A stretch of 51,547 nt of DNA from Bacteroidota bacterium (GTDB lineage: Bacteria; Bacteroidota; Bacteroidia; AKYH767-A; OLB10): the NCBI GenBank assembly GCA_947447155.1, contig CANFIN010000009.1, positions 1-51,547 on the forward strand. The letters run 5' to 3'. Below the pieces are notes generated by a model. It was not told the DNA's origin. It did not search any database and was given only the letters and a program-made list of their open reading frames with translations. Position numbers and translations under genes: made by a program. How positions within the stretch are numbered: the first letter of the stretch is position 1; every line of letters begins with the position of its first letter. This document shows, piece after piece, positions 1-51,547 of the stretch.

Positions 1-884
1 GACTTACGATCAATATGACGAGGACCTTCAATTGTCCAATCTGATTTTTCTTTCTTTTCAAAACGACATTCATTACAGATCCACTCTTCTACTTCTCCAT
101 AAACATCTTTGCGCGCAGATACACGTAAGACATCATCACCACTCGTCCATAATACCGTTTTACCAGAGCACTTCGTACAATTACGATGTGCATTCATTGG
201 ATTTGTAAACCATACACGACTTTTGAAACGGAATGTACGATCTGTTAAAGCGCCTACAGGACAAACATCAATTACATTTCCTGAGAAATCGCTATCCAAT
301 GATTTTTCAATGTAGGTAGAAATTTCAGCAACATCCCCTCTGTTAATCACACCATGCACACGTGAATCACAAACCTGGTCGGCAACTTTCACGCAACGGT
401 AACATAAAATGCAACGCGTCATGTGTAATTTTATATTCTCACCAATATCGATTTTTTCAAACTCACGACGCTTAAACTCGTAACGTGATTTCGATAGTCC
501 ATGCTGATAACTTAAATCCTGCAAATGACATTCACCTGCCTGATCACAAACTGGACAATCAAGTGGATGATTTAATAATAAAAATTCTACTACTCCTTTA
601 CGCGCTTCTAATAAATCAGGAGCTGTTGTATTCTGAACTTCCATTCCATCCATCACCGTTGTTCGACAAGATGCAACAGGCTTTGGCATAGGACGAGGAT
701 CTTTCTCAGAACCTTTAGTTACTTTAACAATACATGTGCGGCAGTATCCTCCACTCGTTTTCAACTTCGAATAATAACACATTGCAGGAGGAACAATATC
801 TCCTCCAATCATGCGTGCTGCCTGCAAGATGGTTGTTCCCTCTGGAACTTCTATAGAATGACCGTCGATGGTTACTTTAGGCAT
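1..884 (-). CDS. nuoG: NADH-quinone oxidoreductase subunit G (partial, 3' end outside the window)
   Basis: Reverse-strand reading from ATG at 884: MPKVTIDGHSIEVPEGTTILQAARMIGGDIVPPAMCYYSKLKTSGGYCRTCIVKV...CPVCDQAGECHLQD...; 2Fe-2S ferredoxin and NuoG Cys motifs; not in the ORF track because it runs off the edge. Confidence 0.93.
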   Translation of the reverse strand, partial: MPKVTIDGHSIEVPEGTTILQAARMIGGDIVPPAMCYYSKLKTSGGYCRTCIVKVTKGSEKDPRPMPKPVASCRTTVMDGMEVQNTTAPDLLEARKGVVEFLLLNHPLDCPVCDQAGECHLQDLSYQHGLSKSRYEFKRREFEKIDIGENIKLHMTRCILCYRCVKVADQVCDSRVHGVINRGDVAEISTYIEKSLDSDFSGNVIDVCPVGALTDRTFRFKSRVWFTNPMNAHRNCTKCSGKTVLWTSGDDVLRVSARKDVYGEVEEWICNECRFEKKEKSDWTIEGPRHIDRK

Positions 885-896
885 AATACTATTTTC

Positions 897-2243
897 TTAA
901 GCTACTTCCGGTGAAATATTATTCAAACGGTAATAGTGATTATCTTTTTTTATTGATGATGGATTCTTTACGTACTCTTCAAATTCACTGCGGAAATGAC
1001 GAATTGCACTTGCTACAGGCCATGCAGCTGCTTCGCCTAAAGGACAAATAGTTTTTCCTTCAATCTTCGATTGGATATCCCAAAGCAAATCAACATCTTC
1101 TAATGTTCCATGTCCATCTAAAATTTTATGAAGAATTTTTTCCATCCATCCTGTTCCCTCTCTACAAGGAGAACATTGTCCACAACTCTCGTGATGATAA
1201 AAACGACTAAATGTATATAAATTTTTAACGACGCTGGTATCTTCATCCATGACAATAAATCCACCCGACCCTAACATCGTTCCTGTAATAAATCCGCCAT
1301 CTGATAACGACTCATAGGTCATTAAACGAGGTTCGCCATTCGATAATTTTAAGATTAAATCTTTTGGTAAAATAGGTACCGAAGATCCTCCCGCAACTAC
1401 AGCTTTCAAAGCTTTTCCATTACGAATTCCACCGCAATACTCATCAGAGTAAATAAACTCTTCAACAGGTAGACCTAATTCAATTTCATAAACACCTGGT
1501 TTATTTATATGTCCACATGCAGAAATTAATTTTGTTCCTGTACTTTTTCCAACACCTATTTTCGCGTATTCATCACCACCCATTTTTACAATAGGAACAA
1601 CAGCCATAACACTTTCAACATTATTAACTACTGTAGGGCGTTGCCATAATCCTTGAATAGCAGGGAATGGAGGTTTGATACGTGGATTACCACGCTTACC
1701 TTCTAATGATTCAATTAAAGCTGTTTCTTCTCCGCAGATATAAGCTCCCGCACCACAATGAACATGCAAATCGAAATCGAATCCACTGCCCATAATATTC
1801 TTACCTAACAATCCTGCAGCATAAGCATCATCAATTGCTTTTTGTAGAATATGAAAAACATATAATAATTCTCCACGGATATAGATGTAAGATGTATTCG
1901 CTCCTAATGCAAAACTACCAATGGCCATTCCTTCAATCAATAAATGAGGAATACGCTCCATCATATAACGATCTTTAAAAGTTCCTGGCTCTGATTCATC
2001 AGCATTACAAACTAAGTGACGAGGTACGCCATCAGGCTTTGCCAAAAAACTCCACTTCATTCCTGTTGGAAAACCTGCTCCTCCACGACCTCTTAACCCT
2101 GATTTTTTTACTTCTTCAACTATAGCATCTGGCGACATACCCAATGCTATCTTCAACCCTTCGTAACCACCATGCTGGCGATATACATCGAGCGATTGAA
2201 TGCCCGGTACATTTATATTTTCGGTTAGTAATTTACGTCCCAT
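897..2243 (-). CDS. nuoF: NADH-quinone oxidoreductase subunit F
   Basis: 448 aa; [16 protein letters not shown] and [15 protein letters not shown] motifs. Confidence 0.97.
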
Positions 2244-2270
2244 TTTAATTTTTTATAAATCGTTTACCGG

Positions 2271-2813
2271 TTATTTGATTTCTTTTTTCGACCAGTGAGT
2301 AACATGATCTACCACTGTTGCTTTACATTCATGAATAATATCATCCACTTTTGATAGTGTTAAATTCTCATGATACGTATCTCCTATTTGCATCATCGGC
2401 GCTGTACCACATGAAGCAAGACACTCAACTGTTTTCAATGTAAACATTCCATCAGCAGTTGTCTGGCCTGCCTTAATCGATAATTTTTTCTCTATATATT
2501 TTACAATATCGTCTGAACCTAATAACCAACATGGACCTGTATGACAAACTTCAATAACACATTTACCAACAGGCTTAAGATTAAACATCGAATAGAAAGA
2601 TGCTACTTCATAAACCTCAATCGAAGTTATATCTAAAAGCGAAGCTACGTAATCCATCGCATCTGAACTTAACCATCCGCCAAACTCTGCCTGTGCTACG
2701 TGCAACAAAGGAATCAATGCCGACTTTTGCTTTCCTTCGGGATATCTTTTTATCATTCGTTGCGCTAATGCAAGTGCATCATCACTGAACTTTAATTTAT
2801 TTTCGTTATTCAT
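2271..2813 (-). CDS. nuoE: NADH-quinone oxidoreductase subunit E
   Basis: 180 aa; thioredoxin-like 2Fe-2S protein with CHTGPCWLLG...CLASCGTAPMMQI; in nuo operon. Confidence 0.95.
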   Translation of the reverse strand: MNNENKLKFSDDALALAQRMIKRYPEGKQKSALIPLLHVAQAEFGGWLSSDAMDYVASLLDITSIEVYEVASFYSMFNLKPVGKCVIEVCHTGPCWLLGSDDIVKYIEKKLSIKAGQTTADGMFTLKTVECLASCGTAPMMQIGDTYHENLTLSKVDDIIHECKATVVDHVTHWSKKEIK

Positions 2814-2835
2814 ATATAAATCTTGTAATTTAATA

Positions 2836-4041
2836 TTAAGCGTCTAATTCGCCTGCAATTACATTCATTGAACTCATTGTTAAAATGGCATCACTTAAGA
2901 ATGCACCTTTCACCATTTCAGGGTAAGCTTGATAATAAATAAAGCAAGGACGACGGAAGTGTAAACGATAAGGAGTTCTTCCTCCGTCACTCACTAAGTA
3001 AAATCCTAATTCACCATTACCACCTTCAACTGCGTGATAAACTTCTCCTTTAGGCATCTCTGTTTCACCCATAACAATTTTGAAGTGATAAATCAATCCT
3101 TCCATCGTGTTATAAACGTCTTCTTTATCTGGCAAGAAGAAATTAGGAACATCCGCATGGAAAGTAGTTTTGTCTTCCATCTTCTCTAATTTTTCTACCG
3201 CCTGACGAATAATACTCAAGCTCTGCCACATCTCTTGTTCACGCACCATAAATCGGTCATAGGTATCACCGTTAGTACCAAGTGGAATTTCAAAACTAAA
3301 ATCTTCGTAACCAGAATATGGATTCATCACACGCACATCATAATCTACACCTGCAGCACGTAAATTCGGACCTGTAAATCCGTATTCTAACGCTCGCTCA
3401 GCGGTAATAGGTCCGCAGTTTATAGTTCTATCCATAAAGATTCTATTACGAACCAATAAGTTTTCAAACTCTTTTAATCCTTCTGGAAATTCATTTAATA
3501 ATTTATGAATTTTCTCCCATGCAAGTGGAGTAAAATCTCTTTCTAATCCGCCAATACGACCAACATTGGTTGTTAATCGTGCACCACATAGCTCTTCGTA
3601 AATTTCATAGATAAATTCTCTCCATTGAAAAACATATAAGAAGCCCGTCATAGCACCACTATCTACACCGATAACTGAATTACAAATAATATGATCTGCA
3701 ATACGCGCTAATTCCATTATGATAACGCGTAAATACTGAACACGCTTAGGGATTTCAATACCTGCTAATTTCTCGACTGTCATATGCCATCCCATATTAT
3801 TAATTGGAGATGAGCAATAATTTAGTCGGTCTGTAATAGGTGTAATTTGATTAAACGGTCTGTGCTCCGCTAATTTTTCAAATGCTCTGTGAATATAACC
3901 GATAGTTGGTTCTGCCTCTACGATTAACTCGCCATCCATTTTCAATACATTTTGAAAGATACCATGTGTTGCAGGATGGGTAGGACCTAAATTAAGAATC
4001 GTATATTCTTTCTCTTGGAGAATTTCTTTGTTGGTGTTCAT
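2836..4041 (-). CDS. nuoD: NADH-quinone oxidoreductase subunit D
   Basis: 401 aa; LNLGPTHPATHGIF start, 49 kDa subunit family. Confidence 0.96.
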   Translation of the reverse strand: MNTNKEILQEKEYTILNLGPTHPATHGIFQNVLKMDGELIVEAEPTIGYIHRAFEKLAEHRPFNQITPITDRLNYCSSPINNMGWHMTVEKLAGIEIPKRVQYLRVIIMELARIADHIICNSVIGVDSGAMTGFLYVFQWREFIYEIYEELCGARLTTNVGRIGGLERDFTPLAWEKIHKLLNEFPEGLKEFENLLVRNRIFMDRTINCGPITAERALEYGFTGPNLRAAGVDYDVRVMNPYSGYEDFSFEIPLGTNGDTYDRFMVREQEMWQSLSIIRQAVEKLEKMEDKTTFHADVPNFFLPDKEDVYNTMEGLIYHFKIVMGETEMPKGEVYHAVEGGNGELGFYLVSDGGRTPYRLHFRRPCFIYYQAYPEMVKGAFLSDAILTMSSMNVIAGELDA

Positions 4042-4052
4042 CTTAGTAAATA

Positions 4053-4556
4053 TTAACGGCCAAACATTTTATCATCTTTATCACCTCTGAATGGATCTTC
4101 TAAAGGAAACTCTTTTCGCAAAGGCCAACCAACCAGTGAATCCATGTTTAATATTCTTCGCAAATCGGGATGCCCGTGAAAACGATACCCATAGAAATCA
4201 TAGGTTTCACGCTCCTGCCAATTAGCTGCAGGCCATATATCACTCATCGTTTCAAAGACAGGTTCGCTATCATTCGTAAACGATTTAATTCTGATTCTGC
4301 AATTAGCAGGCATATTATGCAATTGATACATCATTCCGAACTGAGCTGGCTGATCAGGAAAATGCAATCCGCAAAGCGTTGTTAGGAAATGAAAATTTAG
4401 AGTCTCGTCATCATGTAAAAACTTCATGAGCGGTTTCAAACTATTTTTTTCGACTGTAATCGTTAAAAAATCATGAAGCATTTCGATGCTTTGAATTGCC
4501 TCTCCGAATTTGGATTGCAGTTTTTCGGTAATGTATTCCTGAGTTAATGAGGACAT
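4053..4556 (-). CDS. nuoC: NADH-quinone oxidoreductase subunit C
   Basis: 167 aa; ANWQERETYDFYGYRFHGHPDLRRIL (30 kDa subunit signature). Confidence 0.95.
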   Translation of the reverse strand: MSSLTQEYITEKLQSKFGEAIQSIEMLHDFLTITVEKNSLKPLMKFLHDDETLNFHFLTTLCGLHFPDQPAQFGMMYQLHNMPANCRIRIKSFTNDSEPVFETMSDIWPAANWQERETYDFYGYRFHGHPDLRRILNMDSLVGWPLRKEFPLEDPFRGDKDDKMFGR

Positions 4557-4568
4557 GATAATTTATAA

Positions 4569-5138
4569 TTACTCGATTCCGTAAGAAGCTAACAACTCTT
4601 GATATTCAGGGGAGTTTCTTCTACGTAACGATTCATTTTGAACTAATTCTTGAATTTTTAATACTCCGTCGATAATTTGCTCTGGACGAGGAGGACATCC
4701 TGGCACATAAACATCTACAGGAATAATTCTGTCGATACCCTGCAAAACACTATATGTATCGAATATACCACCTGTAGAGGCACAAGCCCCAACAGCGATT
4801 ACCCATTTAGGCTCTGCCATTTGCTCGTATACCTGACGCAATACAGGTCCCATTTTCTTGGATATCGTTCCCATCACCATCAGCAAATCTGCCTGACGGG
4901 GAGAAAAGCTTAAACGCTCTGAACCAAAACGACCGAAATCGTACGTCGAAGCCATTGTTGCCATGAACTCAATTCCACAGCAAGATGTTGCAAATGGAAG
5001 TGGCCAGATAGAATTTTTACGAGCCATACCTACCGCCTTATCAAGCGATGTAGCTAAAAAGCCCGGACCTTCAAATCCTTCTAACTTTTGATTATTTTCA
5101 GACATGTTCAATATTTTTTTATTCCCACTTAAGGGCAC
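4569..5138 (-). CDS. nuoB: NADH-quinone oxidoreductase subunit B
   Basis: [13 protein letters not shown] and [17 protein letters not shown] motifs; likely start at 5105 ([10 protein letters not shown]) rather than 5138. Confidence 0.95.
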
Positions 5139-5499
5139 CTTTCTTAATAATGTAAACTAAACCAAGTATTAATAATCCTAAGAAAACAAGCATTTCTCCA
5201 AATGCTGCCAATCCCGTTTTACTCCACTCCGCAAAATTTACAGCCCATGGATACATGAAAATAACTTCCACATCAAACAAAACAAATAAAATAGCTATTA
5301 AAAAATATTTGATTGAAAAGGGAAGACGTGAATTACCCTGTGACTCAATACCACACTCAAAAGTGTCTAATTTAATGCTTGATTTACGCTTAGGACCCAA
5401 CAAATGTGTCGCAAACATGGTAGCTAGAACAAATCCTATTGCAACAACGAACATCATTGCTATTGGAAGGTAATCGATTGGCGTGCTTAGTAAAATCAT
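5119..5499 (-). CDS. nuoA: NADH-quinone oxidoreductase subunit A
   Basis: 126 aa; three hydrophobic segments, [35 protein letters not shown]. Confidence 0.95.
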
Positions 5500-5745
5500 A
5501 ATTGTTTAATCTAAGTAACAATAATTTGTCATTATAGTTTCGGGTGCGAATTTACCGTTTTTTTCGAGTGAAACAGCTAAATTAAAATGGATTTTCAACA
5601 GTTAGATGGTAATTTGTTATTATTAAGGTTTGATATTGAATAATTGTTTAATTTTCAAATACTTTTAAAAGCATTTTTAACTTTGTACAATTGTTTGAAA
5701 GGGTAAAAAACATTCTTTGCAAAAAATTGTTAAGGCTTAAATAGT

Positions 5746-7230
5746 ATGAAAAAACGCATTCTCATCATCGGGTCAGGCTTAGGCTCACTTGCTACAGCTC
5801 TACGACTTACAAAGCATGGCTACGATGTTCAAATAGTAGAAAAATACAAAACGCCAGGCGGCAGATTAAATATTATAGAGAAAGATGGATTCAGTTTCGA
5901 CTTGGGTCCATCGTTTTTTAGCATGTCGTATGAATTTAAAGAGCTTTTTGATTATATCGGAATAGAAAATCCGCTACAGCTTAATGAATTAAATCCGCTT
6001 TATGCAGTCTATTTTGAAGGTAAAAACCAACCCTTCCTGATGCACAAAGACTTGAAAAAGCTCGAAAAAGAATTTGAAAATATTGAACCGCACTTAGAAC
6101 AAAAGGTCCGTAAATACCTTGATGCTGCTGGTAAATTATTTCACGACACCGAGAATATTGTAGTCAAGCAAAATTTTAATTCGAAAGTCGATTATCTATT
6201 ACAACTAACACGCGTTCCGTTTAAACACGGACCAAAAATGTTTCGTTCGATGTGGTCGGAATTGGAGAAAAACTTTGACTCCGAAGAGGTAAAAGTTATC
6301 TTCTCGTTGGTTTCTTTTTTCTTGGGCTCTACCCCATTTCAGACTCCTGCAGTTTACACCCTATTAAATTACACCGAGCTAGTTCATGATGGTTATTGGA
6401 ATGTTCAAGGTGGCATGTATAAAATCGTGACTGAAATAAAGAAGATTTTAGAAGCGAAAGGAGTGCAGTTCGTTTTCAATACAGAGATTGTAGAAATTGA
6501 AGAAAAAAACGGTAAGGCTGTCGCTGCTATTTCAAAAAACGGAGAGCGCTTTGAGGCAGATATCATTGTTTGTAATGCTGATGCAGCATCTTTCCGCGGA
6601 CAAGTATTAAATCGCAAGGAATACTCGGAGCCAAAGCTAGATCAGATGGATTGGACATTATCACCATTCACGATTTATTTGGGTGTAAAAGGTAAATTAG
6701 AAAACTTACATCATCACAACTATTTCTTGGGGAACAATTTCAGAGAATATGCAGATAAAATTTTCAAAACATCTGTTAGTCCGAATAAGCCTTATTATTA
6801 CGTAAATGTAAGTTCTCGATCTAACCCTGGATGTGCTCCTGAAGGACACGAAAATTTATTTATCCTTTGTCCAGTACCTGATTTAAGATATAAACCAGAC
6901 TGGAGCGATTCACAAGAATTGGCATCAACCATTATAAAAGACTTATCTGAAAGAGTTGGCTATGACATCTCCTCAAATATTGTATCCCAAACAATCCTTT
7001 CGCCGGTAGAATGGCAAAACAATTTTAATTTATATCGTGGAAGCGGATTGGGATTAGCACATGGACTAAACCAAATTGGTGGATTCAGACCTGCCAACAA
7101 AGATGAAAAACTATCAAATCTATATTATGTCGGAGCCAGCACAATTCCTGGAACAGGTTTACCAATTGTGGTAATCAGTTCCAGATTAGTAACTGAACGA
7201 ATTTTAAACGACTATGGAACTATACACTAA
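5746..7230 (+). CDS. crtI: Phytoene desaturase family oxidoreductase
   Basis: 494 aa; N-terminal FAD-binding GSGLGSLATALRL, C-terminal YYVGASTIPGTGLPIVVISSRLV; followed by crtB. Confidence 0.93.
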   Translation: MKKRILIIGSGLGSLATALRLTKHGYDVQIVEKYKTPGGRLNIIEKDGFSFDLGPSFFSMSYEFKELFDYIGIENPLQLNELNPLYAVYFEGKNQPFLMHKDLKKLEKEFENIEPHLEQKVRKYLDAAGKLFHDTENIVVKQNFNSKVDYLLQLTRVPFKHGPKMFRSMWSELEKNFDSEEVKVIFSLVSFFLGSTPFQTPAVYTLLNYTELVHDGYWNVQGGMYKIVTEIKKILEAKGVQFVFNTEIVEIEEKNGKAVAAISKNGERFEADIIVCNADAASFRGQVLNRKEYSEPKLDQMDWTLSPFTIYLGVKGKLENLHHHNYFLGNNFREYADKIFKTSVSPNKPYYYVNVSSRSNPGCAPEGHENLFILCPVPDLRYKPDWSDSQELASTIIKDLSERVGYDISSNIVSQTILSPVEWQNNFNLYRGSGLGLAHGLNQIGGFRPANKDEKLSNLYYVGASTIPGTGLPIVVISSRLVTERILNDYGTIH

Positions 7231-8047
7231 AACCTGTACTGAGATCAGTAAAAAAATTACGCATAACTACAGTACATCTTTTACTTTGGGCATTCGTACA
7301 CTTCATAAAAAACTTCACGACCCTATTTATTCAATTTATGGTTTTGTGAGAGTCGCTGATGAAATTGTAGACACATTTCATGATCATAACAAAAATGTAT
7401 TGCTGGCTAAATTTAAAGCAGATACTTATGAGGCACTTGAAAATAAAATCAGCACTAATCCTGTCCTACACTCCTTTCAAAATGTCGTGCATCAGTATAA
7501 GATCGACTATGATTTGATTGAAGCCTTTTTGAAAAGCATGGAAATGGATCTTTATCACTCAACTTATGATGATAGTAAATACAACGAGTATATTTATGGT
7601 TCTGCAGAGGTTGTTGGCTTGATGTGCTTAAAGGTTTTTTGCAATGGCGATTCAGCAGAATATAATCGCTTAAAAACTCCCGCCAAACACCTAGGGGCAG
7701 CATTTCAAAAAGTAAATTTTTTACGCGACATGAAAAGTGATTATGCAGAGCGAGGCAGAGTGTATTTCCCTGAAGTCGACTTTAACTTATTTTGCGATCG
7801 CACTAAATTAAAATTAGAGCAGGAAATTGAAGAAGATTTTAAAGAGGCTTATGAAGGCATTAAACAACTTCCTGTCGAGGCCCGCTTTGGAGTGTATGTG
7901 GCCTATATTTACTATCAAGCTTTATTGAAAAAAATAAAAAAAGTACCTGCATCAACAATAAAAGATGTCCGTATCCGCGTTCCCAACAAGGAGAAGTTCG
8001 CTTTGCTGTTATCGTCGTGGTTACGATTTCGCTTAAATGTGATTTAA
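7214..8047 (+). CDS. crtB: Phytoene synthase family protein
   Basis: 277 aa; squalene/phytoene synthase motifs VRVADEIVDTFHD and KVNFLRDMKSDYAERGRVYFP; overlaps crtI by 17 nt. Confidence 0.94.
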   Translation: MELYTKTCTEISKKITHNYSTSFTLGIRTLHKKLHDPIYSIYGFVRVADEIVDTFHDHNKNVLLAKFKADTYEALENKISTNPVLHSFQNVVHQYKIDYDLIEAFLKSMEMDLYHSTYDDSKYNEYIYGSAEVVGLMCLKVFCNGDSAEYNRLKTPAKHLGAAFQKVNFLRDMKSDYAERGRVYFPEVDFNLFCDRTKLKLEQEIEEDFKEAYEGIKQLPVEARFGVYVAYIYYQALLKKIKKVPASTIKDVRIRVPNKEKFALLLSSWLRFRLNVI

Positions 8048-8143
8048 TTATACTTTTTACTCTTAAAAAGGCAACTTTTTTTTCTTTCTAACGAATAAGG
8101 GCGGGTTAAATTATCTCAAACCCTGAACCTCCTGCTATTCGAA

Positions 8144-11100
8144 ATGCCATTTGCAGTAAAAAATATTTTTAAAAAGCTATTATCCAACATTAAATGGATA
8201 GTGCTGTTTTTATTGGTTATTGCACATACGCAATCACTGGCAACGCATTCAGCTGGGGCAGATATCAAATACAAATACATTTCTGGAAATCAGTATGAAG
8301 TCACCATTTCCTTTTACCGCGATTGCGGTGGCGTAGCTGAGCCCAACAGTGTTACAGTAAATTGTAAATCACAAAATGGAAATTTCAATTTCAATGTTAC
8401 TGCCAATAAAGTTTCAGGTGCTAATGGACAAGAAATAACATTCCCCTGTTCTTCAAGTTCCACAACTTGCAATGGTGGTGTTGCTACAGGAATAAAAAAA
8501 TGGATTTATACAACAACTGTTAACTTACCTTCTCAGCAAAGCGATTGGACATTCAGCTACAGCATATGTTGCAGAAACTGTTCAATTACTACCATTAGCA
8601 ATCCATGTTCATCAAATTCTGTTTTGTATGTAGAGGCAAAGCTGAATAATTTACTTGCAATCAACAATTCCTCTCCTGACTTTACAAATAGTCCTGTAGC
8701 ATTTGTTTGCCTAGGGCAAAACTTTAATTACAATCATGGAGTAGTAGAAGCTGATGGCGATTCATTATTTTATGAATTGATTACTCCTAAAACAGGAGCG
8801 AATTCTACAGTGAATTTTATTGCACCATCAAGTGTGATAAATCCTGTTTCATCCTCTTCCCCATTTACTTTAAATAATGTCAATGGCGACATCAATTTTA
8901 CTCCTAATCAAATGCAAATTGGAGTGATGGCGATTCGAGTGAAAGAATATCGCAATGGACAATTTATTGGAAGTGTTATTAGAGACATGCAAGTTTACAC
9001 ACAATCTTGTAACAATAATTTACCAGTACTTTCTGGAATTAACGGAGGAAATAATTTTACGTCATCGATTTGTGCTAATCAACAAATATGTTTTACAGTT
9101 AACTCCCTTGATCTTGACAATACACAATCAATATCATTAAACTGCAACAATGGAATTCCAAATGCAAGTTATGTTATTACACCAGGCAATCGACCAAGCT
9201 TAACCTTTTGCTGGACTCCATCTTCATCCGACATTAGCAATACACCACATATATTTACAATTACAGTGAAAGATGATGCTTGCCCTACTAACGGAGTTCA
9301 AACGTTTTCATATTCTATCTTGGTTAATGGTCCGCAGTTTATTATTACATCTTCCAATAACAATTGCAATAGTATATCAGGCTCGCAACTAACAATTTCG
9401 TCTCCTGGCAATATATCCTATTCATATATGTGGAGTAATGGGGCCTCGACTTCAACTATTTCAAATCTAACGGCCGGATCTTATTCTGTTACTGCTACTG
9501 ATCAAAACGGCTGCACGAATAATCAAAATTTTCAGATAACGACTAACGGTATTGCATTAACTTCAACTAATATTCAACCATCATGTCAAGGACTTAATAA
9601 TGGGGCAATACAATTGAGCATTTCTGGAGGAACGCCGCCTTATACTTATGCATGGAATAATGGAGCAACAACAAAAGATATCCAGCAATTAGCTGCCGGT
9701 AATTATTCTGTAATAGTTACGGATGCAAATGGATGCACTAATACAATGACTAATCAATTGAACAATTCAAGTTCTTTGGCAATATCTTCAACTTCAGGAA
9801 ACATTACATGCGCGGGAAATAATACAGGTTGGATAAATACCAATGTAACTGGCGGCGTTGCACCATATTCAATTTTATGGAGCAATGGACAAACTCAAAA
9901 CTCAATTAACAATTTAGCAACTGGAAACTATTCTGTAAACTATACAGATGCATTTGGATGCAGCTCACAATCAACATTTACAATTAGTAGCTCCGTCGAT
10001 AGCATAGAAGTTGATTTTACAACTTCAGATGTTAAATGCTATGGTGATAGCAGTGGTTCAATCAACACAATCACAAATGGAGGAACTGCCCCTTACACAT
10101 ACTTATGGAGTAATAATTTAACCACTGGATTAATTAACAATCTTACACAAGGTATTTACACAGTAACTATTACCGATGCTAACGGATGCGGTGTAACCAA
10201 AAGCGCAAGTGTATCACAACCACTATCTCCACTACAAATTACCGCAAGTCTGTATCACATTACCTGCAAAGGTGATTCTACAGGATCCATCGAATTATTT
10301 GCGAGTGGCGCATTAGGCAATTATACTTATATATGGAACAATGATTCAACTACGAAACGAATCAATAATTTAAAAGCAGGTACTTATAATGTTACTGTTT
10401 CCGATATGAATGGATGTTCAATCAACAAATCGTATCAGATTAATGAACCTGATAGTAATTTAATTTTATCTATCACGAACAGCAGCTCTCCATGCTCATC
10501 TAATAATGTAACAATCAATGCGAATATAGCTGGTGGTGTAGGGCCATATACTTACTTATGGAATACGGGAGCAACATCTCCTTACATCTCAACTAATTCC
10601 AATGGTAATTATTCAGTCACTGTGACTGATGCAAATAGTTGTTCTCGAAGCGAATCATTCGTAGCTAATAATAATCAAGTTCAGTTATCCATCACACCTA
10701 GCTCACAAAACATTAATTGCGCAATTGGTCAAATTGGATTTATTAGTCTGAACGTGATTGGCGGAACAACGCCTTACCAATATCAGTGGAGCAATGGAAG
10801 CAATAGCAATACAATCAATAATATTAGCGCTGGTATTTATAAATGTACAATCACAGATGCTAACGGCTGCACCAAAGAAATCAATAAAACAATTACAGAT
10901 ATAACTAGCGTACATGCACAATCGTTAGCAAACAATGAAATATGCGTTGGAGAATATGCATCACTTCAATGCGATACTTTACCTTCATCAACTTATCAAT
11001 GGTATTATAATAATGAACCATTAATTGGCGCAACAACATCATTCTTCACTACTCCTGTTGGAGGAACCTATTATGTAATTGTTACAACTCCATGTGGCAC

Positions 11101-11650
11101 TTATCAATCAAACAATATAGAAATTATTGTGCATGCATTAAGCCACGTACAAGTCAACAGCGACTTAATCATTTGCCAAGGAGAAAGTGCACAATTGCAT
11201 GCATCGGGAGGTGCCAGTTACCAATGGACACCTGTGACAAACATGGACAATGCTAATTTTTCTGACCCAACGGTGAATCCTAATTTCTCAACAGATTATA
11301 CCGTGATAATTACCGATCAATATGGTTGCACTGCTAATGCTACTGTTAAAGTTTCGGTGATGTGCGATTCTATAGATGCACCAAATGGATTTTCGCCTAA
11401 CAACGATGGAATAAATGATTATTTCAATATTAAAGGAATTGAAAATTTTGATGACAATGTTGTTTTCATTTATAATAGATGGGGTAATTTAGTTTTTAAG
11501 CAAAAAAATTATGACAACAAATGGGATGGTAAATGCAATGTGAATGGAGCTTTGATGGGACAAGATTTACCAGAGGGAACTTATTATTTCTTGATTGATT
11601 TAAACAATGAAGGAAAACCATTGAGCGGTTACGTAGTATTAAAAAGATAA
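8144..11650 (+). CDS. SprB-repeat surface protein with T9SS type B sorting (gliding motility-associated) C-terminal domain
   Basis: 1168 aa; seven imperfect repeats of the form GGTPPYTYAWNNGATT..I..LxAGNYSVxVTDANGCT; C-term NGFSPNNDGINDYFNI...YNRWGNLVF...LPEGTYYFLIDL...GYVVLKR. Confidence 0.93.
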   Translation: MPFAVKNIFKKLLSNIKWIVLFLLVIAHTQSLATHSAGADIKYKYISGNQYEVTISFYRDCGGVAEPNSVTVNCKSQNGNFNFNVTANKVSGANGQEITFPCSSSSTTCNGGVATGIKKWIYTTTVNLPSQQSDWTFSYSICCRNCSITTISNPCSSNSVLYVEAKLNNLLAINNSSPDFTNSPVAFVCLGQNFNYNHGVVEADGDSLFYELITPKTGANSTVNFIAPSSVINPVSSSSPFTLNNVNGDINFTPNQMQIGVMAIRVKEYRNGQFIGSVIRDMQVYTQSCNNNLPVLSGINGGNNFTSSICANQQICFTVNSLDLDNTQSISLNCNNGIPNASYVITPGNRPSLTFCWTPSSSDISNTPHIFTITVKDDACPTNGVQTFSYSILVNGPQFIITSSNNNCNSISGSQLTISSPGNISYSYMWSNGASTSTISNLTAGSYSVTATDQNGCTNNQNFQITTNGIALTSTNIQPSCQGLNNGAIQLSISGGTPPYTYAWNNGATTKDIQQLAAGNYSVIVTDANGCTNTMTNQLNNSSSLAISSTSGNITCAGNNTGWINTNVTGGVAPYSILWSNGQTQNSINNLATGNYSVNYTDAFGCSSQSTFTISSSVDSIEVDFTTSDVKCYGDSSGSINTITNGGTAPYTYLWSNNLTTGLINNLTQGIYTVTITDANGCGVTKSASVSQPLSPLQITASLYHITCKGDSTGSIELFASGALGNYTYIWNNDSTTKRINNLKAGTYNVTVSDMNGCSINKSYQINEPDSNLILSITNSSSPCSSNNVTINANIAGGVGPYTYLWNTGATSPYISTNSNGNYSVTVTDANSCSRSESFVANNNQVQLSITPSSQNINCAIGQIGFISLNVIGGTTPYQYQWSNGSNSNTINNISAGIYKCTITDANGCTKEINKTITDITSVHAQSLANNEICVGEYASLQCDTLPSSTYQWYYNNEPLIGATTSFFTTPVGGTYYVIVTTPCGTYQSNNIEIIVHALSHVQVNSDLIICQGESAQLHASGGASYQWTPVTNMDNANFSDPTVNPNFSTDYTVIITDQYGCTANATVKVSVMCDSIDAPNGFSPNNDGINDYFNIKGIENFDDNVVFIYNRWGNLVFKQKNYDNKWDGKCNVNGALMGQDLPEGTYYFLIDLNNEGKPLSGYVVLKR

Positions 11651-11659
11651 TTATTAAAA

Positions 11660-12583
11660 ATGAAATTTATTAAACATATAACTTTATTTATGTTCCTGCT
11701 AGGTACATCTGAAGCCTTTGCTCAGTTTGAACCTCAGTTTACACAATATATGTTTAATGAAACATTTATTAACCCTGCATATGCTGGTAGTCGCGATCAT
11801 GCTTCAGTAACGGCAGCGTATCGCAACCAATGGGTGGGCATGGATGGAGCACCTAAAACGCAAACATTCAGTGGACATATGCCACTAAAAAATCAAAAAT
11901 CGGCATTTGGCCTAGCAATTATGAATGACGAGATTTCTGTAATTCATGATTTTTATGTTTTTGGTACTTATGCATATCGAATCCATTTACCTAAAGGAAA
12001 TTTTTCAATGGGTATACAGGGAGGCTTAGTAAATCATCAAGAGAAATTAGGAGATGTTAAAACACAGGATATTGGGGACAATACATTTTTAGGAACACCG
12101 AAAATCACAGTTCCGAATACTGGCTTTGGTATTTATTATAATCATCCAAATGCATATATAGGAATATCAATACCTAGAATGATTACCAATAAAGTTGATC
12201 CTGGCACAAGTAAATCGATTAACAATATCAACATCGAAAATTGGCATTACTTTATTATGGGAGGATACGTTCATCCCATTAATGATGGATTAAAAATAAA
12301 AGCAACATTTATGGCCAAGGCTGTGAAGGGTGCGCCTATATCAACTGATATTGGAACACATTTATTATTTAATGAAACCATTTGGGTCGGCGCCAACTAT
12401 CGAATAAAAGATTCTTGGGCTGCGTTGCTTTCGATGCAAATCAACAAACAATTGCGTATTGGCTATTCATTTGATTACACTATTAGTGAATTAAAGAGAG
12501 TGAATACAGGAACACATGAAATAACTATTGGCTATGATTTTTCCTTCGACAAAAACAATGTCGTAACACCTAGATATTTTTAA
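11660..12583 (+). CDS. PorP/SprF family type IX secretion membrane protein
   Basis: 307 aa; signal peptide then QFEPQFTQYMFNETFINPAYAGSRDHASVTAAYRNQWVGMDGAPKTQ. Confidence 0.93.
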   Translation: MKFIKHITLFMFLLGTSEAFAQFEPQFTQYMFNETFINPAYAGSRDHASVTAAYRNQWVGMDGAPKTQTFSGHMPLKNQKSAFGLAIMNDEISVIHDFYVFGTYAYRIHLPKGNFSMGIQGGLVNHQEKLGDVKTQDIGDNTFLGTPKITVPNTGFGIYYNHPNAYIGISIPRMITNKVDPGTSKSINNINIENWHYFIMGGYVHPINDGLKIKATFMAKAVKGAPISTDIGTHLLFNETIWVGANYRIKDSWAALLSMQINKQLRIGYSFDYTISELKRVNTGTHEITIGYDFSFDKNNVVTPRYF

Positions 12584-12587
12584 TCGA

Positions 12588-14489
12588 ATGCGTGTAGTTT
12601 ATTTAGTTGTCATTTTATTATTAAGCAATAATCTATTGCAGGCGCAGGAGAAAGATTTAAGAAGAGGAAATGAATACTATGGAAATGGCGATTATTTATC
12701 TGCAATAAAACATTTCGAAAAATCAATCCTTTATTCAAGTCAAATAGACACAAAGAAAAAATTAATCAATTGCTATCGTTTAACTAATCAATTAGATAAA
12801 GCAGAGGGTTACTTAAAAGAAATTTGTATTGAATCAGCTGATGAAATCTATTGCAATTATTATTTAAACCTGTTAATCAAAAAGCACGATTACAATTCCA
12901 TTGAATTATTAATTAAGAAGGGCGTTGTGAAATCAGAATTATCGGAAGCAAAAGGAAAAATCGAATCGCTTTATACTGATAGTTCTAACTATCAAATTTC
13001 CAAATTAGCTATTAATTCAGAAAATGCCGACATGGGTTTGGTATCTTATAAAAACGGATATGTATTTTGCTCGAGTAGAATTATCAATAATACGATTGAA
13101 AAGAAACATACATGGACGAATCAGCCATTTTTAAAATTGTTTTACTTCGATAACACGAATTCTATTGAAACAATCCCTACTCTATTTTCTTCTGATATTA
13201 CTTCTAAATATAACTTAGGGCCAATATGTTTTAGTAATAAAGAAAATGAAATATGGGTGACTGAAAACTACTCATCAAAAAATCAAAAGTCAAATGGAAA
13301 TAAATACAAACTAAAAATCACTATTTACAAGAACATTCAAGCCAAGTGGATAAAACAAAAACCATTTCCATACAATAACACTAATTACAATGTAGCACAC
13401 CCAGCATTAAGCAATGATGGAAATGAATTATATTTTTCAAGTGATATGCCAGGTGGTTATGGAGGAATGGACCTTTACGTATGTCGTAAAACAAAAAAAG
13501 GTTGGTCGTCACCTGTAAATTTAGGAGCACAAATAAACACGATTGGAAATGAAATCTTCCCTACTATATTACAAGATGCAACTATTTACTTTTCATCGGA
13601 TGGCCTATTAGGTTTAGGTGGTTTAGATTTATTTTATACCAAAAGTATAGATGGAAATTATTTAAAGCCAATTAATGCTGGGGCTCCTATCAATTCGTCC
13701 GCAGACGAATTTCATTTAATTTATAACAGCAAAAACAAGAAAGGATTTTTCAGTTCTAATAGAGCGAACGGCGGTTTTAACGACGATGTTTTTTCATTTA
13801 TCAAAATTAATGATACTAAATCAGAGAATAAGCAACAAGATGTATACAACTCAGAAAAAATCATCGACTCGTCAGCTGTTAAATTAAACAAGAGATGTAT
13901 CTCGTTAAAAGAAAAAATAAATAATGAGCCAGTTGAAGGAGTTAAAATTATTGATAATAAAAATAAAATTATTGGAGTAACTGATGAAAATGGTTTAGCC
14001 TATATTGATAGCACAATATCAAAAGTTAAAACATTTAAAGATGGATTCTATTCTAAAGAAATAATATTCAACGATTATAATAAGGATAATAATATTGAAC
14101 TTAAGAGATCTCCGGTGCAAGCAAACGCCGATTGGTATAAAATAATTTATTATGATCTGGACAAAAGTGATATCAGAAAAGACATGCTAGATGCTATGAA
14201 AGAAGTAGTCGATTTTTTACAAGCTCATCCAGAATTTAAAATCACAATTACATCATTTACCGATAGTCGCGCAAGTATAAATTATAATACAAAGCTATCG
14301 CAGAGAAGATCTAGTTGCATTGAAAAATATTTGTTATTACATGGAATTTCAAAAAAGCAGATCAATAAAACAGATTGGAAAGGCGAAGGTATTCTTGTAA
14401 ACAACTGTGGCGATGATTTGCCGTGCACAGAAGAGATGCATCAGTTAAATCGTCGAACAGAAATATATGTTAGCGGCTTTACTAAATAG
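12588..14489 (+). CDS. OmpA family protein with TPR-like N-terminus and PD40-type repeats
   Basis: 633 aa; HPALSNDGNELYFSSDMPGGYGGMDLYVC (PD40-like); C-terminal OmpA domain IYYDLDKSDIRKDMLDAMKEVVDFLQAHP...LSQRRSSCIEKYLL...NRRTEIYV. Confidence 0.92.
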   Translation: MRVVYLVVILLLSNNLLQAQEKDLRRGNEYYGNGDYLSAIKHFEKSILYSSQIDTKKKLINCYRLTNQLDKAEGYLKEICIESADEIYCNYYLNLLIKKHDYNSIELLIKKGVVKSELSEAKGKIESLYTDSSNYQISKLAINSENADMGLVSYKNGYVFCSSRIINNTIEKKHTWTNQPFLKLFYFDNTNSIETIPTLFSSDITSKYNLGPICFSNKENEIWVTENYSSKNQKSNGNKYKLKITIYKNIQAKWIKQKPFPYNNTNYNVAHPALSNDGNELYFSSDMPGGYGGMDLYVCRKTKKGWSSPVNLGAQINTIGNEIFPTILQDATIYFSSDGLLGLGGLDLFYTKSIDGNYLKPINAGAPINSSADEFHLIYNSKNKKGFFSSNRANGGFNDDVFSFIKINDTKSENKQQDVYNSEKIIDSSAVKLNKRCISLKEKINNEPVEGVKIIDNKNKIIGVTDENGLAYIDSTISKVKTFKDGFYSKEIIFNDYNKDNNIELKRSPVQANADWYKIIYYDLDKSDIRKDMLDAMKEVVDFLQAHPEFKITITSFTDSRASINYNTKLSQRRSSCIEKYLLLHGISKKQINKTDWKGEGILVNNCGDDLPCTEEMHQLNRRTEIYVSGFTK

Positions 14490-14523
14490 ATTTTATTAAA
14501 AGTTTTAGTAGCTTAGCAGAACA

Positions 14524-15351
14524 ATGGAAATAAAATCAGCTACTACTTCGCTTCTCTTAATTTTATTTTATCATACCGGCTTTAGTCAAGAAAAACCAAC
14601 GATTTCTTCTCAAGAGTTTGGACTAAAATCAAGTGTAACTAGTTTTTTTCAAGAGGAGAAAAAAATATGGACGAGTCCTTTTAAAATAAAAAAAAACGAC
14701 CTAAATTATATTTTACCGGCAGCTGCAGGGTTAGGAATAATTTATACAATTGACCAACCTGTTCGTCGTGAATTTTTATATTTCAACAACCACCAATCTT
14801 CCGTTAATTCATTTAACAAAAACATTACTTATTTAGGCGACGGCGCAGTTAATATTGGAATATCCTCTTTATTTGTTTTGAATGGAATTCTCTTCAACAA
14901 TCATAAAAGCATTGAGACTGGTTATCTTTCTTCAAAGGCAATTGTACACGCAGGCATTGTAGTATTCGTATTAAAAACAATTGCTGGAAGAGAGCGTCCA
15001 TTTTATAATGATCATCAAGGACGTTTTCATTTGTTCAACAAATTAGAATCAGGCTCGGCATATCATTCTTTCCCTTCGGGACATACCATCACTGCATTTT
15101 CTATGGCCACAGTAATTGCTAAAGAATACAGTAATAAAAAATGGGTTGGCATTACATCTTACGGACTTGCTTCATTAGTTGGATTATCGCGCATTGGATT
15201 AGACAAACACTGGGCTTCCGATGTTGTTATTGGAAGCATTTTAGGATATGCAATTGGGAACTTTACGTATAAAAATCATCAACAAAGATGGCATGTTATT
15301 CCATCAGCTAATTCAAAAAGTATAACATTAAACATTATTAAAAACATTTAA
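14524..15351 (+). CDS. PAP2 superfamily phosphatase
   Basis: 275 aa; KTIAGRERPF, SFPSGHTITAFS, GLSRIGLDKHWASDVV (three PAP2 motifs). Confidence 0.9.
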   Translation: MEIKSATTSLLLILFYHTGFSQEKPTISSQEFGLKSSVTSFFQEEKKIWTSPFKIKKNDLNYILPAAAGLGIIYTIDQPVRREFLYFNNHQSSVNSFNKNITYLGDGAVNIGISSLFVLNGILFNNHKSIETGYLSSKAIVHAGIVVFVLKTIAGRERPFYNDHQGRFHLFNKLESGSAYHSFPSGHTITAFSMATVIAKEYSNKKWVGITSYGLASLVGLSRIGLDKHWASDVVIGSILGYAIGNFTYKNHQQRWHVIPSANSKSITLNIIKNI

Positions 15352-15801
15352 ATGAAAAAGAAAGTAATTAGCATTTGTACAATTGGTTCATTATTCATTG
15401 CTAGTTGTACATCTAATAATACAAGTAATAAAAGCTGCAGTAAAGACGGCGACTTAAATCCAAACGGTTCTAGCGAACTATCACTCATCATGCGTAAGAT
15501 GGCAGCTCATTTAGCAGATAATCGTGATGCATTAAAAGCGGGTAAGGGAATAGTTGCAGCACCAAAAGAAATCGACAATCTGTTAACCGCAAAAAAGACA
15601 GATGAGGAAATAGATAAAACAATTTATGATGGTTACGCTAAATTATACCAGCAGCGAATTATCGAATTGAACGAAACAGCAGATGCACCTGATAGCTTAA
15701 AAATCAAGGCCCATAACAATCTTGTAAGTACCTGTAGAGATTGTCATAGTAATTTTTGTCCGGGGCCAATGGTTGTCATAAATCAGCTAGACATAAAATA
15801 A
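15352..15801 (+). CDS. Lipoprotein with a single C-terminal c-type heme motif (cytochrome c'-like arrangement)
   Basis: 149 aa; lipobox-like FIASCTS; CRDCH near the C-terminus. Confidence 0.7.
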   Translation: MKKKVISICTIGSLFIASCTSNNTSNKSCSKDGDLNPNGSSELSLIMRKMAAHLADNRDALKAGKGIVAAPKEIDNLLTAKKTDEEIDKTIYDGYAKLYQQRIIELNETADAPDSLKIKAHNNLVSTCRDCHSNFCPGPMVVINQLDIK

Positions 15802-15832
15802 AAAATCCCCGAGGAAACTCGGGGATTTTTTT
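15801..15832. terminator. Bidirectional intrinsic terminator between convergent cytochrome and gldN genes
   Basis: AAAAATCCCCGAG-GAAA-CTCGGGGATTTTT, perfect 13-bp stem with GAAA loop and A/T tracts on both sides. Confidence 0.95.
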
Positions 15833-15846
15833 ATGTGTTTAGAATC

Positions 15847-16728
15847 TTAATAATCCCAAAGTCCAATTTCAAAATTCACCATTTCCTGTTTAATTTTTTC
15901 TGCCTCTAATAAACGATCCATTGGAGTAGTTCTATATGTATCTATTGGACGATCATATATATTCTCTTCCTTAGTAATAAAGCTGTTAAACATTCTTTTA
16001 GTAAAGATATCATCGAAAGTTAAACGCTGAGATGAATTAACACGATTACCTACCTCAGAGTGAACTAATGCAGATCTTCCTTCTGGGAAATAAACCCAAA
16101 ACAAAGGCTTTGTCAATTTCTCATCTAATCCTTCTTTCTTTACTTCAACAACTGGACAAATTCCAATTATACGAACATCCATTACTGAACGTTGTTTGTC
16201 GAAGAACCATTCCTCTTTAATATTATAACGAGTTACACGATCTGAATTAAACGGCTCAACCGAATCAATCATAACAATAAAATCAGGATTATCTGGGTCC
16301 GGTCTTGATTCAATATGGACAGAGTCACCACTTATTACTTTTGAAAACTCTGTGGCAGTTAATGGCATTGTAAACTGATCATCAACTGAAGAATATGCTG
16401 TTACTGATCCTTCTTTAATTGCATCGATCAAAGTAAGAATTAAATTCTTACGGTCGCGAGTTGAACTAGCACCACTACCGTCAGCTAAAGGAAATCTTAA
16501 AGGAGCATTGATTTTTTCATGCAAATCAATTGCTCGCCAAATTCTCTTTGACCACATCACATCTGCTTCTCTTAAAGGAGGATAAGGAACTACCTTCCTG
16601 TCCATCGCACTTTCTCTACGATAGATATGCTCTCTGTCTTCAATGCCTCCTGTTAGGATACTTTGCTGTGCAGCCACCCATTGGGCAGTTACAGAAAACA
16701 GGGCTACTAATAAGATGAACTTTTTCAT
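15847..16728 (-). CDS. gldN: Gliding motility / type IX secretion protein GldN
   Basis: 293 aa; position in gldKLMN order, EEWFFDKQRSVMDVRIIGICPV. Confidence 0.92.
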   Translation of the reverse strand: MKKFILLVALFSVTAQWVAAQQSILTGGIEDREHIYRRESAMDRKVVPYPPLREADVMWSKRIWRAIDLHEKINAPLRFPLADGSGASSTRDRKNLILTLIDAIKEGSVTAYSSVDDQFTMPLTATEFSKVISGDSVHIESRPDPDNPDFIVMIDSVEPFNSDRVTRYNIKEEWFFDKQRSVMDVRIIGICPVVEVKKEGLDEKLTKPLFWVYFPEGRSALVHSEVGNRVNSSQRLTFDDIFTKRMFNSFITKEENIYDRPIDTYRTTPMDRLLEAEKIKQEMVNFEIGLWDY

Positions 16729-16782
16729 TGTGCTTAATTTTTATTGTTGATACAATGTTAGATGGTTCAGGTTGGTTTGTTA

Positions 16783-18381
16783 TTAATTAACTGTAAGAAT
16801 AATTGACTCTAATGATTTGGTTTGACCAGCAACAGCACCAACGATGTTATCGATAAGTACTTTATCACCTGGTTTACAAGCTTGCATTGCCGCTTTCATG
16901 TTAGATGTAAATGCACTACTATTAGCTGGCTCATCAACAAGATTTGCTCTTGATCCACCTTTGAAAACAACAGTCATTTTAAATGAAGTTACTTTAGCTG
17001 GAATGTTAAATAAGAAATCACCCATATCAGCAGAAACCCCACCCATTGAATTCAATGTGGTTTTAGAAATCTTACCACTCTTTGCTCCATAAACACGAGC
17101 AATTGGAGAAGGAACACTCTTAATTCTGAAACGGAATGAGCCCATTTGCATTGACTTCTCGCCCATTTTAGCACTTACATTAATTGTAGCCTCACGACCA
17201 GCACTTACACGAGCAATATATCTTCCTTTTCCACCACCAGCAGATAAACTAACTCCACTTGCGCTGTAAGAAACATTTTCAGCTGGCACACCAGGAACAG
17301 AAATCGTAACCGGGTTGTCAATACCAATATAGAATACATTTAATGAATCAGCAGAAACAGAGGCACTTGGAGCAGAAGCCATATAAGAAGACTCAAATGG
17401 ATATTCTTTATAAACGCCATCACTTCCTCTTAATCTTATCTTTCCTGACCATTTTTGCTCACCTGGTGAACGTGGAGAAGTAGTATACTTACCCATTCCA
17501 TCTTCTACTTTCAGGGTAGAACCACCAACAACAATTTCTGGTGTAGATGTCTTATCATAAGCAGCAAGAAATACATCTGCAGTATACTCTTGTCCGATGA
17601 TTACATAACTTGAAGGAGCAACAACTTTAGCAACTACGTCTGAGAATTTTAAATCTGATGCATTAATAGATGTCAATAAATGGTTTACTACATCTGATTC
17701 GGCATTCTTAACATCCAATTGAAATTTTGTAAGCTGACAAACTGATGCTACCACAGGGTTGTGATAGAAATTAGCCATCTCCCAAGTTCTTTTTCCTTCC
17801 TCGATTAAAAATTTGTCGCCTTTGTTTTTAGAATTTGGATCGGAAGTTCTGAACATATCATCCAATTTCATTTTCCAATTAGCCTGATCTTTGGGATCTA
17901 AGGCAGCAATAACATTCTTTTTATACTCTTCTATTTTTGTTTTTAACTCTGACCCCTTCCTTCCTCTTCCATCTTGTTTATCACCACACATAAGATTTGT
18001 AGGCACGTCATAGTTATCTTTTGCTTCTACATCAATTAACTCAACTTTTTTTCCTGGCTCTAATTTATCAGTAGCCACGATTAAATCATTTTTTAGTTTA
18101 TCAATGTAGGTATTTAGGTCTTTAGAAAGTTTTCTTACAACCTGCGCTCTATTATAAAACGGTGCGGTTTTTTCCTTTTCCGTTTCCATTTTTTTGTCAA
18201 ACGTACTATAAGACAAGTTGTTTTTCACATTCATATTTGAAACTGAAAACTCTAAACTTGTATTTATTGTAACGAATGCATTGATGATTTCCTTTGATGT
18301 ATTCAATGCTAACAAGGCTGTTAACACGAGGTACATCATACCAATCATTTTCTGCCTAGGGGATAAATTATTACCTGCCAT
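16783..18381 (-). CDS. gldM: Gliding motility / type IX secretion protein GldM
   Basis: 532 aa; MAGNNLSPRQKMIGMMYLVLTALLALNTSKEIINAF. Confidence 0.96.
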   Translation of the reverse strand: MAGNNLSPRQKMIGMMYLVLTALLALNTSKEIINAFVTINTSLEFSVSNMNVKNNLSYSTFDKKMETEKEKTAPFYNRAQVVRKLSKDLNTYIDKLKNDLIVATDKLEPGKKVELIDVEAKDNYDVPTNLMCGDKQDGRGRKGSELKTKIEEYKKNVIAALDPKDQANWKMKLDDMFRTSDPNSKNKGDKFLIEEGKRTWEMANFYHNPVVASVCQLTKFQLDVKNAESDVVNHLLTSINASDLKFSDVVAKVVAPSSYVIIGQEYTADVFLAAYDKTSTPEIVVGGSTLKVEDGMGKYTTSPRSPGEQKWSGKIRLRGSDGVYKEYPFESSYMASAPSASVSADSLNVFYIGIDNPVTISVPGVPAENVSYSASGVSLSAGGGKGRYIARVSAGREATINVSAKMGEKSMQMGSFRFRIKSVPSPIARVYGAKSGKISKTTLNSMGGVSADMGDFLFNIPAKVTSFKMTVVFKGGSRANLVDEPANSSAFTSNMKAAMQACKPGDKVLIDNIVGAVAGQTKSLESIILTVN

Positions 18382-18436
18382 TTTCTCTGTTCAAATTAAA
18401 GGTTAGAAATTATTTGATTAAGTATAATGACCAGGA

Positions 18437-19105
18437 TTATTTATTACCCATTGCAGTTAACATGTTACCATAAATAGTATTTAATGACGATAAGTTCTTC
18501 GCTAACTTACTAACTTCATCTTTATACTTCTTAGTATCTTCAACTGTACTGTTTAGGTTAGCCAATAATGCTTCATTCGACGCACTTAAACTAGTTAATG
18601 TAGCTGTGGCAGATTTATATGAATTTGCTAAAGCAGTCACTTCCTTAGAAGCATTGGTTACATTTTTTGCATATTCTTCAGTTGCAACAGCTGCATTAGT
18701 AACTGAAGCCATTTTAGAAGTATTTTCACTTAAAGAGCGTAAACCAGTGCCTAAACTTTCAATTAATTCAGGACCTATTTTAGCTTCAGATAACATTTTA
18801 TCTAATTGTTGAGAAACAGGATCACCTGATTTCACTTTCTTATGGCGATCAGCACCCGGCTCATGCATACCAGCTAACTCAGGATAAACTAATGACCAAT
18901 CAACTTCTTCATGTGGTGGTTCAAACGCTGAAAAGAAGAAGATTACAGCCTCTGTCAAAAGACCTATTGTCAACATGATTCCTGCACCTTCCCAGTGCTG
19001 GATTTTAAATAAAGCTCCTAAAATAACTACGGCTGCACCCAAACCGTATAATTTCCCCATGAATGATTTGAACCCTTTTCCTTGGGTAATTTGCGCTAAT
19101 CCCAT
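18437..19105 (-). CDS. gldL: Gliding motility / type IX secretion protein GldL
   Basis: 222 aa; two TM segments, KLYGLGAAVVILGALFKIQHWEGAGIMLTIGLLTEAVIFFFSAFEPP. Confidence 0.96.
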   Translation of the reverse strand: MGLAQITQGKGFKSFMGKLYGLGAAVVILGALFKIQHWEGAGIMLTIGLLTEAVIFFFSAFEPPHEEVDWSLVYPELAGMHEPGADRHKKVKSGDPVSQQLDKMLSEAKIGPELIESLGTGLRSLSENTSKMASVTNAAVATEEYAKNVTNASKEVTALANSYKSATATLTSLSASNEALLANLNSTVEDTKKYKDEVSKLAKNLSSLNTIYGNMLTAMGNK

Positions 19106-19201
19106 TTTTTTAAGTTTTTAAGGTTTTTAATGATTGTTTTTGGTTGATTTGTGTTTTGCGAAGTGGTTAAATGTTCGCATTTTTTATTGTGGTTGACTAA
19201 A

Positions 19202-20506
19202 TTAGAAATCTGCTTTATCACGCCCTAAGAAATCCATTACACAACGAAATCCTAAGTATGATTTACAAGTATCCTGATATTCAAAATTTCGTGTACTTGT
19301 TTGAATAAAATAACCAATATCCTTCCATGATCCACCACGAGTTACTTTCTTCTTCAATTCAGGAGCATCATTATCTGCTGCATTGTAAATGTAATCTGGG
19401 TTTAAATCATGCATAAAATTATATGCGGAATTATCATATGCATTGCTTGTCCATTCTGCAACATTACCCGCCATGCAATATAAACCAAAGTCATTCGGGA
19501 AATAAGAAGTAACTTTAACCGTATAAAATCCACCATCATCGGTATAATTACCTCTTAATGGTTTAAAGTTAGCTAAGAAACAGCCATTGCTATTTCTTGT
19601 ATACGGACCTCCCCAAGGATATGGATTATTTGCCAATCCGCCACGAGATGCATACTCCCACTCACTCTCCGTTGGTAAACGAAAATCCTGAGCATAAGCT
19701 TCTCCACTTTCTTCTAAATAACTATTTAACAATTGGGTTCTCCAAACACAAAAAGCATTTGCTTGCTTCCAATTCACACCTACTACAGGATAATCATCAT
19801 ACGCCGGATGCCAGAAATACGCTTTAGCAATTGGATCATTAAACGAATAGGTATAATCATGAATCCAGCACAATGTATCTGGATAAATATTTATTATTTC
19901 TTTCTTAATAAAAACAGATCTATCTGTTCTACCGTCTTTACGGTCACTGAATGAACCAGCAGCTGCATCAGCACCCTCATCTCTTAATGTTTTTTGAGCC
20001 GCCGCTTTTAAATCAATCCATTGATATTCATAATTTAATTTACGAGCATCAATTTCTTTTCTTCTATAATAACGCTCACTTTCTGGTAAATATAAATCAG
20101 CTAGTGTTTCAATATTCTCTTCTTCATCCCACTTGATTTTCTCTTGCCAGTTGATACGCTCACCATATTCACCCTCCTCTAATAAATGCTCTCCTCCTAA
20201 TAAACGATGAGCCATTGAGTCGCGAACCGAATAAACAAACTGGCGATATTCGTTATTCGTTATTTCAGTATTGTCCATGTAAAACGCATGAACGGCTACA
20301 GTTTTAGACTGCGTAATTTGTGAATAAGGAACATCTTGATCGCTAGCACCCATATTAAATGAGCCTTGTGGAATAAACACCATCCCGTAAGGGTCTGCTT
20401 GGTACCACTTTTCACGCCCCTGCACTCCCACCAACTGACCGCGTTCACCGCCACCACAACTACTGAATAGAATAACTGCCGATATTGCAATAATCAAATT
20501 TTTCAT
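19202..20506 (-). CDS. gldK: Gliding motility / type IX secretion lipoprotein GldK
   Basis: 434 aa; lipobox FSSCGGG; FGE-sulfatase-like fold with FRLPTESEWEYASRGG...GNVAEWTSNAYD...RGGSW. Confidence 0.95.
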   Translation of the reverse strand: MKNLIIAISAVILFSSCGGGERGQLVGVQGREKWYQADPYGMVFIPQGSFNMGASDQDVPYSQITQSKTVAVHAFYMDNTEITNNEYRQFVYSVRDSMAHRLLGGEHLLEEGEYGERINWQEKIKWDEEENIETLADLYLPESERYYRRKEIDARKLNYEYQWIDLKAAAQKTLRDEGADAAAGSFSDRKDGRTDRSVFIKKEIINIYPDTLCWIHDYTYSFNDPIAKAYFWHPAYDDYPVVGVNWKQANAFCVWRTQLLNSYLEESGEAYAQDFRLPTESEWEYASRGGLANNPYPWGGPYTRNSNGCFLANFKPLRGNYTDDGGFYTVKVTSYFPNDFGLYCMAGNVAEWTSNAYDNSAYNFMHDLNPDYIYNAADNDAPELKKKVTRGGSWKDIGYFIQTSTRNFEYQDTCKSYLGFRCVMDFLGRDKADF

Positions 20507-20659
20507 ATGCGTTTTTTTTCGCTTAAGGTTTGATACTTTAATTTTTCTAAATGAGGTAACGAAGAATTTGAAGAAATTATTGTTAAATCATTTATTTTAG
20601 AAGTCGCCTTTACGACCACCCTAAATTTATGTTACCTTTTTTATTAAAATTATTTAAAT

Positions 20660-21574
20660 TTATAAGAACCTTACGTTTTTAATTGAAACAGGAACTTTTT
20701 TCTTAACCATGAAGCAATAACCTAACATGATTTCATGTGTTCCATCACTGTAGTTCTTTAATTCTGAAGTTGTAAAGTCATATGAATAACCAACTTTTAG
20801 TTTTTCGGTAACATTCATACCTAACATTCCAACAATTGCATCTTCATTTCTGTATGACAAGCCTGCCCAAAAGCGCTCATTGAATTGAGCATTAACATTA
20901 ATATCAAATGTAGTATTTCCAGATACATTTTTAACAAAAACCATAGGCTTTAAAACTACAGTAGGAGAAACTTCAAAATTGTAACCAACCATACCATAAA
21001 TATGTCGCTTGTACACTTTTGAAAAATTATCAAGGTCAACACTGCTTTCTAATAAGTGGCTTGCCGAAACTCCAGCAAAAAACTTATCATTGTTGTAATA
21101 AGCACCAAATCCTAAATCAAACGCAGTTCCGCTAACTCCTGCTTTAGGAATCGATGGATCAACTACTGATGGATCTGGAGCTCTAAAGTCCCCATCAATT
21201 TGATGTTGCATGAAATCTAGGTCTATTCCTAAACCTAATTTACCTTGACCAACATCGAATTTGTAATTTCCGGCTAATTTTCCTTGCAATGTATTCTCAA
21301 ATCCAATTTTGTCTGTAAGAATTGATAATCCAACTCCTACTTTACCATTTGCAACTGGACCATCTATTCCGATAACTCCGGTCTTGGGAGCACCGTCATA
21401 GCTTACCCACTGATTGCGATAAAGCAAATGAGCACAAATTGACTCAGAACTTCCAGCATAAGCCGGGTTCACGAATAATCTGTTAAACATGTTTTGACTG
21501 AATTGAGGATCTTGCTGTGCGAAGCCTACTGTAGAGAGGCAACTAACTGCTAATACAGCTAAAATTTTCTTCAT
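20660..21574 (-). CDS. porP: PorP/SprF family type IX secretion membrane protein adjacent to gldK
   Basis: 304 aa; QQDPQFSQNMFNRLFVNPAYAGSSESICAHLLYRNQWVSYDGAPKT; upstream of gldKLMN. Confidence 0.9.
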   Translation of the reverse strand: MKKILAVLAVSCLSTVGFAQQDPQFSQNMFNRLFVNPAYAGSSESICAHLLYRNQWVSYDGAPKTGVIGIDGPVANGKVGVGLSILTDKIGFENTLQGKLAGNYKFDVGQGKLGLGIDLDFMQHQIDGDFRAPDPSVVDPSIPKAGVSGTAFDLGFGAYYNNDKFFAGVSASHLLESSVDLDNFSKVYKRHIYGMVGYNFEVSPTVVLKPMVFVKNVSGNTTFDINVNAQFNERFWAGLSYRNEDAIVGMLGMNVTEKLKVGYSYDFTTSELKNYSDGTHEIMLGYCFMVKKKVPVSIKNVRFL

Positions 21575-21799
21575 AGAGGGTTGAATCTTTGTTTAATCGG
21601 TTGATTGAAGTGGGTAAAGTAAGTAAATATAAATTACAATTCAAAATTTGCATATTTTATTGAAAATGCAAGAGGTGATTCCCCTTACAATATTAAAATA
21701 AAACCCAATAATTTAACAATCCCAAAAGAGTTTTTATAAACAAGATTTTATATTGTCTTAATTTACCCTCTACTAACTTATAAATCAATCAAATATATA

Positions 21800-22963
21800 C
21801 TATGATAGCTTATGAAAAGCATTCCACCACCTATCTGGGACTTCATTAGCACATGCCTGCTGATAATCTTTATAGCTACATGGCATTAGATGCTGACTCA
21901 TGAATCTATTTTTTGATAATTCAACCGGCATTTTCATCCACCAACGGTTGCTTTTCAAACTTTTAATAAATACAATGTCGTTTTCGATTTCAGAAATTGG
22001 AACACGATAGGTTAAATAATTAGACCCCGCTATAGCTGGCGTTTCGTTTTTCCTGTTACCTACTCCTTCAATATAAAACCACATCATCTGAGCGATTAAA
22101 TGGGCAGTTTGGAAATTAATATCTAAATCTAAATTATACTCATAAAATCCTATTCCAGTTGATTTATCACTAAGACCAGAGTACATCATTATTTGGCAAA
22201 TTTCTTCTCCATAAAAACCATTAGGAGTAGCATTTTTATTTCCTGGAGCGTCAGAATTTCTGATAGAAGAAATATCTACAGATATAAAGTCTGCATTTCT
22301 CACAATGGGTTCAGCCTCTTCTATATTAGTTCGCAAATGACCCAATCGATAAGTTTCAAAAAACAGCTTGTTCATCATTTCTATACTGGAGCTCCCAACA
22401 AAGTATGTTTGATAACCGACATTACTGAAATTAAATAAATAGTTGGGCTGCTCCATAATAATGTTACCCAGAAATGTTTCTGAATTACAACCATCATCCG
22501 GACTACCCAAATCAAATCTTGAATCTACACATACAAGATTTACAATTTGCTCAAGCTTTTTATATCCACAATAATGAGCATACGTCAAATCCTGACTTCC
22601 ACCTATTATTATCGGAATAATATTGTTGCTTAATAATTCACTAACCACAGTAGAAATTGCAGCATAGGTATCAGATAATGTATCGCCAAGGATTAAATTC
22701 CCAAGATCAATTATTGAACGGCTATTTAAATGGATTTTTAATTTGTAAAACTTTTCCCGAATTGCATCAATTCCATTTTTAGAATTAATATTCGCAACTC
22801 CGCCTCTATATTCTGACACACCAACAATTGCAATATCTGCTCCTTCAAATGAAGGAAAATTTCTTTCGGCAATATTTGAATATATAACTGAACCTAGACT
22901 ATCACCAGGGAAATTCGAACGATTAAATGTTTCGTTCAATGGATAAAAATAGTTACTAAGCAT
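21800..22963 (-). CDS. Ureohydrolase (arginase/formimidoylglutamase)-fold protein with degenerate metal site
   Basis: 387 aa; aligned motifs GGSQDLTYA (canonical GGDHS), VDSRFDLG (DAHxD), SVDISSIRNSDAPG (DxDxxDPxxxPG). Confidence 0.82.
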   Translation of the reverse strand: MLSNYFYPLNETFNRSNFPGDSLGSVIYSNIAERNFPSFEGADIAIVGVSEYRGGVANINSKNGIDAIREKFYKLKIHLNSRSIIDLGNLILGDTLSDTYAAISTVVSELLSNNIIPIIIGGSQDLTYAHYCGYKKLEQIVNLVCVDSRFDLGSPDDGCNSETFLGNIIMEQPNYLFNFSNVGYQTYFVGSSSIEMMNKLFFETYRLGHLRTNIEEAEPIVRNADFISVDISSIRNSDAPGNKNATPNGFYGEEICQIMMYSGLSDKSTGIGFYEYNLDLDINFQTAHLIAQMMWFYIEGVGNRKNETPAIAGSNYLTYRVPISEIENDIVFIKSLKSNRWWMKMPVELSKNRFMSQHLMPCSYKDYQQACANEVPDRWWNAFHKLS

Positions 22964-22983
22964 ATTATTATTCTATTGTCGTA

Positions 22984-25461
22984 TTATTTTTTCTTAATTG
23001 TTTTCTTTGCAGCTTTTTTTGCTGGTGCAGCCTTCGTTGCTGTAGTTTTCTTTGCAGCTTTTTTCGACGGGGATTTTTTAACTGAAGCTTTTTTAGCTGC
23101 TGCTTTTGATGCAACTTTTTCTGCTGCCTCAATTTTCTTCTTAGACTTAAATCTAGATTTTGCGGAAGCATTTTTATCGTCTGCTGCAATTTCTAAACAA
23201 TCATCCAATGAAAGCAATTTAGGGTCGGAAGCCTTAGGAATTCGATAGTTCAAATCTCCAACTACTAAATAAGCACCCCATCTTCCATTCAACAATTGAA
23301 CATCCGGTCTTTCTTTAAACACTTTGATAACTCTTTCTCTTTCTGCTTTCCTCTTTGCTTCTATTAATTCGATTGCACGATCCAAAATAATTATATAAGG
23401 ATCGTCTGTCTTAGGCATAGATATAAATAAATTATCATGCTTAACATAAGGTCCAAATCGACCAATACTAACGGAAACGCTTTTACCTTCATACTCTCCA
23501 ACTGTTCTAGGAAGCTTAAATAAATCTAACGCTTCTTCTAAGGTAATCGATTCCAAACGCTGTCCCGTTCTTAGCGGAGCATATTGAGGTTTATCGTCAT
23601 CACCATCACCAGATATTTGAACAAGCGGACCGAATCGGCCTATTCTTGCGATAACTTGCTTGCCACTTTCTGGATGCTTTCCTAAAATCCTTTCACCATT
23701 TGCTCGCTCACTATTTTTTTCTGTATTAACAACTAGTTTATGAAAAGGCTCATAAAACTTCTTCAACATTTTTGACCAATCTAAATTACCTTGAGCAATT
23801 TCATCAAATTCCTTTTCAACATTAGCAGTGAAATTAAAATCCATAATAGTCGGAAAATGCTGCGCTAAAAAATCAGTTACAACAGTACCAATATCCGTAG
23901 GAAACATTTTAGACTTTTCATTACCAAAAGTTTCTGTCTTTAATTCCTCTTGAATTTTACCTTTCGCTAAAGTCAAGACATTAAAATTCCTTTCTTTACC
24001 CATCCTGTCTTCTTTGACTACATATCCTCGAGTTTGAACAGTTGCAATTGTTGGTGCATAGGTTGATGGTCTTCCAATACCTAATTCTTCAAGCTTTTTT
24101 ACTAAGCTTGCTTCAGTATACCTTGCTGGTGGGGTCGAATATTTTTCTGTTGCAGAAATCGAATCTACCTCCAAATCCTGACCTACTTTTAACGGAGGCA
24201 ACAAACCGCTTTCGTTCTCTTCAGATTCATCGTCAGTAGATTCTAAGTATACTCTTAAAAATCCATCAAATCGAATTACTTCACCAGTAGCATTAAAATG
24301 ATCACTTGTTTTATTGTTAGCAATTGTAACAACAGTACGCTCAAGTTGTGCATCTGCCATTTGGGAGGCAATTGTTCTTTTATATATCAACTCATATAAT
24401 CTTTTATCAGCGCTATCTCCATCAATAGTAGGATGATCTAGATAAGTTGGTCGAATGGCCTCATGAGCTTCTTGTGCATTTGCAGACTTCGTTTTATATT
24501 GCTTAGGATTAGAATACTCCTTTCCAAACTGGCGCGAGATTGCTGCTTTAGCACTATCTAAAGCAAGCTGAGATAAATTTACAGAGTCTGTTCTCATATA
24601 AGTTATCTTTCCACTTTCATACAAACGTTGCGCTACAACCATTGTTTGTTTTACAGAAAATCCTAGCTTTCTGCTGGCCTCTTGCTGTAATGTTGAAGTT
24701 GTAAATGGAGCTGCTGGTGATTTTTTTCCTGGCTTTACTTCTAAATCCTGAATATTAAATTTGGCATCTGCTAGTTTTTCAAGGAAAGCCTTCGCATCTT
24801 CTAAATTTTTTAATCTCTTTGGTAACTCTGCTTTTAGAATTGTTGTATTGCCATTCTTGTCTTTCACTTTAAACAATGCAATTAAACGATAGCTAGACAC
24901 TGAGGTAAATTTTTCAATTTCACGCTCACGATCAACAATTAAGCGAACTGAAACCGATTGCACTCGACCAGCAGATAAAGAAGGCTTCACTTTTTTCCAT
25001 AGTACAGGTGATAATTCAAATCCAACCAAACGGTCTAAAATTCGCCTTGCCTGTTGCGCATCCACTAAATTAATATCAATAAAACGTGGATTACTAATCG
25101 CATCCTGTATTGCTTTTTTAGTGATTTCGTGAAAAACAATTCGTTTTGTATTGGATTTATTCAACCCCAATGTTTCATATAAATGCCAACTAATCGCCTC
25201 TCCCTCTCGGTCTTCATCGGTAGCAAGCCAAACAGTTGTTGCTTTTTTTGATAGTTTTATTAATTCATCAACAACCTTAACTTTCTCAGGACTAACCTCA
25301 TAATTTGGTTCAAAATGATTGGAAATATCAATTGCTTTATCATTTTTTACTAAATCACGCACATGCCCATAACTGGATTTAACTAAGTACCCTTTCCCTA
25401 AAAACCCTTCTATTGTCTTGGCTTTTGCCGGTGACTCCACTATTACTAAGTTCTCTGCCAT
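22984..25461 (-). CDS. topA: DNA topoisomerase I with Lys/Ala-rich C-terminal tail
   Basis: 825 aa; LVIVESPAKAKTIEGFLGKGY, KITYMRTDSVNLS, ELGIGRPSTYAPTIATVQTRGYV; histone H1-like tail. Confidence 0.97.
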   Translation of the reverse strand: MAENLVIVESPAKAKTIEGFLGKGYLVKSSYGHVRDLVKNDKAIDISNHFEPNYEVSPEKVKVVDELIKLSKKATTVWLATDEDREGEAISWHLYETLGLNKSNTKRIVFHEITKKAIQDAISNPRFIDINLVDAQQARRILDRLVGFELSPVLWKKVKPSLSAGRVQSVSVRLIVDREREIEKFTSVSSYRLIALFKVKDKNGNTTILKAELPKRLKNLEDAKAFLEKLADAKFNIQDLEVKPGKKSPAAPFTTSTLQQEASRKLGFSVKQTMVVAQRLYESGKITYMRTDSVNLSQLALDSAKAAISRQFGKEYSNPKQYKTKSANAQEAHEAIRPTYLDHPTIDGDSADKRLYELIYKRTIASQMADAQLERTVVTIANNKTSDHFNATGEVIRFDGFLRVYLESTDDESEENESGLLPPLKVGQDLEVDSISATEKYSTPPARYTEASLVKKLEELGIGRPSTYAPTIATVQTRGYVVKEDRMGKERNFNVLTLAKGKIQEELKTETFGNEKSKMFPTDIGTVVTDFLAQHFPTIMDFNFTANVEKEFDEIAQGNLDWSKMLKKFYEPFHKLVVNTEKNSERANGERILGKHPESGKQVIARIGRFGPLVQISGDGDDDKPQYAPLRTGQRLESITLEEALDLFKLPRTVGEYEGKSVSVSIGRFGPYVKHDNLFISMPKTDDPYIIILDRAIELIEAKRKAERERVIKVFKERPDVQLLNGRWGAYLVVGDLNYRIPKASDPKLLSLDDCLEIAADDKNASAKSRFKSKKKIEAAEKVASKAAAKKASVKKSPSKKAAKKTTATKAAPAKKAAKKTIKKK

Positions 25462-25733
25462 GCGTCGATTTTTATGCTTAATGTTTTAGAATATCAATTA
25501 TTTACAATCCATAGATCCGTTTGACACGAAGAATTTTCAAATGAATTTGGCGAGCAAAATAACAAAATTTAAATGTCATTTCGGTTTTTTTGAAAAATCT
25601 ATTGTTTTTTAACTCCATAAAAAATCTTGAAAAATTGCTGTTACTAACTTCTAAAAATTGGATGACAATAATTAAAATTCAAAAAAACGAATTAAATATT
25701 TTTGTAATCCAACTCATTTTAAATAATCATCCT

Positions 25734-26294
25734 ATGAAAAAAATTAGCAGCATTTTATTTTATTTCTTTTTGCCTCAAATACTCTTTGCTCAATCATTTC
25801 AAGAAGGAAATATTTTAATTAAAGGGGGCCTAGGTATTAGTAGCCCATACTATTGGAAATATGCAGAAGGAGTAATTCCACCATTAAATATTAATGTTGA
25901 CTATGCTTTAAAGGACAAAATTGGGGTTGGTGGTATTTTAGGATATACCGCATCCAAATACACGCTAAGTGATAATGCTGGTAAATATGTATCAAGACAA
26001 ACATACCGTTTAATTGGCGGTAGGGCTACCTATCACTTTTGGAACAAAGAACACTATGATTTATACATTGGAGGAATGATGGGCTATATTCAATCTGGTT
26101 GGAAGGTGACTTACAAAGAGAAATATTACGCCGTAAACGAAATTCCCAAACCAAAATATGGAGGCTTTGTAGTAGCAGGGTTTGCGGGACTGAATTACAG
26201 TATTAATAATGATTGGGGGGTATTTGGTGAAGTTGGTTATAGCCTTTCCGTTATTACAGGAGGAGTGTATTGGAGACTTAGCAAAATAAAATAG
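25734..26294 (+). CDS. Outer-membrane beta-barrel-like secreted protein
   Basis: ORF 25590..26294; internal in-frame ATG at 25734 gives a clean signal peptide MKKISSILFYFFLPQILFAQS, then Gly/aromatic beta-strand pattern. Confidence 0.7.
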   Translation: MKKISSILFYFFLPQILFAQSFQEGNILIKGGLGISSPYYWKYAEGVIPPLNINVDYALKDKIGVGGILGYTASKYTLSDNAGKYVSRQTYRLIGGRATYHFWNKEHYDLYIGGMMGYIQSGWKVTYKEKYYAVNEIPKPKYGGFVVAGFAGLNYSINNDWGVFGEVGYSLSVITGGVYWRLSKIK

Positions 26295-26312
26295 ATTATT
26301 TACTGCTGACAT

Positions 26313-26343
26313 TTTGTCACCGCCTTTGCTTTTTGTACTTTTG
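26313..26343 (+). promoter_or_regulatory. Bacteroidota housekeeping-type promoter upstream of miaB
   Basis: TTTG/TTG ending at 26316, 19-nt spacer, TACTTTTG at 26336-26343 (consensus TTTG-N19-23-TAnnTTTG). Confidence 0.6.
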
Positions 26344-26360
26344 TATTCAAATATTTTGAG

Positions 26361-27836
26361 ATGTACAACGAAGGAAATAAGGTCATTGATGAATCCCGAC
26401 AAGGTGAAGCAACTATGCTTGAGGCTAAGGTTCAATTGAATGGGAAAAAACTGTTTTTAGAAAGTTATGGTTGTGCCATGAACTTTTCAGATAGCGAGAT
26501 CATAGCTTCAATATTAACAGGAATCGGATTTCAAACAACTAATTCAGTTGAAGAAGCTGATGTTGTCTTTTTAAATACATGCGCCATCCGAGATAATGCA
26601 GAAAACAGAGTTCGTCAGCGACTACAAGATTTGAAGAAATCAAAAAAGCAAAATCCAGGTCTAATTATAGGTGTACTTGGCTGTATGGCGGAACGGTTAA
26701 AAACAAAATTGCTTGAAGAAGAAAAATTAGTTGATATTGTTGCTGGCCCTGATTCTTACCGAGATCTTCCAAATCTAATTGAACAAGTTGAAGGCGGTCA
26801 AAAAGCAGTCAATGTTTTATTATCAAGAGAAGAAACTTATGCAGATATAAGCCCTGTACGACTATCAACAAATGGGGTTAATGCATTCATATCTATAATG
26901 CGCGGATGCGATAATATGTGTGCTTTTTGCGTAGTTCCTTTTACGAGAGGTAGGGAACGAAGCCGAGATCCAAAGAGCATCGTGGAAGAGGCTAAACAGT
27001 TATTCGATCAAGGGTACCGCGAGGTTACTTTATTAGGACAAAATGTTGATTCATATCTGTGGTGGGGAGGTGGTCAGAAAAAGGAATTACCTACTGAAAC
27101 TGTACACAAAGCGCTTAATCATCTATTGGCCGAAGAGGAGCAATCAAATTTTACGACGTTTGCCGATTTACTTGAATTGGTGGCAAAAATACATCCTGAT
27201 TTGAGAGTAAGATTTTCAACGAGCAATCCAAGAGATATGACTGATGCGGTGCTATATACTATCGCAAAACACGAGAATATTTGCAAGTATATTCACCTAC
27301 CTGTTCAAGCAGGAAGTACAAGTATGCTTGAGCGAATGAATAGAGGATATACAAGAGAACAATATATTGCCCGAATAGAATCAATCAGAAAAATATTGCC
27401 AGGTTGTGCTATTTCAACAGATATTATTGCAGGCTTTTGTGGTGAGACAGACGAGGAACATAAAGAAACTTTATCGTTAATGGAATGGGCAAATTATGAT
27501 TTCGTCTACATGTTTAAGTATTCTGAACGACCAGGAACGGCAGCGGCTAAAAAAATGACTGATGATATTAGTGAAGAAATTAAATCAAAACGATTAAGCG
27601 AAATAGTAGAACTACAACAGAAAATGTCAGCCGAGAGAACTAAGCTTGGTTTAAATAAAACACACCGTGTTCTTATTGAAGGAATTTCTAAAAAGTCGAA
27701 GGAAATGTTAAGCGGAAGAACAAGCAAGAACATTGTGTGTGTATTTCCTAAAGAAAACTATCAGCCGGGTGAATATGTAAATGTTTATGCTGATACTTGC
27801 ACAAAGACCACCTTAATAGGATTCGTTGTTAAATAA
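26361..27836 (+). CDS. miaB: tRNA-2-methylthio-N6-dimethylallyladenosine synthase
   Basis: 491 aa; [13 protein letters not shown], radical [26 protein letters not shown]-terminal TRAM-like region. Confidence 0.95.
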
Positions 27837-27844
27837 TTTATACG

Positions 27845-29086
27845 TTGAAAATACAAGATCTAAAATTGCGCTTTGGAATTATCGGTAATTCACCGCAGTT
27901 AGACTATTGCATTGATATTGCTAGGCAAGTTGCACCCACCGATTTATCTGTATTAATAACCGGAGAGAGTGGTACTGGGAAAGAAATATTTCCTCAGATA
28001 ATACATTTTTTAAGTTCTAGAAAACATGGTTCTTACATTGCGGTAAATTGTGGAGCAATCCCTGAAGGCACAATTGACTCAGAATTGTTCGGTCATGAAA
28101 AAGGATCTTTTACTGGAGCACATGAGGCAAGAAAAGGATATTTTGAAGTTGCCAATGGAGGTACAATATTTTTAGATGAAGTTGCCGAATTACCGCTGCT
28201 AACGCAGGTTCGTTTGCTTCGTGTACTAGAAACTGGTGAATTTATCAGAGTTGGCTCTAGTAAAGTCCAAAAAACAAATGTCCGCATTGTTGCTGCCACA
28301 AATGTTAACATCCCTGAGGCAATTGAGAAAGGCAGATTTAGAGAAGATCTATACTATCGTTTAAACACGGTACCTGTATCAATACCTCCGCTAAGAGATC
28401 GTAAAGAAGATATCTTACTATTATTTAGAAAATTTGCAGCCGATTTTTCTGATAAATATAAAATGCCTTATATGGTATTGTTACCTGAAGCGCAAAAACT
28501 TTTAATGGACAATAGATGGCCGGGTAATGTCAGACAACTAAAAAATATTACCGAACAATTATCTATTTTAGAAAAGAATAAAGAAATCAGTGCTGAGGTA
28601 TTATTAAAATATTTGCCTAAAGAATCGATAGCAAGTGTACCAATGGTTTTAAGAGAGGCATTTAATTCAAGTGGAGATTATTCAGAAAGAGAACTATTGT
28701 ATAAAGTTCTTTTTGATATGAAAAAAGATTTGACCGAATTAAAATCTGTTGTTGCAAACCTAATGTCAGGCTCAAAAGTAGAATTATCTTCAGAAAAAAT
28801 TTATCATCAAGCAAATTTTGGAGACCATTCATCATCTATCATTACACCTGCTCCAATTTCCAGTTTTCATTCTTCAGGAAGTAATGTCACTATTGAACCT
28901 GCCGATATTAATATTGATGCGCATACTGAAATAAAAGATGAGCTTTTATCATTGGCAGATAAAGAAAAAGAAATGATTATTAAATCACTCGAAAAGCATA
29001 GAGGCAGAAGAAAAAACTCAGCAAAGGAATTAGGAATATCTGAGCGAACACTGTATAGAAAAATTAACGAATACGGAATAAAATAA
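27845..29086 (+). CDS. Sigma-54-interacting AAA+ transcriptional activator without receiver domain
   Basis: 413 aa, TTG start; Walker A GESGTGKE, GSFTGA loop, GTIFLDEVAELP, R finger region, C-terminal Fis-type HTH KNSAKELGISERTLYRKINEYGIK. Confidence 0.93.
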   Translation: MKIQDLKLRFGIIGNSPQLDYCIDIARQVAPTDLSVLITGESGTGKEIFPQIIHFLSSRKHGSYIAVNCGAIPEGTIDSELFGHEKGSFTGAHEARKGYFEVANGGTIFLDEVAELPLLTQVRLLRVLETGEFIRVGSSKVQKTNVRIVAATNVNIPEAIEKGRFREDLYYRLNTVPVSIPPLRDRKEDILLLFRKFAADFSDKYKMPYMVLLPEAQKLLMDNRWPGNVRQLKNITEQLSILEKNKEISAEVLLKYLPKESIASVPMVLREAFNSSGDYSERELLYKVLFDMKKDLTELKSVVANLMSGSKVELSSEKIYHQANFGDHSSSIITPAPISSFHSSGSNVTIEPADINIDAHTEIKDELLSLADKEKEMIIKSLEKHRGRRKNSAKELGISERTLYRKINEYGIK

Positions 29087-29592
29087 TGAAAAATAGTTTC
29101 TCCTACATATATATTCTGTTGACAATAATTTTAATTGAAAGTTGTGGTATTTATTCATTTACCGGAGCTTCAATTGCACCAGATATAAAAACTATTTCCA
29201 TAAAATATTTTCAAAATCGATCATCACTTATTCAGCCATCACTAAGTCAGGCATTCACTGAAAAACTAAAAGACAAATTTATTTCTCAAACAAACCTTCG
29301 ATTAATAAACGAAAATGCCGACTTGAAGCTTGAAGGATATATTTCAGACTATAGAACTCAGCCGGTTGCTATTCAAGGAACACAAACTGCAGCATTAAAC
29401 AGGCTTACTATTTCAATAAGTGTTAAATTTACCAACACTAAAGATGATAAACAGAATTACGAAACCGTTTTCAGTCGGTATGCAGACTACGATGCTCAAA
29501 AGAGTTTATCAGAGGTAGAACAATCATTAATTGAAGATATTAATAAGCAATTAGTAGACGACATATTCAATAAATCAGTAAGTAACTGGTAA
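29086..29592 (+). CDS. LptE-family LPS assembly lipoprotein
   Basis: 168 aa; lipobox ESCGIYSFTGASI; LptE-like pattern KTISIKYFQNRSSL...LSQAFTEKLKDKF. Confidence 0.82.
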   Translation: MKNSFSYIYILLTIILIESCGIYSFTGASIAPDIKTISIKYFQNRSSLIQPSLSQAFTEKLKDKFISQTNLRLINENADLKLEGYISDYRTQPVAIQGTQTAALNRLTISISVKFTNTKDDKQNYETVFSRYADYDAQKSLSEVEQSLIEDINKQLVDDIFNKSVSNW

Positions 29593-29593
29593 C

Positions 29594-31036
29594 ATGACAA
29601 GAGACCAATTCACCATTTTTTTGCGCAATCCTGAAACGATTGCTGGCTATTCTACCGAAGAGCTGCAACAGTTGGTGAATGACTTTCCTTATTGCCAACC
29701 TTTGAGAACCTTACAATTAAAGCAATTGAAAGTAAATGACTCTATTCAATATTCTCAACGATTAAAAGAAACAGCTGCTTACTCACCAGATCGGGTTAAG
29801 CTATATCAATTAATGAATAGTAAGAACAACTCAAAAGATGTTGGCATTTCTGCTTTTCCAGAATTAGTAGAGAACGCTTTTATTGATGAGGAAACGGTTG
29901 AGCAAATTCAATCTCCTGATACTGAAACAAAACAAACCGAATTTGTTGAGCCTGCATTTTCCGCAGAATATAAAACTCAAATAATAAACGATAATATTTC
30001 TGTTTCATCCGCCATAGAAGAAAAAAATGATAATCAAGATGAGCAGGAAGACCAAGTATCTCCTCAAGAAATTATCGTTAATCGTTTAAAAGAATTGAAT
30101 TTATGGGAAGAGAAACAATCTGACCCAACAACGCCTGAACAACTTCAATCAACAGAATTATCCACCGAAGAAAAAATCCTTGAAGATCAGATCGATGATA
30201 TTAGTTTAATAGAAGAAGCTCCCGTTCAAGAAGCCCCAACAGTGATTAACACGGAGCAGAATGACCATAATATTCTGGTTAGTGGCTATTTAGAAAGCAT
30301 CACTCAATCAAATGAAATAATTTCTCCACATTCATCCTCAAATAATACAGAGAAAAACAAACCAGACACTCCTGTTTTAAGTTTTAGTGACTGGTTAAAA
30401 AGAAAAGATTTTTCATTAGAGGCAGAGCCAAATGAAAACCTTGCTGAAGGCAGTAAATCTAGCAGCGATCAACAACATCCTGTGATTGCTAAAATACTTT
30501 ATATAAAAGATGAAATAGCAGACTCAATAAACGAAATCCCAACTAACGAAGTCAAGGAAATTCAGCCATCTTCTACGGAGGATTCAAATACACCAGAACT
30601 AAGCAATTCGATTCCGGGTCAACCAGCCAGAACGCTTCGAACTAACCAAGAATTAGGATTAAAAGAAGTAATTCGTCCGATTAAAAAAGGTCGCGCTGCA
30701 GAGAGAAAGAACAAGATCAAACCAGAAGAAAAAGCGCATGAATCGAAATTAAACAATAATCCAGAGCACCAATCAAGAATAATTGACCGTTTTATTGACG
30801 AAGAGCCACGAATCACTCCTGTCAGGGCAACTATCTATAATCCTGTGAATATGGCTCGTAAAAGCACTATTCAGCCAGATGACGTAGTAACCGAGACTTT
30901 AGCAATGATTTACGCTCAACAGGGCAATTATGAAAAGGCTATTTCATTTTACGAGAAGCTTTCCTTGAAATTTCCCGAAAAAAGTGTTTACTTTGCATCC
31001 CTCATACAAGAATTGAAAAACAAACAAAATCAATAA
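29594..31036 (+). CDS. Large low-complexity protein with a C-terminal TPR-like segment
   Basis: 480 aa; acidic/polar central region; C-term ETLAMIYAQQGNYEKAISFYEKLSLKFPEKSVYFASLIQEL. Confidence 0.7.
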   Translation: MTRDQFTIFLRNPETIAGYSTEELQQLVNDFPYCQPLRTLQLKQLKVNDSIQYSQRLKETAAYSPDRVKLYQLMNSKNNSKDVGISAFPELVENAFIDEETVEQIQSPDTETKQTEFVEPAFSAEYKTQIINDNISVSSAIEEKNDNQDEQEDQVSPQEIIVNRLKELNLWEEKQSDPTTPEQLQSTELSTEEKILEDQIDDISLIEEAPVQEAPTVINTEQNDHNILVSGYLESITQSNEIISPHSSSNNTEKNKPDTPVLSFSDWLKRKDFSLEAEPNENLAEGSKSSSDQQHPVIAKILYIKDEIADSINEIPTNEVKEIQPSSTEDSNTPELSNSIPGQPARTLRTNQELGLKEVIRPIKKGRAAERKNKIKPEEKAHESKLNNNPEHQSRIIDRFIDEEPRITPVRATIYNPVNMARKSTIQPDDVVTETLAMIYAQQGNYEKAISFYEKLSLKFPEKSVYFASLIQELKNKQNQ

Positions 31037-31039
31037 GTC

Positions 31040-31369
31040 ATGTTTACATTAATTTTAGTTTTAATCGTTATCGTTAGTATCCTTTTAGGTGCTGTAGTTT
31101 TAGTTCAAAATTCAAAAGGTGGCGGTTTAGCTTCTGGACTAGGTGCTTCGAATCAAATTATGGGTGTTCGTAAAACTACGGATGCTTTAGAAAAATTGAC
31201 TTGGGGATTCGCTATTACATTAATCGTTTTAGCTTTAATCGGAAATTTAGCGTTACCGCATTCTTCTGGATCTACTGTTGGTAAATCAGACTTAGATAAA
31301 AAGTTAGAGAGTATCCCTACTCCGACTGCTCCTAAGGCTCCTGCTGGAGGTGCTGCGCCACAAAAATAA
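31040..31369 (+). CDS. secG: Preprotein translocase subunit SecG
   Basis: 109 aa; ILLGAVVLVQNSKGGGLASGLGASNQIMGVRKTTD. Confidence 0.95.
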   Translation: MFTLILVLIVIVSILLGAVVLVQNSKGGGLASGLGASNQIMGVRKTTDALEKLTWGFAITLIVLALIGNLALPHSSGSTVGKSDLDKKLESIPTPTAPKAPAGGAAPQK

Positions 31370-31510
31370 TTCTGACAGAGTATCCGTCATGCAGTGACAT
31401 AATTTCCAAAAAATGTCACCTAAAATATGCTGTTAAGATTTCAAGTTGGAAAAATTGACAGCATTTTTTTATTGGCACAATTGTCGACAACGGCGCGCGC
31501 CGAAAAAAAA
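31370..31510. promoter_or_regulatory. Palindrome-rich regulatory region upstream of groESL
   Basis: GTGACAT(31394-31400)-N12-ATGTCAC(31413-31419); TGCTGTTAA(31428-31436)...TTGACAGCA(31455-31463); TTGTCGACAA(31481-31490); CGGCGCGCGCCG(31491-31502). Confidence 0.6.
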
Positions 31511-31555
31511 CGGCAAACAACCTTATTTAAAATAATTTAATAAACACTAACTATT

Positions 31556-31834
31556 ATGAGCAAAGTAAACATTAAACCGTTAGCTGACCGTGTGATTGTG
31601 GAAGTTTCACCGGCAGAAGAGAAAACTGCAAGCGGATTAATCATTCCTGATACCGCTAAAGAAAAGCCACAGAAAGGAACAGTTGTAGCTGTTGGAAATG
31701 GCAAAAAAGATGAGCCAATGACGGTTAAAGTTGGCGATACCGTTTTATATGGCAAATATGCAGGAACGGAAGTTTCTGTTGACGGACAAGAATATTTAAT
31801 TATGCGCGAAAGCGACATTTTTGCAATAGTATAA
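31556..31834 (+). CDS. groES: Co-chaperonin GroES
   Basis: 92 aa; [42 protein letters not shown]. Confidence 0.97.
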
Positions 31835-31862
31835 TTCTAACTTACTAATAAGAAAACAATAA

Positions 31863-33500
<1,638 letters not shown>

Positions 33501-33518
33501 TATTTGAATAAATTAAAT

Positions 33519-33551
33519 TAAAAGGTCACTTATTTAAAGTGACCTTTTTTT
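33519..33551 (+). terminator. Intrinsic terminator after groEL
   Basis: AAAGGTCACTT-ATTTA-AAGTGACCTTT followed by T tract. Confidence 0.92.
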
Positions 33552-33578
33552 ATTTTTACCCTACCCTATTTCAAAACA

Positions 33579-34874
33579 ATGACAACAACAGAAGAACTTT
33601 ATTCAATATTCGAAAAACATCCATTCATTATTACTGATACAAGAAAATTAATAAAGGGCGGAATTTTCTTTGCATTAAAAGGTGACAACTTTAATGGAAA
33701 TCAATTTGCGTTACAAGCATTGAAAGAAGGCGCTGCTTATGCAGTTATTGATGAAGAAATTGCAAACAATGACGATCGTTTATTAATGGTTGATGATGTA
33801 TTAAAAGCGCTACAAAAGCTAGCAACATTTCATCGCATAAAAACAAAAATACCTGTGCTTGCAATTACAGGCAGCAATGGGAAAACAACTACCAAAGAAT
33901 TACTCGCATCTGTTTTGTCAAAAAAGTTTAATGTTAATTTCACACAAGGAAATTTAAACAATCATATTGGAGTTCCTCTTACACTTCTAAGTATTACGAA
34001 AGAAATTGATTTTGCGGTTGTAGAAATGGGGGCTAATCACCAAAAGGAAATTGAATTGTTATCATCAATAGCACTTCCTGATTTTGGATTGATAACCAAT
34101 ATAGGCAAAGCGCATTTAGAAGGGTTTGGTGGAATTGAAGGCGTGAAAAAAGGGAAAGGCGAGCTTTTTGAAAACTTAAAATCAAATGAAAAAACAATAT
34201 TTATTCAAAAAGATAGTGCAGCATTAAATGAATTGATTGGAGATTATAAAAATTTTATTTCATATGGTTCAAATTTAAATTACAATGTTTCTGGAGAAGT
34301 AGAAAGCAATAATGAATATTTAAAAGTAAGGATTCAAAAACCATTTGAAATTGCAATAAAAACTCAATTAACCGGTTCTTATAATTTAGATAATGTACTT
34401 GCTGCTGTTGCAGTTGGAAACTATTTTTCAATAGACAAAAGCGATATAAAAGAGGCAATTGAAAATTATCAGCCAAGCAACCAACGATCACAAGTAATTC
34501 GTAAAGAAAATACGGTTATCGTTTTAGACGCTTACAATGCAAATCCAAGCAGCATGCAAGTGGCACTTGAAAATTTTAAAAGCGCTTTTGATGGTTATAA
34601 AATTATTGCACTGGGAGAAATGCTAGAGTTAGGAAATGAAAGTGAGTATGAACACGAGCGCATTGGAAAGCTTGCTAAAGATGCGAATCCAAATCAGATT
34701 ATTTTAGTAGGTTCGAACTTTACTAAAATCGCCTCAGCAATAAACGCATTACATTTCAAAAACTCTGAAGATGCGACCAACTGGCTAAAACAAAATGCAC
34801 CTAACAAATTCACGATTTTGATAAAAGGTTCACGAGGGTCAAAAATGGAAAAACTACTTGAAGCGATAAAATAA
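33579..34874 (+). CDS. murF: UDP-N-acetylmuramoyl-tripeptide--D-alanyl-D-alanine ligase
   Basis: 431 aa; AITGSNGKTTTKELLASVL, GNLNNHIGVPLTLL, VLDAYNANPSSM. Confidence 0.95.
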   Translation: MTTTEELYSIFEKHPFIITDTRKLIKGGIFFALKGDNFNGNQFALQALKEGAAYAVIDEEIANNDDRLLMVDDVLKALQKLATFHRIKTKIPVLAITGSNGKTTTKELLASVLSKKFNVNFTQGNLNNHIGVPLTLLSITKEIDFAVVEMGANHQKEIELLSSIALPDFGLITNIGKAHLEGFGGIEGVKKGKGELFENLKSNEKTIFIQKDSAALNELIGDYKNFISYGSNLNYNVSGEVESNNEYLKVRIQKPFEIAIKTQLTGSYNLDNVLAAVAVGNYFSIDKSDIKEAIENYQPSNQRSQVIRKENTVIVLDAYNANPSSMQVALENFKSAFDGYKIIALGEMLELGNESEYEHERIGKLAKDANPNQIILVGSNFTKIASAINALHFKNSEDATNWLKQNAPNKFTILIKGSRGSKMEKLLEAIK

Positions 34875-34876
34875 AT

Positions 34877-37270
34877 TTACTTTTTAAACAACCTCTTTAA
34901 ACTCCATTTTTTAGGTGCTACTTCGCCGTAGTATTCTTCATTTCCACTGATGTAACCATAATTGTGCCCATAGCCGTAACCGTAAGTACGACCAAAGTCG
35001 GAGTCGTTAAGAACAATACTTAAGTTTTTAAACTTTCCTTCTTCATAGAGTTCGTTAAGTGATTTTATAAACTCTATCCTTGAATAACTTTGACGAACAA
35101 TATATAAGTTAAGATCTGAATAAGGCATAATTAGTAAAGCATCGGAAACAACGCCAAGAGGAGGAGTATCGATTATTACAAAATCATAAATTGATTTTGC
35201 CTTGTCAATCAGCTCTTTCAAATTTTTCTTTGATAAAAGCTCTGCCGGATTAGGCGGTATAGGTCCAGCAGCTATAAAATCTAACCCATTCACCTTAGTT
35301 GACTTTACAACCTCGTCGAATGATGCTGTTGCTGAAAGGAAATTACTTGCACCAATATTATTTTTAATTTCCAAATCGTCGAACAATTTTGGCTTTCTTA
35401 AATCAAGTCCGATCATCAGCACTTTTTTACCTTGCATTGCTATTATTGTAGCAAGATTTAATGTTACAAATGACTTACCCTCACCTCCTACTGAAGAAGT
35501 AATTGTAATCACTTTGCTACCCTCTCCAAGACCATAATATTGCATATTGGTACGCAAAGTTCTAAAGGCTTCTGCTATTGGTGATTTAGGGCGATTGTTA
35601 ACTATTAAATTCGACTTGTCGTCGGAATGTCCTACAACACCAAGTACAGGAACAGAAGTCAACTTTATAACATCGTCTCTGTTTTGAATTGTTGATTTAA
35701 AAATTGATTTGCCTAAAATATACGCACCCGGAACTAATAGCGTAAACACAAATAGCAATGCAATTAGAAGCATTTTATTAGGAGAAACTGGTTTCTCTCC
35801 TAGACTTGCTTTATCTAGAATTCGATTATCAGAGACCGCGGTTGCTTTCGCAATACTGGTTTCAGCCTTTTTCTGCAAAAGAAAAGTGTAAATATTTTGA
35901 TTAACCTCCACATTACGCTGAATTCCTATATAATCCCTTTCTAATTCTGGAGCTTGTTTAATTTGCGATTCAACACCAGATATTTGCTGATCAATAGAAG
36001 ACTTAGTAATCATCAAACGATCTTGAATTGATTTAATGTTTTCAAGAATAGAATTCTTTGTTTCTTGAATTTGCTGATCAATGATTTTTAGCGCTGGTGC
36101 ATTGTTTTTCACACCATAAGCAGAACTTTTTCTTTTTGCCTGAAGTTCTTGATAGTTGGTAAGCAACTCTACTAATAATGGATCAGGAATTCCCATACTT
36201 GACGGTGCCATCGTAGATAAATCCTGGTTAGTAGAAACATAGGTATATAAACTCTTCAAAGAAGAAATATCAATATTGCTTTTTACTTTTTGCACATCTA
36301 AATCGCTAAGCTTAACAACCATTGCTTTTGACTCTTCACTTAAATCAACGGTTTTATTTTTCTCTTTAAAACTTTGCAATTGATGTTCTGAAATACTTAA
36401 AGAATCACCAGTATTATTAAGCTGGTCTTCAACAAATTTTAGGGTTAATGCAGCAACTGTAGCTTTGTTCTCAACATCTAAATCGATATAAACTTTCCCA
36501 ATAGTATTTAATACATCTAGCGCTCTGACAGGCAATACATCCTTATAAGTTAATAGAATGATATTTGCGTCCTTTTCCAATGGTTCGGCTGTCAGATTTT
36601 CAATAATATCATTAGTTAGCTTATTGATATTTCTTACTCTGAAAGCAAATGTATTTCCAACAGCTGGTAAGGGTATAGTATCTGAAGGACTAACCGTAAA
36701 ATCGAAATAATTTAAGGTGTCTTTTTTTAAATTGATGTTCTCGCCTAATGCAATTGTTTTTGAATACTCAAATGAAGGTAAGTCAGAACCATTGTATTCA
36801 GCATCAATTTTAATATGATTCTTATCGACTACAGTAATATTGAATGTCTGGTCCTGAATAAACTGATTTATTTTATTTACATTAATTAAAAATGGAGGAT
36901 AAGGATAAATTGGACGATTGGGAAATACCGATGTATTGTAATACTCCACTCTTAATCCCAGCTTTTCGATTGTATTATGAATTACAGTCTTCGAAGTAAT
37001 TTTACCAATTTCTGTTGATAAACTTGTATTGGTACCAAATAAGTCACTCGTTAAAAAATCTTCAAAATTATCTGAGGTCTTGCTGTCGTCAATTAATACA
37101 GAAGATGTACTTTGATAAACAGGCAAATTCACATAAACATAAATGAAGGTAATGACCGTTAAAATTATTCCTGTAATCAGGAAATAATGCCATTTAGAAA
37201 CAATTTCATTAAACAAATGACCGAGATCTAACTCATCATCGCGCTTGTTATTTACAGAACCGTTATTCAT
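34877..37270 (-). CDS. Polysaccharide co-polymerase / tyrosine autokinase (Wzc-like)
   Basis: 797 aa; N-terminal Wzz domain, C-terminal BY-kinase Walker A SSVGGEGKSFVTLNLA, Walker A' LMIGLDLRKPKL, Tyr-rich tail YGYGYGHNYGYISGNEEYYGEV. Confidence 0.92.
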   Translation of the reverse strand: MNNGSVNNKRDDELDLGHLFNEIVSKWHYFLITGIILTVITFIYVYVNLPVYQSTSSVLIDDSKTSDNFEDFLTSDLFGTNTSLSTEIGKITSKTVIHNTIEKLGLRVEYYNTSVFPNRPIYPYPPFLINVNKINQFIQDQTFNITVVDKNHIKIDAEYNGSDLPSFEYSKTIALGENINLKKDTLNYFDFTVSPSDTIPLPAVGNTFAFRVRNINKLTNDIIENLTAEPLEKDANIILLTYKDVLPVRALDVLNTIGKVYIDLDVENKATVAALTLKFVEDQLNNTGDSLSISEHQLQSFKEKNKTVDLSEESKAMVVKLSDLDVQKVKSNIDISSLKSLYTYVSTNQDLSTMAPSSMGIPDPLLVELLTNYQELQAKRKSSAYGVKNNAPALKIIDQQIQETKNSILENIKSIQDRLMITKSSIDQQISGVESQIKQAPELERDYIGIQRNVEVNQNIYTFLLQKKAETSIAKATAVSDNRILDKASLGEKPVSPNKMLLIALLFVFTLLVPGAYILGKSIFKSTIQNRDDVIKLTSVPVLGVVGHSDDKSNLIVNNRPKSPIAEAFRTLRTNMQYYGLGEGSKVITITSSVGGEGKSFVTLNLATIIAMQGKKVLMIGLDLRKPKLFDDLEIKNNIGASNFLSATASFDEVVKSTKVNGLDFIAAGPIPPNPAELLSKKNLKELIDKAKSIYDFVIIDTPPLGVVSDALLIMPYSDLNLYIVRQSYSRIEFIKSLNELYEEGKFKNLSIVLNDSDFGRTYGYGYGHNYGYISGNEEYYGEVAPKKWSLKRLFKK

Positions 37271-38038
37271 CTATTTTGTTTTCAGATAAAGCGTACCGAT
37301 AAGTACTAAAGAGGTTATTATAGAAGTAAAAATTCCTGAAGCAACACTAATTTGAGAGAATGCTTTCTTACGAGTTGGTGCAACATAAACCACATCATCA
37401 GGATATAAAAACTTTGCAGTACCAACTAAAGAACTCTGATTGGTTAAATCAATTGGAATTTCAATAGTGCCGGAATTAGTTCTTCTGATAATTTTAATAT
37501 TCGTACGATCCGCATAATTCCCTAAATCGCCCGCAAGTGCTAAGCCCTCAATCAAAGTTATTTTTTCATTCGGCACATAATATAATCCTGGTTTTTGCAC
37601 TTCACCAATGACAGAAATTTTAAAGCTTAATTTTTTTACCACAATTACTGGTTCATCAAGAAACGCTTTAAACTTTTGGGTGATCAAATCGCGCGATTGA
37701 GGAATACTAAGTCCTTCTAGAAGCACTTCACCGATATAAGGTAAAATCACTTTCCCATTTTTATCAATCGTAAATCCCTTTTCATATGAAGAACGATTAT
37801 CCACAATTGTAGCTCTGTCCTTACTAATTCCAATTCCAGGAAAAGCATCAGGATTAATCGTGTATAAATCTACAGTAATAATATCACCACATGCTAAAGT
37901 CATTTCAAACGACGTAGTGTCGTTAGAGCTACCTGAAGCATTCTGAAAATAAACAATCTTTTTTTGAGGTGTGCAAGAAAACAAAAATCCAATTAAGATT
38001 ACTAAAAATGTACCTTTAAAAGTGTCGTTTAGTTTCAT
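37271..38038 (-). CDS. Polysaccharide export outer-membrane lipoprotein (Wza-like)
   Basis: 255 aa; lipobox LFSCTPQ; poly-export and SLBB-like regions; directly upstream of wzc-like gene. Confidence 0.9.
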   Translation of the reverse strand: MKLNDTFKGTFLVILIGFLFSCTPQKKIVYFQNASGSSNDTTSFEMTLACGDIITVDLYTINPDAFPGIGISKDRATIVDNRSSYEKGFTIDKNGKVILPYIGEVLLEGLSIPQSRDLITQKFKAFLDEPVIVVKKLSFKISVIGEVQKPGLYYVPNEKITLIEGLALAGDLGNYADRTNIKIIRRTNSGTIEIPIDLTNQSSLVGTAKFLYPDDVVYVAPTRKKAFSQISVASGIFTSIITSLVLIGTLYLKTK

Positions 38039-38046
38039 GCGATTAC

Positions 38047-39186
38047 TTATTGTAAAATACTTCTTGCAATTACAATTCGCTGCACTTCCGAAGTTCCTTC
38101 ATAGATCTGCGTAATTTTTGCATCACGCATTAAACGTTCAACATGAAATTCTTTTACGAATCCATATCCACCATGAATCTGAACTGCTTCAACAGTTGTT
38201 TTCATTGCTACCTCAGATGCAAATAATTTTGCCATCGAGCTTGATTGATTATAATCAATTTTATTGTCTTTTTGCCAAGCAGATTTTAAGCACAACAAAC
38301 GAGCAGCTTCAATTTCAGTAGCCATATCAGCCAATTTAAACTGAATTGCCTGATGATTTGAAATTTCTGTTCCGAATGCTTTACGCTCTTTTGAATACTT
38401 TAATGCTAATTCGTAAGCACCACTCGCAATTCCTAATGCTTGCGCTGCAATACCTATACGACCACCTGTCAGCGTTTTCATTGCGAATTTAAAACCGAAA
38501 CCATCTTCACCAATTCTGTTCTCTTTCGGAATTTTTACGTCTTGAAACATTAACGAATGTGTATCCGATCCGCGAATTCCTAGTTTGTTTTCTTTTGGTC
38601 CAACAGTAAATCCAGGCATGCCCTTTTCTACGATTAAACAATTAATTCCTTTATGTCCTTTAGCAACATCTGTTTGTGCCATCACTAAAAACACACTTGC
38701 AGAACTACCGTTGGTAATCCAGTTTTTAGTTCCGTTCAATAAATAATGATCACCCATATCAATAGCAGTTGTACGCTGCGAAGTGGCATCTGATCCTGCT
38801 TCTGGCTCTGACAAACAAAAACCTCCGATAATTTCTCCTTTAGCAAGAGGAACCAAGTATTTTTGCTTTTGTTCTTCGTTACCGAAAGTCTCAAGTCCCC
38901 AACAAACCAATGAATTATTCACCGACATCACTACAGATGTTGAAGCATCCACTTTTGAAATCTCTTCCATTGCCAACACATAAGAAATAGTATCTAAACC
39001 ACTTCCGCCATATTGAGGAGAAACCATCATCCCTAAGAATCCTAACTCTCCTAATCTTTTTATTTGTTCAGCAGGAAATTTTTGATGTTCATCACGCTCA
39101 ATTACACCTGGCAATAGTTCTTGCTGCGCGAAGTCTCGGGCAGCTTGTTGAATCATTAAATGTTCTTCACTTAATTGAAATAGCAT
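38047..39186 (-). CDS. Acyl-CoA dehydrogenase
   Basis: 379 aa; GGFCLSEPEAGSDATSQRTTA, catalytic IYEGTSEVQRIVIARSIL. Confidence 0.95.
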   Translation of the reverse strand: MLFQLSEEHLMIQQAARDFAQQELLPGVIERDEHQKFPAEQIKRLGELGFLGMMVSPQYGGSGLDTISYVLAMEEISKVDASTSVVMSVNNSLVCWGLETFGNEEQKQKYLVPLAKGEIIGGFCLSEPEAGSDATSQRTTAIDMGDHYLLNGTKNWITNGSSASVFLVMAQTDVAKGHKGINCLIVEKGMPGFTVGPKENKLGIRGSDTHSLMFQDVKIPKENRIGEDGFGFKFAMKTLTGGRIGIAAQALGIASGAYELALKYSKERKAFGTEISNHQAIQFKLADMATEIEAARLLCLKSAWQKDNKIDYNQSSSMAKLFASEVAMKTTVEAVQIHGGYGFVKEFHVERLMRDAKITQIYEGTSEVQRIVIARSILQ

Positions 39187-39253
39187 AGCTCTTACTTTTG
39201 AAGTCGCAAAAATAAGCTATTTAAGGCTAATTTTCGATTATTTCGTTGCATAT

Positions 39254-40357
39254 TTGGAAATAATTTACTCTATGAACAAGCCCAATAAAGAAGTCATAAT
39301 CGGAATCATGTCGGGTACATCCTTAGATGGTGTTGATTTAGCCGCATGCCAATTTGAAATGGATGGCGGTCAAATAAAATATAGTATCATAGCAGCAGAA
39401 ACAATTGACTATTCGACACAATGGAAAAACGAATTAGTAAATGCACATTTATTGGGTGGAGCACAACTAATCGAATTAAACAGCAAGCTAGGGAATTACT
39501 TAGGTGAAATAACTAATAGTTTTATAAGAAGAAATGAATTAAAGTCTACACTTATTTCTTCTCATGGTCATACTATTTTACATCAACCTGATAAAGGATT
39601 TACTTATCAGATTGGATCTGGAGCATGCATCGCTGCAACCACTGGTATAAATACTATTTGTGATTTTAGAAGTACAGATATTGCGCTTGGAGGGCAAGGT
39701 GCGCCTCTAGTTCCTATTGGAGACAAACTACTATTTCGCAACTATGAGGCCTGCTTGAATTTAGGAGGGATTGCAAATATTTCCTACCATCAAAATAACA
39801 AAAGAATTGCATTTGATATTTGTCCGGTAAACATGGCGTTGAATTTTTTTGCTAGCAGACTTAATCTTGATTACGACAACAGAGGTGAAATTGCATCATC
39901 AGGAATCATCGATAAGGAATTATTATCGATACTAAATGAAATACACTTTTACAATCAAGAAGGACCCAAGTCGTTGGGGAAAGAATGGTTTGAAAAACAT
40001 TTCTTGTCTGTCGTTGCTGACTATGAAAAAGAAAATAATATAAAAACTGCCGACATACTTTGCACATTAGTTGAGCACATAGCGATTCAACATAGTAATG
40101 TATTTTCAAATGCAAATATAAAAGGCCCCGTCCTAGTTACAGGTGGCGGAGCCTTAAATGAATTTTTAATAAGCAGAATTAAAAGCAATTCGAATACTGA
40201 AATATTTATTCCCGAAAAATCTTTAATCAACTACAAAGAGGCATTAATATTCGCCTTGTTAGGATGGTTAAATATAAGAAATGAAATAAACACACTTTCA
40301 AGTGCTACAGGTGCGAGAAAAGACAGTATTGGAGGTGCCTATTACAAAGGCAATTGA
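39254..40357 (+). CDS. anmK: Anhydro-N-acetylmuramic acid kinase
   Basis: 367 aa; IGIMSGTSLDGVDLAACQF, NLGGIANISY, VTGGGALNEFLISRI; ATG at 39272 also possible. Confidence 0.93.
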   Translation: MEIIYSMNKPNKEVIIGIMSGTSLDGVDLAACQFEMDGGQIKYSIIAAETIDYSTQWKNELVNAHLLGGAQLIELNSKLGNYLGEITNSFIRRNELKSTLISSHGHTILHQPDKGFTYQIGSGACIAATTGINTICDFRSTDIALGGQGAPLVPIGDKLLFRNYEACLNLGGIANISYHQNNKRIAFDICPVNMALNFFASRLNLDYDNRGEIASSGIIDKELLSILNEIHFYNQEGPKSLGKEWFEKHFLSVVADYEKENNIKTADILCTLVEHIAIQHSNVFSNANIKGPVLVTGGGALNEFLISRIKSNSNTEIFIPEKSLINYKEALIFALLGWLNIRNEINTLSSATGARKDSIGGAYYKGN

Positions 40358-40582
40358 TTACTCGTCGTCGTCGTCGTCGTCAAAAAATTCATCGAAAGAT
40401 TCAAGATTCCCAACAGGCATATCTTCTGGATCCATGTCTTCATCGTCATCGTCAAAATCATCGAACTTTTGATTTTTAAGTTCTTTCGATTTTAAAGGCT
40501 CCATTTTACGGCCTTTAGATGAGTCGCTAGTTTTTTTCGGTTTAGACTCAGGAGTTTTTCCAGTTTTCTTGGAAGTTTTCAT
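40358..40582 (-). CDS. Small bipartite protein (basic N-terminus, Asp-rich C-terminus)
   Basis: 74 aa; MKTSKKTGKTPESKPKKTSDSSKGRK...FDDFDDDDEDMDPEDMP...FDEFFDDDDDDE; own upstream intergenic region. Confidence 0.65.
   Translation of the reverse strand: MKTSKKTGKTPESKPKKTSDSSKGRKMEPLKSKELKNQKFDDFDDDDEDMDPEDMPVGNLESFDEFFDDDDDDE
40362..40379. repeat. (TCG)6 trinucleotide microsatellite encoding the terminal Asp run
   Basis: tcgtcgtcgtcgtcgtcg read directly. Confidence 0.95.
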
Positions 40583-40777
40583 TTGCGAGAGTTGAACAAA
40601 ATTTAAGGTTAAGAAATATGTTTTTAATTAATCAATTGCAAAGTATATTATTACCTTGTGTTGCGAACACAGCACAAAAGTAAAAAAGTTTTATTCTACT
40701 TTAACAAAACTTTAGTACAATTTTAATGTTAAATTTTTTTATAGCAAAAAATTAAATAGAAAAATATTTTTAAAAAC

Positions 40778-41440
40778 ATGATACATCCATTAACCTTGAA
40801 GTTTCTAACAGCAATTGATAAAAATAATAATCGAGAATGGTTTGAGAAAAATAAAAAAAGCTATGAGTTTGCGAAGGAAGATTTTAAAATTTGGGTAGAC
40901 AAAATCATTAACGATGCTCAAAAAATCGGTGATGATTATAAAAATTTATCGAGCAAAGATTGTGTCTTTAGAATTTATCGAGATGTACGCTTCAGTAAAA
41001 ATAAGATTCCCTATAAAAATAATATGGGAGCACAACTTAAAAAAGGTGGAAAAAAATCTCCTTACTGTGGATTTTACATTCACATAGAACCAAGTAAAAA
41101 CGCATCCTTTATTGCCGGAGGATTTTGGATGCCAGAAGGTGATGTGCTTAAAAAGGTACGGCAGGAAATTGAATATAATACCTATGACTTTAAAAAAATC
41201 ATCAACGATAAAAAGTTCAAAACATTATATGGAGCCCTCGAAGATCATAAGCTAAAAAAAGCGCCTAAAGGCATTGACCCCTCTCACCCTGATATTGAGT
41301 TACTAAAATTCACTAGTTATGTTGTAAGTGCCCCAATCGATAATAGCGATTTGACTTCAGAAAAACTAAATAAGCAAATCATCAAAGCCCTAAAAACAAT
41401 TCAACCGTTTTTAGATTTTTTAAATACCGCTATAGAATAA
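40778..41440 (+). CDS. DUF2461 / TIGR02453 family protein
   Basis: 220 aa; FLTAIDKNNNREWFEKNKKSYE...FRIYRDVRFSKNKIPYKNNMGAQL...GFYIHIEPSKNASFIAGGFWMP. Confidence 0.88.
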   Translation: MIHPLTLKFLTAIDKNNNREWFEKNKKSYEFAKEDFKIWVDKIINDAQKIGDDYKNLSSKDCVFRIYRDVRFSKNKIPYKNNMGAQLKKGGKKSPYCGFYIHIEPSKNASFIAGGFWMPEGDVLKKVRQEIEYNTYDFKKIINDKKFKTLYGALEDHKLKKAPKGIDPSHPDIELLKFTSYVVSAPIDNSDLTSEKLNKQIIKALKTIQPFLDFLNTAIE

Positions 41441-41466
41441 AAAAGGAGGGTTTTACCCTCCTTTTA
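41441..41466. terminator. Bidirectional intrinsic terminator between DUF2461 and metK
   Basis: AAAAGGAGGG-TTTTA-CCCTCCTTTT, perfect 10-bp stem. Confidence 0.93.
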
Positions 41467-41487
41467 TTCTTAAAAACGATTAATTTA

Positions 41488-42750
41488 TTATTTAATTCCG
41501 AATGCTTTTTTGACAGCAGGAACTAAATTTAATTCTTCCCAAGGGAATAATTTAACTTTAATTTTCTTTTCGTTTTTCTTTCCTTTGTTAAACACTTTCG
41601 TTACCTCTTTAGATTCACGACCCATGTGACCATAGGCAGCAGTTTCACGATAAATTGGAGTTCTTAACTTGAATCGCTTTTCAATAAAGTAAGGGCGCAT
41701 ATTAAATGCATCCATTTTGCCAATCTTCGCTGCAATCTGACCATCGGTCATATCAACTTTTGAAGTGCCATAAGTATTCACGAATAACCCAACCGGATCA
41801 GCAACACCAATAGCGTAAGCAACCTGAACTAATGCTTCATCGCAAACACCTGCAGCAACTAGATGCTTAGCAACATGGCGTGCAGCATAAGCAGCCGAAC
41901 GATCTACTTTAGATGGGTCTTTCCCCGAGAAAGCACCACCACCGTGAGCACCTTTTCCGCCGTAAGTATCTACAATAATTTTTCTTCCTGTTAAACCAGT
42001 ATCTCCATGTGGCCCACCGATAACAAATTTCCCGGTAGGGTTTACATGATAATTAATTTTATTATTGAATAAAGCCTGCACACGCTTAGGCAATTTCTTC
42101 ATTACACGAGGCACTAAAATATTGATCACATCTTTTTTAATTTGTGCCAACATCTCTGCTTCTTTACTAAAATCATCGTGTTGAGTTGATATAACGATTG
42201 TATCAATACGCACTGGCTTGTGGTCATCAGAATACTCAATTGTTACCTGACTTTTTGCATCAGGACGAAGATATTTCATCACCTTACCTTCTTTGCGAAT
42301 AGCAGATAATTCACGCAATAATGTATGAGATAATTCTAAAGGAAGTGGCATAAAATTATCCGTCTCACGGTTAGCATATCCGAACATCATTCCCTGGTCA
42401 CCAGCTCCCTGATCTTCTTTCTTTTTTCTTACAACACCTTGATTAATATCTGGTGATTGCTCATGAATTGCTGAAAGAATTCCACAAGAATTTGCTTCGA
42501 ACATATATTCACTTTTCGTGTATCCAATATCACGAATAACTTCTCTTGCGATGTCTTGAACGTCTAAGTAAGCATTAGATTTTACCTCTCCAGCTAATAC
42601 AACTAGACCAGTGGTAACAAGAGTTTCGCAAGCCACCTTAGATGAAGGATCATAAGCTAGGAAGTAATCGATTAATGCGTCTGAAATTTGATCGGCTACT
42701 TTATCTGGATGTCCTTCAGATACCGACTCGGAAGTAAATAAGTATGACAT
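41488..42750 (-). CDS. metK: S-adenosylmethionine synthase
   Basis: 420 aa; [59 protein letters not shown]. Confidence 0.98.
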
Positions 42751-42782
42751 GTTTTTTTAGTGTGTTTTATTAAATGAAGTGA

Positions 42783-42790
42783 CAAAGATA
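42783..42790 (-). promoter_or_regulatory. TAnnTTTG box (TATCTTTG on minus strand) upstream of metK
   Basis: + strand caaagata 42783-42790, 32 nt before the metK ATG. Confidence 0.4.
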
Positions 42791-42820
42791 AAAAAAGCCA
42801 TCAAGCAGAAAAATTCAAAT

Positions 42821-43777
42821 TTATTTTTTAGAAGTTAATTGACGGAAGACTGATTCAAGGCTATTTTCCTCCTTCTGCATAGTAATTACAGCCAAGTTAT
42901 TTTGCACGGCGAAATTAAAAATCAAAGGTCGTAGATCCTGCCCTTTCGGTCCAATCACTTTAAATGTTTTCTCATTTACGGAAAGAACTTTTTTAATTCC
43001 TGTAATAGTATTCAGTTTTTCCATTGAAACAGACTTATCAAACTCTACCAGAATAATTGTTTCCGACTCTGATTTCTGTTGAAGGAAAGAAGTTTTATCA
43101 TCCGCAACAATTTTTCCTTGATTAATGATAACTACCCGATCACATATCGCTTCTACTTCTTGCATTATATGAGTTGAAAGAATCACTGTTTTCTCTTTCC
43201 CAATGTTTTTGATCAGCTGACGAATATCCACCAATTGATTTGGGTCCAGTCCTGTGGTAGGCTCATCCAATATTAAAACACTCGGATTATGAATCATAGC
43301 TTGTGCTAGACCTACCCTTTGACGGTATCCTTTTGACAATGCTCCAATTTTTTTATGTTGCTCTGCTCCCAATCCTGTAACATCAATCATTTCATTGACG
43401 CGAGCAGGAACCAGTTGTGATGGCACTTGTATTTCTGCAATGAAACTTAGAAATTCCTTCACATACATGTCATGATAAAGCGGATTGTGCTCAGGCAAAT
43501 ATCCAACGCATTCACGCACCTTTAGTGGCTCCGTTGTAACATCAAACCCATCAACAGTAACTGTCCCGGAATTTTGGGGAAGAAAACAAGTAATAATTTT
43601 CATCATAGTCGATTTACCAGCTCCATTTGGACCCAAAAAACCAACTACCTGACCCGGCTCAACTAGAAAAGATACATCATCTAATGCTCGTTGTGTTCCG
43701 TATAACTTGGTGATATTTTTTACTTCTACCGACATAATGTACAAATGTAGAATTATTGATTGAATTTGAAAGTTCAA
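42821..43777 (-). CDS. gldA: GldA-like ABC transporter ATP-binding protein (likely start 43735)
   Basis: MSVEVKNITKLYGTQRALDDVSF...GFLGPNGAGKSTMMKI...GYLPEHNPLYHDMYVKEFL...LSKGYRQRVGLAQAMIHNPSVLILDEPTTGLDP. Confidence 0.85.
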   Translation of the reverse strand: MNFQIQSIILHLYIMSVEVKNITKLYGTQRALDDVSFLVEPGQVVGFLGPNGAGKSTMMKIITCFLPQNSGTVTVDGFDVTTEPLKVRECVGYLPEHNPLYHDMYVKEFLSFIAEIQVPSQLVPARVNEMIDVTGLGAEQHKKIGALSKGYRQRVGLAQAMIHNPSVLILDEPTTGLDPNQLVDIRQLIKNIGKEKTVILSTHIMQEVEAICDRVVIINQGKIVADDKTSFLQQKSESETIILVEFDKSVSMEKLNTITGIKKVLSVNEKTFKVIGPKGQDLRPLIFNFAVQNNLAVITMQKEENSLESVFRQLTSKK

Positions 43778-43847
43778 TAAATAAAGTTTTTACAAATCAA
43801 TTCGCGAATAAATTAAAAACTAAGAATTCGACAAGAATGGATAATAA

Positions 43848-44792
43848 TTGAAAGCTTGTATCTTTGTTTTAATGTTTGAAGGACGCGTTTTAAAATCTAC
43901 AGGTAGCTGGTTTGAGGTTGAGATACCCAAATACAAAGTTGTATCCTGTAGAATCCGCGGGCAATTACGTTTAAAAGGAATCAACAGCACAAACCCTGTT
44001 GCAGTTGGAGACAATGTATTAATTCAAGAACAAACAGATGGCACAGGCGTTATAATCGACATAAAAGAACGCTCAAACTATATCATAAGAAAATCAATTA
44101 ACCTATCAAAGCAAACACATATTCTGGCTGCCAATATTGATATTGCCTGGATTGTAGTAACACCTGTTTTTCCAAAAACATCAACTGGATTTATCGACCG
44201 ATTTATTGCAGCTGCTGAATCATATCACATACCAATAGGAATTATATTTAATAAATCAGATTTGTTTGTTGAAAATCTTAGTGATCTACAACATGAATAT
44301 TTAGATATCTATGAGACACTCGGTTATAAATGCGTAAAAGTTTCTTCCAAAACGGGTGAGGGAATTGATGAATTAATGCAATTACTTGAAGGCAAAGTGA
44401 ATTTATTGAGTGGGCATTCAGGTGTTGGAAAATCAAGTTTGATAAATGCTATTATTCCTGACCTAAATTTAAAAGTTGGAGAAATATCGAGGCAACACAT
44501 GAAAGGAAAGCATACTACTACCTTTGCCGAAATGCATAAAGTAAATGAAGCAACTTATATAATAGACACTCCAGGAATTCGCGAATTTGTAAATATTGAT
44601 TTTAATCCGAGTGAAATATCGCATTACTTTATTGAAATGCGAGAGTTGTTAAACGAATGTAAATTCAATAACTGCCTTCATGAAAACGAACAAAACTGTG
44701 CTGTGAAAGCTGCCTATGAAGCTGGTAAAATTCACCCTGATAGATATTACAACTATTTAAGTATTTTAAGAAACGAGGACAATTTTAAATAG
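43848..44792 (+). CDS. rsgA: Ribosome small-subunit-dependent GTPase A (likely start ATG 43872)
   Basis: circularly permuted GTPase: NKSD, SGHSGVGKSSLINAI, DTPGIREF, C-terminal zinc motif CKFNNCLHENEQNCAVKAA. Confidence 0.95.
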   Translation: MKACIFVLMFEGRVLKSTGSWFEVEIPKYKVVSCRIRGQLRLKGINSTNPVAVGDNVLIQEQTDGTGVIIDIKERSNYIIRKSINLSKQTHILAANIDIAWIVVTPVFPKTSTGFIDRFIAAAESYHIPIGIIFNKSDLFVENLSDLQHEYLDIYETLGYKCVKVSSKTGEGIDELMQLLEGKVNLLSGHSGVGKSSLINAIIPDLNLKVGEISRQHMKGKHTTTFAEMHKVNEATYIIDTPGIREFVNIDFNPSEISHYFIEMRELLNECKFNNCLHENEQNCAVKAAYEAGKIHPDRYYNYLSILRNEDNFK

Positions 44793-44795
44793 TAT

Positions 44796-45248
44796 ATGCG
44801 CACCGTTATACAAAGAGTTTCTGAAGCAAATGTTTTGATAAATCAGCAAGAACGCAGGAGTATCAAACGAGGCTTCATGATTTTAATAGGCATAACGCAT
44901 GAAGATAGCATTGATGATATAACATGGCTTGTTCAGAAAATTAGTAAGCTAAGAGTTTTTTCAGACGCAGAAGGAGTTATGAATCTAAATATTAATGAAG
45001 TAAATGGAGAAGTGTTATTGATCAGCCAATTTACTTTGCACGCATCAACAAAGAAAGGAAATCGTCCTTCTTATATGGAAGCAGCCAAGCCTGATATTGC
45101 AATCCCACTTTACAAAGAATTCATTAAACAATTAAGTTTAGAATTAAATAATCAACTTTTAACAGGTGAATTTGGAGCCGATATGCAGGTGCAATTAATT
45201 AATGATGGACCTGTGACTATTTTAATTGATTCGAAAAATAAAGAATAG
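44796..45248 (+). CDS. dtd: D-aminoacyl-tRNA deacylase
   Basis: 150 aa; MRTVIQRVSEANVLI, LLISQFTLHASTKKGNRPSYMEAA, NDGPVTILIDS. Confidence 0.95.
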   Translation: MRTVIQRVSEANVLINQQERRSIKRGFMILIGITHEDSIDDITWLVQKISKLRVFSDAEGVMNLNINEVNGEVLLISQFTLHASTKKGNRPSYMEAAKPDIAIPLYKEFIKQLSLELNNQLLTGEFGADMQVQLINDGPVTILIDSKNKE

Positions 45249-45253
45249 CTTTT

Positions 45254-46456
45254 TTAATGCTTCGATGGTCGTAGTGAATTCATTTGGAAAAAGCCAAATG
45301 CAAGCAATGTGCTTATTGCAATTAATACCCAAAACATAGTAGAAAATCCGTAGCGAGCCGCAATGCCTAAGCCTATTAAGGGAGCTGCAATATTTGCAAT
45401 ACCATATGCTATAGAATACAAAGCTGCATACTGACCTTGCCTAGTTTTATCTGGACGAGATAAAGCAATATTCATCATAAAAGGCATTGCGTAAATTTCC
45501 GACATCGTAATAATAAAAGTATAAAGAAATGCCATTGGCAAATTTTTATGAGCTGTAAGTAAAATAAAAAATGAAACCGGCAAACATAAAGTTCCCCATA
45601 TAATATACTTGAATTTGTTAGTGTTCTTTTCCAGCTGCATAACGAGCGGCATTTCTATAAGCACAACCAAAAATCCATTCATTGCTAAAATCAAACCGAT
45701 TCTATCTTCATGATACTCCCATACTTTACTAAAATACTGAGGAACACTTGCGAATATTTGAAAAAAGCATGTAGCATAAATTGCAACTAAAAAAATAAAA
45801 GCCAGATACCAATAATCTTTATAAGCAGATTTTGTCAAAGCTGGTTTCTTTTCATTTGAATCATGTCCTACTTTACGACGAGGTAGATATAATATCAACA
45901 TAACAGCAGCAAAAATGGAAGTTGCTGCATCGATAACAAACAACCATTTATAGCCTAAGTAATGCGCAACAAAGCCACCAACTGCTGGTCCTATTGTAAA
46001 ACCTAAATTTGTTGCCATTCTTACTAATGACACCGAACGCGTTCTGTTTACTGATTCACTGTAAAATGCAATAGCAGATGAATTAGCAGGGCGAAAAGTA
46101 TCGGCAGTAAAAGCATACAAGAATATTATTACGGAAATTCCATAAATGGATGTAACAAAAACCATCGATAATAAAACACATGCACATACGAACAACGAGG
46201 AAATCATGATATCGTAAAAATTTCCTTTATCAGTTAACCAACCGCCCATATAACTACCCATTATACTACCTATACCGTACAAACTCATTACCCAGCCTGC
46301 TTGTGCCAGTGAATAATGTAACTCCTTGGTTAAATAGAGTGAAGTAAACAACAACACCATTGAACCAGAGCGATTAATTAACATCGCAAGACTCAAAACC
46401 CAAACCTTAGGAGAAAGACCCGAAAATGCTTTTTTATAAATTTGAAGGAAGGGCAT
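45254..46456 (-). CDS. MFS transporter
   Basis: 400 aa; about 12 hydrophobic segments, GSYMGGWLTDKGN motif A-like loop. Confidence 0.88.
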   Translation of the reverse strand: MPFLQIYKKAFSGLSPKVWVLSLAMLINRSGSMVLLFTSLYLTKELHYSLAQAGWVMSLYGIGSIMGSYMGGWLTDKGNFYDIMISSLFVCACVLLSMVFVTSIYGISVIIFLYAFTADTFRPANSSAIAFYSESVNRTRSVSLVRMATNLGFTIGPAVGGFVAHYLGYKWLFVIDAATSIFAAVMLILYLPRRKVGHDSNEKKPALTKSAYKDYWYLAFIFLVAIYATCFFQIFASVPQYFSKVWEYHEDRIGLILAMNGFLVVLIEMPLVMQLEKNTNKFKYIIWGTLCLPVSFFILLTAHKNLPMAFLYTFIITMSEIYAMPFMMNIALSRPDKTRQGQYAALYSIAYGIANIAAPLIGLGIAARYGFSTMFWVLIAISTLLAFGFFQMNSLRPSKH

Positions 46457-46507
46457 GGGTACAAAAATACCTTTTATCTTTATGAAAATTTAAAAACATT
46501 TTTAATT

Positions 46508-46837
46508 ATGACAATAGAAGAAGCACAACTGCAAGTTGACCAATGGATAAGAACAATAGGAGTAAAATATTTTAGTGAGTTAACAAACATGACTATTCTA
46601 ACTGAGGAGGTTGGCGAATTAGCCCGAATAATGGCTCGCAAATACGGTGACCAATCGTTTAAAAATGATGAAGAACATTCCGATTTAGGTGATGAAATGG
46701 CGGATATATTATGGGTTTTAATCTGCCTTGCTAACCAAACTGGAATAAACCTAACCGAAGCATTACAAAAGAATTTTGAAAAGAAAAGTAGTCGCGATGC
46801 AGAACGACATTTAAACAATGAGAAGCTGAGAAGTTGA
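46508..46837 (+). CDS. MazG-like nucleotide pyrophosphohydrolase
   Basis: ORF 46442..46837; likely start MTIEEAQLQVDQW at 46508; EEVGELARIMARKYGD...LGDEMADILWVLICLANQTGINL. Confidence 0.88.
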   Translation: MTIEEAQLQVDQWIRTIGVKYFSELTNMTILTEEVGELARIMARKYGDQSFKNDEEHSDLGDEMADILWVLICLANQTGINLTEALQKNFEKKSSRDAERHLNNEKLRS

Positions 46838-46911
46838 AATTGTTAATTATTTTTTTGTTTAATAATAATTCAAGTTAACGAACGCTTACCTTTGTATCAT
46901 ATTAATCAAGA

Positions 46912-48225
46912 ATGATAGCAGATATATTACTTACAGTTTTATTGGTTTTTTTAAACGGTTTTTTCGTTGCTGCCGAGTTTGCAATAGTAAAAGTAAGAGC
47001 TTCTCAAGTAGAAATAAAAGCATCTCAAGGAAGCAAACTAGCCAAGATAGCACAGCATATACTTGAGAATTTAGATAAGTATTTGAGCACTTGCCAATTG
47101 GGTATAACATTAGCCAGTCTAGCATTAGGATGGATTGGTGAAAGGGTTGTAACACGAATTGTTGCAAATATCGGAGGGCATTTTGGCTGGGTAATAAACC
47201 CGGAAGACCCTTCCGGATTAGGAGTAATTATTGCGTTTATACTTATCACCATTTTACATATTGTATTAGGTGAACAAGCTCCTAAAACAGCAGCTATTCG
47301 TAATCCGCTCATACATACGATGATAGTAGCAGTTCCATTAAGAATCATGTACACCATATTCTCTCCGTTTATTTGGGTACTAAATAGTATGTCGACTTTC
47401 ATTTTGCGCGTGATAGGATTAGGAAAAGTTTCACATAATGAAATTCATAGTGAAGAAGAAATAAGGATGTTGCTTACTGAATCAGAAGAAGGTGGAGCGA
47501 TTAAACCTTCCGAGAATGAATTAATCCAAAATGTTTTTGAATTTGATGATCGTGTTGTTCGTCAGATATTAATTCCAAGGACAAAAATTTCTGCTATTGA
47601 TATAGAAAGCTCTAAAGAAGAAGTAATACAAAAAGTTATTGAAGAAGGATATTCGCGATTGCCAGTATACCAAGATTCTTTAGATAATATAATTGGTGTT
47701 ATTTATTCCAAAGATTTGCATCGTGCAATGCATGAAAGAAGTTTCAGAGGCGTAAGTTCGTTGATAAGGCCAGCTTATTTTATCCCTTTAAGCAAGCGAA
47801 TAAACGATTTGTTGCGCGAATTTCAAACGCAGCATTTGCAAATGGCAATTGTTACGAATGAGTTTGGTGGAACAGCAGGTATTGTTACAATGGAAGACAT
47901 CATTGAAGAATTAGTTGGTGAAATTCAGGATGAATACGATGATGAAAAACCTCCGGTAGAAAAGAAAAGCGAAACAGAGTACATTGTAAATGCTACTGCA
48001 TCCATAGGTGATGTGAACGATTTGCTTCCAATTATGTTAGAAGAAAATCCGAATTATGATACAGTGAGCGGACTGTTGAATGATATATACGGACGTATCC
48101 CAGCCGTGAATGAAAAGCGTATTCATGGTGGTTATGAATTTACTGTTTTAAAGCGCCTTAAACACAGTGTTGACTCAGTAAAAATGGTAGTTGTTAACGG
48201 TGAAGATGTAGATGGTTCAAATTAA
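46912..48225 (+). CDS. CNNM / HlyC-CorC family transporter-like protein (DUF21 + CBS pair + CorC domain)
   Basis: 437 aa; GFFVAAEFAIVKVRASQVE, VFEFDDRVVRQILIPRTKI, FGGTAGIVTMEDIIEELVGEIQDEYD. Confidence 0.93.
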   Translation: MIADILLTVLLVFLNGFFVAAEFAIVKVRASQVEIKASQGSKLAKIAQHILENLDKYLSTCQLGITLASLALGWIGERVVTRIVANIGGHFGWVINPEDPSGLGVIIAFILITILHIVLGEQAPKTAAIRNPLIHTMIVAVPLRIMYTIFSPFIWVLNSMSTFILRVIGLGKVSHNEIHSEEEIRMLLTESEEGGAIKPSENELIQNVFEFDDRVVRQILIPRTKISAIDIESSKEEVIQKVIEEGYSRLPVYQDSLDNIIGVIYSKDLHRAMHERSFRGVSSLIRPAYFIPLSKRINDLLREFQTQHLQMAIVTNEFGGTAGIVTMEDIIEELVGEIQDEYDDEKPPVEKKSETEYIVNATASIGDVNDLLPIMLEENPNYDTVSGLLNDIYGRIPAVNEKRIHGGYEFTVLKRLKHSVDSVKMVVVNGEDVDGSN

Positions 48226-48229
48226 CCAA

Positions 48230-48679
48230 TTACTTCGTACAAACAGCTATCGCACTTTGGCCATCGGTAGTATAATTCATATTAATCTTTTCTCCCCCAT
48301 TGCTGCTATAAATTCCTGAACCTTGAACAGAGATTGACGGAACAGTTGGTGTAATATTTTGGAAAGGTATGACTATTGAATTTCCTGAGATTAATGCAAT
48401 AGTTTGAGGAGGATTGGTTCCATAATTACTGAAGTTGCTGATCTTAACAGAATCACCACTACCCACTTTTGAAATATTAATTGTAAATGATTGTGCAGGC
48501 GAGCCTGTGACTGTTTCCTTGCATAACCAGCTACCAGTAAATTTATCTCTAGCGTCAACAGTAGGATCAACTGTTTCATCAGAACAAGAAGCAATAAACA
48601 AGGAAATAGTTGCAAAAGCAATCCAATAATTTTTTTTCATGATTCTAAATTTTAATAGTTCAAAGGTATAAGATTCCAA
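48230..48679 (-). CDS. Small lipocalin-like lipoprotein (likely start 48640)
   Basis: MKKNYWIAFATISLFIASCSDE lipobox followed by a ~100 aa beta-rich domain. Confidence 0.6.
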   Translation of the reverse strand: MESYTFELLKFRIMKKNYWIAFATISLFIASCSDETVDPTVDARDKFTGSWLCKETVTGSPAQSFTINISKVGSGDSVKISNFSNYGTNPPQTIALISGNSIVIPFQNITPTVPSISVQGSGIYSSNGGEKINMNYTTDGQSAIAVCTK

Positions 48680-48782
48680 GATAATTAATGCAGTATAAAT
48701 TGCGATAAATCAAAAACTTGATTCTTTGGAAAATATTGCACGGGGCTGTAATAATTCATAGCCTTTTATTTACCTTTGTTCT

Positions 48783-49145
48783 ATGGATTCCGTTCGTCAA
48801 CAGAAATATGCTAAACTAATTCAAAAAGAGCTGGGAGAAATTTTTCAGCGTGAAGGAAGAAATTGGTTTGGTCAACAATTTATCACAATAACTAGTGCTC
48901 GCGTTACATCTGACCTTGGATTAGCGCGAATACAATTGAGTATGTTTAAGGTTGCAGATCCAAAATCTATTTTAAAGCAATTGTCGATTCATAAAAATGC
49001 GATTCGAAAATCTTTAGGATTAAGAATTGGAAAACAAGCGCGCATAATTCCAGAATTAGAATTTTTTCATGATGACAGCCTTGATTATGTTGAAAAGATT
49101 GAAAAAATTTTTAAGAACCTGAATATTCCGCCAGAAGAAAAATAA
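48783..49145 (+). CDS. rbfA: 30S ribosome-binding factor A
   Basis: 120 aa; VRQQKYAKLIQKELGEIFQRE...ITSARVTSDLGLARIQLSMF...LRIGKQARIIPELEFFHDDSLDYVEKIEKI. Confidence 0.9.
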   Translation: MDSVRQQKYAKLIQKELGEIFQREGRNWFGQQFITITSARVTSDLGLARIQLSMFKVADPKSILKQLSIHKNAIRKSLGLRIGKQARIIPELEFFHDDSLDYVEKIEKIFKNLNIPPEEK

Positions 49146-49154
49146 TTTATCGAT

Positions 49155-49949
49155 ATGCAACAGTACAACAATTTGCTGCGACATGTCATGCAGCATGGAA
49201 CGAAGAAAGAAGACAGAACTGGAACTGGAACTGTAAGCGTGTTTGGTTATCAGATGCGTTTTAATTTGCAAGATGGATTTCCTTTAGTAACAACAAAAAA
49301 AGTTCATACAAAGTCAATCATTCACGAATTACTTTGGTTTTTAAAAGGCGAAACAAATATTAAATATCTAAAAGATAACGGCGTATCAATCTGGGATGAG
49401 TGGGCAGACGAGAAGGGAGACCTTGGTCCTGTTTACGGTTATCAGTGGCGCTCATGGCCTTCTGCAAATGGTGAGCATATCGATCAGATATCACAATTAA
49501 TAGAGCAGATAAAAAAGAATCCTGACTCAAGAAGACTTTTAGTTAATGCCTGGAATGTGAGTGAAATTTCAAAAATGAAATTACCTCCATGTCATATTTT
49601 ATTTCAGTTTTATGTCGCTGATGGTAAATTAAGTTGTCAGTTATATCAACGCAGTGCAGATTTGTTTTTAGGTGTTCCTTTTAATATTGCTTCCTATGCA
49701 TTGCTTACACACATGGTGGCGCAAGTTTGCAATTTAGAAGTAGGTGAGTTTATACATACACTAGGTGATGCGCATATTTACTGCAATCACTTTGAACAGG
49801 TGAACTTACAATTAACGCGTGAGCCTCTACCCTTACCTACTTTAAAGTTAAATCCGGAAGTAAAAAATATTTTTGATTTTACTTACGAAGATATTGCCAT
49901 CGAAAATTATCAGTCGCACCCCGCTATTAAGGCTGTTGTAGCTGTTTAG
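49155..49949 (+). CDS. thyA: Thymidylate synthase
   Basis: 264 aa; [64 protein letters not shown]. Confidence 0.98.
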
Positions 49950-49951
49950 TC

Positions 49952-50452
49952 ATGATAATATCCATCATTGTAGCCTTTGCGAATAATCGCGTGATTGGTA
50001 AAGACAACCAGTTAATTTGGCACCTGCCCAACGACCTTAAACATTTTAAGTCGATTACCAGTGGACATCCTGTGATTATGGGTCGTAAGACTTATGAATC
50101 AATTGGACGCTTATTACCCAACCGTAAAAATATTATTGTTACTCGTAATAGTGAATATCAGCTAGAAGGTGCGCATATTTTTAATTCGTTAGATGCAGCA
50201 ATTATTAGTTGTACTGGCGAAGAAGAAGTTTTTATAATTGGCGGGAGCGAAATTTACGGACATTCGTTGCCGTTAGCCCACAAACTTTACATTACCGAAG
50301 TGCTTCACGATTTTGAAGGCGATGCCTTTTTTCCTGAAATCAATTATGAAGAATGGAAATTAGTGAGCGAAGAGCAAGGTATAATTGATGAAAAGAATAA
50401 GTGGGAGCATCGGTTTAAATTGTATGCCCGTCATTTCGACTACGCTCAGTGA
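49952..50452 (+). CDS. folA: Dihydrofolate reductase
   Basis: 166 aa; IVAFANNRVIGKDNQLIWHLPNDLKHFKSIT...GHPVIMGRKTYESIG; last codons FDYAQ-stop fall inside the first repeat copy. Confidence 0.96.
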   Translation: MIISIIVAFANNRVIGKDNQLIWHLPNDLKHFKSITSGHPVIMGRKTYESIGRLLPNRKNIIVTRNSEYQLEGAHIFNSLDAAIISCTGEEEVFIIGGSEIYGHSLPLAHKLYITEVLHDFEGDAFFPEINYEEWKLVSEEQGIIDEKNKWEHRFKLYARHFDYAQ

Positions 50453-50864
50453 CCGAGCATAAAACCTGCGCGCAGTAACCGATTATAAAACTGGCACTTC
50501 GACTTCGCTCAGTGACCTGTGTATTTATTTCATTGCAATTTATTCGACTTTGCTCAGTACAAAGTTTATCAATTACATTCGGTCACTGAGCGTAGCCGTA
50601 TCTATTTATCTATTCATTCTCGGTTATTTCGACTCCGCTCAATAACCTATTTAAATTACCCTTCTAGGTCACTGAGCGTAGTCGTATCTATTTGTCTATT
50701 CATTCTCGGTTATTTCGACTCCGCTCAATAACCTATTTAAATTACCCTTCTAGGTCACTGAGCTTAGCCGTATCTATTTGTCTATTCATTCTCGGTTATT
50801 TCGACTCCGCTCAATAACCTATTTAAATTACCCTTCTAGGTCGCTGAGCGTAGTCGAAGTGACC
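50435..50864. repeat. Cluster of about ten REP-like hairpin elements in both orientations
   Basis: Forward TTCGACTxCGCTCAxTgACC at ~50435, 50498, 50543, 50628, 50714, 50800; reverse GGTCaCTGAGCgTAGtCG at ~50581, 50667, 50753, 50839. Confidence 0.93.
50581..50838. repeat. Three tandem 86-bp units (50581, 50667, 50753), each with one reverse and one forward element
   Basis: Period exactly 86 bp read from the recurrence of ggtcactgagc; a few substitutions between units; a fourth partial unit starts at 50839. Confidence 0.95.
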
Positions 50865-51220
50865 GTTGTTGAAGTTGTTTCCTGAAACAAGTCGAAAGAA
50901 ACTATCTTATAATTAGTTTCATTTTTACAAGTTGACAATTCTTTCAAAGTTTCTATATCACCTCTTATCAAGGCTGCTTTCTTTTCATTCGACCAACGTT
51001 GTATTTGCTTCTCCCTATTAAAAGCCTTCCAAATTTTATCAAAGGTTTCAAAATAGACTAAACGTACGGGCAAGTGTTTTTTTGTATGATTGGCACCTAA
51101 CCCATCTTGATGCATTTTAACTCGCTTAAATAAATTTATTGTACTTCCTACATAGTATGTATCATTCGAGCACTCCAAAATATACACGTATCCTCGAATT
51201 TGTTTTAGATATGAATTCAT
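50828..51220 (-). CDS. Single-domain GIY-YIG nuclease family protein
   Basis: 130 aa; GYVYILECSNDTYYVGSTINLFKRVKMHQDG...ANHTKKHLPVRLVYFETF...AFNREKQIQRWSNEKKAALI; C-terminal VTSTTLSDLEG encoded by repeat copy 10. Confidence 0.92.
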   Translation of the reverse strand: MNSYLKQIRGYVYILECSNDTYYVGSTINLFKRVKMHQDGLGANHTKKHLPVRLVYFETFDKIWKAFNREKQIQRWSNEKKAALIRGDIETLKELSTCKNETNYKIVSFDLFQETTSTTVTSTTLSDLEG

Positions 51221-51317
51221 TTAATAATTCAAATATTTCTACAAAAATATTTTCATTATTTTAGAGTACGAAAGGTCTAATTGATAATTTAGCGATTAGT
51301 TAATAACTTAATCTAAA

Positions 51318-51547
51318 ATGAAAACCACCAAAACGCTTACTTTTCAGTGGCTAATAACATTAATTCCTATTGTTTATTATTTATCATTATGGAATCTCCT
51401 TCCTGAAGAAGTCCCTACTCATTACGATTTCAATTTACGCCCTGACGATTTTCACTCAAAAGGATTTATGCTTGGAGTGTTAATTTTTATGGGATTGATT
51501 GTAGTTGGAAGTTCAGCCATGATTCTCAATGGCAATTCAATTGATCC
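51318..51547 (+). CDS. DUF1648 / SdpI-like membrane protein (partial, runs off the window)
   Basis: ATG at 51318: MKTTKTLTFQWLITLIPIVYYLSLWNLLPEEVPTHYDFNLRPDDFHSKGFMLGVLIFMGLIVVG. Confidence 0.75.
   Translation, partial: MKTTKTLTFQWLITLIPIVYYLSLWNLLPEEVPTHYDFNLRPDDFHSKGFMLGVLIFMGLIVVGSSAMILNGNSID

Follow-up and report, generated by a model that had tools for sequence, protein, structure and literature searches.

We propose that bacteria carry a widespread REP system that is independent of RAYT, in which a GIY-YIG enzyme recognizes its own hairpin by its C-terminal tail and mobilizes it. We consider this reading likely (probability about 0.7), with cleavage and transposition being inferred. 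The physical association of hairpins and nuclease gene, the cognate matching of tail and hairpin apex, the covariation of the stems, the presence or absence of whole cassettes, and the occurrence of solo copies elsewhere were all shown. The window, that is, the whole stretch of DNA analyzed (contig C9, positions 1-51547), belongs to a genome of 2.46 Mb that is 84.5% complete and consists of 172 contigs.

Results

The nuclease and the hairpin array of the window

The nuclease of the window matched the GIY-YIG family in a Pfam profile search (PF01541, E 7.5e-15, 55 bits against a cut-off of 22.6), and no other Pfam domain was detected in it by this search. The invariant residues of the family, including Y13, Y23, G25, R33, and E70, were present in the alignment columns. 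Structure prediction gave a compact GIY-YIG domain with a pLDDT near 98 over residues 11-90, an extra helix at 89-96, and a disordered C-terminus encoded by a hairpin. The closest solved structures by profile and Foldseek were those of UPF0213 (1zg2/1ywl), followed by SLX1; 1zg2 was matched with E 1e-21 by profile and ranked first in Foldseek. Membership of the UPF0213/SLX1-like group was thus met by the closest solved relatives and the compact single-domain fold. A group I intron endonuclease model matched only weakly, far below its cut-off. An anti-phage defense reading was rejected because a PADLOC search returned no match to defense models.

Ten REP-like hairpin cores lie in 50429-50864, with starts at 50436, 50499, 50544, 50587, 50629, 50673, 50715, 50759, 50801, and 50845; six are intact with paired stems and four are degenerate halves (Table 1). 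The core element of the array is TGAGCGNAG(T/C)CGAA, and no further copy was found elsewhere in the 51.5-kb window. Most of the array is made up of three 86-bp tandem units, each containing an inverted pair. The repeats occupy only the 3′ side of the nuclease gene, up to the convergent DHFR gene; most relatives carry repeats on both sides of the nuclease gene. As shown, hairpin 6 codes for part of the nuclease C-terminus (...TSTTLSDLEG*), and hairpin 1 supplies the final codons of the DHFR-like ORF (...RHFDYAQ*; overlap 50435-50452). Insertion of hairpin 1 has apparently replaced the original stop region of this ORF, whose naming as DHFR rests on its sequence, without a profile search. An Rfam search of 49900-51547 revealed no family over threshold, neither an intron nor any other RNA family, and a structured-RNA reading of the locus was rejected on this basis. 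A sequence-only reading of the window had reported about ten element copies beside and running into a nuclease gene with intact GIY-YIG motif residues. Both points held, the last of the ten cores lying inside the ORF.

Table 1. Features of the window locus and of the insertion sites discussed in the text
Feature	Position or loci	Strand	Description
Dihydrofolate reductase (DHFR)-like ORF	49952..50452	+	Convergent neighbor
Hairpin 1	50429..50454	-	Class A (GGTCACT-GAGCGTAGTCGA-AATGACG)
Hairpin 2	50492..50517	-	Class A
Degenerate core	50544..50556	-	TGAGCAAAGTCGA; unpaired stem
Three tandem copies, period 86 bp	50581..50856	.	Repeat family D1; each a degenerate + half element and an intact - hairpin
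Hairpin 3	50622..50647	-	Class A; perfect 7-bp stem GGTTATT/AATAACC
Hairpin 4	50708..50733	-	Class A; stem GGTTATT/AATAACC, as hairpin 3
Hairpin 5	50794..50819	-	Class A; stem GGTTATT/AATAACC, as hairpin 3
Hairpin 6	50839..50864	+	Class A (GGTCGCT...AGTGACC); inside nuclease ORF 3′ end
Stand-alone GIY-YIG nuclease	50828..51220	-	130 aa; catalytic domain residues 10-80; PF01541 match
Type-A specificity tail	50906..50935	-	STCKNETNYK, pattern C-x-N..; goes with class A hairpins
A-tail/A-hairpin loci at HMG-CoA reductase/GHMP kinase site	L058, L203, L207, L221, L222, L228, L235, L242
Class E cassette interrupting suf iron-sulfur operon	L378, A. lipoferum 4B plasmid AZO_p3, 2370-2986

Hairpins are enriched beside the nuclease gene

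Hairpin density was analyzed at 142 homologous loci from several phyla, counting all apex classes and requiring a paired stem. It was 4.1/kb at up to 500 bp from the gene, compared with 0.092/kb at distances above 1.5 kb, an enrichment of about 45-fold; when only intergenic DNA was considered, the values were 8.1/kb near and 0.32/kb far from the nuclease, an enrichment of 26-fold. Similarly, 60 Bacteroidota regions, each no longer than 20 kb, yielded 97 motif matches at up to 500 bp from the homologous GIY-YIG gene (1.2/kb), whereas about 942 kb of sequence lying more than 1 kb away from it held 18 (0.02/kb); a control motif gave zero matches in these regions. A further 80 loci came from named genomes, among them Cyanobacteria, Gammaproteobacteria, Desulfobacterota, Cloacimonadota, Ignavibacteria, and a relative of Margulisbacteria; in 64 of these loci, the motif lay no more than 700 bp from the nuclease gene. 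Two control gene sets were taken from repeat-rich genomes: a hairpin was found within 1.5 kb of the gene in 1 of 30 Y1_Tnp loci and beside the gene in 1 of 30 loci of other GIY-YIG genes. The adjacency of hairpin and nuclease is thus not due to chance, and it is specific to this nuclease group because neither control set was enriched.

Alternatively, the adjacency could arise from chance or shared insertion hot spots, where repeats and small accessory genes gather in the same intergenic spots. The window repeats do fill a convergent intergenic gap, a usual location of REPs. However, the 26-fold enrichment within intergenic DNA and the two unenriched control sets all but exclude this explanation, and the tail-apex matching described below refutes it. 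The sequence-only reading had proposed enrichment near GIY-YIG genes as a check, which held, and had cautioned that one locus could not exclude chance, which the 142 loci now rule out.

RAYT was rejected as a general partner of the hairpins by the Y1_Tnp count, with exceptions in genomes G162 and G194. The gene next to the window repeats carries PF01541 only, so the Y1 HUH transposase (PF01797) expected beside the repeats in a RAYT/REPtron is absent. In another GIY-YIG subfamily, tandem near-identical copies without these hairpins were observed (G132:C1:1733881-1734727 and G170:C1:135236-136894, the L170 region).

Hairpin stems covary and apices fall into classes

Among 345 distinct copies, stem pairs 1-5 were Watson-Crick in 93/90/88/66/54% of cases, compared with 57/35/41/40/29% when the arms were re-dealt among the copies, showing that the stem pairs covary. 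The frame GAG...CGA was constant, and the stem folded as single-stranded DNA in a folding prediction. Judging from sequence alone, stacking of the GA/AG mismatch pairs on the stem is probable. Loci that had been scored as repeat-free with a first, narrow motif turned out to bear other apex classes (Table 2).

Table 2. Hairpin classes and the nuclease tails that go with them
Class	Apex or hairpin	Tail
A	GAGC-GNA-G(T/C)CGA	C-x-N..H
B	GAGC-NN-GTCGA	KNYTQ/KNR
C	GAGG-NN-CTCGA	AYRD
D	GAGTA-(inner stem-loop)-GTATCGA	KKIF/KKIW
E	CGTC-ATTCCCGC-GAAA-GCGGGAAT-CCA	NPxWxDL(Y/F)

Loci outside these classes were also observed. The tail SRCMKTVLQxNRRN occurred with hairpins TGAGCGAGGAACGAGTCGAA at L218 and L220, possibly a sixth apex class. 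At L291-L312 (Pseudomonadota), tails such as LSKRG or LARRP had none of the five hairpin classes nearby, and more classes may exist.

The nuclease tail matches the hairpin apex

Tail type and dominant apex agreed in 125 of 128 loci, against a mean of 50 and a maximum of 68 in 20,000 shuffles. Since the four classes A-D had been drawn from the training loci themselves, the tail and apex classifiers were fixed and fresh loci from Cyanobacteria, Pseudomonadota, and paralogues were then tested. Agreement was 11 of 12 (A 4/4, B 4/4, D 3/4) among fresh loci with an assigned tail and a hairpin, excluding L263, which is the same gene as training locus L204. Three further tail-B loci of this set had no hairpin, and the fresh loci with short or unassigned tails mostly had none. 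The nearest upstream hairpin, although the entire catalytic domain stands between it and the tail, also matched the tail type in 95 of 101 loci, indicating that the match is not mere linkage.

On a tree of the catalytic domain, 48 changes were needed for the tail and 48 for the apex. Few branches were well supported, and therefore only two independent tail/apex switches could be strictly counted. As tree-based independent contrasts left too few branches for significance, matched pairs were used instead. Of 44 disjoint pairs whose domains are 68-90% identical and whose apices differ, 43 had both members matching their own tails; for example, Aquimarina L214 and L249 have 90% identical domains and bear class A and class C hairpins, respectively. 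The window genome itself holds two such tail/hairpin pairings, namely, the window nuclease (tail A, class A) and a paralogue on contig C4, which has tail C and is followed immediately downstream by two class C hairpins. These results show that apex types A-D each go with a distinct C-terminal tail. Recognition of the apex through the tail is likely, although it is inferred without binding data.

Class E hairpins fit the description of CGTC REPs

A distant GIY-YIG relative (L106) led to the fifth tail/hairpin pairing, class E. Pseudomonadota nucleases ending in NPxWxDL(Y/F) had a class E hairpin within 500 bp in 21 of 30 loci, at which 58 class E hairpins were counted in 30 kb near the gene versus 8 in 45.6 kb far from it, and none in shuffled sequence. 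A 2013 survey described CGTC REPs as having a CGTC head, an 8-9 bp stem starting with AT, and a 4-5 nt loop, and named A. lipoferum and Neisseria among the carriers (PMC3733652). It found no association of these REPs with a transposase gene and no dedicated enzyme, and left the question open (PMC3733652). Class E hairpins share the 8-bp stem starting with AT, the 4-nt loop, and the CCA tail with these REPs, and beyond what PMC3733652 reported, GIY-YIG genes with the NPxWxDL tail are found among the repeats. This arrangement was seen in A. lipoferum and in a Neisseria gonorrhoeae record. CGTC REPs thereby gain a candidate enzyme, a GIY-YIG nuclease in the same genomes, with cutting being inferred. 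At the examined loci of N. aromaticivorans pNL2 and S. meliloti Ak57, no strict CGTC hairpin was found near the nuclease genes. The class A hairpins of the window do not meet the CGTC criteria, as their stems and apex differ and their heads read CGGT or AGGT.

The Neisseria gonorrhoeae record (L381, 1602-3183) is unannotated; its GIY-YIG gene lies within an array of 16 CGTC-type hairpins, which we take to be of the kind called dRS3 in Neisseria.

Hairpins and nuclease gene come or go together

In Flavobacteriaceae, the HMG-CoA reductase/GHMP kinase site carried an A tail with A hairpins in eight loci (Table 1) and, at almost identical offsets, an AYRD tail together with class C hairpins in Pontimicrobium L253 and genome G1029 (L343). 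The flanking genes were kept without the nuclease and without any hairpin in 28 of 30 sampled genomes of the family. In Azospirillum lipoferum 4B, a class E nuclease lies between sufB and sufC with an inverted hairpin pair on each side, and in A. oryzae, A. ramasamyi, and Azospirillum sp. B510, whose flanks are 94-95% identical, sufB-sufC is uninterrupted and has no cassette. As these empty sites lack both parts, hairpins and gene come or go together. It is likely that they arrive as one cassette, which is inferred from the empty sites; transposition itself is also inferred. Most empty-site comparisons show insertion or loss without giving polarity, and most other nuclease loci had no flanking genes in common. 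The nearest flanking hairpins were oriented +/- in 48 of the 89 loci with hairpins on both sides, which is the orientation of the solo inverted pairs in the complete Bacteroidota genome G002.

Two other explanations bear on these sites. In a homing model, the hairpins spread by other means and serve as recognition or landing sites, and the GIY-YIG gene is a selfish, free-standing homing endonuclease. There are many homing endonucleases among GIY-YIG enzymes, repeats exist without a nuclease (G002), and tail-apex matching would also follow from target recognition. However, the nuclease-free HMG-CoA reductase/GHMP kinase and sufB-sufC sites lack the hairpin as well, and no intron or other RNA family exceeded the Rfam threshold at the window locus; we regard this model as unlikely. 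In a hairpin-processing model, a host-type structure-specific nuclease, whose gene stays close to the substrates, clears cruciforms formed by repeats that are immobile or moved by other enzymes. The nearest folds are UPF0213 and SLX1, and the latter is a nuclease of branched DNA. Nevertheless, a clearing enzyme would need neither adjacency, nor apex-specific tails, nor repeated arrival of the cassette in unrelated contexts, making this model very unlikely.

Dispersed copies and co-occurrence across genomes

Exact cores numbered 19 in the whole window genome and were spread over 7 contigs, with 6 at the window locus; a reversed-motif control gave 0 matches in this genome. The cores lie mostly between convergent genes, and none of those outside the window locus adjoins an identified nuclease gene. 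Solo class A copies of this genome have stems TTTGC/GCAAA, unlike those beside the nuclease. Of the 24 genomes that carry the matching tail type (A), 14 had eight or more cores; of the 175 that lack a close homologue, 18 did (Fisher p 3e-7, without correction for kinship). Co-occurrence across genomes, a further check proposed by the sequence-only reading, therefore held but was not absolute. G002 has 243 class A cores, and neither a stand-alone GIY-YIG nor a Y1 transposase was found when this genome was searched.

Most of the sampled G002 cores (L382-L397) formed inverted pairs spaced by 43-52 bp, in which heads read GTCAT and tails ATCT. Separately, two of the three Y1_Tnp (RAYT-like) genes of G162 (L399, L400) and one of G194 (L398) lie about 15-135 bp from a class A hairpin, and RAYTs may thus occasionally make use of these hairpins too.

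A role in cis regulation was also considered, with the hairpins serving the nuclease gene as terminators or mRNA stability elements and the protein perhaps binding them to regulate its own expression. The hairpins do lie at gene ends and can fold, and the protein could bind a hairpin of its own mRNA. However, copies lie upstream as well as downstream and in either orientation, form arrays, and are also scattered next to unrelated genes, and this role is very improbable as an explanation.

Discussion

In the RAYT-independent system that we propose, the gene of a small GIY-YIG endonuclease with a UPF0213/SLX1-like fold would sit in a mobile cassette between hairpins of its own, typically in the order hairpin(+) - gene - hairpin(-). 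The apex of the folded hairpin would be read by the short tail at the C-terminus of the enzyme, a contact that is inferred, and the catalytic domain may nick the hairpin at the apex in a single-stranded or cruciform form, which is also inferred. The nick would let host replication or repair copy the cassette to new places, although nicking as the driver of spread is again an inference, and solo hairpins or inverted pairs would be copied in trans by the same route. GIY-YIG enzymes hydrolyze and are not known to join strands; cassette movement must therefore borrow host machinery, and a homing-like or replication-coupled route is likelier than classical transposition. Points against this reading are genomes with many copies but no matching nuclease (G002), the deviant solo stems, the few supported branches of the tree, and the absence of biochemistry. 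The suggestion of the sequence-only reading that a GIY-YIG enzyme plays a RAYT-like role for a hairpin repeat is supported, with cutting and moving of the hairpin remaining inferred. It did not anticipate the existence of at least five cognate hairpin/tail types, their spread across several phyla, or the connection to CGTC REPs.

A bolder reading is that these elements form a pan-bacterial class of mobile hairpins apart from RAYT/IS200, served by GIY-YIG nucleases with interchangeable tails. It would comprise at least five apex types (GNA-type, two-base type, G..C type, long inner stem, and CGTC type), cover several orphan REP families including CGTC REPs, and amount to a re-pairable protein-to-hairpin code. 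We consider this reading more likely than not.

REPs are among the commonest short bacterial repeats, and only the GTAG kind has an enzyme. If the proposal is true, REPs would have a second way to spread, one without an HUH enzyme, and engineering would gain a compact module that recognizes hairpins. An orphan class of bacterial repeats would obtain a specific and testable candidate enzyme in the same genomes. The natural pairing is unusual, in that a tail of 10-20 residues changes in step with the hairpin apex and has been exchanged many times between near-identical domains. Hairpin-derived protein ends such as LSDLEG, LRLRSA, and FDSAQ, found in many annotated proteins, would also be explained.

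Nothing relevant on the repeat sequence or on GIY-YIG with REP was found in the open-license literature, although a report elsewhere is not excluded. The prokaryotic GIY-YIG proteins of the UPF0213/YhbQ-like, SLX1 type (PMC1564403; PDB 1zg2, 1ywl) have the same catalytic domain and fold; however, no repeat association was found for them in the literature searched, and known hairpins are mostly missing beside stand-alone members whose tail is short or absent. GIY-YIG homing endonucleases of the group I intron type (I-TevI, I-BmoI) belong to the same catalytic superfamily and are likewise mobile genes beside a presumed recognition sequence. In contrast to them, the present nuclease has no intron or intein and no NUMOD (PF01541 being its only Pfam domain), and its presumed target hairpin travels with the gene. 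REP/BIME/REPIN sequences with RAYT (TnpA_REP, a Y1 HUH transposase; REPtrons) are alike in their short, dispersed hairpins, often in inverted pairs, which flank a small nuclease gene and as solo copies outnumber it. The REPtron arrangement of inverted hairpins around the enzyme gene plus dispersed solo copies is met in the family, the window being one-sided only, and the paired-hairpin layout resembles REPIN pairs around RAYT with a different enzyme. Unlike in RAYT systems, the enzyme is GIY-YIG rather than HUH, specificity goes with a swappable C-terminal tail, the apex has GA mismatches with variable inner pairs in place of a plain loop, and the window heads are not the GTAG of RAYT. Outwardly, the layout resembles that of REPtrons, and repeats of class E were catalogued before; what is new is the pairing of enzyme and hairpin.
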